DNA from: an uncultured Oscillospiraceae bacterium
Lineage (GTDB): Bacteria; Bacillota; Clostridia; Oscillospirales; Oscillospiraceae
Assembly: GCA_944385465.1 (NCBI GenBank)
Contig: CALWXH010000006.1
Span: forward strand, 1-50,252
Direction of reading: 5' to 3'
DNA: 50,252 nt
Made by a program: the position numbers and the translations under genes. Shown here piece after piece: positions 1 through 50,252 of the stretch. The notes beneath the pieces were generated by a model. That model saw nothing but the letters and a program-made list of their open reading frames with translations. It searched no databases and was not told the DNA's origin. How positions within the stretch are numbered: the first letter of the stretch is position 1; every line of letters begins with the position of its first letter.

Positions 1-403
1 AATTGAAATCCGCTCAGCTTGATCCGGAAGTGATCCGCCCGGCGGTCGCCCCCATGCGGGGGCGCGAATTGAAATAACCGCCCCGCCATGGAGTGCAGGG
101 GACGGCACCGTCGCCCCCATGCGGGGGCGCGAATTGAAATCACCGTTACGGCCGTATCCCGCCGCCGTGCCTCCGTCGCCCCCATGCGGGGGCGCGAATT
201 GAAATTTCTGGTACTGCGCCTCAAAGTCCTGGTGGAACAGGTCGCCCCCATGCGGGGGCGCGAATTGAAATGTTCTGGGCCGCCCGGCCGAAGTACACCA
301 CGTCCGTCGCCCCCCCATACGGGGGCGCGAATTGAAATCTGCCTGCGGTACTTTTGGGCGGTTTCATCCTCGTTGCTCCCCTCGCGGGGAGTGTGGATTG
401 GAT
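1..403 (+). CRISPR. CRISPR array, type I-C-like repeats, leader-distal end
   Basis: Repeats of about 31 nt start with GTCGCCCCC, have the inverted arm GGGGGCG and end in ATTGAAAT, the form typical of type I-C (Dvulg) repeats. Units lie at 1-9 (cut by the window edge), 45-75, 110-140, 175-205, 241-271, 306-338 (degenerate, 33 nt) and 372-403 (strongly degenerate). The six spacers are 33-35 nt: 10-44, 76-109, 141-174, 206-240, 272-305 and 339-371. Repeat orientation and the decay at the right end place the leader and cas genes to the left, outside the window. No cas gene is visible here, so the subtype rests on the repeat alone. Confidence 0.95.
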
Positions 404-445
404 TTGCGTCCCGGGGCCGTGTCCCTGTGAGACGCCCACCGCCGC

Positions 446-1120
446 TCAAAAGGGCAGCAGCTGATAGTCCTGCTCCAGCAGGTCCATGCACAGCAGCCGC
501 CCGGCCAGCGCGCTGGCCCGGCCGCACAGGAGCTTGATGGCCTCGCCGGCCTGGACCGCGGCGCACAGCCCGGCGATAGGGGCAAGGCTCCCCGGATCCG
601 GTTGGGCGGGCAGTTCTTCCGGATAGAGCCGCTCCATCACGCCGCTGTCCGGCGCTATCACCGCCGCCTGGGCGTACCAGCCCTGGATGGCCCCGTGAAC
701 CAGGGGGATGCCCGCCTGCCGGCAGGCTCCGGCCAGGACGCGCCGGGCCGCCGGGCTGTCCAGGGCGTCCAGCGCCAGGTCATGACCGGCGACCAGCCCC
801 GGGGCGTTGTCCGCCGTGAGAAAGACCGGACAGGCCTCCACCGCCACCTCCGGATTCACCAGGGCGGCCCGCCGGCGGGCCGCCTCCGCCTTGGGCCGGC
901 CCAGGCTGGTCTCGTCGGCCAGCAGCTGGCGGTTCAGATTGCTGGGGGCGAACACATCCCCGTCGCACACGGTGATGCGGCCCACCCCCGCCCGGACCAG
1001 GTACTCCAGCAGATAGCCCCCCAGCCCGCCGCAGCCGGCCAGGAACACCCGCCCTTTCTGAAGCCGCAGGCACTCCTCTTCCGTGAGGGGGCCCAGATTG
1101 CGGAGATAGCGCTCCTGCAT
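446..1120 (-). CDS. ThiF/HesA/MoeB-family E1-like adenylyltransferase
   Basis: This protein of 224 aa has the Rossmann ATP-binding motif GCGGLGG near residue 30, the NLNRQ arginine motif and the acidic DALDS segment of E1-like enzymes. Such enzymes adenylate the C-terminal Gly-Gly of MoaD/ThiS-type proteins before sulfur transfer. It lacks the C-terminal rhodanese domain of some MoeB proteins, and the paired CxxC zinc site of E. coli MoeB is not evident. The ATG at 1120 follows AAAGGTGG at good spacing, so it is preferred over an upstream in-frame GTG at 1138. It is divergent from moeA. A Gly-Gly-ending MoaD-like protein is encoded at 11769-12020 and is the likely substrate. Substrate choice is inference. 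Confidence 0.85.
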   Translation of the reverse strand: MQERYLRNLGPLTEEECLRLQKGRVFLAGCGGLGGYLLEYLVRAGVGRITVCDGDVFAPSNLNRQLLADETSLGRPKAEAARRRAALVNPEVAVEACPVFLTADNAPGLVAGHDLALDALDSPAARRVLAGACRQAGIPLVHGAIQGWYAQAAVIAPDSGVMERLYPEELPAQPDPGSLAPIAGLCAAVQAGEAIKLLCGRASALAGRLLCMDLLEQDYQLLPF

Positions 1121-1219
1121 AGCAAATCCACCTTTCACGAGTTTGAGTTCATTTTACCGGATTTCCCCGGGCAGGGCAACCCCCGGGACCGTCCGGCGCA
1201 CCGCAAGGAGGAACACCCC

Positions 1220-2446
1220 ATGCTCCATGTCAAGACCCCGGACGAAGCCCTGGACATCATCCGCTCCGCCTTCGCCCCCCTGGACCGGCCGCCGGAGGCC
1301 GTCCCCCTCTCCGCCGCCCTGGGCCGGGTGCTGGCCCGGGATGTGACGGCGGAGTCCTGGGTGCCGGACTTTCGCCGCTCCACCGTGGACGGCTACGCCC
1401 TCCGGGCGGCGGACACCTTTGGCTGTTCCGACGCCCTGCCCGCCCAGCTGCTCCTGGCCGGTGAGGTCCGCATGGGAGAGGGGGCGGGCCTGTCCCTGGA
1501 ACCCGGGCAGTGCGCCGCCGTCCCCACCGGCGGGGAGGTGCCCCCGGGGGCGGACGCGGTGCAGATGCTGGAGCTGTGCGAGGACTACGGCGACGGCACC
1601 GTCGGCATTCTCAAGAGCGTGGCCCCGGGCCACAACATGATTTTCCGGGGAGACGACGTGAAGCCGGGGGACCGGGTGCTCCCCGCCGGCCGCCGGCTGG
1701 AGCCCCAGGATATCGGCGCCCTGGCCGCTCTGGGGGTGACGGATGTGCCCGTGCTGCCCCGGCTCCGGGTGGGGGTGATCTCCACCGGGGACGAGCTGGT
1801 GCCGCCGGAAGACGCCCCCGCCGCTGGCCAGATCCGGGACGTGAACGGCCCGCTGGTGTGCACCCTGCTGGAGCAGGCGGGGGCTCTGCCCCGGTTTTAC
1901 GGCATCGTCCCCGACCGGGAGGACCAACTGAAGCAGACGGTGGAGCGGGCCCTGGCGGAGTGTGACGCCGTCATCCTGTCTGGCGGCAGCTCGGTGGGGG
2001 AGAAGGACGCGGCCTGCCGGGTGATGTCCGCTCTGGGAGAGGTCCTCTTCCACGGCATCGCCATGAAGCCTGGCAAGCCCACCCTGCTGGGCAGAACACC
2101 GGCAGGCAAAGCCATGGTGGGCCTACCGGGACACCCGGTGGCCGCCCTGTTCGTCACCCATCTCTTTGTCCGGGCCCTTCTGGCCCGGCTGGAGGGGCGG
2201 GAGCTCCGCCGCCGGCAGGTGACCGCCCGGCTCACCGAGGGGGTGTCCGCCAACCACGGCCGGGCCCAGTACAACGGCGCCCTTCTCCGGGAGGGCCCCC
2301 AGGGGCTGGAGGCCCTGCCCATCCGGGGCAAATCCGGGCTCATCACCGCCCTGGCCGGGGCGGACGGCTATTTCTGCATCCCCCGGGACTGTGAGGGCCT
2401 CCCCGCCGGGGCCCAGGTCCTGGTCAACATCTTCATCGCGGACTGA
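1220..2446 (+). CDS. moeA: Molybdopterin molybdenumtransferase MoeA
   Basis: The 408-residue product matches MoeA throughout. It has the N-terminal block with TVDGYALRA, the STGDEL motif near residue 190, the GSSVGEKD nucleotide loop and GLPGHPVA. MoeA inserts molybdate or tungstate into adenylylated molybdopterin in the cytoplasm. The ATG at 1220 follows AAGGAGG, and upstream in-frame codons only extend over the antisense of the ThiF-like gene. A second MoeA fused to a binding domain follows after 29 bp. Given the tungstate transporter and AOR downstream, this pair may make tungsten cofactor, but metal specificity cannot be read from the sequence. Confidence 0.93.
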   Translation: MLHVKTPDEALDIIRSAFAPLDRPPEAVPLSAALGRVLARDVTAESWVPDFRRSTVDGYALRAADTFGCSDALPAQLLLAGEVRMGEGAGLSLEPGQCAAVPTGGEVPPGADAVQMLELCEDYGDGTVGILKSVAPGHNMIFRGDDVKPGDRVLPAGRRLEPQDIGALAALGVTDVPVLPRLRVGVISTGDELVPPEDAPAAGQIRDVNGPLVCTLLEQAGALPRFYGIVPDREDQLKQTVERALAECDAVILSGGSSVGEKDAACRVMSALGEVLFHGIAMKPGKPTLLGRTPAGKAMVGLPGHPVAALFVTHLFVRALLARLEGRELRRRQVTARLTEGVSANHGRAQYNGALLREGPQGLEALPIRGKSGLITALAGADGYFCIPRDCEGLPAGAQVLVNIFIAD

Positions 2447-2475
2447 TCTTCCGCCATCTCTGGGAGGAACAACCT

Positions 2476-4383
2476 ATGGTCTTTCAATATCTCAACAACC
2501 GGCCTCTGGACGAGGCCAGAAGCCAGTACATCGCCCTGCTGCAAGCGCAGGGGCTGGCCCCCCGGGCGCAGACCATCCCCGTCCCGGCCGCCGCGGGCCG
2601 GATGACCGCCCGGGCGGTATACGCCCACATCTGCGCCCCCCACTACCCCGCCTGCGCCATGGACGGCATCGCCGTGCGCGCGGCGGACACCTTTGGCGCC
2701 AGCGACACCACCCCGGTGTCCCTCTCCCCGGAGCAGTACACGCTGGTGGACACCGGCGACCCCCTGCCTGACGGGCGGGACGCGGTCATCATGGTGGAAG
2801 AGGTGGTGTTTACGCAGGGCGAGGCGGTGATCCGCCAGGCCGCCGCCCCCTGGCAGCACGTGCGCCAGATCGGGGAGGACATCTGCGCCGGGGAGATGCT
2901 CCTGCCCGGCCACACCCCCATCTCCCCCGCCGCCATCGGGGCCATGCTGGCCGCCGGGGTGCTGGAGGTGGAGGTGCTGGCCAAGCCGGTGGTGGGCATC
3001 ATCCCCACCGGGGACGAGGTGGTCCCCCCCGCCGCCGACCCGAAGCCCGGGGACGTGATGGAGTTCAACTCCGCCATCTTCTCCGCCATGCTGGAGCAGT
3101 GGGGGGCCTCCCCCCGGGTCTACCCCATCGTCCCCGACCGGGAAGACGCCATCCGCGCCGCCCTGGAGGGCGCGCTGGAGGAGTGCGACATGGTGCTGGT
3201 CAACGCCGGCTCCTCCGCCGGGCGGGAGGACTACGCCGCCGCCGTCATCGGCCAGGTGGGGGAGGTCTTCTGCCACGGCCTGGCCATCCAGCCGGGGAAG
3301 CCCGCCATTCTGGGCCGCCGGGGGGCCAAGCCCATCCTGGGCGTGCCCGGCTACCCGGTGTCCGGCATCATCGTCATGGAGCAGCTGCTGCGTCCCCTGG
3401 TGGACCTGTGTCTGGGCCGCGGGGCGGGGCAGCCTGAGCTGGCCCAGGCGGTGCTCAGCCGCCGGGTGGTGTCCAGCCTGAAATACCGGGAGTTCGTCCG
3501 GGTGCGCCTGGGCCAGGTGGGCGGGCGGCTGGTGGCTGCCCCCCTGGCCCGGGGCAGCGGGGTGGTCTCCTCCTTCATGAAGGCCGACGGCATCCTGGAG
3601 ATCCCCCAGGGCAGCGAGGGGCTGGAGGTGGGGACGCAGGTCCAGGTCCGCCTGCTGCGCCCCGCCCGGGAGCTGGAGCGCACCCTGGTGGCCATCGGCA
3701 GCCACGACCCCCTGCTGGACGAGCTGGCCGACCTGCTCCACCAGGCGGACCCCGACGCCTTTATGAGCTCCTCCCACGTGGGCTCCATGGGCGGACTCAT
3801 GGCCATCCGCCGCCGGGAGACCCATATGGCCGGCTGCCATCTGCTCAACGAGGCCGACGGCACCTACAACACCGCCATCCTGGAAAAGCAGTTCCCCCAG
3901 GGGGGCGTGTACCAGGTGGAGTGCGTGGGCCGCACCCAGGGCCTGATGGTGGCCCCTGGCAACCCCCTGGGCATCACCGGATTCGGGGACATCGCCCGGC
4001 CCGGCATACGGTATGTCAACCGCCAGAAGGGCTCCGGCACCCGCATCCTGGCCGACTACCTGTGCCGGAAGGAGGGGGTGGACCCCGCCAAGGTCTACGG
4101 CTATGACCGGGAGGAGTTCACCCACACCGCCGTGGCCGCCCAGATCGCCGGGGGCACCGCCGACGCGGGCATGGGCATCCTGTCCGCGGCCAGGATCTAC
4201 GGCCTGGACTTCCTGCCCGTGTGCGTGGAGCAGTATGACCTGATCATCCCTGACTACGCCTGGGACACCCCCATGGTCCGCCGGGTGCTGGACATCTTGG
4301 CCGGCCCGGAGTTCCGGGCCCGGCTGGAACAGCTGGGAGGCTACACGTTGGACCGGCCGGGGCGGGTGCGCCGTGTCTACTGA
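2476..4383 (+). CDS. MoeA fused to a C-terminal substrate-binding (PBP-like) domain
   Basis: This 635-residue protein has a complete MoeA region at about 1-395 (MDGIAVRAADTFG, IPTGDEVV, GSSAGRED, GVPGYPVSG). From about residue 400 follows a periplasmic-binding-protein-like domain (AIGSHDPLLDEL, SSHVGSMGGLMA, NRQKGSGTR). This fusion is a known architecture, with a PBP_like domain that may sense or deliver a ligand such as an oxyanion or cofactor. There is no signal peptide, so it acts in the cytoplasm. A good SD (GGGAGGAA) precedes ATG 2476. The 3' end overlaps the next gene by 11 bp, which suggests translational coupling. The ligand of the C-terminal domain is unknown. Confidence 0.9.
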   Translation: MVFQYLNNRPLDEARSQYIALLQAQGLAPRAQTIPVPAAAGRMTARAVYAHICAPHYPACAMDGIAVRAADTFGASDTTPVSLSPEQYTLVDTGDPLPDGRDAVIMVEEVVFTQGEAVIRQAAAPWQHVRQIGEDICAGEMLLPGHTPISPAAIGAMLAAGVLEVEVLAKPVVGIIPTGDEVVPPAADPKPGDVMEFNSAIFSAMLEQWGASPRVYPIVPDREDAIRAALEGALEECDMVLVNAGSSAGREDYAAAVIGQVGEVFCHGLAIQPGKPAILGRRGAKPILGVPGYPVSGIIVMEQLLRPLVDLCLGRGAGQPELAQAVLSRRVVSSLKYREFVRVRLGQVGGRLVAAPLARGSGVVSSFMKADGILEIPQGSEGLEVGTQVQVRLLRPARELERTLVAIGSHDPLLDELADLLHQADPDAFMSSSHVGSMGGLMAIRRRETHMAGCHLLNEADGTYNTAILEKQFPQGGVYQVECVGRTQGLMVAPGNPLGITGFGDIARPGIRYVNRQKGSGTRILADYLCRKEGVDPAKVYGYDREEFTHTAVAAQIAGGTADAGMGILSAARIYGLDFLPVCVEQYDLIIPDYAWDTPMVRRVLDILAGPEFRARLEQLGGYTLDRPGRVRRVY

Positions 4384-5857
4384 GCTGCGTTTTGACGCGG
4401 TGGTGCTGGGGGGCGGCCTGCTGGGCTGCTTTGTCGCCCGCCACCTGACGTCTTATCACCTGCGCTGCGCCCTGGTGGAGGCAAGGGAGGACGTGTGCAC
4501 CGGCATCTCCCGGGGCAACAGCGCCATCGTCTACACCGGTTGCGACAACAAGCCCGGCACCCTGAAGGCCCGGCTGTGCACCCGGGCCAACCGGAACTTT
4601 GGAGATCTGTGCGCCCAGCTGGGCGTCCCCTTCCAGCGCAGGGGCTCCCTGCTGGTGAGCTACGGCCCCCGGGGGGATGAGGTGGTCCGGCGCAAATACC
4701 GCCAGGGGCAGGAGACCGGCGTGGAGGGCCTGGCAATCCTCACCGGCGCCCAGGCGCAAGCCCTGGAGCCCGGGCTGGCCCCCGGGATCTCCTCCGCTCT
4801 GCTGGCCCCCGGCACTGGGGTGACCGACCCCTGGGCGCTGTGTTTTGCCGCCTATGAAAACGCGGTGGCCAACGGCTGCCAGGCCTATCTCAACGCCCCG
4901 GTGACCGCCCTGGCCCGGGCGGGGTCGGACTGGCTGGTCACCGCCGGGGCCCACACCATCCGGGCCAGGGCGGTGGTCAACTGCTGCGGGCTGAACGCCC
5001 ACCGGGTGCAGGAGCTGTGCGCGCCCCCCTCCATCCGGGTGATCCCGGACCGGGCGGACTACCTGGTGCTGGACCAGCCCGCCGGCCCCTTCGTCCGCCA
5101 TGTGATCTTCCAGGAGCCGGAGGAAAAGGGCAAGGGCCTCACCCTGGTGCCCACCGCCGACGGGAAGCTGCTGCTGGGCCCCTCGGAGCAGCCCGGCGGG
5201 GAGAAGGCCGACCGGGCCGTGACGCCGGAGGGGCTGGACTTTCTGCGCCGCGGGGCGGCCCGGGTGGTCCCCAATCTGGATCTGGGGCAGACAATCCGGG
5301 CTTTCGGGGCAACCCGCCCCAACCCCTTTTACGTCCGCCGGGAGGGAGAGAGCTGGGTGGCCGAGGACCGGGGCATCCACAGTTTTGCCATCGAGACGCC
5401 CCATCCGGGGCTCTGGTCCCTCATCGGAATCAAGACGCCGGGGCTCACCTGTGCCGACGCCCTGGGAGAACTGCTGGCCGGGGAGGCGGCGGCCTATCTG
5501 GGCAAGGATACCCCCAACCCGGCCTTCAACCCCTGCCGGACCCCGCCGCCCCGTCCCCGGGACATGGCCCTTCCGGAGCGCCGGGCGCTGGTGGCCGCCC
5601 ACCCCGCCTACGGCCGGGTGATCTGCCGGTGCAAGGACGTCACCGAGGGGGAGATTTTAGAGGCCATCCGCCGGGGGGCCGTCACCCTGGACGGTGTGAA
5701 GCGCCGGGTGGGGACGGGCCTGGGCCGGTGCCAGGGCAGCTGGTGTACCCACCGGGTGCTGGAGCTGCTCTGCCGGGAGCTGGGATGCTCCCCCTGGGAC
5801 GTGACCCAGGACGGGCCGGGCAGCCCCCTGCTGGAAGGTGAGCGCCATGACCTGTGA
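4373..5857 (+). CDS. GlpA-like FAD-dependent oxidoreductase with C-terminal BFD-like [2Fe-2S] domain
   Basis: The 494-residue product has an N-terminal FAD-binding DAO fold (GGGLLGC, SRGNSAIVYTGC) as in anaerobic glycerol-3-phosphate dehydrogenase GlpA. Near residues 417-458 it has a BFD-like [2Fe-2S] motif (ICRCKDV, then CQGSWC). The start is a GTG at 4373 inside the end of the MoeA fusion gene, with only a weak SD, so it relies on coupling. The next gene overlaps by 11 bp and encodes a GlpB-like flavoprotein, so the two probably form one complex. Related clostridial loci often carry a third DUF1667 gene, which is absent here. Its substrate is unknown; the tungsten-locus position suggests a redox role there. 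Confidence 0.85.
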   Translation: MSTELRFDAVVLGGGLLGCFVARHLTSYHLRCALVEAREDVCTGISRGNSAIVYTGCDNKPGTLKARLCTRANRNFGDLCAQLGVPFQRRGSLLVSYGPRGDEVVRRKYRQGQETGVEGLAILTGAQAQALEPGLAPGISSALLAPGTGVTDPWALCFAAYENAVANGCQAYLNAPVTALARAGSDWLVTAGAHTIRARAVVNCCGLNAHRVQELCAPPSIRVIPDRADYLVLDQPAGPFVRHVIFQEPEEKGKGLTLVPTADGKLLLGPSEQPGGEKADRAVTPEGLDFLRRGAARVVPNLDLGQTIRAFGATRPNPFYVRREGESWVAEDRGIHSFAIETPHPGLWSLIGIKTPGLTCADALGELLAGEAAAYLGKDTPNPAFNPCRTPPPRPRDMALPERRALVAAHPAYGRVICRCKDVTEGEILEAIRRGAVTLDGVKRRVGTGLGRCQGSWCTHRVLELLCRELGCSPWDVTQDGPGSPLLEGERHDL

Positions 5858-6761
5858 CGTGCTGGTGGTGGGCGCCGGCGCGGCGGGGATGGCCGCCGCC
5901 CTCTCCGCCCGGCAGGTGGGGGCGGAGGCCGTTTTGCTGGTGGACCGGGACACCCGCCTGGGGGGCGTGCTGCCCCAGTGCCTCCACACCGGCTTCGGTG
6001 AGGTGATCTTCCGCCAGGAGCTCACCGGAGCGCAGTACGCCGCCCGCTGGGCAGCCCGGGTGGAGGCGTCCTGCGTGACTCTCCGGCTGGACACCACCGT
6101 CCTCTCCCTCAGCCCGGAGCGCCGGGCCCTGCTCTCCAGCCCGGAGGGGGTGGAGGAGGTGGCCTTCCGCGCCCTGGTGCTGGCATCCGGCTGCCGGGAG
6201 ATCCCCATCGGCGCCCTGGCCCTGCCGGGCAGCCGCCCCGCGGGGGTCTTCACCGCCGGGCAGGCCCAGCGGATGATGAACCTGGACGGGCTCACCCTGG
6301 GCCGCAGCGCCGTAATCCTGGGCAGCGGGGACGTGGGGCTGGTGATGGCCCGGCAGCTGGCCCTCAGCAGCTGTCAGGTTCTGGCGGTGGTGGAACAGCG
6401 GGAGCGCTGCTCCGCCCTGCCCCGCAACATCCGCCGGAGCATCGGGGACTGCGACATCCCCCTGCTCACCCGCACCACGGTGTGCTGCGTCCACGGGTCC
6501 GGGCGGGTCCGGGGCGTCACCCTCCGGCAGCTGGACACCGGAGAGGAGCGCTTCCTGCCCTGCGACACCCTGGTCACCGCCCTGGGCATGGTCCCGGAGC
6601 GGGAGCTGCTGCGCCCCCTGGGGGAGCCTCTGCCCCCCTGGGTGTTCCCCTGCGGCAACTGCCAGCGCATCCACCGGACGGTGGACACGGTGACCCTCCA
6701 GGGAGAGGCGGCCGGCCGGAAGGCCGCCGAGCTGGCCCTGGGGGCCGGGACTGGCGGCTGA
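5847..6761 (+). CDS. GlpB-like NAD(P)/FAD-dependent oxidoreductase
   Basis: This 304-residue flavoprotein has two dinucleotide-binding motifs: VVGAGAAGMAAA at the N-terminus for FAD and LGSGDVGLVMA near residue 160 for NAD(P). An LPQCLHTGFG segment follows the first, as in partners of GlpA-like proteins. ATG 5847 has GGAAGGTG at 6-nt spacing and is chosen over an in-frame GTG at 5838. The gene overlaps the GlpA-like gene by 11 bp, so the pair is probably made stoichiometrically. The C-terminus keeps a GNCQR segment with a cysteine. It may pass electrons between NAD(P)H and the partner's FAD and [2Fe-2S] centre; physiological partner and direction are unknown. Confidence 0.83.
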   Translation: MTCDVLVVGAGAAGMAAALSARQVGAEAVLLVDRDTRLGGVLPQCLHTGFGEVIFRQELTGAQYAARWAARVEASCVTLRLDTTVLSLSPERRALLSSPEGVEEVAFRALVLASGCREIPIGALALPGSRPAGVFTAGQAQRMMNLDGLTLGRSAVILGSGDVGLVMARQLALSSCQVLAVVEQRERCSALPRNIRRSIGDCDIPLLTRTTVCCVHGSGRVRGVTLRQLDTGEERFLPCDTLVTALGMVPERELLRPLGEPLPPWVFPCGNCQRIHRTVDTVTLQGEAAGRKAAELALGAGTGG

Positions 6762-6762
6762 C

Positions 6763-6791
6763 TTGACAAACCCATCCCGGAAGATTACTAT
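6763..6791 (+). promoter_or_regulatory. Strong sigma-70-type promoter for the tungstate transporter
   Basis: A perfect -35 TTGACA (6763-6768) is separated by 17 bp from the -10 TACTAT (6786-6791), directly after the stop codon of the GlpB-like gene. Transcription would start near 6798, about 235 nt before the tupA start codon, leaving a long leader. Confidence 0.8.
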
Positions 6792-6797
6792 TACAGA

Positions 6798-7031
6798 CAG
6801 AAACCCTCTGACCGGCCTGGCCGGGAGAGGCGGCGCACGCGCGTATCCTTCCAACTGGTGGACGAGCCTTTGGACGGCGGACGGGCGGAGTGCTGGCCCC
6901 TGCGTCACAGCCGGGTCTGCCCTGTACACCATGGGGCAGCCCCGGTTTGCAGTCGTGGGCGGAAGCGCTCCCACCGCAGCTTCCAGACTTGTCTGTCGGA
7001 GAGAATGATACGAAATGGAGATGGACCTGAA
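6798..7031 (+). promoter_or_regulatory. Long structured 5' leader of tupA, candidate riboswitch
   Basis: The 234-nt leader contains several strong hairpins. One at 6805-6830 pairs CCTCT with AGAGG around an inner CCGG/CCGG stem. Another near 6918-6937 pairs CTGCCC with GGGCAG, and one near 6957-6976 pairs GTGGG with CCCAC. Length, structure and position before a tungstate transporter fit a cis-regulatory RNA; molybdenum/tungsten cofactor riboswitches are known upstream of such genes. I could not match the Moco consensus by eye, so the class is unassigned. Confidence 0.4.
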
Positions 7032-8078
7032 ATGAAAAAGATCACAGCGCTCCTGCTGTCCCTGTCTCTGCTGGCGGCGCTTCTCACCGCGTGCACCCAG
7101 CCCCAGGCCACGGAAAGCCAGTCCCCCGCGCCGGACGCCTCTGAGAGCGCCGCCCCCGAGACCGGAACCCCCGAGAGCGACGAGCCCCAGGCCGAAGGGG
7201 TGGATCTGACCATCCTGTACGAGGCCGACGACGACATGATCAACAACTATTCCCTGCTGGCCGTCAACCCCGACGCCCCCTTTGTGGACGCGGACGGCAA
7301 CCCGGTGTCCGACGTGTATATCAACACCGAAGGGGCCAGCGCCCTCATCAACTGGATGCTCTCCGAGGAGGGCAAGACCGCCGCTTCCGAGTACGGCTAC
7401 GCCGACTACGGCGAGTACCTCTTCTATCTCACTGAGGGCGGCCCGGTGTCCACCGCCGAGATCCCCCAGGCCACCGAGGAGACCAAGACCATCCGCATGT
7501 CCACCACCACCTCGGTGAACGACTCCGGCCTGCTGGGCTATCTGCTGCCCCTGTTTGAGGAGGCCTACGGCTACTCGGTGGAGGTCACCTCCGCCGGCAC
7601 CGGCAAGGCCATCGCCAACGCCCAGAGCGGCAACGCCGACCTGCTCCTGGTCCACTCCAAGAGCCAGGAGGAGGACTTTGTGGCCGCCGGCTACTCCTAT
7701 GTGCTGCCCGGCTTTGACAGCGAGCGGCTGACCTTTATGTACAACTACTTCGTCCTGTGCGGCCCCTCCGCCGACCCCGCCGGGGTGAAGGACGCCGCCA
7801 GCGTCAAGGACGCCTTTGCCGCCATCGCCGAGGGCAAGTATCCCTTTGTCTCCCGGGGCGACCAGTCCGGCACCCACACCAAGGAGATCTCCCTGTGGCC
7901 GGAGGAGCTGGGCATCACCGCCGACGCCGCCTCCGTGGAGGGCTACACCGACTGGTACACCTACTCCAACGCGGGCATGGGGGTCTGCCTGACCATGGCC
8001 GAGGAGATGGGGGCCTATATCCTCTCGGACAAGGCCACCTTTCTTACCTTCCAGGCCAACAACGGCGTGATGGAATAA
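7032..8078 (+). CDS. tupA: TupA-type tungstate-binding lipoprotein, apparently circularly permuted
   Basis: This 348-residue lipoprotein has a lipobox LLTAC with Cys21, then an Ala/Pro/Ser/Glu linker to about residue 55. The oxyanion motif TTTSVNDSGLL, normally just after the signal peptide of TupA, lies at 158-168. It is followed by the usual order: DLLLVHSKSQEEDFV, MYNYFV, FVSRGDQSGTHTKE, MGAYILSDKATF and the stop. The segment that normally ends TupA (ILVEGD..NPYGVIAVNP..A..FIDWL.S.EG..G..LF) is instead at 57-134, as ILYEADDDMINNYSLLAVNP, INWMLSEEG and YGEYLF. The protein therefore appears circularly permuted. It is encoded upstream of TupB/TupC-like genes and would capture tungstate outside the membrane. 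Molybdate specificity cannot be excluded. Confidence 0.85.
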   Translation: MKKITALLLSLSLLAALLTACTQPQATESQSPAPDASESAAPETGTPESDEPQAEGVDLTILYEADDDMINNYSLLAVNPDAPFVDADGNPVSDVYINTEGASALINWMLSEEGKTAASEYGYADYGEYLFYLTEGGPVSTAEIPQATEETKTIRMSTTTSVNDSGLLGYLLPLFEEAYGYSVEVTSAGTGKAIANAQSGNADLLLVHSKSQEEDFVAAGYSYVLPGFDSERLTFMYNYFVLCGPSADPAGVKDAASVKDAFAAIAEGKYPFVSRGDQSGTHTKEISLWPEELGITADAASVEGYTDWYTYSNAGMGVCLTMAEEMGAYILSDKATFLTFQANNGVME

Positions 8079-8111
8079 CGCAAACCGGCGCGACGGCGCC
8101 GGGAAAGCCGT

Positions 8112-8182
8112 GTTTTCCGCCAGGCACACGCCCCGGCCGGAGACAGACCGCAGCCCCTTCGCGCCTGCGGGCGCGGACTCTG
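8112..8182 (-). repeat. Dispersed intergenic repeat, copy A (inverted)
   Basis: Read on the minus strand, this stretch matches 37860-37930: CAGAGT, a palindromic CGCGCCCGCAGGCGCG core, and then CGGCCGGGGCGTGT with a GAAAAC end. The core match is nearly perfect and the flanks diverge. It lies between tupA and its terminator. Confidence 0.75.
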
Positions 8183-8200
8183 CGCGGCTTTGGCACTGAC

Positions 8201-8234
8201 AAAAAAGGGCCTGCCCCCGGGCAGGCCCTTTTTT
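8201..8234 (+). terminator. Intrinsic terminator between tupA and tupB
   Basis: AAAAAAGGGCCTGCC pairs with GGCAGGCCCTTTTTT around a CCCG loop. It lies within the transporter cluster, 32 nt before the tupB start, so it probably lowers permease and ATPase expression relative to the binding protein. Confidence 0.88.
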
Positions 8235-8265
8235 GAAAGCAGTAGAATACGGAAGGGGGACGACC

Positions 8266-8952
8266 ATGAGAACCGCCTTTTTTCAGGCGCTGGAGCTGAT
8301 TTTCTCCGGGGACCGGCAGCTGGCCATCATCCTGGCCACCACCCTGCGCATGGCCCTGGCCAGTTCGGTGATCGCCCTGGCGCTGGGCGCCCCGCTGGGG
8401 GTGCTGCTGGGCAGCTATGCCGGCCGGGGCAAGCGGGCGCTGGTGGTGGTGAACCGGACGCTGATGGGCCTGCCGCCGGTGGTGGTGGGTCTGGTGTGCT
8501 ACATGCTCTTTTCCGGGGTGGGCCCGCTGCGCCACCTGCGGCTGCTGTACACGGTGACGGGCATGGTCATCGCCCAGATAATCCTGCTGGTCCCCCTGAT
8601 CACAGGCAGTCTGGAGTCCCATGTGTCCACCCTGGCCCCCCACATCCGGGAGACCGCCCTGGGCATGGGACTGGGCCGGGGCAGAACCCTGCTGCTGATG
8701 CTGAACGAGAGCCAGTACCAGCTGGTGAGCGCCTACCTGCTGGGCCTGGGCCGGGCCTTTGCCGAGGTGGGGGCGGTTTCCATGGTGGGGGGCGCCATCG
8801 CCTATAAGACCAACGTGATGACCACCGCCATCATGAACTACACCAACATGGGGGCCTTCACCACCGCCCTGGCCCTGGGCATCATCCTGCTGGCCATCTC
8901 CCTGCTGCTCAACGCCGGGGTGGCCCTGCTGCACTGGAGGCTGAAACGATGA
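8266..8952 (+). CDS. tupB: TupB-type tungstate ABC transporter permease
   Basis: The 228-residue hydrophobic protein has about five or six membrane segments and the inner-membrane permease core: ETALGMGLGRGRTLLLML, then GLGRAFAEVGAVSMVGG, the typical EAA-loop region of TupB/ModB-like permeases. ATG 8266 follows GGAAGGGGG; an upstream in-frame TTG inside the terminator tail is rejected. Its stop overlaps the start of the ATPase gene as ATGA, so translation is coupled. It forms the tungstate channel with the binding protein and ATPase on either side. Confidence 0.9.
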   Translation: MRTAFFQALELIFSGDRQLAIILATTLRMALASSVIALALGAPLGVLLGSYAGRGKRALVVVNRTLMGLPPVVVGLVCYMLFSGVGPLRHLRLLYTVTGMVIAQIILLVPLITGSLESHVSTLAPHIRETALGMGLGRGRTLLLMLNESQYQLVSAYLLGLGRAFAEVGAVSMVGGAIAYKTNVMTTAIMNYTNMGAFTTALALGIILLAISLLLNAGVALLHWRLKR

Positions 8953-9599
8953 AGCTCCCCCCCATTGCCAAAACCTACGGCGGCCGCAGGGTGCTGGACC
9001 TGCCCGCCCTGGAGCTGGAGGACGGCGTCATCCACGCCGTCATCGGCGCCAACGGCAGCGGCAAGTCCACCCTGGCCCGGATCCTGGCCGGCGCGGTGAA
9101 ACCGGATACAGACGCCGCCGTCCGGACGGGGCGGGTGGGGTACATGCCCCAGCGCTCCTACCCCTTCCAGATGAGCGTGCTGCGCAACCTGCGCCTGACA
9201 GGGGCCGGGCGGGACCGGGCCATGGCCCAGCTGGAGGCCTTCGGCCTGGCCGGGCTGGCCCGGCAGAACGCCAGGGGCCTCTCCGGCGGAGAGGCCGCCC
9301 GGCTGGCCCTGGCCCGGGTGCTGATGGAGGACTACCCCCTTCTCATCCTGGACGAGCCCACCGCCGCCATGGACGTGGCCGCCACCCTGCTGGCCGAGGA
9401 GATCCTGCTGAACTACCACGCCAGGACGGGCTGCACCGTGCTCCTGGTCACCCACTCCCTGACCCAGGCCCGGCGGCTGGCCGGGCAGGTGCTCTTTCTC
9501 CGGGAGGGGCGTCTGGTGGAGCAGGGGGAGGCCGGACAGGTGCTTTTCCATCCCCGCCACGCCGAAACCAAAGCGTTTCTGGACTTTTACGCCCTCTGA
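8949..9599 (+). CDS. tupC: TupC-type tungstate ABC transporter ATP-binding protein
   Basis: This 216-residue ATPase has Walker A GANGSGKST at residues 33-41, the signature LSGGEAAR, Walker B LLILDEP and the H-loop THS. It is short, with no C-terminal regulatory TOBE-like extension of the ModC type, which fits TupC. It starts at the ATG overlapping the tupB stop. A strong terminator follows at 9679. It would power tungstate import through TupB. Confidence 0.9.
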   Translation: MKLPPIAKTYGGRRVLDLPALELEDGVIHAVIGANGSGKSTLARILAGAVKPDTDAAVRTGRVGYMPQRSYPFQMSVLRNLRLTGAGRDRAMAQLEAFGLAGLARQNARGLSGGEAARLALARVLMEDYPLLILDEPTAAMDVAATLLAEEILLNYHARTGCTVLLVTHSLTQARRLAGQVLFLREGRLVEQGEAGQVLFHPRHAETKAFLDFYAL

Positions 9600-9678
9600 C
9601 CCCGGGCCGGCCACCCCCGCCTGTGCCCGCCGGCTGAGCGGGGCAGCCCGGAACGCCGCGCGCGTGCCTCACCGGCCG

Positions 9679-9716
9679 AAGGCCCGTCCCGCACAGCGGG
9701 ACGGGCCTTGTTTTTG
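9679..9716 (+). terminator. Intrinsic terminator after tupC
   Basis: A 14-bp stem, AAGGCCCGTCCCGC with GCGGGACGGGCCTT around an ACA loop, is followed by GTTTTTG. It closes the tup operon. Confidence 0.92.
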
Positions 9717-9758
9717 TCCTGGTGCCGTCGTTTTGCCTAAATTCGTTTCAGTTTTGAG

Positions 9759-9786
9759 TTGAATTCTGCTGTGATTGTGCTATGAT
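9759..9786 (+). promoter_or_regulatory. Promoter of the AOR operon
   Basis: A TTGAAT -35 (9759-9764) and a TATGAT -10 (9781-9786) are spaced 16 bp apart. A TG at 9778-9779, one base before the -10, gives an extended -10. The AOR start codon lies 50 bp downstream. Confidence 0.7.
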
Positions 9787-9835
9787 AAAAGCAGCAAGCA
9801 AATCTCATGGGACCGATCTCAGAGGAGGCGACGGT

Positions 9836-11767
9836 ATGTCATCGAAGTACGGCGGCTACATGGGAAAGGTGATTCAGGTGGATCTCGCCACGGGGAAGGT
9901 CTCCCCCTACCCCTGGTCCGACCGGGAGCGGGAGCTGTACATCGGCGGAAAGATCATGGCGGCCAAGATCCTCAGCGACCACTTCACCGGAAAGGAAAAG
10001 CCCTTTTCCGACCAGAACCTGCTGGTCATCGCCACCGGGCCGCTCACCGGGACGGGGGCGCCCAGCTCCAGCCGGTTCAACATCTCCACCCTGTCCCCAC
10101 AAACCGGCCTGCTGGCCTCGTCCAACTGCGGGGGCAACTTTGGCTACTATCTGAAAAAGGCGGGTTACGACGCCCTGATTCTCCGGGGCCAGGCCAAGGA
10201 GCACACCTGGCTGGAAATCCGCAACGACAAGTTCATCCTCCACAACGCCGACGAGCTGTGGGGCAAGAAGGCCTCCGAGACCCAGGCCGCCCTCTCCCAG
10301 CTGCTGACCCAGGACGGGGCCCCGGACAAGAGCGGCAAGCTCTGCATCGGCCCGGCGGGGGAAAACCGGGTGCTCTACGCCTCCATCATCAGCAACGAGC
10401 GCATCTCCGGCCGCACCGGCATGGGGGCCATCATGGGCTGGATGAATCTGAAGGCCATCACCGTCACCGGCAACCATGTGGTGCGCCCCTATGACCCGGA
10501 GGGCATGCTGAAGTGGAACCGGAAGTGGTTCCGCTATCTCCGCTCCCACCCCCTCACCGGGGAGCAGCTGCCCCGCATCGGCACCGCCGGGCTGGTCAGC
10601 CAGATGCAGATGCGCAAGATCCTGGCCACCGAGAACTTCAAGCACGGCCAGAACAAGGACTTTGAAAAGGTCAACGGCGAGCGGCTGGCGGAGGAGTTCA
10701 ACGTGGTCAACAAGGGCTGCCTCACCTGCCCCATCCGGTGCGCCCGCACCGTGGCCCTGGACGGCCAGGAGGTGAAGGGCCCCGAGCTGGAGACCCTGGG
10801 CCTGCTGGGCGGCGGCATCCGCAACGACAACATGGAGCTGCTGCTGCGCTGGAACTACGAGCTGGATGAGCTGGGCATGGACTCCATCTCCGCCGCCGGC
10901 ACCCTGGCCTGGGCCATGGAGGCCAACGAGAAGGGAATCTGGGACTGCGGGCTGAGGTTCGGGGAGGTGGACGGCATCTCCCAGCTGTGGGAGGACATCG
11001 CCCACCGCCGGGGCATCGGCGACGAGCTGGCCAACGGCTCTAAGCGGCTGTCGGAGAAGTACGGCGGCAAGGACTTCGCCATCCAGTCCAAGGGCCTGGA
11101 GCTGTCCGCCTATGAGCCCCGCCACGCCGTGGGCATGGGCCTGGGGTACGCCGTGTCCAACCGGGGCGGCTGCCACCTCAACGGCGGCTATCTGGTCATT
11201 CTGGAGGGGCTGGGGCTGAGCATCGACAGCCAGACCCCCAAGGCCAAGGCGGACCTCACCGTCATGTTCCAGAACCTGATGGAGATGATCTCCGCCTCGG
11301 GCCAGTGCCTGTTCACCTCCTACGCCTTCTTCCCCGGCCCCCTCATGTCCAAGCCCAACGCCTTCTACACCCGGGCGGCCAACTGGATGCTCCCCCACAC
11401 CGGGGCGGCGGTGCGGATGCTCAATCTGTTCCCCCAGATGGTCCACATGCACCTCTCCCCGGTGTTCCACCACACCAAGGGCTTCCAGTACGCCACCGGG
11501 ATGTCCATGACCTTCGGCAAATACATGAGCATCGGGGAGCGGGGCTACACCCTGGAGCGCAGCGTCAACTGCCGCTTCGGCGTGTCCGCCAAGGACGACA
11601 CCCTGCCCAAGCGGCTCACCGACGAGCTGGAGCGCCCCGGCGACCCCAACAGCCGGGTCCCCCTGGACAAGATGAAGCCCGTCTATTACGCCGCCCGGGG
11701 CTGGGACGCCAACGGCATCCCCACCCGGAGCACCCTGCGCCGGCTGAAGCTGAAGGAGGGGAACTGA
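9836..11767 (+). CDS. Tungsten-dependent aldehyde:ferredoxin oxidoreductase family protein (WOR/AOR large subunit)
   Basis: This 643-residue protein follows the AOR fold. The N-terminal GKVIQVDLATG region leads to TGPLTGTGAPSSSRF and SNCGGNFGYYLK, which contact the pterins. The [4Fe-4S] ligands are Cys295, Cys298 and Cys302 (CLTCPIRC) with Cys491 (SASGQCLF), the same spacing as classical AOR. ATG 9836 has GAGGAGG upstream. It would oxidise an aldehyde to a carboxylate, or run in reverse, at a bis-pterin tungsten centre. It is followed after 1 bp by a MoaD-like gene and then a four-cluster ferredoxin, resembling large/small subunit pairs of gut WOR enzymes. The substrate is not known. Confidence 0.92.
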   Translation: MSSKYGGYMGKVIQVDLATGKVSPYPWSDRERELYIGGKIMAAKILSDHFTGKEKPFSDQNLLVIATGPLTGTGAPSSSRFNISTLSPQTGLLASSNCGGNFGYYLKKAGYDALILRGQAKEHTWLEIRNDKFILHNADELWGKKASETQAALSQLLTQDGAPDKSGKLCIGPAGENRVLYASIISNERISGRTGMGAIMGWMNLKAITVTGNHVVRPYDPEGMLKWNRKWFRYLRSHPLTGEQLPRIGTAGLVSQMQMRKILATENFKHGQNKDFEKVNGERLAEEFNVVNKGCLTCPIRCARTVALDGQEVKGPELETLGLLGGGIRNDNMELLLRWNYELDELGMDSISAAGTLAWAMEANEKGIWDCGLRFGEVDGISQLWEDIAHRRGIGDELANGSKRLSEKYGGKDFAIQSKGLELSAYEPRHAVGMGLGYAVSNRGGCHLNGGYLVILEGLGLSIDSQTPKAKADLTVMFQNLMEMISASGQCLFTSYAFFPGPLMSKPNAFYTRAANWMLPHTGAAVRMLNLFPQMVHMHLSPVFHHTKGFQYATGMSMTFGKYMSIGERGYTLERSVNCRFGVSAKDDTLPKRLTDELERPGDPNSRVPLDKMKPVYYAARGWDANGIPTRSTLRRLKLKEGN

Positions 11768-11768
11768 C

Positions 11769-12020
11769 ATGGTGCGCGTAAAACTGTTCGGCGCCCTGCG
11801 CCTGCGCTCCGGGCTGAAGGACTACCAGCTGGAGGCCAGAAGCCTGGATGAGCTCTACGCTCAGCTATCGAAGATCTCCGCCCACAGCGGGGGTGAGCCG
11901 GTCACCGTCAGGGACCTGCGGGACTGCATCGTCATGATCAACGGCAGGCAGTGCCGGCCCCATCACACCCTTTCCGACGGGGACACCGTGGTGCTGCTGA
12001 CCCCGGCCAGCGGCGGTTGA
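11769..12020 (+). CDS. MoaD/ThiS-family sulfur carrier protein
   Basis: The 83-residue beta-grasp protein ends in SGG, with the C-terminal Gly-Gly needed for adenylation and thiocarboxylate formation. Middle motifs (VMINGRQCRPHHTLSDGDTV) match MoaD/ThiS. It begins 1 bp after the AOR stop and is followed by the ferredoxin gene. Genes of this kind are common next to AOR, where they are thought to supply sulfur for the dithiolene of the tungsten pterin. The likely activating enzyme is the ThiF/HesA protein at 446-1120. Confidence 0.88.
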   Translation: MVRVKLFGALRLRSGLKDYQLEARSLDELYAQLSKISAHSGGEPVTVRDLRDCIVMINGRQCRPHHTLSDGDTVVLLTPASGG

Positions 12021-12036
12021 GAGGAGGTTGCGTCGT

Positions 12037-12447
12037 ATGTCCTATCGCATCACAGACAAGTGCAAGGGCTGCACCCTTTGCGCCAAGAACTGCCCCGTCA
12101 AGGCCATCAGCGGGGCGGTGAAGGAGCGCCACACCATTGATCCCGACCGCTGCGTCAGCTGCGGTGTGTGCGGCAAACTGTGCGCCTTCGGCGCCATCTT
12201 GGACGACCGGGGGATGGCAGTGGCCAAGGTGCCCAAAGAGCAGTGGAAAAAGCCGCAGATCGACCCGGCGCTGTGCGCCGCCTGTTCGGTGTGCGTGGAG
12301 AACTGCCCCAAGGAGTGCCTGGCCATCTCAGACCCCAAGTATCACGGCGACATCACCATGGTGGCCCTGCTGCGCACCCCGGAGGACTGCATCGGCTGCG
12401 GCATCTGCGCCGACCGGTGCCCGGTGGGCGCCATCACCCTGGTGTAA
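12037..12447 (+). CDS. Four-cluster [4Fe-4S] ferredoxin-like protein (WorS-type small subunit)
   Basis: This 136-residue protein has four CxxCxxCxxxC sets: CKGCTLCAKNCP, CVSCGVCGKLC, CAACSVCVENCP and CIGCGICADRCP. That is enough for four [4Fe-4S] clusters. ATG 12037 follows GAGAGGAGG and is preferred over a TTG at 12028. The arrangement directly after AOR and MoaD matches the electron-transfer small subunit of gut WOR-type tungsten oxidoreductases. It would carry electrons from the tungsten enzyme to soluble ferredoxin or to another oxidoreductase. Confidence 0.92.
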   Translation: MSYRITDKCKGCTLCAKNCPVKAISGAVKERHTIDPDRCVSCGVCGKLCAFGAILDDRGMAVAKVPKEQWKKPQIDPALCAACSVCVENCPKECLAISDPKYHGDITMVALLRTPEDCIGCGICADRCPVGAITLV

Positions 12448-12482
12448 CATCAACGGATCCAACGACAGAGAGGAGCATCGTT

Positions 12483-13694
12483 ATGAACAGTTTTGGCAAG
12501 TTGTATTGCAGAGCCTTTCAGACCTGTCTGAAAGTGGGCAACTATTTTCTGGGCTACCGGACTCCGGAGGTCCAGCAGGGTCCAGGCAGCGTGAAGCGGC
12601 TGCCTGAGTTCATCCGCAGCCTGGGCATCACCAACGTGCTGGTGGTCACCGACGCCGGCCTGATGAAGCTGGGCCTGCCCCAGCCCATGCTGGACGCCAT
12701 GGACGCCGCCGGCGTATCCTGCACGGTTTATGACGGTGTGTGCCCCAACCCCACCTCCGACAACGTGGAGGAGGGGCTCAGGATCTACCTGGAGAACGGC
12801 TGCCGGGGCATCGTGGCCATCGGCGGCGGCTCCCCCATCGACTGCGCCAAGGCCATCGGCGCCCGGGTGGCCCGGCCCAACAAGTCTGTGGTCCAGCTCC
12901 AGGGCCTGCTGCGGGTGCGCCACAAGCGGCGCATCCCCCCCTTCGTGGCCGTGCCCACCACCGCCGGCACCGGCTCGGAGACCACTGTGGCCGCCGTCAT
13001 CACCGACTCCGCCACCCACCACAAGGCGTCCATCAACGACACCGCCATCCTGCCCCACTACGCCGTGCTGGACCCGGAGCTGACCATCGGCCTGCCCCCC
13101 TTCATCACCGCCACCACCGGCATGGACGCGCTGTGCCACGCGGTGGAGGCCTACACCAACCACACCTACAACACCCGGTTGGAAAACCGCTACGCTGAGG
13201 AGGCGGTGAAGCTCATCTACGAGAACCTGCTCACCGCCTACCACGACGGGAAGAACCTCCAGGCCCGGCAGAACATGCAGCTGGCCGCCTTCAAGGCGGG
13301 CCGCGCCTTCACCCGGGGCTGCGTGGGCTACGTCCACGCCATCGGCCACACCCTGGGCGGCCTGTACGGCACCCCCCACGGCCTGGCCATGTCCATCCTG
13401 CTGCCCCACGTGATGCGCCAGTTCGGACCGGCGGTCCGCATCCGGCTGGCCCGGCTGGCCGATGTGTGCGGCATGGGGCCGGGCACGGTGGCGGAAAAGG
13501 CGGAGCGCTTCATCCGGTGGATGGAGCATCTCAAGCGGGAGATGGACATCCCCGAAAAGCTGGACATGATCAAGGACGAGGACGTGCCCCAGATCATCTC
13601 CTGGGCCATGAAGGAGGCCAACCCCCTCTACCCCGTCCCCGTCCTCTGGGGCAGGGAGGAGTTCCGGCAGTTCATTGACAAGGTGCGGGCCTGA
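12483..13694 (+). CDS. Iron-containing alcohol dehydrogenase
   Basis: This 403-residue group III dehydrogenase has the NAD(P) motif GGGSPIDCAKAIG, the metal-site region DALCHAVEAYTN and the histidine segment VHAIGHTLGGLYGTPHG. It interconverts an alcohol and an aldehyde with NAD(P)H. The start follows GAGAGGAGC. It is the last gene of the AOR operon, so it may form or remove the aldehyde used by the tungsten enzyme. A hairpin (GCCGTCAG/CTGACGGC, 13695-13725) follows directly but lacks a clear U-run. Confidence 0.92.
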   Translation: MNSFGKLYCRAFQTCLKVGNYFLGYRTPEVQQGPGSVKRLPEFIRSLGITNVLVVTDAGLMKLGLPQPMLDAMDAAGVSCTVYDGVCPNPTSDNVEEGLRIYLENGCRGIVAIGGGSPIDCAKAIGARVARPNKSVVQLQGLLRVRHKRRIPPFVAVPTTAGTGSETTVAAVITDSATHHKASINDTAILPHYAVLDPELTIGLPPFITATTGMDALCHAVEAYTNHTYNTRLENRYAEEAVKLIYENLLTAYHDGKNLQARQNMQLAAFKAGRAFTRGCVGYVHAIGHTLGGLYGTPHGLAMSILLPHVMRQFGPAVRIRLARLADVCGMGPGTVAEKAERFIRWMEHLKREMDIPEKLDMIKDEDVPQIISWAMKEANPLYPVPVLWGREEFRQFIDKVRA

Positions 13695-13808
13695 GCCGTC
13701 AGGCCCCGGCCCGGCCGCTGACGGCCTGCGGGCGGCCCCACTGTCCCCGGGTCAAGCCCGGAGGGATTGACCGGCAGGAAATCTGGCGCATGTTCGGGAG
13801 GGAAGGAC

Positions 13809-14702
13809 ATGAACACCACCCAAATCAAATGCTTTCTGGCTCTGTCGGAGACCCTGAATTTCACCAAGGCCGCGGCCAGGCTCTATCTCTCCCAGCCCGC
13901 CCTGAGCCGCCAGATCGCCACTCTGGAGCAGGAATTGAACACCCTGCTGCTGATCCGGGACTCCAAGAATGTCCGCCTGACGCCCGCAGGCGCCCTGTTG
14001 GCGGAAGAGCTGAGCGGGCTCAACACCGCGCTGGAAGATCTGATCTCCCGCACCAAGGCCATGGGCATGGGCTACAGCGGAAGCCTGACCATCGGCGTGC
14101 TGGAAGGGCAGTGGATGGGGGACACCTTCTCCCAGCTGTGCCGGGCCTTCATCAAGCAATACTCCGGCATTGATTTTCACCTGCAGCAGGGCTCCTTTTC
14201 CCAGCTCCGGCAGCAGCTCAACGACGGGAAGATCGACGCGGCCCTCACCCTGGAATTCGATATCCGGGATATGGGCGGTGTCGTCTGGCAAGTGTTTGAG
14301 CCGGACAGCGCCGTGTTCGCAGCTTCCAGCAGCCTGCCAATCTGCCAGCGGAAAAAGGTGACCTTGGAGGCTCTGATGGCGGAAACGCTGCTGCTCATCT
14401 CCCCGGAGGACAGCAAAACCGGACATGACAGCCTGCTGAGCGACTTGAAAAATCGGGGTTATCACCCCCGTTCTGTCCGGCTGGCCCCCAACTTCTCCAC
14501 CCTGACCCTGTGGATTGAAGCCGGCCTGGGGGTGGGCGTGGTGAACCATTTTTCTGCGCTGACCAAGAATCCCACCATCCGCCTGCTGACGGAGATCCCT
14601 TTGGGCGACGCCTCCCCCTGTATCGTATGGCGCCGGGACAACCTGAACCCATCCATCGCACCTTTCGCGGAGATGGCAAAAGCCTGGAGTCTAAAGCAAT
14701 AA
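13809..14702 (+). CDS. LysR-family transcriptional regulator
   Basis: The 297-residue protein begins with a winged helix-turn-helix (NTTQIKCFLALSETLNFTKA, SQPALSRQI) and has a LysR effector domain. ATG 13809 has GGGAGGGAAGGA upstream. It sits between the AOR operon and the first methyltransferase operon, in the same orientation as both, and could control either. It differs from the LysR at 22057, so the locus carries two such regulators. The inducer is unknown. Confidence 0.92.
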   Translation: MNTTQIKCFLALSETLNFTKAAARLYLSQPALSRQIATLEQELNTLLLIRDSKNVRLTPAGALLAEELSGLNTALEDLISRTKAMGMGYSGSLTIGVLEGQWMGDTFSQLCRAFIKQYSGIDFHLQQGSFSQLRQQLNDGKIDAALTLEFDIRDMGGVVWQVFEPDSAVFAASSSLPICQRKKVTLEALMAETLLLISPEDSKTGHDSLLSDLKNRGYHPRSVRLAPNFSTLTLWIEAGLGVGVVNHFSALTKNPTIRLLTEIPLGDASPCIVWRRDNLNPSIAPFAEMAKAWSLKQ

Positions 14703-14757
14703 CACATTGTTATCGTATCACTCAAATTCTCTATTTCCCTTTTCCCTTGTCTCCCAC

Positions 14758-14763
14758 TACAAT
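14758..14763 (+). promoter_or_regulatory. Possible -10 element of the first methyltransferase operon
   Basis: TACAAT lies 35 bp before the start codon in an A/T-rich stretch. No good -35 is visible at the right distance, which would fit an activator-dependent promoter, for example one using the LysR encoded just upstream. Confidence 0.45.
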
Positions 14764-14798
14764 AAAATCATCTATACCGATGGAAAGGGGCGCAAGCT

Positions 14799-15902
14799 AT
14801 GAATTCCTTTGAAAAGATCCAGCGCTGTTTTGATCTTCTCCCGGTGGAGAAACGGCAGGACATCCCTGTCTACCCCATGATGCTGCTCTATCCCGGCAAG
14901 GTGGCCGGCATGACCCAGAAGGAGATCACCTCCGACACCGACAAGTGGCTCCAGGCCCTGGACATCACCTTCCAGAAGGTGGGCTATCCCGACCTGTGCC
15001 AGGGCAACCCGCCCGGGGACGTGATGTTCCTCCAGGGCATTGAGGCCCTGCGCCCCGGCTACGAGCTGGGGGAGGACGATTCCTACCAGTTCAAGGAGAG
15101 CTGCCGCATGGAGGTGGCGGACTACCAGGACATTGTGGACCACGGCTACCTCCAGTGGTACAACCGCTACCTGTGCACCATCCAGCATCCCCCCGTGTCC
15201 GGCCCCGAGCTGGGCCAGATCTGGATGCGGGTGGGGATGAACGCCGCCAAGGTGGGCCAGTTCCTGGGCCAGCGCGGGGTGTGTCCCATCCACGGCACCG
15301 CCTCCGGCACCCCCTTTGACACCCTGTCCATGGTGCGCTCCTTCCAGGAGTTCGTCTACGACCTGTATGACGAGCCCGACCTGGTGAAGGCCGCCATCCA
15401 GAAAGGCACCCCGGAGGTGCTGGGCAACATCCTGGGCACCCTGGAGCACTCTCCCCTGAAGCGGGCCAGCCTGTACGCCATGCGTTCCGACGCCAACTCC
15501 ATCTCTCCGGAGATCTTCGAGGAGTTCTCCTGGCCCTCCCTGAAGGAGATCATCCTGGGCCTGCACGCCGCCGGTGTCCAGGTGGTGGTCCACGCCGACG
15601 GCAACTGGCTGCCCATGCTGCCCAAGTTCCTGGAGCTGCCCAAGGGCAGCGTGATGATCGAGCTGGACGGCGTCACCGACATCCACGCCGCCCACGAGAT
15701 CCTCAAGGGCTGGCAGGCCATCCGGGGCGACGTCCCCGCCACCCTCATGGCCTTCGGCACCCCGGACGAGGTGTCCGCCTACTGCGCCGACCTGGTGGAA
15801 ATGGCCATGGGCGGCGGCTTTGTGGTGGGCTCCGGCTGTGAGATCCCCCTGAACTGCAAGCTGGAAAATCTCAAGGCCCTCATGGACTCCGTCCGGGCCT
15901 GA
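14799..15902 (+). CDS. Uroporphyrinogen decarboxylase (URO-D)/MtaA-family methyltransferase, HxD type
   Basis: This 367-residue TIM-barrel protein belongs to the URO-D superfamily used in corrinoid-dependent methyl transfer. The C-terminal metal-site region has His265-x-Asp267 (VVVHADGNW) and Cys347 (SGCEIP). Classical MtaA has His-x-Cys plus a distal Cys, so the middle ligand is Asp here. The same positions recur in the protein at 19808-20935. It is followed after 19 bp by a corrinoid protein gene, so it probably transfers a methyl group from a substrate to that corrinoid. SD GAAAGGGG precedes ATG 14799. The methyl donor is unknown. Confidence 0.88.
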   Translation: MNSFEKIQRCFDLLPVEKRQDIPVYPMMLLYPGKVAGMTQKEITSDTDKWLQALDITFQKVGYPDLCQGNPPGDVMFLQGIEALRPGYELGEDDSYQFKESCRMEVADYQDIVDHGYLQWYNRYLCTIQHPPVSGPELGQIWMRVGMNAAKVGQFLGQRGVCPIHGTASGTPFDTLSMVRSFQEFVYDLYDEPDLVKAAIQKGTPEVLGNILGTLEHSPLKRASLYAMRSDANSISPEIFEEFSWPSLKEIILGLHAAGVQVVVHADGNWLPMLPKFLELPKGSVMIELDGVTDIHAAHEILKGWQAIRGDVPATLMAFGTPDEVSAYCADLVEMAMGGGFVVGSGCEIPLNCKLENLKALMDSVRA

Positions 15903-15921
15903 ACGCGGGAGGTATGACACG

Positions 15922-16560
15922 ATGAGCGAACTGATGAACGAAATTGGCGCCGCCCTGGAAAAAGGAAAGCGCAAGCTGGTGGTGCAGTACGTCCAGCAGG
16001 CCATTGACGAGGGCGTCCCCGCCCAGCAGATTCTCAGCGAGGGCCTGCTGCCCGGCATGGATCGGGTGGGGGTCAAGTTCCGCAACAACGAGATCTTTGT
16101 CCCCGAAGTGCTGGTGGCCGCCCGGGCCATGAACGCCGGCGCGGAGCTGCTCAAGCCCCTGCTGGCCGAAGCCGGCGCCGTCAGTGCGGGCAAGATCGTA
16201 CTGGGCACGGTGAAGGGCGACCTGCACGACATCGGCAAGAACCTGGTCAAGATGATGATGGAGGGCAAGGGGCTGGAAGTGATCGACCTGGGGGTGGACG
16301 TGGCCCCCGAGGCCTTTGTCCAGGCCGCCATGGAGCACGGTGCCAACCTCATCGGTTGCTCCGCCCTGCTCACCACCACCATGCCGGTGATGGGCGAGGT
16401 GGTGAAGGCCGCCCAGGCCGCCGGCATCCGGGACAAGGTGAAGATCATGATCGGCGGCGCCCCGGTCTCCCAGGAGTTCTGCGACAGCATCGGCGCCGAC
16501 GCCTACACCCCCGACGCCGCCACCGCCGCCATCCGGGCCTGCGAGCTGCTGGCCCAGTGA
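15922..16560 (+). CDS. Corrinoid (cobalamin-binding) methyltransferase subunit
   Basis: The 212-residue protein has an N-terminal helical cap (about 1-85) and a B12-binding Rossmann domain. The latter carries GDLHDIGKN with the lower-axial ligand His102, then CSALLTTTM and MIGGAPV. It resembles MtaC/MtbC-type corrinoid proteins that carry the methyl group as methylcob(III)alamin. SD GGGAGG precedes ATG 15922. A near-identical inverted paralogue lies at 18939-19574. It is the partner of the methyltransferase immediately upstream. Confidence 0.93.
   Translation: MSELMNEIGAALEKGKRKLVVQYVQQAIDEGVPAQQILSEGLLPGMDRVGVKFRNNEIFVPEVLVAARAMNAGAELLKPLLAEAGAVSAGKIVLGTVKGDLHDIGKNLVKMMMEGKGLEVIDLGVDVAPEAFVQAAMEHGANLIGCSALLTTTMPVMGEVVKAAQAAGIRDKVKIMIGGAPVSQEFCDSIGADAYTPDAATAAIRACELLAQ
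16208..16521 (+). repeat. Inverted-repeat arm 1 within the corrinoid gene
   Basis: This part of the corrinoid gene is nearly identical at DNA level, in inverted orientation, to the matching part of the gene at 18939-19574. The stretch 16396-16466 (71 nt) is identical base for base to the complement of 19033-19103, including synonymous positions. After a few mismatches identity resumes to 16521. Confidence 0.85.
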
Positions 16561-16601
16561 GCTTCGCCCCCTTCGGCACAGCGTGAATCTGACAGCTGAC
16601 A

Positions 16602-16639
16602 AAACAACCGCTTCGGTTTGGTGACCGAAGCGGTTGTTT
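16602..16639. terminator. Bidirectional terminator between convergent genes
   Basis: A 16-bp perfect stem, AAACAACCGCTTCGGT with its complement, surrounds a TTGGTG loop and has T-rich ends on both strands. It separates the plus-strand corrinoid gene from the minus-strand ECF gene. Confidence 0.92.
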
Positions 16640-16644
16640 GCGGT

Positions 16645-17163
16645 TCAGTGCCGGATGAGCCGGGCATACAGGGTCTCCATCAGCTTCTGCAGGGGCTTGA
16701 ACAGCGCCAGGGCGATGACGAAATTGCCCGCGGCGTGGAGCAGGTCAAAGGGGATGCCGCTCACCCACCAGGTGAGGGCAAAGGCCCACCCCCCCGTGAA
16801 GAGATAGACCGGCGCGCACAGCGCCCCGAAGGCCAGCCCGAAGCAGCCGGACACCAGGGCCCAGACCAGGGGGGAGCGGCAGCTGCGCAGGCACCAGGCC
16901 GCGATGGCCAGAATTAGCCAGATGTAGAGGTAGTTGATGGACCACAGGTTGAAGCCGTACACCACAAATTCCAGCAGGACATAGGTGTAGATGGGGTACA
17001 GGGCCTTTCGCCCGAAGGTGACGGCGAACAGGATCACCAGCAGGGACACCGGCTCGATGTTGGGCAGGCCCGCCATGAGAAACTTCCCCAGAAAGCACAT
17101 GGCGCCCAGGATTCCGAAGAGAACCAGCTCCGAGACGGTGATCCCCTTGTGGGCGGAGGTCAT
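16645..17163 (-). CDS. ECF transporter S component, probable cobalamin-specific
   Basis: The 172-residue very hydrophobic protein has about six membrane segments, with the conserved GLPNIEPVSLLVILFAVTFG region of ECF substrate-binding components. Its ATG overlaps the DUF4430 stop as ATGA, so the two are coupled. Both lie behind a cobalamin riboswitch, which points to cobalamin or a corrinoid precursor as substrate (CblT-like). The shared ECF energising module (EcfA1, EcfA2, EcfT) is not in the window. Substrate is inferred from regulation and neighbours. Confidence 0.85.
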   Translation of the reverse strand: MTSAHKGITVSELVLFGILGAMCFLGKFLMAGLPNIEPVSLLVILFAVTFGRKALYPIYTYVLLEFVVYGFNLWSINYLYIWLILAIAAWCLRSCRSPLVWALVSGCFGLAFGALCAPVYLFTGGWAFALTWWVSGIPFDLLHAAGNFVIALALFKPLQKLMETLYARLIRH

Positions 17164-17552
17164 TTCGTGTACACCAGCTGGAAGCTGTCCCCGTCCTGAA
17201 TGGGGGTGGTGTCCGCCCCGGTGGTGGTCATCTCCCCGTTCTGGTACAGGGCCCAGTAGGCGCCGCTCTCCTCAAAGATGGCGTCCTCCCCGTCCACAGT
17301 GAGGATGTACAGGCCGAATTCGCCCTGGTCTCCGGCCACCAGGCCCTCAGCCAGCAGCACCTCTCCCAGATACTCGCTGTCGGTGTGATAGGTGAAGTCC
17401 TTGCTGCTGCCGTCGCCGTGCACCACTTCCACGGTGATGGTCTTGGCGCCCTGGGCCGTGTCGGGGCGGGTGGCGAAATAGATGCCCGCCATGACGACCA
17501 CCACCGCCACGATGACCGCCACGGCAATGATGAGTTTGGTCTGCTTTTTCAT
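17160..17552 (-). CDS. Membrane-anchored DUF4430 (transcobalamin-like) protein
   Basis: The 130-residue protein has an N-terminal membrane anchor (KLIIAVAVIVAVVVVMAGIYF) and an extracellular DUF4430 domain (AYWALYQNGE, GADTTPIQDGDSFQLVY). DUF4430 resembles the C-terminal domain of transcobalamin. No lipobox is present. ATG 17552 follows GGGAGGAAA; upstream in-frame codons lie in the riboswitch terminator and are rejected. It probably captures cobalamin at the surface and hands it to the coupled ECF S component. Confidence 0.87.
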   Translation of the reverse strand: MKKQTKLIIAVAVIVAVVVVMAGIYFATRPDTAQGAKTITVEVVHGDGSSKDFTYHTDSEYLGEVLLAEGLVAGDQGEFGLYILTVDGEDAIFEESGAYWALYQNGEMTTTGADTTPIQDGDSFQLVYTK

Positions 17553-17589
17553 GTTGGTTTCCTCCCGTTTGTCTGATTCCCGCTCCGGC

Positions 17590-17628
17590 AAAAACGGCCG
17601 CGGCGCGTCAAAGCGCCGCGGCCGTTTT
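17590..17628 (-). terminator. Riboswitch expression-platform terminator
   Basis: On the minus strand a perfect 16-bp stem (AAAACGGCCGCGGCGC and complement) is followed by a U-run. It lies between the cobalamin aptamer and the DUF4430 start codon, as expected for transcription attenuation. An alternative hairpin at about 17640-17670 could be the antiterminator. Confidence 0.85.
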
Positions 17629-17682
17629 CCCGCAGTGGATCCGGTCGGCTCCAAACTCCGTGGAACCGGCCTTTTATACATG

Positions 17683-17877
17683 AGCTGCGTAGGTCTTCTG
17701 ACTCGCGCCTGTGGGCCTGTGGGCCCGCGTCTCCCCCGCCTTCCCGAATCGCTTCAGTGACTGGCTTTCGCCTGGGGGAGCCTCAGCGGCATACAGCGGC
17801 GGTACCGTCCGGGATTCCCACCCGGTTGTCTTGTTCAACCGACGCGGTGCCTGACACCCCGCGCCGGTCACGCAGCC
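17683..17877 (-). promoter_or_regulatory. Cobalamin riboswitch
   Basis: On the minus strand the conserved cobalamin aptamer elements occur in order: GTGGGAATCCCGGACGG, ACCGCCGCTGT, CCAGTCACTG, GGGAAGGCG and GAGTCAGAAGACC. The 5' segment GGCTGCGT can pair with the 3' ACGCAGCT to close P1, giving the boundaries. It lies between the minus-strand methyltransferase stop (17907) and the DUF4430/ECF pair. With a terminator downstream, it should switch the pair off when B12 is plentiful. Confidence 0.93.
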
Positions 17878-17906
17878 TGTATCCAGTTGTCTGTTCTGTC
17901 CCGGTG

Positions 17907-18917
17907 TTACTTCCCGGCGTAATAGTCCTCCACCGCCTGGAAGAAGGCGTCGATGTTCTCCCAGGGGGAGACCGGCGGAATGTCGCAGCCGGAGGAGATG
18001 ACGTAGTTGGGATGTCCGGCGCAGGCCTCCAGCAGCGCCAGGGTGTCCGCGCGGATGCTCTCCGGCGTTCCGTTGCGGAAGGCGGAGACGGGGTCCACAT
18101 TGCCCATCACCAGCACGTCGGCGGGCATCTTGTCCACCATCTCCTTCATGTCCACCGCGTTGCCGAAGTGATAGGCTCCGGCGCCGGTCTCCAGCAGCTG
18201 GGGCACCATCTTGGTGACGGTGGGGCCGCAGTTGTGGTAGATCACCAGGAAGTGGTCGTCCTGCACCGCGTCCACAATCTTGCGCACATAGGGGGAGGAG
18301 AACTCCCCGCACAGATCCGGGGAGAGCAGCCCGGCGGCGGGCTCGGCGATCACGATGCCCTGGGCGCCCACGTCCTTGTAGGCCTGGATGTATTTCATCA
18401 GGAACTGCGTGGCCTTCTCCAGGGTGGTGTGGACCATCTCCGGCTCGTCATAGCAGTTGACCATGATCTCGGTCATATCCATGAGCCGGCCGGCCAGGGA
18501 GAAGGGGCCGATGACCCCGGCAAACACCGGCCGGTCGGTGATCAGCTTCAGCGCCTTGGAGATGGCCTCCACATACAGCCCGGTGCGGCCCGCCCCCACC
18601 TGGGGCACCTCCAGCTTGTCCGCGTCCTCCGGCTCGGACAGGATGGCCCCCACCACCGTGGGCACCTCGTCGTCGGTGACCCGGATCTGGGCGCCGAAGC
18701 ACTCCGCCTCCACCGACAGGTCCATCATGGACACCGCGCCGGCGGCCGGGCAGCGGCGGGCCACCGCCGCCATGCCGGCGGCCTGGGCGTCACTGCTGGA
18801 GATCAGCTCCCGCACCGTGATCCCCTGGAGCTGGATGGAGGGGAAGGACAGGACAGGCAGCGCCCGCTTGCGGGGGGATCGGATGGTCTCTTCCATCCAC
18901 TGTCTCATGTTCATCAT
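17907..18917 (-). CDS. URO-D/MtaA-family methyltransferase, HxC zinc type
   Basis: This 336-residue protein has the full zinc signature of MtaA/CmuA methyltransferases: His228-x-Cys230 (YHNCGPT) and distal Cys311 (SGCDIPP). MtaA-like enzymes move the methyl group between a methyl-corrinoid protein and a thiol or other acceptor. ATG 18917 has GGGAGG at 6-nt spacing; TTG at 18920 and later ATGs are less well placed. It follows its corrinoid gene (18939-19574) by 21 bp in one operon. Among the three URO-D proteins here only this one has the classical Cys ligand, so it may be the acceptor-side enzyme. Confidence 0.9.
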   Translation of the reverse strand: MMNMRQWMEETIRSPRKRALPVLSFPSIQLQGITVRELISSSDAQAAGMAAVARRCPAAGAVSMMDLSVEAECFGAQIRVTDDEVPTVVGAILSEPEDADKLEVPQVGAGRTGLYVEAISKALKLITDRPVFAGVIGPFSLAGRLMDMTEIMVNCYDEPEMVHTTLEKATQFLMKYIQAYKDVGAQGIVIAEPAAGLLSPDLCGEFSSPYVRKIVDAVQDDHFLVIYHNCGPTVTKMVPQLLETGAGAYHFGNAVDMKEMVDKMPADVLVMGNVDPVSAFRNGTPESIRADTLALLEACAGHPNYVISSGCDIPPVSPWENIDAFFQAVEDYYAGK

Positions 18918-18938
18918 CAAAAGCCTCCCATACCGTCC

Positions 18939-19574
18939 TCAGCCGGCCAGCAGGGCGACGGCCTTTTCCGCCGCGGCGGCGGCGTCGGGGGTGTAGGCGT
19001 CGGCGCCGATGCTGTCGCAGAACTCCTGGGTCACCGGGGCGCCGCCGATCATGATCTTCACCTTGTCCCGGATGCCGGCGGCCTGGGCGGCCTTCACCAC
19101 CTCAGCCATGGCGGGCATGGTGGTGGTGAGCAGGGCGGAGCAGGCGATGATCTGGCAGCCGTGCTCCACGGCGGCCTGGACAAAGGCCTCGGGGGCCACG
19201 TCCACCCCCAGGTCGATCACTTCCAGCCCCTTGCCCTCAAACATCATGCGCACCAGGTTCTTGCCGATGTCGTGCAGGTCGCCCTTCACCGTGCCGATGC
19301 ACACCTTGCCCTTGGCGCTGACGCCGGCCTCGGCCAGCTCGGGCTTGAGCAGCTCGGCGCCCACGTTCATGGCCCGGGCGGCCACCAGCACTTCGGGGAC
19401 AAACACCTCGTTGTTCTTGAACTTCTCGCCGACGACGCTCATGCCCGCCAGCAGGCCCTCTTCCAGGATCTGCTTGGCAGGGATCCCCTCCTCCAGCGCC
19501 TGGGGCACCAGAACCTTGATCTGCTTGGCCCGCCCCTTCTGCAGGGCCTCGGAAATGTCAGTCAGAATGCTCAT
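18939..19574 (-). CDS. Corrinoid (cobalamin-binding) methyltransferase subunit, second copy
   Basis: The 211-residue protein is a close paralogue of the plus-strand corrinoid protein, with GDLHDIGKN (axial His101), CSALLTTTM and MIGGAPV. The N-terminal cap differs most, while the B12 domain is almost unchanged even in its DNA. SD AGGAAGGAG precedes ATG 19574. It is the first gene of a minus-strand pair with the HxC methyltransferase. Confidence 0.93.
   Translation of the reverse strand: MSILTDISEALQKGRAKQIKVLVPQALEEGIPAKQILEEGLLAGMSVVGEKFKNNEVFVPEVLVAARAMNVGAELLKPELAEAGVSAKGKVCIGTVKGDLHDIGKNLVRMMFEGKGLEVIDLGVDVAPEAFVQAAVEHGCQIIACSALLTTTMPAMAEVVKAAQAAGIRDKVKIMIGGAPVTQEFCDSIGADAYTPDAAAAAEKAVALLAG
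18978..19291 (-). repeat. Inverted-repeat arm 2 within the second corrinoid gene
   Basis: This is the counterpart of 16208-16521 on the opposite strand. Together the arms bracket about 2.5 kb with the ECF S, DUF4430, riboswitch and HxC methyltransferase. The right edge is approximate. Confidence 0.8.
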
Positions 19575-19655
19575 GGTATGTACTCCTTCCTTTCATCGGT
19601 TCATCGGTCGGGGCATCCGTCCCCGCTCTGCCCGGCCTCAGCCTCCAGGGCAGAC

Positions 19656-19683
19656 TTTTTATGCTGTCTTTAGATTACCACAA
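19656..19683 (-). promoter_or_regulatory. Candidate promoter of the minus-strand corrinoid/methyltransferase pair
   Basis: On the minus strand TTGTGG (19683-19678) and TAAAAA (19661-19656) are spaced 16 bp apart, about 80 bp before ATG 19574. The elements are only a moderate match to consensus. Confidence 0.5.
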
Positions 19684-19699
19684 GAATGGGCGGGAATTG

Positions 19700-19714
19700 A
19701 TGCAGAAACTGCAT
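19700..19714. promoter_or_regulatory. Candidate LysR-type operator (T-N11-A palindrome)
   Basis: ATGCAG-AAA-CTGCAT is a perfect palindrome of the T-N11-A form bound by LysR-type regulators. It lies between two divergent operons, centred about 64 bp before the likely plus-strand transcription start. That is the usual recognition-site position for this family. Confidence 0.6.
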
Positions 19715-19758
19715 GGGGACAAGCGAAATGGACATAGGACTTTCCCCTTCCCTGTTGT

Positions 19759-19764
19759 TATAAT
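19759..19764 (+). promoter_or_regulatory. -10 element of the third methyltransferase operon
   Basis: A consensus TATAAT lies 44 bp before ATG 19808, with no recognisable -35 17 bp upstream. That fits activation by a LysR protein from the palindrome at 19700-19714. The 16-bp context TTATAATGGACTCAGG recurs with one change at 22030-22045. Confidence 0.6.
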
Positions 19765-19807
19765 GGACTCAGGATCACCCGGATCAATTACATAAGGAGG
19801 AATCACG

Positions 19808-20935
19808 ATGAACGGTGAAACTTTGTATCAGCAGCGTCTGGATCTGATCCGCAGGGCCGTGGCCTGCCAGCCGGTGGACCGGATCCCCGTCATTCCCTGT
19901 GCCAACGCCTACCTCGCCCGCAGCCAGCACGTGGTGCTGAAGGACTACATCAACGACTTTGACAAGGCCTGCACCGCCAACCTGGCCGAGCTCACCCGCC
20001 TGGACGCGGACGGCACCCAGAACGTCATCTTCTCCCCCTACCTGCTGGGCACCCAGTGGCTGTCCAAGGCCGCCATCCCCGGCGTGGAGCTGGGGGACGA
20101 CGACATGTGGCAGATCACCGAGGCGGAGAACATGAAGTTCGAGGAGTACGAGGACATCAAGCGCATGGGCTGGGACGCCTGGCAGAAGAAGTTCATCGCC
20201 GAGAAGTGCAACGACAACTGGCACCGGCTGGAGCCCTTCTTCGCCGCCAACCCCAAGGCCTATCAGCGCTTCCACGAGGCCGGCATCCCCTGCATCGCCG
20301 ACTTCCTCATGATCACCCCCTTTGAGTACTTCTGCGGCGGCCGCTCCCTGGAGACCTTCTTCACCGAGGATCTCATGGAGGAGCCCGAGCTGATGCACGA
20401 GATCTTCGACCTGGTGCTGGAGTCCAACCTGAAGACCTACCGGCAGCAGATCCTGGACACCCACGCCACCGGCGTGTGGATCGGCGGCTGGCGCACCGGC
20501 CCCGATCTGATCTCCCCCGCCATGTTTGACGAGTTTGTCTGGCCCTCCTTCAAGGCCTACTATGACCTGTGCATCGAAATGGGCGTCATCCCCACCTTCC
20601 ACCTGGACTCCAACTGGGATCTGTGCATTGACAAGTTCAAGCGGCTGGAGGACAAGACCTATATTCTGGGCCTGGACTCCAAGACCGACATGCGCAACGC
20701 CCGGAAGGTGCTGGGCCCCAACGTGTGCCTGCTGGGCGACGTGCCCTGCGAGCTGTTCGCCTTCGGCACCCCGGACCAGGTGGCCGACTATGTGACCCGG
20801 ATGCTGGAGGATGTGGGCCCCTGGGGCGTGATCATCTCCTCCGGCTGCGACATCCCCTCCGACGCCAAGCCGGAAAACGTCAAGGCCATGGCCGACGCGG
20901 CCCACGCCTTCCTCACCACCCATCCCCAGCACTGA
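19808..20935 (+). CDS. URO-D/MtaA-family methyltransferase, HxD type, second copy
   Basis: This 375-residue URO-D superfamily protein has His265-x-Asp267 (TFHLDSNW) and Cys347 (SGCDIPS), exactly the positions found in the protein at 14799-15902. It has no adjacent corrinoid gene on its own strand, so it may use one of the two corrinoid proteins nearby. AAGGAGG precedes ATG 19808. A CobW GTPase and a His-rich protein follow in the same direction. The methyl donor is not known; the family includes methanol, methylamine, halomethane and methoxyaromatic systems. Confidence 0.87.
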   Translation: MNGETLYQQRLDLIRRAVACQPVDRIPVIPCANAYLARSQHVVLKDYINDFDKACTANLAELTRLDADGTQNVIFSPYLLGTQWLSKAAIPGVELGDDDMWQITEAENMKFEEYEDIKRMGWDAWQKKFIAEKCNDNWHRLEPFFAANPKAYQRFHEAGIPCIADFLMITPFEYFCGGRSLETFFTEDLMEEPELMHEIFDLVLESNLKTYRQQILDTHATGVWIGGWRTGPDLISPAMFDEFVWPSFKAYYDLCIEMGVIPTFHLDSNWDLCIDKFKRLEDKTYILGLDSKTDMRNARKVLGPNVCLLGDVPCELFAFGTPDQVADYVTRMLEDVGPWGVIISSGCDIPSDAKPENVKAMADAAHAFLTTHPQH

Positions 20936-20993
20936 GGACAGACCGGCACAGACAAACCCAGTGGGGCCTCCCGCCCCGGAAGGAGATTCTGTC

Positions 20994-21584
20994 ATGGAAG
21001 TACTGCTGTTCGGCGGCTTTCTGGGCTCCGGAAAGACCACCGTCATCAACGCCCTGCTCCACAACCTCACCGCCCTGGGGAAAACCGCGGCCATCGTGGA
21101 AAATGAGATCGGCGCCGTGGGCATCGACGACGTGCTGGTGGCCCAGACCGGGCTGAAGGTCACCCCGCTGTTCGGCGGCTGCGTCTGCTGCCAGCTCACC
21201 GCCGACCTGCTCACCGCGGTGCACACCATTGAGGACCAGGTCCATCCGGACGTGCTGGTGGTGGAAATGACCGGACTGGCCATGATGGACGGCATCCGGG
21301 ACACCTTTGCCCGCTACGGGCGGGACACCCTGCGGCTGCACACCATCGCGGTGGTGGACATGGCCCGCTGGGCCAAGCTGATCCGGGCCATGGAGCCGGT
21401 GGTCCGCCGCCAGCTGGCGGGGGCCGACCTGGTGCTGGTGAACAAGACCGACGTGGTACCCGCCGACCCGGAGGCCCTGGAGCGGATGTCCCAGCTGGCC
21501 GGCGGCTCCCCCTGCCGCACCCTGTCCGCCCGGGATATGGCCCCGGGCTCCGTTCTGGCGCTGATCCGGGAGGTGACCGAGTAA
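20994..21584 (+). CDS. CobW/HypB/UreG-family GTP-binding protein (putative metallochaperone)
   Basis: The 196-residue G3E GTPase has Walker A GGFLGSGKTT (residues 7-16), the metal motif Cys63-Val-Cys65-Cys66 (GGCVCC) and NKTD for guanine recognition. It lacks the long C-terminal domain of larger COG0523 proteins. SD AAGGAG precedes ATG 20994. Its stop overlaps the next start as TAATG, and that gene encodes a His-rich protein, so metal transfer to a partner is likely. Zinc for the URO-D methyltransferases or cobalt/corrinoid handling are both possible. Confidence 0.9.
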   Translation: MEVLLFGGFLGSGKTTVINALLHNLTALGKTAAIVENEIGAVGIDDVLVAQTGLKVTPLFGGCVCCQLTADLLTAVHTIEDQVHPDVLVVEMTGLAMMDGIRDTFARYGRDTLRLHTIAVVDMARWAKLIRAMEPVVRRQLAGADLVLVNKTDVVPADPEALERMSQLAGGSPCRTLSARDMAPGSVLALIREVTE

Positions 21585-22027
21585 TGGGACACGAACACGA
21601 ACACCACCACGAACACGCCCACGGGCACGACTGCGGGCATGACCACTCCCACGACTGCGCCTGCGGGCACCACCACGGCCACAGCGAGGCGGAGCGGCTG
21701 GTGGAGGACGCCCTGGTGCTCTCCAAAACCTGGAGCGGGGAGGCCGGCCAGCCGGAACAGCTGGCCCGGAAGCTCCAGTCCGGCCTGGAGGTCCTGGGGA
21801 AGCTGCTGGAAGAGGACGGCATCATCCTGGGCCACCTGAAGGGGCTGCTGCGCTGCGGGACGGCCTGCCTGGCCTGCTCCGTGACCCGGGCGGACGCCCA
21901 GGATCTCACCCCCTCCCCAGATTGGCCCCCCGCGGGACCCTGCCCCTGGACCCTCACAGTGACGGTGCTGTCCCTGTGCCACCAGGAGCTGGTCACGGAG
22001 AAAACATTGGACAAGCTGTTCGGATGA
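21584..22027 (+). CDS. Histidine-rich putative metal-binding protein
   Basis: This 147-residue protein starts with a tail holding 15 histidines in the first 34 residues (MGHEHEHHHEHAHGHDCGHD and on) plus a CAC motif. A helical middle follows, then a Cys-bearing part (CGTACLACS). The tail resembles nickel or zinc storage tails of HypB and some COG0523 proteins, here on a separate polypeptide translationally coupled to the CobW GTPase. The remaining domain is not one I recognise. A role as metal reservoir or delivery partner is inferred. Confidence 0.8.
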   Translation: MGHEHEHHHEHAHGHDCGHDHSHDCACGHHHGHSEAERLVEDALVLSKTWSGEAGQPEQLARKLQSGLEVLGKLLEEDGIILGHLKGLLRCGTACLACSVTRADAQDLTPSPDWPPAGPCPWTLTVTVLSLCHQELVTEKTLDKLFG

Positions 22028-22036
22028 CTTTATAAT
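22007..22036 (+). promoter_or_regulatory. Promoter of the second LysR gene
   Basis: TTGGAC (22007-22012) and TATAAT (22031-22036) are spaced 18 bp apart, overlapping the end of the His-rich gene. The start codon of the LysR gene lies 21 bp further on. Confidence 0.6.
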
Positions 22037-22056
22037 GGATTCAGGGGGAATGCTCC

Positions 22057-22971
22057 ATGAATCTGTTACAGATCCACTATTTTCTCACCACCGCCAGCTG
22101 TCTCAGCTTCACCCAGGCGGCCGATCTGCTCTATATCACCCAGCCGGCCCTCAGCCGGCAGATCACCGCCATTGAAAAGGAGCTGAACCTGCAGCTGTTC
22201 GTGCGCACCAGCCGGACGGTGAAGCTGACCCCGGCGGGCCACGTCCTGTTTGAGGAGCTCCAGCACGTCTACAACGACTATAACCTGGCGGTGGAGCGGG
22301 CTCACAACGCCCAGCGGGGCCTCACCGGCCGGCTCAGCATCGGGGTGCTGGACGGCACCCGGGTGGACGATCTGCTGCCTCCGGTGATCGCGCAATTCAT
22401 CCGGGAATATCCCTGCGTGGAGCTCTCCCTGTCCTATCACAGCTTCAACAGCCTGGCTTCCCTGCTCTATGACGGGGGGCTGGATCTGGCCTTCACGCTG
22501 TTCTTTGACATCAAGGACCGGTACATGCTCCGTTTTCAGATCCTGGAGCGGGGGCGGGACCACATCGCGCTGCTGCGCACCCACCCGCTGGCCAAACGGG
22601 ACAGCATCCACCTGCGGGACCTGAAAAACGAGCCGTTCATCATCGTGGGCTACAACGACTCCGCCGTCTCGCCCAAGCTGATTCTGGAGGCCTGTCAGGC
22701 CCAGGGGTTCACCCCCCGCGTCCGCTTCTCCCCCTCCATCCAGACCAGCATGCTCTGGCTGCAGGCCGGGCTGGGGGTAGCCATGCTGGACTCCAGAAAC
22801 ATCCTGCGCACCAATCCCCACATCAAGTTTCTGGACGTGGACCAGGTCAGCGACCCCAGCCTGACGGCGGCCTGGCATCAGGACAACACCTCCCCGGCGT
22901 TGCCGGCCTTCCTGCGGATTCTGGAGCAAGTGACCCAGAAGCAGGGGGGCTGGCATGACGGCGCCGGATAG
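22057..22971 (+). CDS. LysR-family transcriptional regulator, second
   Basis: This 304-residue protein has an N-terminal winged helix (NLLQIHYFLTTASCLSFTQA, TQPALSRQI) and a LysR effector domain. GGGGGAA precedes ATG 22057. It lies inside the methyl-transfer locus between the CobW/His-rich pair and the RamA-like activase. It is therefore the best candidate to bind the palindrome at 19700-19714. The inducer may be the methylated substrate, but this is inference. Confidence 0.92.
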   Translation: MNLLQIHYFLTTASCLSFTQAADLLYITQPALSRQITAIEKELNLQLFVRTSRTVKLTPAGHVLFEELQHVYNDYNLAVERAHNAQRGLTGRLSIGVLDGTRVDDLLPPVIAQFIREYPCVELSLSYHSFNSLASLLYDGGLDLAFTLFFDIKDRYMLRFQILERGRDHIALLRTHPLAKRDSIHLRDLKNEPFIIVGYNDSAVSPKLILEACQAQGFTPRVRFSPSIQTSMLWLQAGLGVAMLDSRNILRTNPHIKFLDVDQVSDPSLTAAWHQDNTSPALPAFLRILEQVTQKQGGWHDGAG

Positions 22972-23028
22972 GGCAGCCCCTCTCCTCGCCTTTTCCCCGC
23001 CGGCAGCGAGGCCCTGGCACGCCACGAC

Positions 23029-23066
23029 ACAGGGCGGCGGACCCCGCTGCGGGTCCGCTGCCCTGT
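23029..23066 (+). terminator. Strong hairpin after the second LysR gene
   Basis: ACAGGGCGGCGGACCC pairs with GGGTCCGCTGCCCTGT with one G-U pair. It is followed only by CTGATTT, so it is a weak or factor-assisted terminator. Confidence 0.55.
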
Positions 23067-23176
23067 CTGATTTCCGCTCGGACGGGATGCCCTTTCCCCT
23101 CGGCGGAGTTCCCGCGTCATTTTGAACACCACAGCAGGGCCATCTGGTTTTCTCGCCCTGCGCGGAGGAGGATATC

Positions 23177-24709
23177 ATGGAGATACAGGTACAGACACAA
23201 CAGGGCCTCAAAACCTGCCAGGCCGCTCCGGGGCAGACCCTGCTGGACGCCCTGCGGGACGTGGTCCAGCTCCGGGCCCCCTGCGGCGGAAACGGCTCCT
23301 GCGGAAAATGCGCGGTGCTGCTGGTGGAGCCGGAGGGGGAGCGGAAGGTGCTGGCCTGCCAGACCCCGGCCCGGGACGGCATGGTGGTGCGGGTGCCCCG
23401 GCAGGACCCCCTCCAGGTGGCCCTGGCGGGGGAGGCCCAAACCGATCTGACGCCGGACCCCGGCCTGGCCGGATACGGCGTGGCCTGCGACATCGGCACC
23501 ACCACCGTGGTGTGCCGCCTGGTGGAGCTGTCCACGGGAAAGGCCCTGGCGGTACTGGGCCAGGGCAACGCCCAGTGCAGCTTCGGCGCGGACGTCATCT
23601 CCCGGATCAAAGCGGCCATGGAGGGGCAGCTGCCTCAGCTGACCCAGGCCATCCGGGCGCAGCTGTCCGGGATGATTCTGGCGCTGTGCCGGCAGGCCGG
23701 GACCGGCCCGGAGCACATTTCCGCCATGGCGGTGGCCGGCAACACCACCATGTGCCATCTGCTATCCGGCCTGGATCCCGCCGGCCTCGGGGCGGCCCCC
23801 TTCACCCCCCTGTCCCGGTTTGGCGAGCCGGTTCCGGCCCGGGATCTGGAGCTGCCCTTTGACGGCCCGGTCTATCTGTGCCCCGCCGTCTCCGGCTATG
23901 TGGGGGGCGACATCACCGCCGACCTGCTGGCCGCCGGCATGGACCGGATGGACCGCCCCACCCTGCTCATCGACGTGGGCACCAACGGGGAAATGGCCCT
24001 GGGCTGCGGCGAGCACTTCGTGTGCTGCTCCACTGCCGCCGGCCCCGCCTTTGAGGGGGCGCAGCTCTCCTGCGGGATGACCGCCGCCCCCGGGGCCATC
24101 TCCGCGGTGGAGTGGGCCGGCGGGGCCCTGCGCTGTGCCACCATCGGCGGCAGGGAAGCTGTGGGGCTGTGCGGCTCCGGCCTTCTGGACGCGGTGGCCG
24201 TCATGCTGGAGCTGGGCGCGGTGGATGAGACGGGCCGGATGCTGGACCCGGAGGAGGACGACATCCCGCCCCAGGCCGCCCCCTACCTCTTCCTGACGGA
24301 AGAGGTACAGCCCGCCTTCCGCCTCGCCCCCCGGGTGTACATCACCCAGGCGGACGTGCGCAAGCTCCAGCTGGGCAAGGGCGCCATCGCCGCCGGCGTC
24401 CGGGTCCTGCTGGACGCCTATGGCATCCAGCCCGCCCAGGTGGGCCAGCTGCTGCTGGCCGGCGGTTTCGGCAGCTATCTCCGGCCGGAGAGCGCCGCCC
24501 GCATCGGCCTGATCCCGGCCGAGCTGCTCCCCATCACCCGGGCCGTGGGCAACTGCGCCGCCGAGGGGGCGCGGCTGGCCCTGATCTCCACCCAGGCCCG
24601 GCAGCGCCTGGCCCGCCTCCAGCAGACCATGTCCTACCTGGAGCTGTCCGGCCTGGCCGCCTTCAACAGCGCCTATATGGACGCCATGATGTTTCCGGAG
24701 GAGGATTGA
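23177..24709 (+). CDS. RamA/RACo-like corrinoid reductive activase (DUF4445, ASKHA domain)
   Basis: The 510-residue protein has an N-terminal [2Fe-2S] ferredoxin domain with Cys36, Cys42, Cys45 and Cys61 (CGGNGSCGKC, then ACQ). An ASKHA ATPase fold follows (VACDIGTTTVV near 104, LLIDVGTNGEMALG, GGFGSYLRPES). Proteins of this type use ATP to reduce inactive Co(II) corrinoid to Co(I) so that methyl-transfer cycles can restart. GGAGGA precedes ATG 23177. It serves the two corrinoid proteins upstream and is the expected third component of such systems. Confidence 0.92.
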   Translation: MEIQVQTQQGLKTCQAAPGQTLLDALRDVVQLRAPCGGNGSCGKCAVLLVEPEGERKVLACQTPARDGMVVRVPRQDPLQVALAGEAQTDLTPDPGLAGYGVACDIGTTTVVCRLVELSTGKALAVLGQGNAQCSFGADVISRIKAAMEGQLPQLTQAIRAQLSGMILALCRQAGTGPEHISAMAVAGNTTMCHLLSGLDPAGLGAAPFTPLSRFGEPVPARDLELPFDGPVYLCPAVSGYVGGDITADLLAAGMDRMDRPTLLIDVGTNGEMALGCGEHFVCCSTAAGPAFEGAQLSCGMTAAPGAISAVEWAGGALRCATIGGREAVGLCGSGLLDAVAVMLELGAVDETGRMLDPEEDDIPPQAAPYLFLTEEVQPAFRLAPRVYITQADVRKLQLGKGAIAAGVRVLLDAYGIQPAQVGQLLLAGGFGSYLRPESAARIGLIPAELLPITRAVGNCAAEGARLALISTQARQRLARLQQTMSYLELSGLAAFNSAYMDAMMFPEED

Positions 24710-24711
24710 CC

Positions 24712-25272
24712 ATGGAGTTACAGGAAGTTCTGGACCTGGCCCGGGACTGTGGGTTCTCCCACTGGGGCGGGATGAACATGGAAAAGCTGGCCTTTCTGCC
24801 GGAGGTGCGGGACATGTGCGCCGCCGGCAGCTGCGGCCAGTACGGGCGCTGCTGGTCCTGTCCCCCGGCCTGCGGCAGCCTGGAAGAGATTGCCCGAAAG
24901 GCGGGCGGGTACCCCATGGGGGTCCTGGTGCAGTCCACCGGCCAGATGGAGGACGATTTCGATGTGGACACCATGATGGAGACCGAGAAGCTGCACAAGC
25001 AACGGTTTCTGGACTTCACCCGGCAGATGCGCGCCCGGGAGCCCGGCTGCCTGCCCATGGCGGCGGGGAGCTGCACGGTGTGTGAGCGCTGCGCCTATCC
25101 GGAGCCCTGCCGCTTCCCGGATCAGATGATCCCCTCCATGGAGGCCTATGGCATTTTCGTCTCCCAGCTGTGCAGCGACTCCGGCCTGGGCTACTACTAC
25201 GGCCCCAAGACCATCACCTACACCAGCTGTGTGCTGTTCGGCGCGCCCACTCCATCCCCGCGGGAGCTGTGA
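24712..25272 (+). CDS. DUF2284 cysteine-rich metal-binding protein
   Basis: The 186-residue protein is cysteine-rich, with CGQYGRCWSCPPACG near residues 40-55 and CTVCERCAYPEPC near 120-135, as in DUF2284. A C-terminal YYGPKTITYTSCVLF segment completes the domain. ATG 24712 has GGAGGAGG upstream, and the gene starts 2 bp after the activase stop. DUF2284 genes are often found beside corrinoid methyltransferase systems. The function is unknown; an iron-sulfur or zinc-binding partner of the activase is plausible. Confidence 0.85.
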   Translation: MELQEVLDLARDCGFSHWGGMNMEKLAFLPEVRDMCAAGSCGQYGRCWSCPPACGSLEEIARKAGGYPMGVLVQSTGQMEDDFDVDTMMETEKLHKQRFLDFTRQMRAREPGCLPMAAGSCTVCERCAYPEPCRFPDQMIPSMEAYGIFVSQLCSDSGLGYYYGPKTITYTSCVLFGAPTPSPREL

Positions 25273-25309
25273 GCACGCGCCCCCTCCCCGTCCATCGCCC
25301 GCGGGCCAA

Positions 25310-25345
25310 GGCGGCCGGCGCGCCCATCCGGGTGCGCCGGCCGCC
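25310..25345 (+). terminator. Hairpin closing the methyl-transfer locus
   Basis: GGCGGCCGGCGC pairs with GCGCCGGCCGCC around a 12-nt loop and is followed by TGTTCTGTT. The U-run is imperfect. The rest of 25273-25455 is A/T-rich and holds no gene. Confidence 0.65.
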
Positions 25346-25455
25346 TGTTCTGTTCCGTCCCATTCACCCCAGACTATTCCTTTTGAAAAGTTTTTATTTT
25401 GCATAAATTATTGCGTTTTTCCATTATTTTATCATGTATAGATTCAGAAAATCTC

Positions 25456-25484
25456 TTGATTTTCTCCCTGCGCCCTGCTACACT
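25456..25484 (+). promoter_or_regulatory. Promoter of the SLH surface protein gene
   Basis: TTGATT (25456-25461) and TACACT (25479-25484) are spaced 17 bp apart, about 67 bp before the GTG start at 25552. Confidence 0.65.
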
Positions 25485-25551
25485 CTGGACCTGGGCCGGA
25501 CGGCGTGTCCCACGGCCGGCCCGTCAATCTTACAAGGAGTGAATCAACGCA

Positions 25552-27585
25552 GTGAAACACAGACTACTCGCAGCCATCCTCTCCCTGAGCCTGATGGCAT
25601 CCCTGCTGGTCTCCCCCGCCCTGGCCCAGGGCCCGGAGTCCAGCCCCACCGGCAACGCCGCGGTGAACCAGACCACCCAGGTGGAGTATCCTACCCTGTC
25701 TGCCGCCGTGGAGGCCGCCCAGGACGGCCAGACCATCCAGCTGCTCCGGGACGAGGTGGTGTCCGGCGCCGGCAAGGGCAAGAACCAGGCCGCCGTCACC
25801 ATCACCGCCGACATCGTGCTGGACGGAGCAGGCCACACCATCACCACCGACGGGTTTGAGCTGGACGGCTCCGGCAATCCCCAGACCCATGTGATCACCG
25901 TCCAGGAGGGCGCCCAGGTCACCATCCGGGACCTCGCCATCGAGGGCAGCGCCAGCACCAAGCACGGCATCAACGTCTGGGCCGCCGGCGCCGGGGACGC
26001 GGTCACCCTGACCCTGGAGGATGTGGCCATCCGCAACTGCGGCACCGCCGGCATGGTGGTGAACCACAGCTCTGTCACCGCCAGCGGCCTGACCACCTCC
26101 GGCAACGTGTGGGGGGCCGTCAACGTGGACAACAGCGGCAGCTTTACCCTCACCGGTACGGAGAACCAGATGGAAGAGGCCGTGAAGCTGTGGACCGAGA
26201 AGCCCGATGGGGCCGGGGCCGTCACCATCGACGTGAGCGACTCCAACCTGAAGCCCGTCAAGGGCGAGGGCACCAACCTGAAGGGCTATACGTACTATAC
26301 CGACGACGTGTCCCAGCTGGGGGAGGGCTACAACCAGACCACCCAGACCGTCTATGAGGATCTGGACGCCGCCGTGGCCGCCGTGGCCGCCGGCCACACC
26401 CTGCGGGTGGTGCGCAGCGCCGCCCTGGACAGCGCCGCCGTCCTCCCCGCCGGGGCCACCCTGTCTGTGGAGGAGGGCGTCGTTCTCACCACCAACGACC
26501 AGCTGTCCGGCGAGGGCAACATTGTGAACAACGGCGCCATCACCGGACAGGTCACCCCCACCGAGCCCGCCGGGGCGGACGACTACCGGGTAATCTATCT
26601 GGCGGACGGGCAGATCTGGTTCACCCAGGTGCTCACCCAGTCCGGCGGCCAGCTCACCTTTGTCCAGCCCAGCGACCCTGCCAAGGCCGGCCACACCTTC
26701 GCCGGCTGGGACTACGGCAGCAATGTGTCCGTCTCCGGCGGCGCCGTCACCCTCACCGTGGGCGCGGACAAGACCTATACCTTCAACGCCCAGTGGACGC
26801 CCATCCCCGTCCCCCCCGCCACCTATCCCGTCACGGTCAGCCCCTCTGACCACGGCCAGGTGACCGCCGACCCCCAGCAGGCCGCCCAGGGGGCCACCGT
26901 CACCCTCACCGTCACCGCGGAGGAGGGCTATGAGCTGGACACCCTCACTGCGGCCGACCAGGACGGCGCTCCGGTGGCGCTCACCGCCCAGGAGGACGGC
27001 ATCCGCACCTTCTCCATGCCCGCCTCCCCCGTCACCGTGACGGCGACGTTCGCCCCCGTTGCGGAGGAGCCCGAGGAGAAGCCGGAGCTGCCCTTCGCCG
27101 ACGTGGCGGAAGACACCTGGTATTATGACAGCGTGTACTACGTCTGGGACCAGGGCCTGATGCAGGGCGTGGGCGGCGGCAGTTTCGCCCCCGCCGACCC
27201 GGCCACCCGGGCCATGCTCATGACCGTGCTGGCCCGGCTGAAGGGCGCGGATCTGGAGGGCGGCGCCACCTGGTATGAGAAGGCCGTGGCCTGGGCGGTA
27301 GACCAGGGTGTGTCCGACGGCAGCGCCCCCCTGGACAACATCACCCGGGAGCAGATCGTCACCATGCTCTACCGCTGCGCCGGCGCCTCTCCCGTCGGGG
27401 AGGACCACCTGTCCGCCTTTTCCGACGCCGACCAGGTGTCCGGCTGGGCGAAAGACGCCATGAACTGGGCGGTGTCCACCGGCCTGCTGAAGGGCCGGGA
27501 CGGCAGCCTGGCCCCCGCCGGGGCCGCTCCCCGCCTGGAGCTGGCCGCTTTCCTGGCCCGCTTCGCCGAGATGGAGGGGGCATAA
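25552..27585 (+). CDS. SLH-anchored surface protein with beta-helix-like and repeat domains
   Basis: This 677-residue secreted protein has a signal peptide (about 1-26, ending SPALA). A beta-helix-like region with Thr/Asp repeats follows (about 40-235), then a GHTFAGW Listeria/Bacteroides-type repeat near 380 and a divergent YPVTVSPSDHGQV repeat domain (about 425-505). From about 512 there are three SLH units (FADVAEDTWYYDSVYY and others) that bind secondary cell wall polymer. GTG 25552 follows AAGGAGTG. It is a cell-surface protein, perhaps an adhesin or glycan-binding protein; the role is not determinable. It has its own promoter and terminator. Confidence 0.88.
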   Translation: MKHRLLAAILSLSLMASLLVSPALAQGPESSPTGNAAVNQTTQVEYPTLSAAVEAAQDGQTIQLLRDEVVSGAGKGKNQAAVTITADIVLDGAGHTITTDGFELDGSGNPQTHVITVQEGAQVTIRDLAIEGSASTKHGINVWAAGAGDAVTLTLEDVAIRNCGTAGMVVNHSSVTASGLTTSGNVWGAVNVDNSGSFTLTGTENQMEEAVKLWTEKPDGAGAVTIDVSDSNLKPVKGEGTNLKGYTYYTDDVSQLGEGYNQTTQTVYEDLDAAVAAVAAGHTLRVVRSAALDSAAVLPAGATLSVEEGVVLTTNDQLSGEGNIVNNGAITGQVTPTEPAGADDYRVIYLADGQIWFTQVLTQSGGQLTFVQPSDPAKAGHTFAGWDYGSNVSVSGGAVTLTVGADKTYTFNAQWTPIPVPPATYPVTVSPSDHGQVTADPQQAAQGATVTLTVTAEEGYELDTLTAADQDGAPVALTAQEDGIRTFSMPASPVTVTATFAPVAEEPEEKPELPFADVAEDTWYYDSVYYVWDQGLMQGVGGGSFAPADPATRAMLMTVLARLKGADLEGGATWYEKAVAWAVDQGVSDGSAPLDNITREQIVTMLYRCAGASPVGEDHLSAFSDADQVSGWAKDAMNWAVSTGLLKGRDGSLAPAGAAPRLELAAFLARFAEMEGA

Positions 27586-27606
27586 CCCCTTCCCACGCCA
27601 TAAAAC

Positions 27607-27637
27607 GTGCCCGGAGGACAAGATGTCCTCCGGGCAC
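27607..27637. terminator. Terminator between convergent SLH and ppk genes
   Basis: A 14-bp perfect stem, GTGCCCGGAGGACA with its complement, has a three-base loop. The minus-strand end has GTTTTA, so it serves ppk best. Confidence 0.8.
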
Positions 27638-27650
27638 GACGCGTTCTGTC

Positions 27651-29777
27651 CTATTGATGTTTTCTCCCCAGCAGGCGCTCCAGCAGGGAGAAGCGCCTGT
27701 GCGCCCGGTGTCCGCTCTGCCCCTCCCCGGGGGCGGCCTCCATGGCATCCCGCATGAGCACGTCGTGGCAGTTCACCAGCCCCGTGCGGTCGGACACCGG
27801 ATGATACAGACCATCCGGCCCCATGCGCCTGGCCTTGGTGTTGTCCATGCGCTGCACCTGGATGAGCCGGTGGATCTTCTCCCGGGCGTCCTTGCTGCGG
27901 ATGGGGCAGGCCACCTCCACCCGGCGCTCGGTGTTCCGGGTCATGAAGTCGGCGGAGGAAATGTACATCACTTCCTCCTGTCCCCGTCCGAAGAGGTAGA
28001 TCCGGGCGTGCTCCAGGTAGCGGCCCACGATGCTGGTGACCTGGATGTGGTCGGTCTCCCCCTCCACGCCGGGCAGCAGGCAGCAGATGCCCCGCACGAC
28101 CATCTCCACCTGCACCCCCGCCTGGGAGGCCTCCCGCAGCTTCAGGATGAGATCCAAATCGGTGACCGAGTTGAGCTTCAGGAAGATGTACCCCTGGCTG
28201 CCCTTGGCAATCTCCCGGTCAATGAGGGCCATCAGCCCGCTCTTCAGCGTGTGGGGCGCCACCATCAACCGGCGGTACTCCCCCTCCAGGTTTCCGATGG
28301 CCAGGTTCTTGAAGAACTCGGTGGCGTCCGCCCCGATCTCCGGGTCGGCGGTGATGTAGGACAGGTCGGTGTACTGCCTGGCTGTCTTCTCGTTGTAATT
28401 GCCGGTGCCCACCTGGGTGATATAGGACACCCCATTGCGGTCCTTCCGGGTGATGAGGCACACCTTGGAGTGGACCTTGTAGCCCTCAAAGCCGTAGAGG
28501 ATACGGCAGCCCGCCTCCTCCAGCCGCTGGGACCAGTCGATGTTGTTCTGCTCGTCAAACCGGGCCCGCAGCTCGATCATGACGGTGACGTCCTTGCCGT
28601 TTTCCGCCGCGGCGCACAGATAGTCCACCAGCTTGGCCCGGCTGGCCAGGCGGTAGATGGTGATCTTGATGGAGATGACCGCCGGATCGCTGGCGGCCTC
28701 TTTGATGAGCTTCAGGAAGGGCTCCATGCTCTCATAGGGATAGGAGAGCAGGATGTCCCGGCGCAGCGCCTGCTGGAGCACGTTCTCCCCGGGGGCCGGC
28801 ACGGCGGGGGGCTGGGGGGTAAAGGCGGGATAGGTGAGGGCGGAGTGCAGGGCGGGGGGCAGCCTGTCCGCCAGGGAAAACACGTATCCCATCTGCATAG
28901 GGGAGGCGGTGGTGTACACCTGATCCCTGGTCAGCCCCAGGTGCCGGCAGAAATAGTCCTGGAACCGGCCGCTCACCTGGCTGCCCAGCTCCAGCCGCAC
29001 CGGGGCCAGCTTGGTGCGGGAGCGCAGCAGCTTCTTCATCTGGGCCCGGAAGTCCTCGTCCACCTCAAAGGCCTCGTCGTTGGGGGTGATGTCGGCGTTG
29101 CGGGTGACGCAGAACACCGTCTTCTCCACCACCTCGTAGTTGGAAAAGATCTTTCCGATCTGGCTGAGCAGAATGTCTGGCATCTTCACATAGCGCACAT
29201 CCGCCCCCGGGAGGAAGAGCACCTGGGGCAGGCTGGCGGGCAGGGGGATCACCCCGAACACCTCTCCCCGCTTGTCTCGCAGCAGGGCCCCCACATGGAG
29301 CACCTTGTTGACGAAGTGGGGAAAGGGGTGATGGCTGTCCACGATCTGGGGGGAGAGGATGGGGTCGATCTCCTGGGCAAAGTACTCCTTCACGTATTTC
29401 TGCTCGGGCTTTTCCAGCCGGTCCGCGCTCAATTCACTGATGCCGTACTGCTCCAGCTGCTTGTGCAGGCTGGCGCACACCTGGTCCTTGCGGGCGATCA
29501 GCGGCCGCACCGCGGCGTAGATGGCGTCCAGCTGCTGGCGGCAGGTCATGCCGGACTTCCGGTCCACCGCCTGGGGGTCCACGGCGTCCAGGTCGTGGAG
29601 GCTGCCCACCCGGATCATGAAGAACTCGTCCAGATTGCTGGTGAAGATGGACACGAACTTCAGCCGCTCCAGCAGGGGGACGGACTCGTCCTCCGCCTCC
29701 TGGAGCACCCGCTCGTTGAACCGCAGCCAGGACAGTTCCCGGTTCTGGGTAAAGGTAAAGCGATTTGCTTCACGCAT
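27651..29777 (-). CDS. ppk1: Polyphosphate kinase 1
   Basis: The 708-residue protein has the PPK1 N-terminal block NRELSWLRFNERVLQEAED and the phospholipase-D-like catalytic segments YKVHSKVCLITRKD and LEHARIYLFGRG, whose histidines include the autophosphorylated residue. It makes polyphosphate reversibly from ATP. ATG 29777 follows GGAAGGAGAG and overlaps the ppx stop by 8 bp; more upstream in-frame codons lie within ppx. Expected length is about 700. It is in an operon with ppx, so synthesis and breakdown are expressed together. Confidence 0.95.
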   Translation of the reverse strand: MREANRFTFTQNRELSWLRFNERVLQEAEDESVPLLERLKFVSIFTSNLDEFFMIRVGSLHDLDAVDPQAVDRKSGMTCRQQLDAIYAAVRPLIARKDQVCASLHKQLEQYGISELSADRLEKPEQKYVKEYFAQEIDPILSPQIVDSHHPFPHFVNKVLHVGALLRDKRGEVFGVIPLPASLPQVLFLPGADVRYVKMPDILLSQIGKIFSNYEVVEKTVFCVTRNADITPNDEAFEVDEDFRAQMKKLLRSRTKLAPVRLELGSQVSGRFQDYFCRHLGLTRDQVYTTASPMQMGYVFSLADRLPPALHSALTYPAFTPQPPAVPAPGENVLQQALRRDILLSYPYESMEPFLKLIKEAASDPAVISIKITIYRLASRAKLVDYLCAAAENGKDVTVMIELRARFDEQNNIDWSQRLEEAGCRILYGFEGYKVHSKVCLITRKDRNGVSYITQVGTGNYNEKTARQYTDLSYITADPEIGADATEFFKNLAIGNLEGEYRRLMVAPHTLKSGLMALIDREIAKGSQGYIFLKLNSVTDLDLILKLREASQAGVQVEMVVRGICCLLPGVEGETDHIQVTSIVGRYLEHARIYLFGRGQEEVMYISSADFMTRNTERRVEVACPIRSKDAREKIHRLIQVQRMDNTKARRMGPDGLYHPVSDRTGLVNCHDVLMRDAMEAAPGEGQSGHRAHRRFSLLERLLGRKHQ

Positions 29778-30678
29778 ACTCTGTCTCTCCTTCCAACATG
29801 TGCAGCAGATAGCCCTCCCGCACACCGTAGGGGCTGGCCGCGAAGCAGACGCAGTCAAACCGGGCGGCCACCGCCTCCAGGATGGCAAGCCCCGGCATCA
29901 GGGTGTGCAGCCGGTCCGGGGCGGCCTTGATCATGGCGGAAATCAGCCGGCGCCGGTCCTCCTTCAGCAGCCGCCGGAACTTTTTCAGCCGCTTGCAGGG
30001 AAACCCCGCATACCCCGCCTGCTCGTCGAACAGCTCGTCGCTGAGGGCGCAGCCCGCCCGGCAGGTGCCCCCTACCCCGTACAGGAAGGCGGACTCCTCC
30101 AGAGGGAAGTCCGCGTCCCGCAGCAGGGAGGCGGCATACGCCCGGAGCTTGTTCAGCTCCTCCGGCGTGGGCACCACATCCCGGACAAAGCGGCTGTACA
30201 GGTTGAGCGACCCCATGGGCAGGGAGCAGGCGTCCCGGGCGTGCCCGTCCCGGAAGCGCACCAGCTCGGTGGAGCCGCCGCCGATGTCCACCATCAGGCC
30301 GTCCCGGACGTTCAGCGCCCGCAGGGCCCCGTGGTAATCCAGCAGGGCCTCCTCCCGCCCGGTGAGCACCCGCACCTCCAGGCCGCAGGCATTCCGGATG
30401 GCCTGGACCACCTCCCGGGTGTTCACCACGTTGCGCAGGGAGGCCGTGGCAAACACAAAAGTCCGCTCAGGCCCCACGCTGTCCAGGGTGAGCTGAAAGC
30501 GCCGCAGCACTTCAATGGCCTTCTGGATGCCCCGGTCGGACAGGCGCTGCTCCCTGTCGATATAGCCTGCCAGCCCCGCCGGCTGCTTGCTGTTGAGCAT
30601 CTGCCGGGGTTCGCCGTCCACCAGGCGGTAGAGCACCAGGCGCATGGTGTTGGAACCGATGTCAATGACCGCGTACAT
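29770..30678 (-). CDS. ppx: Exopolyphosphatase/guanosine pentaphosphatase (Ppx/GppA)
   Basis: The 302-residue actin-fold phosphatase has AVIDIGSNTMRL at the N-terminus and the second phosphate loop MVDIGGGSTELV near 125-135. It matches short Ppx/GppA proteins that lack the C-terminal HD-like domain. It hydrolyses terminal phosphates of polyphosphate or pppGpp. SD AAAGGAG precedes ATG 30678. The 3' end overlaps ppk1. Confidence 0.93.
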   Translation of the reverse strand: MYAVIDIGSNTMRLVLYRLVDGEPRQMLNSKQPAGLAGYIDREQRLSDRGIQKAIEVLRRFQLTLDSVGPERTFVFATASLRNVVNTREVVQAIRNACGLEVRVLTGREEALLDYHGALRALNVRDGLMVDIGGGSTELVRFRDGHARDACSLPMGSLNLYSRFVRDVVPTPEELNKLRAYAASLLRDADFPLEESAFLYGVGGTCRAGCALSDELFDEQAGYAGFPCKRLKKFRRLLKEDRRRLISAMIKAAPDRLHTLMPGLAILEAVAARFDCVCFAASPYGVREGYLLHMLEGETEYA

Positions 30679-30838
30679 AGTCTCTGAAAACTCCTTTGTT
30701 CTGCCCTCGCCGGGCCGTGTCCCTCCGCCGGGCGGAGGCCTATCTTTCCTATGGTATCTTAAGGATACGCCGAAAAAAACTCCACCATACCTGAGTCATG
30801 GCAGCGTAAAAAACGTGTAAACTCTCTCCCCTCACGGG

Positions 30839-30877
30839 AAAAGGCAGGCCGCCGGATTGCCCGGCGGCCTGCCTTTC
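30839..30877 (-). terminator. Terminator after malQ
   Basis: A 16-bp stem, AAAGGCAGGCCGCCGG with CCGGCGGCCTGCCTTT, lies just past the malQ stop. On the minus strand the stem ends in TTTT. The flanking CTCACGGGAAAAGGC is also found in the repeat at 40635-40772. Confidence 0.88.
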
Positions 30878-30891
30878 ATTGGGATCTTAAA

Positions 30892-32370
30892 TTACAGCCG
30901 GCCATACAGCTCCATCTCATGGCGGAGCTTGGCGGCCAGCCGGGGGGTGAACACCCCGGTTCGGGCCCGCCACAGCCAGTTGGTGCCCACGGTGGAGGGC
31001 TCGTTGATCCGGGCCTCGTTGCCCAGCCCCAGCAGATCCTGGGCCTGGACCACGGTGAGGTCCGCCACGCTGGCCCAGAGGCTGCGCAGCATGCCCCAGT
31101 GGTATCCCTCCCGCCGGTTCAGGCGCAGATACTCTCTGGCCCGCCGCACCGACTCCGCCGGCGCCGTGGCCATCCACCCCTGGATGGTATCGTTGTCGTG
31201 GGTGCCGGTATAGGCCACACAGTGGCGGATGAAGCAGTGGGGCAGATAGGCGGAGGTGCTGTCCCTGCTGTCAAAGGCAAACTGGAGCACCCTCATGCCG
31301 GGGAACCCGGTGTCCGCCAGCAGCTGGTGCACCGTGGGGGTGAGAAAGCCCAGATCCTCCGCGATGATCCGGGGCCGCCCCAGCTTCGCCTCCATCGCCC
31401 GGAAGAACTCCATGCCCGGCCCCGGCCGCCAGCGGCCGTTGCGGGCGGTATCCTCGCCATAGGGGATGGCGTAATACTCGTCAAAGCCCCGGAAGTGGTC
31501 GATGCGCAGCACATCGTACAGCCGGAACTGGAAGGCCACCCGATCCACCCACCAGCGATAGCCCTCCTCCCTCATCCGGTCCCACCGGAACAGGGGATTG
31601 CCCCACAGCTGGCCGTCGGCGGAGAAGCCGTCGGGGGGGCAGCCGGCCACCTCGGTGGGGGTGAGGGTCTCGTCCAGCTGGAACTGCTCCGGGCTGGCCC
31701 ACACGTCGGCGGAATCCAGGGAGACATAGATGGGCAGGTCCCCCACGATGTCCACATGGTGGACATGGGCAAAGGCCCGCAGGGCGCCCCACTGGCGGAA
31801 AAACAGATACTGCACCGCCTTCCAGAAGGTGACGGCCTCCGCCAGCTCCCGCCGGGCCCGCTCCAGCTCCCGGGGTTCGCGCAGGCGCAGCCCCTCCGGC
31901 CACTGGCTCCAGGCCACGCCCCCCTGGCTGTCCTTGATGGCCATGAACAGGGCATAGTCCTCCAGCCAGTCCCGGTGCTCCTGGCAGAAGTGGTCAAACT
32001 CCCGCCGGTCCCCGGCCAGCAGCCGGGCGCAGGCCCGGCGCAGCACCGGATAGCGGGTCTGATAGAGCAGGCCGTAGTCCACCCGCTCCGGGTCAGCCCC
32101 CCAGTCCAGCCCCTGGTATTCCTCCCGCTCCAGCAGCCCTTCCGCCGCCAGCTCATCCAGGTCGATGAAATAGGGGTTGCCCGCCCGGGAGGAAAAGGAC
32201 TGATAGGGGGAGTCCCCATAGCTGGTGGGGCCCAGGGGCAGGGTCTGCCAGTAGCGCTGGCCCGCTGCCTCCAGGAACAGGATGAACTCCCGGGCCGCCG
32301 CCCCCATGGTCCCGATGCCATAGGGGGAGGGCAGGGAGAAGACAGGCATCAGAACACCTGCACGACGCAT
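30892..32370 (-). CDS. malQ: 4-alpha-glucanotransferase (amylomaltase, GH77)
   Basis: The 492-residue protein is a bacterial GH77 amylomaltase: RRAGVLMPVFSLPSPYGIGT at the N-terminus, YGDSPYQSFS, the nucleophile region LRIDHFRGFDEYYAIP, IIAEDLGFLTP and TGTHDNDTIQGW. It disproportionates maltodextrins in the cytoplasm. ATG 32370 follows AGAGGTGAG. It is the last gene of a minus-strand run with a sugar ABC importer and a LacI regulator, so those genes likely serve maltodextrin use. Confidence 0.95.
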   Translation of the reverse strand: MRRAGVLMPVFSLPSPYGIGTMGAAAREFILFLEAAGQRYWQTLPLGPTSYGDSPYQSFSSRAGNPYFIDLDELAAEGLLEREEYQGLDWGADPERVDYGLLYQTRYPVLRRACARLLAGDRREFDHFCQEHRDWLEDYALFMAIKDSQGGVAWSQWPEGLRLREPRELERARRELAEAVTFWKAVQYLFFRQWGALRAFAHVHHVDIVGDLPIYVSLDSADVWASPEQFQLDETLTPTEVAGCPPDGFSADGQLWGNPLFRWDRMREEGYRWWVDRVAFQFRLYDVLRIDHFRGFDEYYAIPYGEDTARNGRWRPGPGMEFFRAMEAKLGRPRIIAEDLGFLTPTVHQLLADTGFPGMRVLQFAFDSRDSTSAYLPHCFIRHCVAYTGTHDNDTIQGWMATAPAESVRRAREYLRLNRREGYHWGMLRSLWASVADLTVVQAQDLLGLGNEARINEPSTVGTNWLWRARTGVFTPRLAAKLRHEMELYGRL

Positions 32371-32408
32371 CGCGCTCACCTCTCTCAAGAAGAATCGTCA
32401 GACAAAAC

Positions 32409-33425
32409 TCATTCCCACGCCCGCTTGGCTGCCACGCTCTCTCCCGCCAGCAGCTGAAATGGGGCGGTCTCATACACCGGCGGCAGCTTCCGCTCCAGCC
32501 GGTCCAGCAGGATATCCGTCCCCCGCTCCGCCATCAGCCGGGTATCCTGGCAGATGGTGGCCAGCCTGGGCACGGAGAACTCCCCCACCGGGATCCCGTC
32601 AAAGCCCATGACCGAGATGTCCTCCGGCACCCGGTACCCCCGGTCCCGCAGGGCCCGGATGGCGCCGATGGCCATCACGTCGGACAGCGCGAAGATGGCG
32701 GTGAGACCCGGGTTGCGGTCCAGCAGCCGCCCGGTGGCGGCATAGGCGTCGGCAAAGGAATAGCGGCAGGGCTCGCACTGCCGCTCCCCGTCAAAGGGGA
32801 TGGCGTGCTTTTCAAAGCTGTTTTTACAGCCCACAATGCGCTGGTAGCTGATCTGGGAGCAGGCCCAGTTGCCGCCCAGCACCCCGATTTTCCGGTGGTG
32901 GTGGAGAAACAGATAGTCCACCGCCCGCTCCGCGGCCAGCGCGTCGTCGGTGGACACGCTGGACAGGTTGGCAAACCCCAGGGGCCGGGCGGAGTTGGTG
33001 AGCAGCACACAGGGCACGCCGATGAGGGCAAAGTCCCGCTGGAAGTACTCCAGGTCGCCCCCCAGGAACAGCACGGCGGGGGGCTTATACTCCCGGCACA
33101 CCTGCAGGGCGAAGGCCACCTCGTTGGCGTCCTCGTCCACATAGTAGACCGCCGCGTCCAGCCCCCTGTCCTGCACCCGCAGCTGCACCTTTTCCACCAT
33201 CTCGGCAAAGAGCATGTTCTGGGTGCCCTTGACAATCACCGACACCCGCCGCCCGGCCTGCTGCTTCAGGTGCCGGGCGTTGCTGTTGGGGTGGAAATCG
33301 CACTCCTCCACCACCGCCAGCACCCGCTGGCGGGTGGCCTCGCTCACATCCGGGTACTGGTTGAGCACCCGGGACACCGTGGCTACACTGCACCCGGCCA
33401 GCCGGGCGATATCCCGTATGGTCAT
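32409..33425 (-). CDS. LacI-family transcriptional regulator
   Basis: This 338-residue protein has a LacI helix-turn-helix (TIRDIARLAGCSVATVSRVLN) and a sugar-binding effector domain (GFDGIPVGEFSVPRLATI). It is encoded between the importer permeases and malQ. Two LacI-type palindromes in the promoter of the importer's first gene (36765-36778 and 36915-36928) are its probable operators, making it an autoregulated repressor induced by an alpha-glucan sugar. Confidence 0.93.
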   Translation of the reverse strand: MTIRDIARLAGCSVATVSRVLNQYPDVSEATRQRVLAVVEECDFHPNSNARHLKQQAGRRVSVIVKGTQNMLFAEMVEKVQLRVQDRGLDAAVYYVDEDANEVAFALQVCREYKPPAVLFLGGDLEYFQRDFALIGVPCVLLTNSARPLGFANLSSVSTDDALAAERAVDYLFLHHHRKIGVLGGNWACSQISYQRIVGCKNSFEKHAIPFDGERQCEPCRYSFADAYAATGRLLDRNPGLTAIFALSDVMAIGAIRALRDRGYRVPEDISVMGFDGIPVGEFSVPRLATICQDTRLMAERGTDILLDRLERKLPPVYETAPFQLLAGESVAAKRAWE

Positions 33426-33455
33426 CCTGCCGCCCCCTTTCCGGGCCAGGCGTGA

Positions 33456-34298
33456 TTAGCCCTTCACAGCGCCGGACACCACGCCCTTGATGATATGCTT
33501 CTGGCCCACCAGGTAGACAATGATGATGGGGATGATGGCCAGCATGATGCACGCCATCATGGGGCCCATCTCCACCCGGCCATAGCTGCCCCGGAAGAAC
33601 TGGATGAGCATGGAGATGGTCTTGTACTTGTCCACGTCCAGAATCAGGGTGGGCAACAGGTAGTCGTTCCAGATCCACATGGCCTCCAGCACCGCCACCG
33701 AGATCATGGTGGGGCGCAGCAGGGGGAACACAATGTAGAAATAGGTCTGAATGGGGCTGCAGCCGTCGATCATGGAGGCCTCCTCCATGTCGATGGGCAC
33801 GCTGCGCATGAAGCCGCAGAACATGAACACCGCCAGGCCCGCGCCGAAGCCCAGGTAGATGATCCACAGCACCCAGGGGGTGTTCAGGTGGAGGGTGTCC
33901 GCCAGGGAGGACAGGGTGAACATGACCATCTGGAAGGGCACCACCATGGAGAAGGCGCACAGCAGATAGAGGATCTTGGTGAAGCGGTTGTTCACCCGGG
34001 TGATGTACCAGGCGAACATGGAGCAGAAGATCAGAATGGCCAGCACCGAGGTGATGGTGATGAAGGCGGTGTAGAACAGGCTGAGCAGGAAGCCCTGGGA
34101 GCCGATGGCGTTCTCATAGTTGGCCAGGCCCGCGAAGGTCTCCGCGTTGGGCAGGTCGAAGGCAGTGCTGGTGCTGATGGCGCTCTCCACCTTCAGGGAG
34201 TTCATGAGCACCATGAAGATGGGGTACATATAGATGACGCACACAATGGTCATCACAATGCTCCAGATCCGGTTGGAGCGCAGAGCTTTCTGTTTCAT
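33456..34298 (-). CDS. Sugar ABC transporter permease (MalG/MsmG type)
   Basis: The 280-residue membrane protein has six predicted segments and the EAA loop MEEASMIDGCSPIQTYFYIV. It belongs to the CUT1 carbohydrate permeases. ATG 34298 shares a base with the stop of the preceding permease (TAATG). SD GGGAGG lies 10 bp upstream. It forms the channel with its partner; the ATPase is not in the window and is probably a shared MsmK-like protein. Confidence 0.92.
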   Translation of the reverse strand: MKQKALRSNRIWSIVMTIVCVIYMYPIFMVLMNSLKVESAISTSTAFDLPNAETFAGLANYENAIGSQGFLLSLFYTAFITITSVLAILIFCSMFAWYITRVNNRFTKILYLLCAFSMVVPFQMVMFTLSSLADTLHLNTPWVLWIIYLGFGAGLAVFMFCGFMRSVPIDMEEASMIDGCSPIQTYFYIVFPLLRPTMISVAVLEAMWIWNDYLLPTLILDVDKYKTISMLIQFFRGSYGRVEMGPMMACIMLAIIPIIIVYLVGQKHIIKGVVSGAVKG

Positions 34299-35149
34299 TA
34301 CTGCTGTACCTCCCTCTTGCGGGTTGCCCGCAGCTGGATCAGGGCGATGGCCACCACGATCACGCAGAAGATAACCGCCTTGGCCTGGCCGATGCCGCGC
34401 CACTGGGGCCCGGAGCGGCCGTAGAAGGTGTAGTAGATGTTGTAGGCCAGCAGCTCGCTCTGGTGGGCGGGCTGGCCGCCGGTGAGGGCCATGTTCTGGT
34501 CAAAGAGCTTGAAGCTGTTGGTGATGGTCAGGAAGAGGCAGATGGTGATGGAGGGCATGAGCATGGGCAGCTTCACCTTCCAGAAGGTCTGCCAGCGGGT
34601 GGCGCCGTCGATCTCGGCGGCCTCCACCAGGGTGTCCGGAATGCTCTGCAGGCCGGCCACGTAAATGATCATCATGTAGCCGATCTGCTGCCAGCACATG
34701 AGGATCACCAGGCCCCAGAAGCCGGCAGTGGCGTCCAGGGCCAGCAGGGGCTTCTCCAGCAGGCTGAGCACACAGTTGAGCAGAATCTGCCAGATGTAGC
34801 CCAGCACGATGCCGCCGATGAGGTTGGGCATGAAGAACACCGTGCGGAAGGCGTTGGTGCCCCGGATGGCCTTGGTGAGGATGACCGCCACCAGCAGCCC
34901 GCCCACATTGATGGCGATGGTGGTCACCACCACAAAGGCACAGTTGTACCAGAAGGCGTGGGTGAAGGTGTTGTCGCCGATGGCGCGCACAAAATTGCTC
35001 AGGCCGATGAGGGTGGCGTCCCGCACCGTGGTGAACTGGCAGAAGGCCAGGTACACGCCCTCTACGAAGGGGATGATGAAGCCGATGACAAACGCGGCCA
35101 GGGTGGGCAGGACAAAGATGGGCCAGTACTTCTTGATTGCTCGTTGCAC
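34298..35149 (-). CDS. Sugar ABC transporter permease (MalF/UgpA type)
   Basis: The 283-residue CUT1 permease has an N-terminal membrane anchor (WPIFVLPTLAAFVIGFIIPF) and the EAA loop VEAAEIDGATRWQTFWKVKL. The start is GTG 35149, preceded by GGAGGAG at proper spacing. Downstream it is coupled to the second permease. A hairpin between it and the binding-protein gene probably reduces its expression. Confidence 0.92.
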   Translation of the reverse strand: MQRAIKKYWPIFVLPTLAAFVIGFIIPFVEGVYLAFCQFTTVRDATLIGLSNFVRAIGDNTFTHAFWYNCAFVVVTTIAINVGGLLVAVILTKAIRGTNAFRTVFFMPNLIGGIVLGYIWQILLNCVLSLLEKPLLALDATAGFWGLVILMCWQQIGYMMIIYVAGLQSIPDTLVEAAEIDGATRWQTFWKVKLPMLMPSITICLFLTITNSFKLFDQNMALTGGQPAHQSELLAYNIYYTFYGRSGPQWRGIGQAKAVIFCVIVVAIALIQLRATRKREVQQ

Positions 35150-35261
35150 AGTATCTCCTCCTCTTTTATGAGATGGCGCCGCCCGGGCAGACCGCGCTCC
35201 GCCAGGCGCGCGGCCTGCCCGGACAGCGTGAGCGGCAGGACTCCCCTGCCTGGGAAGAAAG

Positions 35262-35290
35262 GGGGCTGCCGGAGCAACTCCGGCAGCCCC
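35262..35290 (-). terminator. Intercistronic attenuator hairpin
   Basis: On the minus strand GGGGCTGCCGGAG and CTCCGGCAGCCCC pair around a TTG loop and are followed by CTTTCTT. It lies between the binding-protein and permease genes, where such hairpins set higher binding-protein levels. Confidence 0.75.
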
Positions 35291-35324
35291 GCAACAGTTG
35301 CGTTATGCCTTGTCTGTTTTAGAC

Positions 35325-36710
35325 TCAGCCGTTGGCCAGCTGATACTCGGCAGCCCAGTTGTCCACAAAGGCGGACACCACGGCGTCCCAGTTGGCGTCG
35401 GTCTGGTCGGCGGCGTACACGGCCAGGGCGGAACCGACCATGTTCTTCCACTCCTCAGAGGGCATGGTGGTGAAGTTCCAGCTGATGGGGGTCTTGCCCG
35501 CGGCGGTCATCTCGGCGTCCAGGGCCACGAAGGGGTTGGAGGACTCGGGAGCGGCCTTGAAGGGGATGGCGAAGCCCATGCCGGCCTCACCGGAGGGCAT
35601 GGCGCCGGCGCTGCCGGTGATGGCCTGGAGGGCGGTCTCGTCGGTGACGCACCAGTACATGAAGTCCAGGGTGGCCTGGATGTTCTCCTCGCTGGCGTTC
35701 TTGTTCACGCACCAGTAGTTCTCAGAGCCGGTGCACAGGCCCTGGTTGGCCTCGTCGCCCACGCCGAAGTACAGGGGGATCATGGTCACGTCCTCATCAG
35801 ACAGCTTGCCCTCGCCCACCACATTGGCGTACTCCCAGGAGCCGTTCTGATAGAACACGGCCTGGCCGGTGACAAAGTCGTTCAGGGCGTCGTTGGCGGT
35901 CTTGGCGGTGAGCTCAGCGGGATCGCAGGTGGCGTTGTTGATGTACAGATCCCACACGGCCCGGTACTGATCCAGATAGGTGCCCTCGATGGCGTCGGTG
36001 GAGTTGATGCCCTTGTCCTGGTACTCGAAGTAGATGGGCAGGTTGGCCAGGTGGGTCTTGAAGCGCCAGTCGGAGGAGGAGTCCATGCCGGCGGAGGTGA
36101 AGGCGGAGAAGCCCAGCTCACCCTTCCGGGCGGTGATGTCCTCGGCCACGGTCTTCAGATCCTCGAAGGACTGGATGTCCTCCACGGAGTAGCCGGCCTC
36201 GGCCAGCAGGGTGGTGTTGACGATGATGCCGTAGGACTCGATGACGTAGGCGATGCCGGCCACCTCTTCCCCGTTCTTCAGGGCGTAATCCTCGCTGGTG
36301 AGCTCGCCGTACAGGGCGGAGCCGGACAGGTCATAGCAGTAGTCCTTCCAGCTGTTCAGGCCCACAGGGCCGTTCACCTGGAACATGGTGGGAGCCTCAT
36401 CCTTGGCCATCTCGCTGGTGAGCATGGTCTCATAGGTGCCGGAGGCGGCGGTGACCACCTTCACGGGCACGCCGGTCTCAGCGGTGTAGATCTCGGCCAG
36501 CTCCTGCCACTGAGCGTCCTGCTCGGGCTTGAAGTTCAGATAATAGACGGAGCCGGCAGCCTCGCCGCCGGGCTCCTCGCCGGCCGGCTCAGAAGCGGCG
36601 GGGGTCTGGGTGCCCGGAGCCGGGCTCTCCTCCCCGCCGGTGGGGCCGCAGGCGGCAAAGGCCATCACCATGGCCAGGGCCAGCAGCAGCGCAAGCAGCT
36701 TCTTTTTCAT
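35325..36710 (-). CDS. Sugar ABC transporter substrate-binding lipoprotein
   Basis: The 461-residue protein has a lipoprotein signal (MKKKLLALLLALAMVMAFAAC) and an acidic Pro/Glu/Ser linker. A CUT1-type binding domain follows (YYLNFKPEQDAQWQELAEIY, FVTGQAVFYQNGSWEY). ATG 36710 follows GGAGGG. It is the first gene of the importer operon, with its own promoter and LacI-type operators. The link to MalQ suggests malto-oligosaccharide, but the sugar cannot be read from the sequence. Confidence 0.93.
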   Translation of the reverse strand: MKKKLLALLLALAMVMAFAACGPTGGEESPAPGTQTPAASEPAGEEPGGEAAGSVYYLNFKPEQDAQWQELAEIYTAETGVPVKVVTAASGTYETMLTSEMAKDEAPTMFQVNGPVGLNSWKDYCYDLSGSALYGELTSEDYALKNGEEVAGIAYVIESYGIIVNTTLLAEAGYSVEDIQSFEDLKTVAEDITARKGELGFSAFTSAGMDSSSDWRFKTHLANLPIYFEYQDKGINSTDAIEGTYLDQYRAVWDLYINNATCDPAELTAKTANDALNDFVTGQAVFYQNGSWEYANVVGEGKLSDEDVTMIPLYFGVGDEANQGLCTGSENYWCVNKNASEENIQATLDFMYWCVTDETALQAITGSAGAMPSGEAGMGFAIPFKAAPESSNPFVALDAEMTAAGKTPISWNFTTMPSEEWKNMVGSALAVYAADQTDANWDAVVSAFVDNWAAEYQLANG

Positions 36711-36764
36711 AAATGTCCCTCCTGAATTCAAATTTGTATCTCGCAAAAGATACCTCGGATTTTT

Positions 36765-36778
36765 CGGAAACGTTTCCG
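36765..36778. promoter_or_regulatory. LacI-type operator O1
   Basis: CGGAAACGTTTCCG is a perfect palindrome with the central CG typical of LacI/CcpA-family sites. It lies just downstream of the transcription start of the sugar importer, where a bound repressor blocks initiation. Confidence 0.8.
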
Positions 36779-36793
36779 CTTCCTCACGCTTTC

Positions 36794-36821
36794 ATTATAG
36801 CGAAACGGCGCCAGAATACAA
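36794..36821 (-). promoter_or_regulatory. Promoter of the sugar importer operon
   Basis: On the minus strand TTGTAT (36821-36816) and TATAAT (36799-36794) are spaced 16 bp apart, about 85 bp before the start codon. Confidence 0.75.
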
Positions 36822-36914
36822 CAGAAATTTGTCGTTCTCATACAAAATCATCACTTTTGATAAGGCGCTTCTCCCCCTTTGTGACAAAATGACGGTGTTT
36901 CGCCCTCCGTTTTT

Positions 36915-36928
36915 CGAAAACGTTTTCG
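36915..36928. promoter_or_regulatory. LacI-type operator O2
   Basis: CGAAAACGTTTTCG is a second perfect palindrome, 150 bp upstream of O1. Two such sites suggest repression by looping. CcpA-like control is an alternative. Confidence 0.7.
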
Positions 36929-36956
36929 CTGCATAGCACAGGTTCTGCCCCGGACG

Positions 36957-36985
36957 AAAAAAGAGGGACGCGGAGCGTCCCTCTT
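36957..36985 (-). terminator. Terminator after the GH25 gene
   Basis: AAGAGGGACGC pairs with GCGTCCCTCTT around GGA and is followed on the minus strand by a T-run. Confidence 0.88.
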
Positions 36986-36998
36986 CGTTGCGTCCTTC

Positions 36999-37802
36999 TT
37001 ATGAGGAGAAATCCGTCAGGCACAGGTCCAGGTCCACCGGGGCCGGGATCCCGTCCACCGTCCCCTCGCTGGTGTACTGCCACATGGCAAAATGATAGCG
37101 GAAGGTGGTGGCCTGCCAGTCCTGGGTGTAGTGGGCCAGCCAGAAGGGCCAGTCCAGCAGCGCCTCCAGATTCAGCTCGCTGTACGCCTTGGAGGGGCTG
37201 AAGTACACCATGGGCTGATAGCCCATGGCCTCCACCTCCTGGCAGAAGGCCACGGCGCAGTCGGTCTGGGTCTGGCCGTCGGTGTCCCGGGTGCGGGAGT
37301 CCTCCGCCCCCTGGCGCTCCCAGTCAAACACCACCGGGTAGGTGAGCTCGTACCCCTTCAGCAGCTCCAGGGTATACCGGGCCTCCTCCCGGGCCTCCTG
37401 GGGGGTCACCGCCTGGGAGAAGAAGTAGGCCCCCACCTCCAGCCCGGCCGCCAGCGCCCCCTCTATATTCTGGCGGAACATGCTGTCCTCGTACAGCCCG
37501 CCTTCGGAATAGCCCCGGAAGCCCACCCGGATGATGGCGAAATCCACCCCGGCCGCCTTGACTTTCTGCCAGTCGATCTCCCCCTGGTAGCTGGACACGT
37601 CCACCCCCACATAGCTGGGGGCATCCCCGTCGTAGGTGAGGAAGCCATCCACCACCACAAAGTCCTCCGGCGCGTAGGAGTTGCCCGGCACCGGGTCCAG
37701 CCGGAGGGTGGTGCAGCCGGTGAGGATCAGCGCCAGCAGCAGCGCCGGAATCAGTCGTCTCAGTCTCAAGGGTAGTCGTCCTCTCAAGTTTTTCTCCAGC
37801 AT
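36999..37802 (-). CDS. GH25 lysozyme-like lipoprotein
   Basis: The product, up to 267 residues, has a hydrophobic signal with lipobox LTGC, then a GH25 barrel: GVDVSSYQGEIDWQKVKAAG, FAIIRVGFRGYSEGG, the acidic FDWER motif and MWQYTSEGTVDGI. GH25 enzymes cut peptidoglycan between MurNAc and GlcNAc. The start is uncertain. ATG 37802 has no SD and sits at the end of a terminator T-run. TTG 37769 has GAGAGG 10 nt upstream and gives 256 residues, so it may be the real start. Confidence 0.88.
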   Translation of the reverse strand: MLEKNLRGRLPLRLRRLIPALLLALILTGCTTLRLDPVPGNSYAPEDFVVVDGFLTYDGDAPSYVGVDVSSYQGEIDWQKVKAAGVDFAIIRVGFRGYSEGGLYEDSMFRQNIEGALAAGLEVGAYFFSQAVTPQEAREEARYTLELLKGYELTYPVVFDWERQGAEDSRTRDTDGQTQTDCAVAFCQEVEAMGYQPMVYFSPSKAYSELNLEALLDWPFWLAHYTQDWQATTFRYHFAMWQYTSEGTVDGIPAPVDLDLCLTDFSS

Positions 37803-37807
37803 ACCAC

Positions 37808-37845
37808 AAAAAAAGGGGGACCGCTACCCAGCGGTCCCCTTTTTA
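37808..37845. terminator. Strong terminator between the feo operon and the GH25 gene
   Basis: GGGGACCGCT pairs with AGCGGTCCCC around ACCC, with A7 and T5 flanks usable on both strands. It is the probable end of the feo transcript and lies only a few bases from the annotated GH25 start. Confidence 0.9.
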
Positions 37846-37859
37846 TTGAAAAAGTCTCA

Positions 37860-38030
37860 CAGAGTTCGCGCCCGCAGGCGCGAATAAAGCGGAATCCGTT
37901 TTCGGCCGGGGCGTGTACCTGGACGAAAACTCTTCTCAGCCCGCAAGCGTGCGGCGGCGTGGCCTTTGCGGCGACGTGCGCCGCAGCGGGCTGCAATCCT
38001 CCCGTCGGAAAAGGCCGCGCCTTTTTCGAC
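37860..38030 (+). repeat. Dispersed intergenic repeat, copy B
   Basis: The core at 37860-37930 has CAGAGTTCGCGCCCGCAGG, GCGGAATCCGTTTTCGGCC and GAAAAC. It is followed by CAGCCCGCAAGCGTGCGG (37937-37955) and ends in a small hairpin AAAAGGC/GCCTTTTT at 38009-38026. Copies A (8112-8182, inverted) and C (40635-40772, direct) share these modules. It ends 6 bp from the stop of the FeoB-associated gene. Confidence 0.78.
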
Positions 38031-38035
38031 GGTTT

Positions 38036-38164
38036 TCAGTGGCAGCCCTTGCAGTGGCCGCAGTTCCCGCTGCATCCGCCGCCGCTCTTCTTCTGCTTGA
38101 TGATGGAGCGGACGGCCAGCGCCACGATTACCACCAGCACGATCACCACAATGGCAGTTGTCAT
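38036..38164 (-). CDS. FeoB-associated Cys-rich membrane protein
   Basis: This small protein of 42 aa has one membrane segment (TTAIVVIVLVVIVALAV), a basic stretch (KQKK) and a C-terminal Cys/His tail, CSGNCGHCKGCH. This is the FeoB_associated (PF12669) layout. SD AAAGGAAC precedes ATG 38164, 28 bp after the feoB stop. It is thought to help FeoB assemble or receive ferrous iron. It was found by reading the gap after feoB. Confidence 0.9.
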   Translation of the reverse strand: MTTAIVVIVLVVIVALAVRSIIKQKKSGGGCSGNCGHCKGCH

Positions 38165-38191
38165 AGTCTCGTTCCTTTCTCAGGGCCTGTC

Positions 38192-40558
38192 TCAGGCCCG
38201 CACCGCGTCCACCGCCCGCAGGTTGTCGGCCTCGCCCCGGTAGCCCTTGCGCACCAGCAGGTACACCAGGCCGATCACCAGCACCACAGCCACCACGGTG
38301 AAGAGATTGAAGGACACCTCACCGGTGATCAGCCCGCCGATCTGGTAGACGATCAGGCTGATCACATAGGCAAAGCCACACATATAGCCGATGGCCGCCC
38401 AGGTCCACTTGGCGTTGTTCATCTCCCGCTTGATGGCGCCCATGGCGGCGAAGCAGGGGGCGCACAGCAGGTTGAAGATCATGAAGGCGTAGGCCCCGAT
38501 GCCGGTGAAGGCCAGGGCAATGTTGGCCGTCAGGTTGCCCGGGTAGCACACGCTCATGGTGGACACCACTTCCTCCTTGGCGATGAGGCCGGTGATGGTG
38601 GCCACGGTGGCCTGCCAGTTGCCGAAGCCCAGGGGGGCGAAGATCCAGGCGATGGCGTTGCCCACATTGGCCAGGATGGAGTGGTTGTTGTCCTCCACCA
38701 TGCCGAAGGCGCCGTTCTCAAAGCCGAAGCCCTGGAGGAACCACAGCACGATGGTGGATACCAGGATGATGGTGCCGGCCCGCTTGATGAAGGACCAGCC
38801 CCGCTCCCACATGGAGCGCAGCACATTGCCCACGGAGGGGGCGTGGTAGGCGGGCAGCTCCATGACGAAGGGGGCGGGCTCGCCGGCGAAGGCCTTGAAC
38901 TTCTTCAGGATGATGCCGGAGATGATCACCGCCGCCACCCCGATGAAGTAGGCGGAGGTGGCCACCAGGGGAGAGTGGCCGAACAGCGCCCCGGCAAACA
39001 GGGCGATGATGGGCATCTTGGCCCCGCAGGGGATGAAGCCGGTGGTCATGATGGTCATCTTCCGGTCCCTATCCTGCTCGATGGTGCGGGAGGCCATGAT
39101 GCCGGGCACGCCGCAGCCGGTGGCCACCAGCATGGGGATGAAGGACTTGCCGGACAGGCCGAAGCGGCGGAAGATCCGGTCCATGATAAAGGCGATGCGG
39201 GACATGTAGCCGATGTCCTCCAGAATGGCCAGCAGCAGGAAGAGCACCAGCATCTGGGGTACGAAGCCCAGCACGGCGCCCACGCCGCCCACAATGCCGT
39301 CCAGGATCAGGGAGGACACCATGTCGTTGCAGCCGATGGCGGTCAGGCCGTTCTCCACCAGCACGGGGATGCCGGGCACCCAAACGCCGTACTCGTGGGG
39401 ATCGGGCTCGGGCACGGTGAGGGCCTGCTCATAGACGGCCTCGTCCACGGCGATGACAGTGGTGTCGCCGCTCTCGTCGTCGTAGAGATAGGCCTCGGTC
39501 TCCCCGGCCTCATAGGCCTGGATGATGGTGTCCGCCTCCTCAAAGGCGCCGGAGGCCTCGTCCCAGGCGTCGGTGTCGGCGGTGAAAGGGACGAACCAGC
39601 CGTCGCCGAACAGGCCGTCGTTGGCCCAGTCGGTGAGGCGGGTGCCGATGGAGATGGTCCAGGAGCCCATGGCGATGGAGTACACCAGGGCCATCACCAC
39701 CACAAAGATGGGCAGGGCCAGCACCCGGTTGGTGACGATGCGGTCAATTTTATCCGACCGGGACAGGCCCGTGCGCTTCTTCTTCACGCAGGAGGCAAGG
39801 GCCTTGGTGATGTACTCATACCGCTCATTGGTGATGATGGACTCCGCGTCGTCGTCCAGGGCCTGTTCACAGTCAGAAATGGCCTGCTCCACCCGGCCCT
39901 TCACATCGTCGCTCAGGGTGAGCTTGCCCATCACCTGCTCGTCCCGCTCAAACACCTTGATGGCATACCACCGCTCCATGCCCTGGGGGAAGGCGGAGCC
40001 CAGCGCGGACCGGATGGTATCCAGCGCCTGCTCCACCGGGGCGGAATAGGCGCGTGTTCCGGGGGCCGTTCCCCGGGCGGCGGTTTTGGCCGCTGCCAGC
40101 AGCTGATCCAGCCCCTCCCCCTTCAGGGCGGAGATCTCCACCACCGGGATGCCCAGGGCGCGGGACAGCTTGCTGGCGTCAATGGCATCGCCGTTTTTCC
40201 GCACCAGATCCATCATGTTCAGGGCCACCACCACCGGGATGCCCATCTCCATGAGCTGGGTGGTGAGGTACAGGTTGCGCTCGATGTTGGTGGCGTCCAC
40301 GATGTTGATGATGCCGTCGGGCCGCTCTCCCACCAGGTATTCCCGGGCCACCACTTCCTCCAGGGTGTAGGGGGACAGGGAGTAAATGCCCGGCAGGTCG
40401 GTGAGGGTGATTTCCTTATCGCTCTTGAGTTTGCCCTCTTTCTTCTCCACGGTCACGCCGGGCCAGTTGCCCACCCGCTGATTGGAGCCGGTGAGGGCGT
40501 TGAACAGTGTTGTCTTGCCGGAGTTGGGGTTGCCGGCAAGGGCCAGTCTGATGGACAT
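38192..40558 (-). CDS. feoB: Ferrous iron transporter FeoB
   Basis: The 788-residue protein has an N-terminal G domain (GNPNSGKTT at 9-17, DLPGIYSL, NMMD), a helical spacer and the FeoB membrane core (LDGIVGGVGAVLGFVPQ, GCGVPGIMASRTIE, FIPCGAKMPI). An acidic insertion of roughly 55 residues or more, compared with shorter FeoB proteins, lies between the first two membrane segments (about 305-400, including ADTDAWDEASGAFEEADT). GGAGGAGG precedes ATG 40558. A DtxR-type palindrome lies directly upstream. It imports Fe(II) together with FeoA. Confidence 0.96.
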   Translation of the reverse strand: MSIRLALAGNPNSGKTTLFNALTGSNQRVGNWPGVTVEKKEGKLKSDKEITLTDLPGIYSLSPYTLEEVVAREYLVGERPDGIINIVDATNIERNLYLTTQLMEMGIPVVVALNMMDLVRKNGDAIDASKLSRALGIPVVEISALKGEGLDQLLAAAKTAARGTAPGTRAYSAPVEQALDTIRSALGSAFPQGMERWYAIKVFERDEQVMGKLTLSDDVKGRVEQAISDCEQALDDDAESIITNERYEYITKALASCVKKKRTGLSRSDKIDRIVTNRVLALPIFVVVMALVYSIAMGSWTISIGTRLTDWANDGLFGDGWFVPFTADTDAWDEASGAFEEADTIIQAYEAGETEAYLYDDESGDTTVIAVDEAVYEQALTVPEPDPHEYGVWVPGIPVLVENGLTAIGCNDMVSSLILDGIVGGVGAVLGFVPQMLVLFLLLAILEDIGYMSRIAFIMDRIFRRFGLSGKSFIPMLVATGCGVPGIMASRTIEQDRDRKMTIMTTGFIPCGAKMPIIALFAGALFGHSPLVATSAYFIGVAAVIISGIILKKFKAFAGEPAPFVMELPAYHAPSVGNVLRSMWERGWSFIKRAGTIILVSTIVLWFLQGFGFENGAFGMVEDNNHSILANVGNAIAWIFAPLGFGNWQATVATITGLIAKEEVVSTMSVCYPGNLTANIALAFTGIGAYAFMIFNLLCAPCFAAMGAIKREMNNAKWTWAAIGYMCGFAYVISLIVYQIGGLITGEVSFNLFTVVAVVLVIGLVYLLVRKGYRGEADNLRAVDAVRA

Positions 40559-40578
40559 TGTTTCATTCCTCCTCCGCG

Positions 40579-40600
40579 ATGGTTAGTTCTTGCTAACCAT
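40579..40600. promoter_or_regulatory. DtxR/MntR-type operator upstream of feoB
   Basis: ATGGTTAG and CTAACCAT are perfect inverted arms around TTCTTG. The same TTAG-N6-CTAA core occurs upstream of feoA at 41281-41294. It probably allows separate iron repression of feoB. Confidence 0.72.
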
Positions 40601-40634
40601 CCTTCAAAAAATAACAGCGCGCTGCCGCGCCGCC

Positions 40635-40772
40635 TATCCATTCGCGCCCGGGGGCGCGAATCCAGTGCGATCCGTTTTCGGCCCGCAAGCGTGCGAGCCC
40701 CGCCCTTGGGGGCGGGTGTGCTGCGGCGGGCCGTGGCCTACTCACGGGAAAAGGCTGTGCCTCTTCCCATAC
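40635..40772 (+). repeat. Dispersed intergenic repeat, copy C
   Basis: It shares TTCGCGCCCG, GCGATCCGTTTTCGGCC, CCCGCAAGCGTGCG and GGGAAAAGGC modules with copy B, in the same orientation. It lies between feoA and feoB, so copies B and C bracket feoB and its small partner. The gap 40601-40774 holds no gene. Confidence 0.72.
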
Positions 40773-40774
40773 AG

Positions 40775-40996
40775 TTACGCCACCTCAATGCAGTCCGCGT
40801 CCCCCTTGCGGATGGACAGCTCATAGCCCCGGATGGTGATCTCCACCGGGTCGCCCAGGGGGGCCACCTTGCGCACATAGATGCTGGCGCCCTTGGTGAT
40901 GCCCATGTCCATGATGCGCCGGCGCAGCGCGCCTTCCCCGTGGAGCTTCACCACGGACACCGTCTCTCCCACTTTTACATCCCGCAGCGTTTTCAT
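40775..40996 (-). CDS. feoA: FeoA-family iron transport protein
   Basis: The 73-residue SH3-like FeoA protein has LRRRIMDMGITKGASIYVRK and IRGYELSIRK, the typical FeoA core. GAGGAGG precedes ATG 40996; an upstream in-frame ATG would lie too close to the previous gene. FeoA proteins bind and modulate FeoB. It is the second of two feoA genes. Confidence 0.93.
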   Translation of the reverse strand: MKTLRDVKVGETVSVVKLHGEGALRRRIMDMGITKGASIYVRKVAPLGDPVEITIRGYELSIRKGDADCIEVA

Positions 40997-41040
40997 ACCG
41001 CTTCGCCTCCTCTCTGAACTTACTGTACCCGGCGGAGGGA

Positions 41041-41250
41041 TCACACCAGGATCCGGCCGGCCATGCCCTTGCTCAGGGCAATCCGGGTGTCCTTGACCTT
41101 GACGATCAGGTTTCCCCCGACCTCGTTGACCACGGACACCGTCCCGCCTTCCACAAAGCCCAGGCTTTTGAGGAACGCGCGCACCTCATCCTTCCCGGTG
41201 ATCTTTTTCACCGTGCCCTCCTGACCTCTGGTCAGCATTGTCAGCGGCAT
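41041..41250 (-). CDS. feoA: FeoA-family iron transport protein, first copy
   Basis: The 69-residue SH3-like protein has AFLKSLGFVEGGTVSVVNEV and KDTRIALSKGMAGRILV, the FeoA core. It is the first gene of the feo operon, with a consensus promoter and a DtxR-type site upstream. ATGGAGGG lies just before ATG 41250. Two FeoA proteins before FeoB is a common clostridial arrangement. Confidence 0.93.
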   Translation of the reverse strand: MPLTMLTRGQEGTVKKITGKDEVRAFLKSLGFVEGGTVSVVNEVGGNLIVKVKDTRIALSKGMAGRILV

Positions 41251-41280
41251 AATGGGTATCCCTCCATTCTGTTTTCCGGA

Positions 41281-41294
41281 TTAGCCATCTCTAA
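41281..41294. promoter_or_regulatory. DtxR-type operator at the feo promoter
   Basis: TTAG-N6-CTAA overlaps the likely transcription start of the feo operon and matches the core of the palindrome at 40579-40600. A bound repressor here would block initiation. Confidence 0.62.
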
Positions 41295-41301
41295 CACCTG
41301 G

Positions 41302-41330
41302 AGTGTACCACCGTTTTTAGCGGTTGTCAA
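41302..41330 (-). promoter_or_regulatory. Promoter of the feo operon
   Basis: A perfect TTGACA (41330-41325) and TACACT (41307-41302) on the minus strand are spaced 17 bp apart. Confidence 0.82.
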
Positions 41331-41351
41331 TAGCTAACTCTCCATTTGGGA

Positions 41352-41380
41352 TTGTCAGGGGGCAAAAAATATGCTATCAT
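41352..41380 (+). promoter_or_regulatory. Promoter of the divergent DtxR-family gene
   Basis: TTGTCA and TATCAT are spaced 17 bp apart. Transcription would start only about 10 nt before ATG 41397, so the leader is very short and no strong SD is seen. Confidence 0.68.
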
Positions 41381-41396
41381 CTCTCTGGGTGATATT

Positions 41397-41768
41397 ATGC
41401 AGATTCATGAATCCGGCGAAAACTATCTGGAGGCCATCCTGGCCCTGAGTGAAAAGGGGCCGGTGCGCTCCATCGACGTGGCCCAGTACCTGGGGTTCTC
41501 CAAGCCCAGCGTCAGCCGGGCCATGACCCTGCTGCGGGAAAACGGCTATGTGGTCATGGACGACATCGGCCTGCTCTCCCTCACCCCAGCGGGGCTGGAG
41601 GTGGCCGAGCGCATCTATGAGCGCCACCGCCTGCTCACCCAGTGGCTCATCCGGCTGGGGGTGGATCCCGAGATCGCGGCGGAGGACGCCTGTAAGATCG
41701 AGCACGATCTCAGCCCCGAGACCTTTGAGGCGCTGAAACGCCACAGCCAGGCCATGGGCGGCGCATGA
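41397..41768 (+). CDS. DtxR/MntR-family metal-dependent repressor
   Basis: The 123-residue protein has the DtxR-type winged helix (SGENYLEAILALSEKGPVRS, VAQYLGFSKPSVSRAM) and a short dimerisation/metal domain (EDACKIEHDLSPETFEALK) with no C-terminal SH3 domain, as in MntR or short IdeR proteins. It is divergent from the feo operon, where TTAG-N6-CTAA sites lie. It therefore most likely represses feo when Fe(II) is sufficient. Manganese sensing is the alternative. Confidence 0.9.
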   Translation: MQIHESGENYLEAILALSEKGPVRSIDVAQYLGFSKPSVSRAMTLLRENGYVVMDDIGLLSLTPAGLEVAERIYERHRLLTQWLIRLGVDPEIAAEDACKIEHDLSPETFEALKRHSQAMGGA

Positions 41769-41787
41769 CCCCGGGCCCTCAGATCTG

Positions 41788-41842
41788 AAAAAACTGCGGA
41801 ACACGGCTCTTCTCCAGGGCCATGCTCCGCAGTTTTCGCTTT
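41788..41842. terminator. Terminator between convergent genes
   Basis: AAAACTGCGGA pairs with TCCGCAGTTTT across a 25-nt apical region that can itself fold. A/T runs on both sides allow use from both strands. Confidence 0.75.
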
Positions 41843-41860
41843 TCTGTGGCTTTCTCCGCA

Positions 41861-42535
41861 CTATTTTGGAACTTCCATCTCTGGTGGCAGGCAGGCTTGG
41901 ATCTCCTCCAGCTCCTCCGGGGTGAAGAACCTGTCCTTATAATAGTACTTCCGGTCCTCCTGGGTGATGGGCCGGATCACCCGGCAGGGGTTGCCGGCGG
42001 CGATGACCATGGGCGGGATGTCGCGGGTCACCACGCTGCCCGCCCCGATCACCGCCCCGTCCCCGATGGTGACGCCGGGGAGCACCGTGGTGCTGCCCCC
42101 GATCCACACGTCGTCTCCGATGGTGATGGGCTGGCCGTACTCATAGCCGCTGCGGCGGCTGTCCGGGTGGACGGGATGTCCGGCAGTGTACAGGGACACG
42201 TTGGGGGCGATCATCACCCGGTCCCCGATGGTCACCGGGGCCACATCCAGGATCACCAGGTTGAAGTTGGCGTAAAAGCCCTCCCCCACGGTGATGTTGA
42301 CGCCGTAATCACAGCGGAAATCGGGCTCGATGAACAGCCGCTGCCCGGTCTTTCCCAGGATGCGCTTCATCAGCTCCACACGCTCCCCCCACCGCTCCGG
42401 GGGCAGGTGGTTGTATTCATAGCACAGCCGCCGGGCCCGCTCCCGCTCCTCCGGCAGCCCATCCAGCCACGGCTTGTAGGGCAGCCCCGCCAGCATCCGC
42501 TCTTTCTGGTCCATCGCGCTTCTGTCCCGGTCCAT
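41861..42535 (-). CDS. Maltose/galactoside O-acetyltransferase family (left-handed beta-helix)
   Basis: The 224-residue protein has an N-terminal Mac domain (MLAGLPYKPWLDGLPEERER) and hexapeptide repeats (VTIGDRVMIAPNVSLYTAGHP, VWIGGSTTVLPGVTIGDGAVIGAG). It resembles Maa/LacA/NodL acetyltransferases, which use acetyl-CoA to acetylate sugars. ATG 42535 shares a base with the asparaginase stop (TAATG), with GGGAGGAG upstream. ATG 42514 is an alternative start. The acceptor is unknown. Confidence 0.92.
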   Translation of the reverse strand: MDRDRSAMDQKERMLAGLPYKPWLDGLPEERERARRLCYEYNHLPPERWGERVELMKRILGKTGQRLFIEPDFRCDYGVNITVGEGFYANFNLVILDVAPVTIGDRVMIAPNVSLYTAGHPVHPDSRRSGYEYGQPITIGDDVWIGGSTTVLPGVTIGDGAVIGAGSVVTRDIPPMVIAAGNPCRVIRPITQEDRKYYYKDRFFTPEELEEIQACLPPEMEVPK

Positions 42536-43536
42536 TACCGCTTCTCCTCCCGCATCTCTCCCGCCAGGCTGCGGGAAAACAGCGAGCGCACCTCGTCCAG
42601 ATCCTCCGTCTGGCCCAGGGCCCACATGAGCTTGGTCACCGCCGCCTCAGTGGTCATGTCATACCCCTGGATCACCCCTTCCGCCAGGGCCTTCTGCCCC
42701 GCCTGGTAAAGGGTGAAGTCGCTGCTCTCATACAGGCACTGGGAGCACACCACCACCGCCATTCCCGCCTGGCTGGCGGTGTGGAGCTTTTCGATGAGGT
42801 TGCGGCGGATGAAGTGCAGCCCCCCGGCCCCGAAGGCCTCGATGACCACGCCCCGGTAGTGCATTTGCAGGAGCATGTCGAAGATCTCCGGGTTGAGCCC
42901 CGGGGTGAGCTTGATGAGGAACACCTCTTCGCACAGCTGGTCCCGCAGGCGGCAGGGCCCCAGCAGGGGCGGGATGGCGGAGCGGCGCACCGTCAGCCCG
43001 GAGCCGCTCACCTGGGCCACCAGGGGCCAGTTCACGCTGTCAAAGGCGTCAAAATCGGTGGTGCGGGTCTTCACCGCCCGGCAGCCCAGCATCACCTTCC
43101 GGTTGAAGGCCAGGAACACCCCCGGACAGCCGGAGGCCGCCATGGCAAAGGCGGTGCGCAGGTTGTCCATCCCGTCGGTGAGGGGGTGCTCGATGGGCAG
43201 CTGGGCCCCGGTGAGCACCACGGGGATGGGGATGTTGGGCACCATGTAGGACAGCACCGAGGCGGTATAGGCCATGGTGTCCGTGCCGTGGGAGATGACC
43301 ACCCCGTCATAGGCCTCCCGGGCCTCAAAGACGCTTTTGGCGATGAGCCGCCACTCCTCCGGCTGGATGTTGGAGGAGTCCAGGTGGAGGATATCCCGCA
43401 CCGTCAGCTCATAGGTGCCCGCCAGGGCCCCCAGATACCGGGCCAGGGCCTCCCCGTCCAGGCCGGGGGCCAGCCCCTCCTCCGTCAGCCGGGAGGCGAT
43501 GGTCCCCCCGGTGGTCAGCAGCAGAATCCGTTTCAT
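42535..43536 (-). CDS. ansA: L-asparaginase (type I)
   Basis: The 333-residue protein has both catalytic threonine motifs, LLLTTGGTIAS at the N-terminus and VVISHGTDTMAYTA near residue 80, and the usual type I length without signal peptide. It hydrolyses asparagine to aspartate and ammonia in the cytoplasm. ATG 43536 follows GGGGACGGGG. It is translationally coupled to the acetyltransferase gene, an uncommon pairing whose meaning is not obvious. Confidence 0.94.
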   Translation of the reverse strand: MKRILLLTTGGTIASRLTEEGLAPGLDGEALARYLGALAGTYELTVRDILHLDSSNIQPEEWRLIAKSVFEAREAYDGVVISHGTDTMAYTASVLSYMVPNIPIPVVLTGAQLPIEHPLTDGMDNLRTAFAMAASGCPGVFLAFNRKVMLGCRAVKTRTTDFDAFDSVNWPLVAQVSGSGLTVRRSAIPPLLGPCRLRDQLCEEVFLIKLTPGLNPEIFDMLLQMHYRGVVIEAFGAGGLHFIRRNLIEKLHTASQAGMAVVVCSQCLYESSDFTLYQAGQKALAEGVIQGYDMTTEAAVTKLMWALGQTEDLDEVRSLFSRSLAGEMREEKR

Positions 43537-43599
43537 ATCCCCGTCCCCTTTCCCTGTTGTCAAGCAGGCAGTATAGCACAGGCAGGCGGATTTTGCAAC

Positions 43600-43628
43600 T
43601 TGAAGGCGGCCCCCGCCTCTGATATAAT
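43600..43628 (+). promoter_or_regulatory. Promoter of the thioredoxin-reductase-like gene
   Basis: TTGAAG and a consensus TATAAT are spaced 17 bp apart, 32 bp before ATG 43660. Confidence 0.78.
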
Positions 43629-43659
43629 GTTCCCACTACCAAGGAAATGAGGGTTTTCC

Positions 43660-44457
43660 ATGAAATACGATCTGTTGGTGGTGGGGGGCGGCCCCGCCGG
43701 CCTCACCGCCGCCATCCAGGCCAGGGCCCGGGACAAGTCGGTGCTGGTGGTGTCCAACCAGCCCACCGCCAGCCCCCTGTGCAAGGCCCCCCGGATGGAC
43801 AACTACCCCGGCATCCCCCACGTGTCCGGGCTGGAGCTGGTGGAGCGGCTGCTGGCCCAGGCCAAAGAGCTGGGCGCGGAGATCCGCCAGGGCCGGGTGC
43901 TCAACCTGATGAGCCTGGGCGAGAGCGTCATGGCCTCCATCGGCGACCAGGTGGAGGAGGCCTCCACCGCCATTCTGGCGGTGGGCGTGGCCCGGGCCAC
44001 CCCCCTGAAGGGGGAAGAGCGGCTGCTGGGCCGGGGTGTGAGCTACTGCGCCACCTGCGACGGCATGTTCTACCGGGACAAGCCCATCGTGGTGGCCGGC
44101 AACGCCCCGGATCTGGAGGAGGAGACGGAATATCTGCGCTCCATCGGCTGCCGGGTCACCTCCGTCCGGCTGCCCGGCCTGGAGATCCTGGGCGAGGAGC
44201 AGGTCACCGGGGTGCGCACCGCCGCCGGGGAGGAGATCCCCTGCGAGGGCGTGTTCCTGCTGCGCGCCTCCATCGCCCCCTCCCAGCTGGCCCCCGGCCT
44301 GGAGCTGGAGGACGGCTATATCAAGGTGGACGCCCGCATGGCCACCAACCTGCCCAGGATCTACGCCGCCGGGGACTGCACCGGCCAGCCCCTCCAGCTG
44401 GCCAAGGCCGCCGGCCAGGGGCAGACCGCCGCCCACTTTGCCCTGCTGGAGCGGTGA
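43660..44457 (+). CDS. Thioredoxin-reductase-like flavoprotein lacking an NADPH motif
   Basis: The 265-residue protein has FAD motif GGGPAGLTAA (residues 9-18), a redox CATC (Cys130/Cys133) and the C-terminal IYAAGDCTGQP. The expected NADPH-binding GxGxxA after the CxxC is replaced by VVAGNAPDLEEE, and the protein is about 45 residues shorter than NADPH-dependent TrxB. This recalls the ferredoxin-dependent or deeply rooted flavin thioredoxin reductases of clostridia. It probably reduces a thioredoxin-like partner, with ferredoxin the likely electron source. No thioredoxin gene is adjacent. Confidence 0.85.
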   Translation: MKYDLLVVGGGPAGLTAAIQARARDKSVLVVSNQPTASPLCKAPRMDNYPGIPHVSGLELVERLLAQAKELGAEIRQGRVLNLMSLGESVMASIGDQVEEASTAILAVGVARATPLKGEERLLGRGVSYCATCDGMFYRDKPIVVAGNAPDLEEETEYLRSIGCRVTSVRLPGLEILGEEQVTGVRTAAGEEIPCEGVFLLRASIAPSQLAPGLELEDGYIKVDARMATNLPRIYAAGDCTGQPLQLAKAAGQGQTAAHFALLER

Positions 44458-44491
44458 GCCGCCGTTTTTTTGGAAACTTTCTGGTCAGATA

Positions 44492-44520
44492 TTGAAATTC
44501 TTCTGTAAAGATGTTAACAT
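44492..44520 (+). promoter_or_regulatory. Promoter of the P-loop protein gene
   Basis: TTGAAA and TAACAT are spaced 17 bp apart, about 49 bp before ATG 44569. Confidence 0.65.
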
Positions 44521-44568
44521 GGTACTAACGATGGGGACTCCCCCAAATCGAATCAAGGAGTGATTGTG

Positions 44569-44979
44569 ATGGTCAAGGTAATTATGGGCCAGAAGGGCAC
44601 CGGCAAGACCAAGCAGATGATTGATCTCATCAATACCGCTGTGGATACCGAGCATGGGAATGTGGTAGCCATCGCCCACGATTCCAAGCTGACTTATGAT
44701 ATTAGCTATAAGATCCGCCTCGTTGACACCTCGGATTACAACATCCCCAACTACGACACCCTGAAGGGCTTCCTCTATGGGCTGTACGCCAGCAACTACG
44801 ACATCACCCACGTGTTCATCGAGAGCCTGAACAAGCTGGTTCCCACCGTGGGCAACGAGGATGTGGAGCCCTTCCTGGACTGGCTGGAGGCCTTCTCCCA
44901 GAAGAGCGGCATCAAGTACACCGTGTCCATCAGCGAGGACGCGTCCAAGGCCAGCGACGGCGTGCGCAAGTATTTCTGA
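44569..44979 (+). CDS. Conserved small P-loop protein of unknown function
   Basis: This 136-residue protein starts with a Walker A loop, MVKVIMGQKGTGKTKQMI (Lys13, Thr14), and has DITHVFIESLNKLV, which may hold a Walker B-like acidic residue. Similar short proteins are widespread in clostridia and sometimes labelled as PilT-like, but no PilT architecture is present. AAGGAG lies 8 nt before ATG 44569. It has its own promoter and terminator. No function can be assigned. Confidence 0.85.
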   Translation: MVKVIMGQKGTGKTKQMIDLINTAVDTEHGNVVAIAHDSKLTYDISYKIRLVDTSDYNIPNYDTLKGFLYGLYASNYDITHVFIESLNKLVPTVGNEDVEPFLDWLEAFSQKSGIKYTVSISEDASKASDGVRKYF

Positions 44980-45006
44980 GCCCGCCCCCTCCCATGGATG
45001 GTTCAT

Positions 45007-45040
45007 CCCGGCTCCCCTTCTGGGGGGCCGGGATTTTTTA
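45007..45040 (+). terminator. Terminator after the P-loop protein gene
   Basis: CCCGGCTCCCC pairs with GGGGGGCCGGG around TTCT and is followed by ATTTTTTATTTT. Confidence 0.9.
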
Positions 45041-45076
45041 TTTTCCCCGGCCTCGCCCCCTCTGTAAAGCAACTGT

Positions 45077-45102
45077 GAATTTTTCGTTAATAAGAAAAAT
45101 TC
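45077..45102. promoter_or_regulatory. Palindrome upstream of perR, candidate operator
   Basis: GAATTTTTC and GAAAAATTC are perfect 9-bp inverted arms around an 8-bp A/T-rich centre. It lies just upstream of the -35 of the perR promoter. It differs from the classical Bacillus PerR box but could be a Fur-family site. Confidence 0.5.
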
Positions 45103-45105
45103 CTC

Positions 45106-45134
45106 TTTACAAGCTGGCCGAACTATGTTATGCT
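45106..45134 (+). promoter_or_regulatory. Promoter of perR-rubrerythrin
   Basis: TTTACA and TATGCT are spaced 17 bp apart, about 37 bp before ATG 45171. Confidence 0.7.
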
Positions 45135-45170
45135 CTTATCAGCAAAGGTTATTGTTAGGGATGTGATGAT

Positions 45171-45584
45171 ATGGCCATTGTACGGCGCAGCAAAAAGCGG
45201 GACGCCATCCTGCGCGTCATGCGGCATACCAAATGCCACCCCTCAGCGGACTGGGTTTACCAACAGCTGCGGGAGGAGTACCCGAACCTGAGTCTGGGCA
45301 CGGTGTACCGCAATCTGAACCAGCTGTCTGACCAGCAGATCATCCGCCGGGTGGGGGTCATCAACGGCCAGGAGCGGTTCGACGCCGACACCCGTCCCCA
45401 CGCCCACTTTGTTTGCAATCGCTGCGGAACTGTGCTGGACCTGCCTGACTTCCCACCGTCCAGGCAGTACATCCAGTCCCTCAGCACGCAATATGGATTC
45501 ACTGTGGAAGGACATGAATCCAATCTTCGCGGTCTGTGTCAGGACTGCAAAAAAATCATTACATTGGAGGAAACAGTATCATGA
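45171..45584 (+). CDS. perR: Fur-family peroxide regulator (PerR-like)
   Basis: The 137-residue protein has a Fur-type winged helix ([19 protein letters not shown]), a metal/oxidation-sensing segment ([14 protein letters not shown]) and the two structural CxxC zinc pairs (CNRC and CQDC). It overlaps the reverse rubrerythrin gene as ATGA. PerR controls peroxide defence in clostridia and reverse rubrerythrin is a classical PerR target, so this is probably an autoregulated PerR. Fur is less likely given the partner. Confidence 0.92.
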
Positions 45585-46168
45585 AAAAATGGGTCTGCCC
45601 TGTGTGTGGTTACGTCTATGAGGGAGAGAATCCCCCCGCTGAGTGCCCCGTGTGCCATGTTCCCGGCTCTAAGTTCACCCTGCAGGAGGGCGAGATGAAG
45701 CTGGCCGCCGAGCATGAGTACGGCATCTACGCCAAGACCGTGAAGAACAACGCCGACATCAGCAACGAGGATAAGACCTACATCCTGGACCAGCTGAAGG
45801 CCAACTTCGCCGGCGAGTGCTCCGAGGTGGGCATGTACCTGTGCATGGCCCGGATCGCCCATCGCGAGGGCTATCCCGAGATCGGCCTGTACTGGGAGAA
45901 GGCCGCCTACGAGGAGGCCGAGCACGCCGCCAAGTTCGCCGAGCTGCTGGGCGAGGAGTGCGAGCCCAACATGAAGGCCGACACCAAGGCCAACCTGGCC
46001 TGGCGTGTGGACTGCGAGTTCGGCGCCACCCAGGGCAAGTTCGACCTGGCCGCCTGCGCCAAGAAGAACGGCCTGGACGCCATCCACGACACCGTCCACG
46101 AGATGGCCCGCGACGAGGCGCGCCACGGCAAGGCTCTGAAGGGCCTGCTGGAGCGGTACTTCAAGTAA
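45581..46168 (+). CDS. Reverse rubrerythrin
   Basis: The 195-residue protein has its rubredoxin domain first ([10 protein letters not shown], Cys6/Cys9, and CPVC, Cys22/Cys25). A ferritin-like di-iron domain follows, with glutamate motifs ([36 protein letters not shown]). The reversed order marks reverse rubrerythrin, an oxygen/peroxide reductase of anaerobes. ATG 45581 overlaps the perR stop and GGAGG lies upstream. Co-expression with PerR fits oxidative-stress control. Confidence 0.96.
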
Positions 46169-46186
46169 TTTCACTTCACACATGGA

Positions 46187-46219
46187 GTTCCCCCGACCGA
46201 TGGCCGGGGGAACTTTTTT
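46187..46219 (+). terminator. Terminator after the reverse rubrerythrin gene
   Basis: GTTCCCCCG pairs with CGGGGGAAC and is followed by TTTTTT. Confidence 0.92.
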
Positions 46220-46258
46220 CTGCGGCGCGCCCCCCGCGGGAGGGCGCGCCGGACAGCA

Positions 46259-46290
46259 CAGCAGGCCGCCCCGATGGGGCGGCCTGCTGC
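46259..46290 (-). terminator. Terminator after the beta-CASP nuclease gene
   Basis: GCAGGCCGCCCC pairs with GGGGCGGCCTGC just past the stop of the minus-strand gene. No long T-run follows, so it may be factor-assisted. Confidence 0.6.
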
Positions 46291-46303
46291 TGTATCCGCA
46301 AGT

Positions 46304-47905
46304 TTATCGGTCCCACTTGTCGATGAGGGCCCGGATCTGGTCGGCGAACTTGCCCAGGTCCTTGTTGGTGCCCCCCCGGTTGCGGGCGATGACCTGCATG
46401 AGCCGCTGGCCCACCTCCTCCAGCCGCCGGTAGGCGGGAGAGGCGGAGCCGGGCAGGGCGGCGGGGGCCTTGGGCTGAAGCACCACGCCGGGGGCCAGCA
46501 TCCGGTCGGCCAGCAGGTCATAGACCTCTTCATAATTGGGAGAGTGGGCGGCAAAGCCCCGGTCCCGGAGGGTCTGGGCGTAAATCTCCGTCACCTGGCT
46601 CTCCCCGTGGACCACAAAGACGTGCCGGGGCCTGGGGTCATAGGCCTCCATCCACTGCAGCAGCCCATCCCGGTCGGCGTGGGAGCTGAGGCCGTGGTAA
46701 TTGACGATCCGGGCACGCACGGCGATCTCCTCGCCGAAGAGCTTGACTCTGTTCACCCCGTCCACCAGCCGGCGGCCCAGGGAGCCCTCCGCCTGGAAGC
46801 CCACAAACACCACCGTACACTCCGGCCGCCACAGGTTGTGCTTCAGGTGGTGCCGGATACGCCCGGCGTCGCACATGCCGGAGGCGGAGATGATCACCTT
46901 GGGGGTCTGGTCGGCGTTCAGGGCCTTGGACTCCTCGGTGCTCTCCGTGATGCAAAGCCCGGGGAACTGGAACAGGGCGCCCCCCTTCAAGGCCTCGATG
47001 GCCTCCTCGTCCAGATAGCCGTGGAGGTCGCCGGAAAAGATCCGGGTGGCCTCGCCCGCCAGGGGGGAGTCCACATAGACCCGGAAGTCAGGCATGGACT
47101 TCACCAGCCCCTGCTCCTTGATCTCCCGGATGAAGTAGAGCAGCTCCTGGGTGCGGCCCACCGCGAAGGAGGGGATCACCACGTTTCCGCCCTTCCCCAA
47201 GGTCTCGTCGATGATCCGGGCCAGGTCGCCGGTGTAGTCCGGGTCCTGGCTCATGTCGTGGAGCCGGTCGCCGTAGGTGGACTCGGTGACCACATAGTCC
47301 GCCTCCTGGATATACTGGGGGTTGCGGATGATGGGCTGCTCCCGGTTGCCGATGTCCCCGGAAAAGACGATCTTCCGGGTCTCTCCCCCCTCGGTGAGCC
47401 ACAGCTCCGCGCTGGCCGAGCCCAGCAGGTGGCCCGCGTCCACAAAGCGCAGCTCCACCCCCTCCGAGACCGGGATCTTCTCCCCGTATTCTATGGTGAC
47501 CACATGCCGCATGGTCTTCTCCACGTCCGCCAGGGTGTACAGGGGCTCCACCGGGGGCTTGCCCGCCCGCTGGCCCTTCTGATTCTCCCACTTGGCATCG
47601 CTCTCCTGGATGTGGGCAGAGTCCCGGAGCATGATGGACAGCAGCTGCCCGGTGAGGCGGGTGCAGTAGATGTTCCCCGCGAACCCCTGCTTGATGAGCA
47701 GCGGCAGCCGGCCGGAGTGGTCGATATGGGCGTGGGTGACCACCACATCGTCAATATAGGCCGGGTTGAAGTCCAGCTCCCGGTTGTCCCGCTCATCCCG
47801 GCCCTGCTGCAGGCCGCAGTCCACCAGGATCTTTTTCCCGTTGCACTCCACGCAGTGGCAGCTGCCGGTGACAGCCTTGGCCGCGCCGAAAAAGGTCAGT
47901 TTCAT
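46304..47905 (-). CDS. MBL-fold beta-CASP ribonuclease (RNA-processing exonuclease family)
   Basis: The 533-residue protein has the metallo-beta-lactamase motif HAHIDH (His58, His60, Asp62, His63), then FVDAGHLLGSASAEL. The beta-CASP segment has VVIPSFAVGRTQELLY and IISASGMCDAGRI, and there is a final SSHAD motif. It matches archaeal/bacterial CPSF-like proteins acting on RNA. A C-terminal helical extension of about 80 residues follows. GGGAGGT precedes ATG 47905. It has no obvious functional link to its neighbours. Confidence 0.93.
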   Translation of the reverse strand: MKLTFFGAAKAVTGSCHCVECNGKKILVDCGLQQGRDERDNRELDFNPAYIDDVVVTHAHIDHSGRLPLLIKQGFAGNIYCTRLTGQLLSIMLRDSAHIQESDAKWENQKGQRAGKPPVEPLYTLADVEKTMRHVVTIEYGEKIPVSEGVELRFVDAGHLLGSASAELWLTEGGETRKIVFSGDIGNREQPIIRNPQYIQEADYVVTESTYGDRLHDMSQDPDYTGDLARIIDETLGKGGNVVIPSFAVGRTQELLYFIREIKEQGLVKSMPDFRVYVDSPLAGEATRIFSGDLHGYLDEEAIEALKGGALFQFPGLCITESTEESKALNADQTPKVIISASGMCDAGRIRHHLKHNLWRPECTVVFVGFQAEGSLGRRLVDGVNRVKLFGEEIAVRARIVNYHGLSSHADRDGLLQWMEAYDPRPRHVFVVHGESQVTEIYAQTLRDRGFAAHSPNYEEVYDLLADRMLAPGVVLQPKAPAALPGSASPAYRRLEEVGQRLMQVIARNRGGTNKDLGKFADQIRALIDKWDR

Positions 47906-48040
47906 AGGGCACCTCCCTGATTTTGAATGGAAATCCACCGACGATTTCCCCGCCCGGCGAAACCGGGCAGCTTTGTCTCTATTGTACCTTCTCCCCCGGC
48001 CTATGTAAATAGCTTTCTGGTGATTTTGCCAGATTCGGCC

Positions 48041-48069
48041 TTGCCAAACGCCAGCAGATGGGGTATGAT
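48041..48069 (+). promoter_or_regulatory. Promoter of the GH13 gene
   Basis: TTGCCA and TATGAT are spaced 17 bp apart, about 88 bp before ATG 48157. The gap 47906-48156 holds no gene. Confidence 0.72.
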
Positions 48070-48156
48070 AAAGCCACACCGAGGGAGGACAGCGGCCCGG
48101 CCGGGCCGCTGTCCCCTTGTCCTGACAGTCTCAATTCCAGGAAGGAGTTTCGTTCT

Positions 48157-49467
48157 ATGTGGGCAGAGGAAAGCGTATTCTATCAGATTTACCCCCTGGG
48201 CCTGTGCGGCGCGCCCTGGGTCAACGACGGCGTCCAGACCCACCGCATTCTGGAGCTTGGCAGCTGGGCCGGCCACATCCAAAAATTAGGGGCCAACGCG
48301 GTATATCTCTCCCCCCTCTTTGACAGCGACAGCCACGGCTACGACACCCGGGACTACCGCCGGGTGGATCCACGGCTGGGCACCAACGAGGATCTGGCCC
48401 AGGTGTGCAAAACCTTCCACGACCACGGCATCCGGGTGGTGCTGGACGGGGTGTTCAACCACGTGGGCCGGGGCTTCTGGGCCTTCCGGGACGTACAGGA
48501 GAAAAAGTGGGACTCCCTCTACAAGGACTGGTTCCACATCGATTTCGGGGGCAACTCCAACTACAACGACGGCTTCTGGTACGAGGGCTGGGAGGGCCAC
48601 TACGAGCTGGTGAAGCTCAACCTGCAAAATCCCGCCGTGGCGGACTACCTGCTGGACTGTGTCAAGTTCTGGGCAGATACCTTTGACATCGACGGGCTGC
48701 GGCTGGACGTGGCCTACTGCCTGGACCGGGGCTTCCTGGCCCGGCTGCGGCAGTTCACCCAGGCCCTCAAGCCCGACTTCTTCCTGGTGGGGGAGACCCT
48801 CCACGGGGACTACAACCAGTGGGTCAACGACCAGATGTGCCACAGCTGTACCAATTATGAGTGCTACAAGGGGCTGTACTCCAGCCTCAACTCCATGAAC
48901 CTCTTTGAGATCGGCCACAGCCTGCGCCGGCAGTTCGGCGCCGAGCCCTGGTGCCTCTACCGGGGCAAGCACCTGCTGTCCTTTGTGGACAACCATGATG
49001 TCACCCGGGCCGCCAGCATCCTCACCAATCCCAAGCACCTGCCGGTGCTGTACGGCCTGCTCTTCGGCATGCCGGGCATCCCCTGCCTCTACTACGGCAG
49101 CGAGTGGGGCGTCCGGGGGGAAAAGTCCCAGGGGGACCAGGCCCTGCGCCCCGCCTTTGCGGCGCCGGAGTGGAACGAGCTCACCGATATCCTCTCCGCC
49201 ATGGCCAAGGCCCGCCGGAGCAGCCCCGCCCTGTGTCAAGGCGACTACAAGGAGGTGCTGCTCACCAACCGGCAGTATATCTTCCAGCGGCAGGTGGAGG
49301 GCGAGCGGGTGCTGGTGGCGGTGAACGCCGACGAGGCCCCCTTCACCGCCCATTTCGACGCCGGCTGCGGCCTGGCCACCGACCTGATCACCGGCGAAGT
49401 CCACGACTTCGGGGGCGGCAGCGTGCTGGAACCCTACAGCGTGGCCTTCTGGAAGTGTGAGAGATAA
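48157..49467 (+). CDS. GH13 alpha-glycosidase (maltodextrin/cyclomaltodextrin hydrolase-like)
   Basis: The 436-residue cytoplasmic GH13 enzyme has the conserved regions DGVFNHVG, GLRLDVA with nucleophile Asp184, VGETLHG with acid/base Glu213 and FVDNHD with Asp281. The (beta/alpha)8 barrel starts directly at YQIYPLG with no N-terminal domain. AAGGAG precedes ATG 48157. It likely splits short alpha-glucans and may complement the maltodextrin operon at 30892-36710. Confidence 0.93.
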   Translation: MWAEESVFYQIYPLGLCGAPWVNDGVQTHRILELGSWAGHIQKLGANAVYLSPLFDSDSHGYDTRDYRRVDPRLGTNEDLAQVCKTFHDHGIRVVLDGVFNHVGRGFWAFRDVQEKKWDSLYKDWFHIDFGGNSNYNDGFWYEGWEGHYELVKLNLQNPAVADYLLDCVKFWADTFDIDGLRLDVAYCLDRGFLARLRQFTQALKPDFFLVGETLHGDYNQWVNDQMCHSCTNYECYKGLYSSLNSMNLFEIGHSLRRQFGAEPWCLYRGKHLLSFVDNHDVTRAASILTNPKHLPVLYGLLFGMPGIPCLYYGSEWGVRGEKSQGDQALRPAFAAPEWNELTDILSAMAKARRSSPALCQGDYKEVLLTNRQYIFQRQVEGERVLVAVNADEAPFTAHFDAGCGLATDLITGEVHDFGGGSVLEPYSVAFWKCER

Positions 49468-49494
49468 CGCCCTACCCGTATAAAAGGCAGAATA

Positions 49495-49528
49495 ACAGGG
49501 CCGCCCGATGGGCGGCCCTGTTGTTTTT
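49495..49528. terminator. Bidirectional terminator between GH13 and enolase genes
   Basis: ACAGGGCCGCCC pairs with GGGCGGCCCTGT around GAT, followed by TGTTTTTTA on the plus strand. On the minus strand the hairpin is followed by a T-containing stretch. Confidence 0.9.
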
Positions 49529-49536
49529 TACAAAAC

Positions 49537-50252
<716 letters not shown>

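Follow-up and report, generated by a model that had tools for sequence, protein, structure and literature searches.

The tup locus and its binding protein

The window analysed here is the whole 50,252-nucleotide stretch of DNA from an uncultured Oscillospiraceae bacterium, and its genes and the promoter match described below lie on the forward (+) strand. Positions 7032-8078 hold an intact open reading frame (ORF) encoding a protein of 348 amino acids, a TupA-like, putatively tungstate-binding protein in which the pieces of the chain stand in a permuted order; we confirmed that this observation is real. At its N-terminus stands a lipoprotein-type signal with Cys21 as the last residue (7032-7094), recognized in the sequence and modelled by AlphaFold2 (AF2) as a helix at residues 2-18; a mostly disordered linker follows (residues 22-56; 7095-7199; pLDDT below 50 at 21-54). 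The segment that ordinarily forms the C-terminus of TupA comes next (residues 57-134; 7200-7433), followed by a new linker, delimited by conservation, that joins the old C-terminus to the old N-terminus (residues 135-152; 7434-7487), and then by the TupA core (residues 153-341; 7488-8054), which is covered by the Pfam match (PF12849, residues 149-341 only) and by the main phmmer match. The joining stretch is remarkably constant, with residues 134-152 corresponding to exactly 19 residues in all 119 related permuted ORFs that we collected. A preliminary description of the locus had placed the moved piece at residues 57-134 and the sequence TTTSVNDSGLL at residues 158-168, and both placements hold, the former by phmmer, by a second profile match and by rotation of the chain. 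It had also let the protein stop directly after the motif DKATFLTF, which is nearly right: the stop comes 8 residues later, after the residues QANNGVME, which form a new tail at the C-terminus (from residue 341; tail and stop, 8055-8078), and the permuted ORFs listed all end 7-11 residues past this motif.

Within the moved segment, a DADGNPVSD loop (residues 86-94; 7287-7313) was recognized by alignment and conservation. It is mostly kept across the permuted form, and the nearest ordinary TupA, encoded at the locus L157, is 11 residues shorter there. The loop resembles a metal-binding turn, although this is an impression only.

The gene lies in an intact tup operon, as had been proposed. It is followed by a TupB-like permease gene (8266-8952), which scores 132.5 bits with NF041773 (below the cut-off of 320) and 170.5 bits with NF038017 (above the cut-off of 100), and by a TupC-like ATPase gene (8949-9599), assigned by PF00005 and by its place after tupB. 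Further downstream lie genes for an aldehyde ferredoxin oxidoreductase of the AOR/WOR family (9839-11767), which is the sole PF01314 match in this draft genome of 108 contigs, for a MoaD/ThiS-like protein (11769-12020; profile matches) and for a multi-[4Fe-4S] ferredoxin (12028-12447; Pfam). A ModA is encoded elsewhere in the same draft genome, in which no further match to TupA was found. The arrangement recurs among the relatives: all 109 permuted ORFs whose flank reaches 1200 bp have tupB no more than 600 bp downstream (the flanks of the other 10 of the 119 are shorter). Where the downstream sequence extends to 3900 bp or more, 26 of 57 ORFs have an AOR match, weak ones included, somewhere in their flanks.

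Upstream of tupA there is a sigma-70-like promoter match, TTGACA-17-TACTAT (6763-6791; 10/12); three such matches occur in positions 6500-10000, as compared to a mean of 0.3 in shuffled sequences. An Rfam scan of positions 3000-16000 returned no match at gathering scores, and thus no described riboswitch in that region. Between tupA and tupB, at 8201-8235, lies a GC-rich inverted repeat with runs of A and T on its two sides, which might keep expression of the permease below that of the binding protein; in the scan, only a site on the minus strand was flagged here.

The ligand site could be traced through the TupA of D. alaskensis. In that protein, according to PMC5517513, lobe A is formed by A2-R76 together with Y201-E251 and lobe B by A91-Q200, the site residues displayed are Thr9-11, Ser12, His59, Arg118, Thr124 and Asp170, and the site Arg was tested for selectivity. 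Alignment to its structure 5my5 (chain positions and the published numbers differing, by our own reckoning, by 23) recovered all of the equivalents in our protein, namely the TTTS motif (T158-160 and S161; 7503-7514), H208, R275 (=Arg118) and T281 (=Thr124) within SRGDQSGTH (7851-7877), and D333; the moved piece contains none of the displayed residues. Seven of these eight positions are identical in 119/119 permuted ORFs, and T160 is kept in 117, with Ser in the other 2.

The kept ligand residues and the neighbouring genes suggest that the protein most likely binds tungstate for import. We regard it as very probable that it is a working, lipid-anchored, derived and naturally permuted TupA of a TupABC importer, serving beside the only AOR-type enzyme of the genome. 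It is conceivable that it descends from a permuted TupA and has changed its ligand to molybdate or another oxyanion, a reading that would fit the long branch (0.54) separating the permuted form from ordinary TupAs, a score below the cut-off of the NCBIfam TupA model and several short insertions relative to L157. However, the conservation of the displayed residues, the selectivity Arg included, the adjoining sole AOR and the presence of a separate ModA in the genome make such a change of ligand unlikely.

Chain order, cut position and predicted fold

Searching the PDB with phmmer returned five entries, 3muq, 3lr1, 5my5, 3kn3 and, weakly, 3cvg; according to PMC5517513, 3muq and 3kn3 should be counted among the TupAs. 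Against 3muq, residues 152-341 of our protein align to chain positions 5-179 (139.4 bits), and the piece expected after the core (positions 182-232) matches residues 57-106, which precede the core. The second match, at 12.6 bits with an i-Evalue of 0.62, is weak when taken alone, and could be read as an added N-terminal domain merely resembling the end of TupA. The NCBIfam model of TupA (NF041772) also matched in two stretches, scoring 137.6 bits where its cut-off is 400, and the protein is therefore filed here as a permuted variant rather than as a standard TupA member.

The profile comparisons argue against an added domain. With a profile built from 59 ordinary TupAs (5 long ordinary rows were left out), the moved piece of our protein forms a separate second match of 42.0 bits in the permuted position, as is the case in 35 of the 37 thinned permuted proteins that were tested unrotated. 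When the chain is rotated back, a permutation-aware comparison of the kind that had been proposed, it gives one near full-length match (8-249 of 253). For the 37 proteins as a set, the median best match rose from 180/253 positions and 230.1 bits before rotation to 243/253 positions and 278.6 bits after it. Returning the front piece to the end increased the score in all 37 (median +48.5 bits), and this gain was gone when the front piece was shuffled (-1.8 bits). The same rotation lowered the median of the ordinary TupAs, which are the profile's own rows, to 289.5 bits, as compared to 379.9 bits for the chains as they are. In a scan in which the chain was rotated every 4 residues and compared to the ordinary L157, the best starts fell at 136-152, that is, within the joining linker (580, versus 496 unrotated).

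The ordinary end is absent from the C-terminus, and the lobe A - lobe B - lobe A chain order of ordinary TupAs is not found in our protein. A standard C-terminal segment beyond the stop, separated by a sequencing frameshift, had been named as a finding that would refute the permutation; however, in the sequence after the 119 permuted ORFs, searched over at most 600 nt (8 of them had fewer than 600 nt, two of these none), a profile of the permuted segment (E <=1) detected no remnant, and an ordinary profile gave one meaningless match there (E 0.83). None of the 196 ORFs with a TupA core that we collected carries the segment on both sides, as either a duplicated intermediate or an added domain might.

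The AF2 model, built with 33 permuted sequences, is a good one (mean pLDDT 84.9, pTM 0.75), and according to it the protein is predicted to fold as a TupA. The preliminary description had asked whether residues 57-134 might form an unrelated extra domain; in the model they instead follow a strand-strand-helix-helix order (strands 59-63 and 70-78; helices 99-109, 112-120 and 123-126), with block-mean pLDDT values of 85-98 for residues 61-140 and 68 for residues 51-60. Taken with the profile results, this leaves the added-domain explanation very improbable. The nearest solved folds found by Foldseek were the TupAs 3lr1 and 5my5, along with 3muq and 3kn3, so that 5my5 and 3lr1 (the latter from G. 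sulfurreducens) are among the nearest structures both by sequence and by fold. The best matches span 191-199 columns (for 3lr1, 193 columns with TMt 0.66 and rmsd 3.5; for 3muq, TMt reached only 0.38); such partial coverage is expected for a permuted chain, since the Foldseek alignment runs in chain order.

By the lobe limits published for D. alaskensis TupA (PMC5517513), the core comprises the first half of lobe A, the central strand and most of lobe B. Y201, at which the chain returns to lobe A, corresponds to Y73, and the cut lies about 14-16 residues ahead of it, so that the new N-terminus is the last strand of lobe B. The moved segment thus consists of this strand and the second half of lobe A. 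While the permutation itself, which had been described as one of a whole domain, is borne out by the profiles and the rotation control, the cut inside lobe B means that the moved piece is not a whole domain.

Distribution and origin of the permuted form

A homologue search, which had been proposed as a guide to the age of the permuted form, gave 100 distinct proteins, and the trees indicate a single origin as far as sampled. The 220 loci that we gathered yielded the 196 ORFs with a TupA core, in which the segment lies before the core in 121, after it in 70 and in neither place in 5. Of the 121 permuted ORFs, 119 contain most of the core (some being cut by contig ends) and two are one-lobe forms (L141 and L142); the 119 represent 100 distinct sequences, with some genomes sampled twice. 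By NCBI ranks, the 80 named loci belong to Oscillospiraceae (43), Lachnospiraceae (10), Eubacteriales without a family (11) and lineages without an order (16); by class, 75 are Clostridia and 5 have no class. In our genome samples, each including the genome of this ORF, the permuted form occurs in 5/42 genomes of the genus, 34/300 of the family (counted as matches spanning the joint), 4/394 of the order and 4/391 of the class, and in 1/398 of the phylum, the one being the genome of this ORF. Ordinary TupA, with its chain order verified, was found in 8 of the 300 family genomes.

That the reordered version is common to many related bacteria suggests that the rearrangement is natural and old and not an error. 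An assembly error or frameshift that broke an ordinary tupA and left its end missing or out of place might be suspected from a draft genome and from the MAG or uncultured titles of most of the 80 related records, but it is refuted for practical purposes by these conserved relatives, which keep the same order and a constant linker in 100 distinct proteins and include Flavonifractor sp. An92 (L006; record title neither MAG nor uncultured) and a single-contig genome (G118), as well as by the lack of a C-terminal segment within the stretches of at most 600 nt searched downstream.

Among plasmids, 116 records matched the query, none covering 80% of it, with no sign of the permuted form; the 15 matches listed cover the core only (about residues 144-348). 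A full-length but strongly diverged permuted relative, in which TTTS and SRGD are lost, is encoded in the genome G082 (L140:2609-3565, + strand). No tup genes were found within the 6.5 kb around it, and on visual inspection its neighbours resemble a beta-propeller protein and a nucleotidyltransferase.

In a tree of the core only (190 columns, 105 thinned rows), one branch with an SH-aLRT of 100 splits the permuted form from all 64 ordinary rows and L173, an ORF in which neither arrangement was found. A tree of core and segment (274 columns, 53 rows), from which 10 long or fragmentary rows were left out and in which about every second row of most others was used, supports the permuted group at 100/100 and joins it, at 98/90, to four TupAs of ordinary order that group together at 99/94: L157 (G554, same order), L144 (G091, same family), and L192 (G1344) and L193 (G1424) of the same phylum. 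L157 and our protein both carry STTTSVNDSGLL, and the rotated chain is identical to L157 at 140/275 alignment columns; besides 11 additional residues near the DADGNPVSD loop, our protein shows other short insertions. In the genomes sampled, the permutation occurred once, within Clostridia. Both trees were midpoint-rooted, and since such roots are midpoints only, the direction of change is argued from the ordinary order of the solved TupAs and of the ordinary rows across the phylum sample.

Together, the profiles with their rotation control, the conservation, the trees and the strand-helix order of the model support the reading that this TupA is truly circularly permuted and that its tup operon is intact. 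At the loci L169 and L218, tupB is preceded by a tandem pair of tupA-like ORFs of ordinary order, a possible starting arrangement; since such pairs exist, it is plausible that the permutation arose by tandem duplication, fusion and trimming.

Proposed history, one-lobe relatives and known systems

We propose that in an ancestral ordinary TupA the old C-terminus became joined to the old N-terminus through the 19-residue linker, and that the new ends arose within lobe B, directly ahead of its last strand. The ligand residues (TTTS 158-161, H208, R275, T281 and D333) are kept and both lobes are predicted to be, so that tungstate should be trapped between the lobes and passed to TupB, supplying the adjacent tungsten enzyme. 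Whereas ordinary TupA builds lobe A from two pieces of the chain, this lobe is now one continuous stretch, and the membrane anchor would have shifted from lobe A to lobe B. A simple lipobox pattern is present in only 76 of the 119 permuted ORFs, so that anchoring may not be universal; we infer the move of the anchor, and any effect it might have. With the cut site, the sister group, the single origin and the constant linker resolved, an ordinary relative offers a comparison for the effect of moving a lobe and its anchor.

A duplication route is generally assumed for the origin of two-lobed binding proteins. In the genus g84, of the same family, we found, at a fixed locus, a lipoprotein related to the permuted TupA that appears to consist of lobe A only, in 5 of 9 genomes (G124, G1444, G1445, G1446 and G328; L221:1501-2184, L223:1480-2127 and L225:1483-2166, and on the minus strand L222:1501-2133 and L224:1495-2151), and a further such protein occurs in another genus (G286; L141:2705-3307, minus strand). 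Of the 300 genomes sampled for the family, one-lobe forms were conspicuous in G124, G328 and G286 only. The g84 proteins, whose boundaries were judged by eye, keep the part of the segment that starts with the lobe-A strand, followed by the linker and by the lobe-A core as far as the central strand, where the chain ends; TTTS and SRGD are lost. The one-lobe proteins as a whole, that of G286 included, lack the ligand motifs and are cut near the published lobe limits. No TupB, TupC, AOR, MoaD or ferredoxin match was found at the one-lobe loci at E 1e-5. A DUF308 gene adjoins in 5/5 g84 loci and a threonine-aldolase-like gene in 4/5 (the fifth locus is short), neither of which neighbours the G286 gene.

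Among the one-lobe genes, differences are more frequent at third codon positions than at second ones in 10/10 pairs and than at first ones in 9/10, modestly in several, a pattern that agrees with selection on the protein but does not prove it. An AF2 model from 6 sequences was fair (pLDDT 77.7, pTM 0.66) and gave weak Foldseek matches to binding proteins (best TMq 0.41), and it is therefore not taken as proof of a lobe-A fold. We tentatively suggest, as a possibility somewhat short of even, that the permutation, with its continuous lobe A and its anchor on the other lobe, opened a route to lobe-A-only proteins, a natural reverse of duplication. If so, these descendants would be natural material on the rise or decay of two-lobed binding proteins.

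Tungsten is a rare metal, and surveys of its use that rely on models such as NF041772, which scores this protein so far below its cut-off, may undercount TupA; if NCBIfam-like models were used, this would concern Oscillospiraceae and related Clostridia. With the TupAs of D. alaskensis (5my5) and G. sulfurreducens (3lr1) and the NF041772 family, our protein has in common the core, the ligand residues and an operon with tupB and tupC. It differs from ordinary TupA in that the C-terminal piece (about 78 residues) comes first, a new 19-residue linker is present, the chain ends lie in lobe B and the DADG loop is longer.

Among the titles and abstract openings listed in a search of open-licence PMC papers, none concerned a permuted form of TupA or of a tungstate-binding protein. 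Three tungsten papers searched for the stem "permut" do not contain it (PMC13328260, PMC11980592 and PMC5517513); in PMC8306680, the sole paper found that combines tungstate, TupA and this stem, it refers to a statistical test. As no description was found, the permuted TupA is apparently new, while permuted ABC binding proteins as such are already known, the only other natural case among the matches listed being a sugar-binding one. This is TpMglB-2 (Tp0684) of Treponema pallidum, a permuted glucose-binding lipoprotein of an ABC importer for which its authors proposed the name "Type Ic"; according to PMC4990184, it is found in Gram-positive bacteria too, gut commensals among them, ligand binding is kept in the authors' data, and the authors proposed a possible link with membrane tethering. 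The features of "Type Ic" recur in our protein, in which the ends are relocated, the moved part is absent from its old place and the predicted fold is two-lobed. Among the five PDB sequence matches to our protein there is no sugar-binding protein, and hence no sign there of homology to the MglB (Type I) family. The two represent natural circular permutations in the binding protein of an ABC importer, one in a sugar-binding Type I protein and the other in a probably oxyanion-binding TupA.
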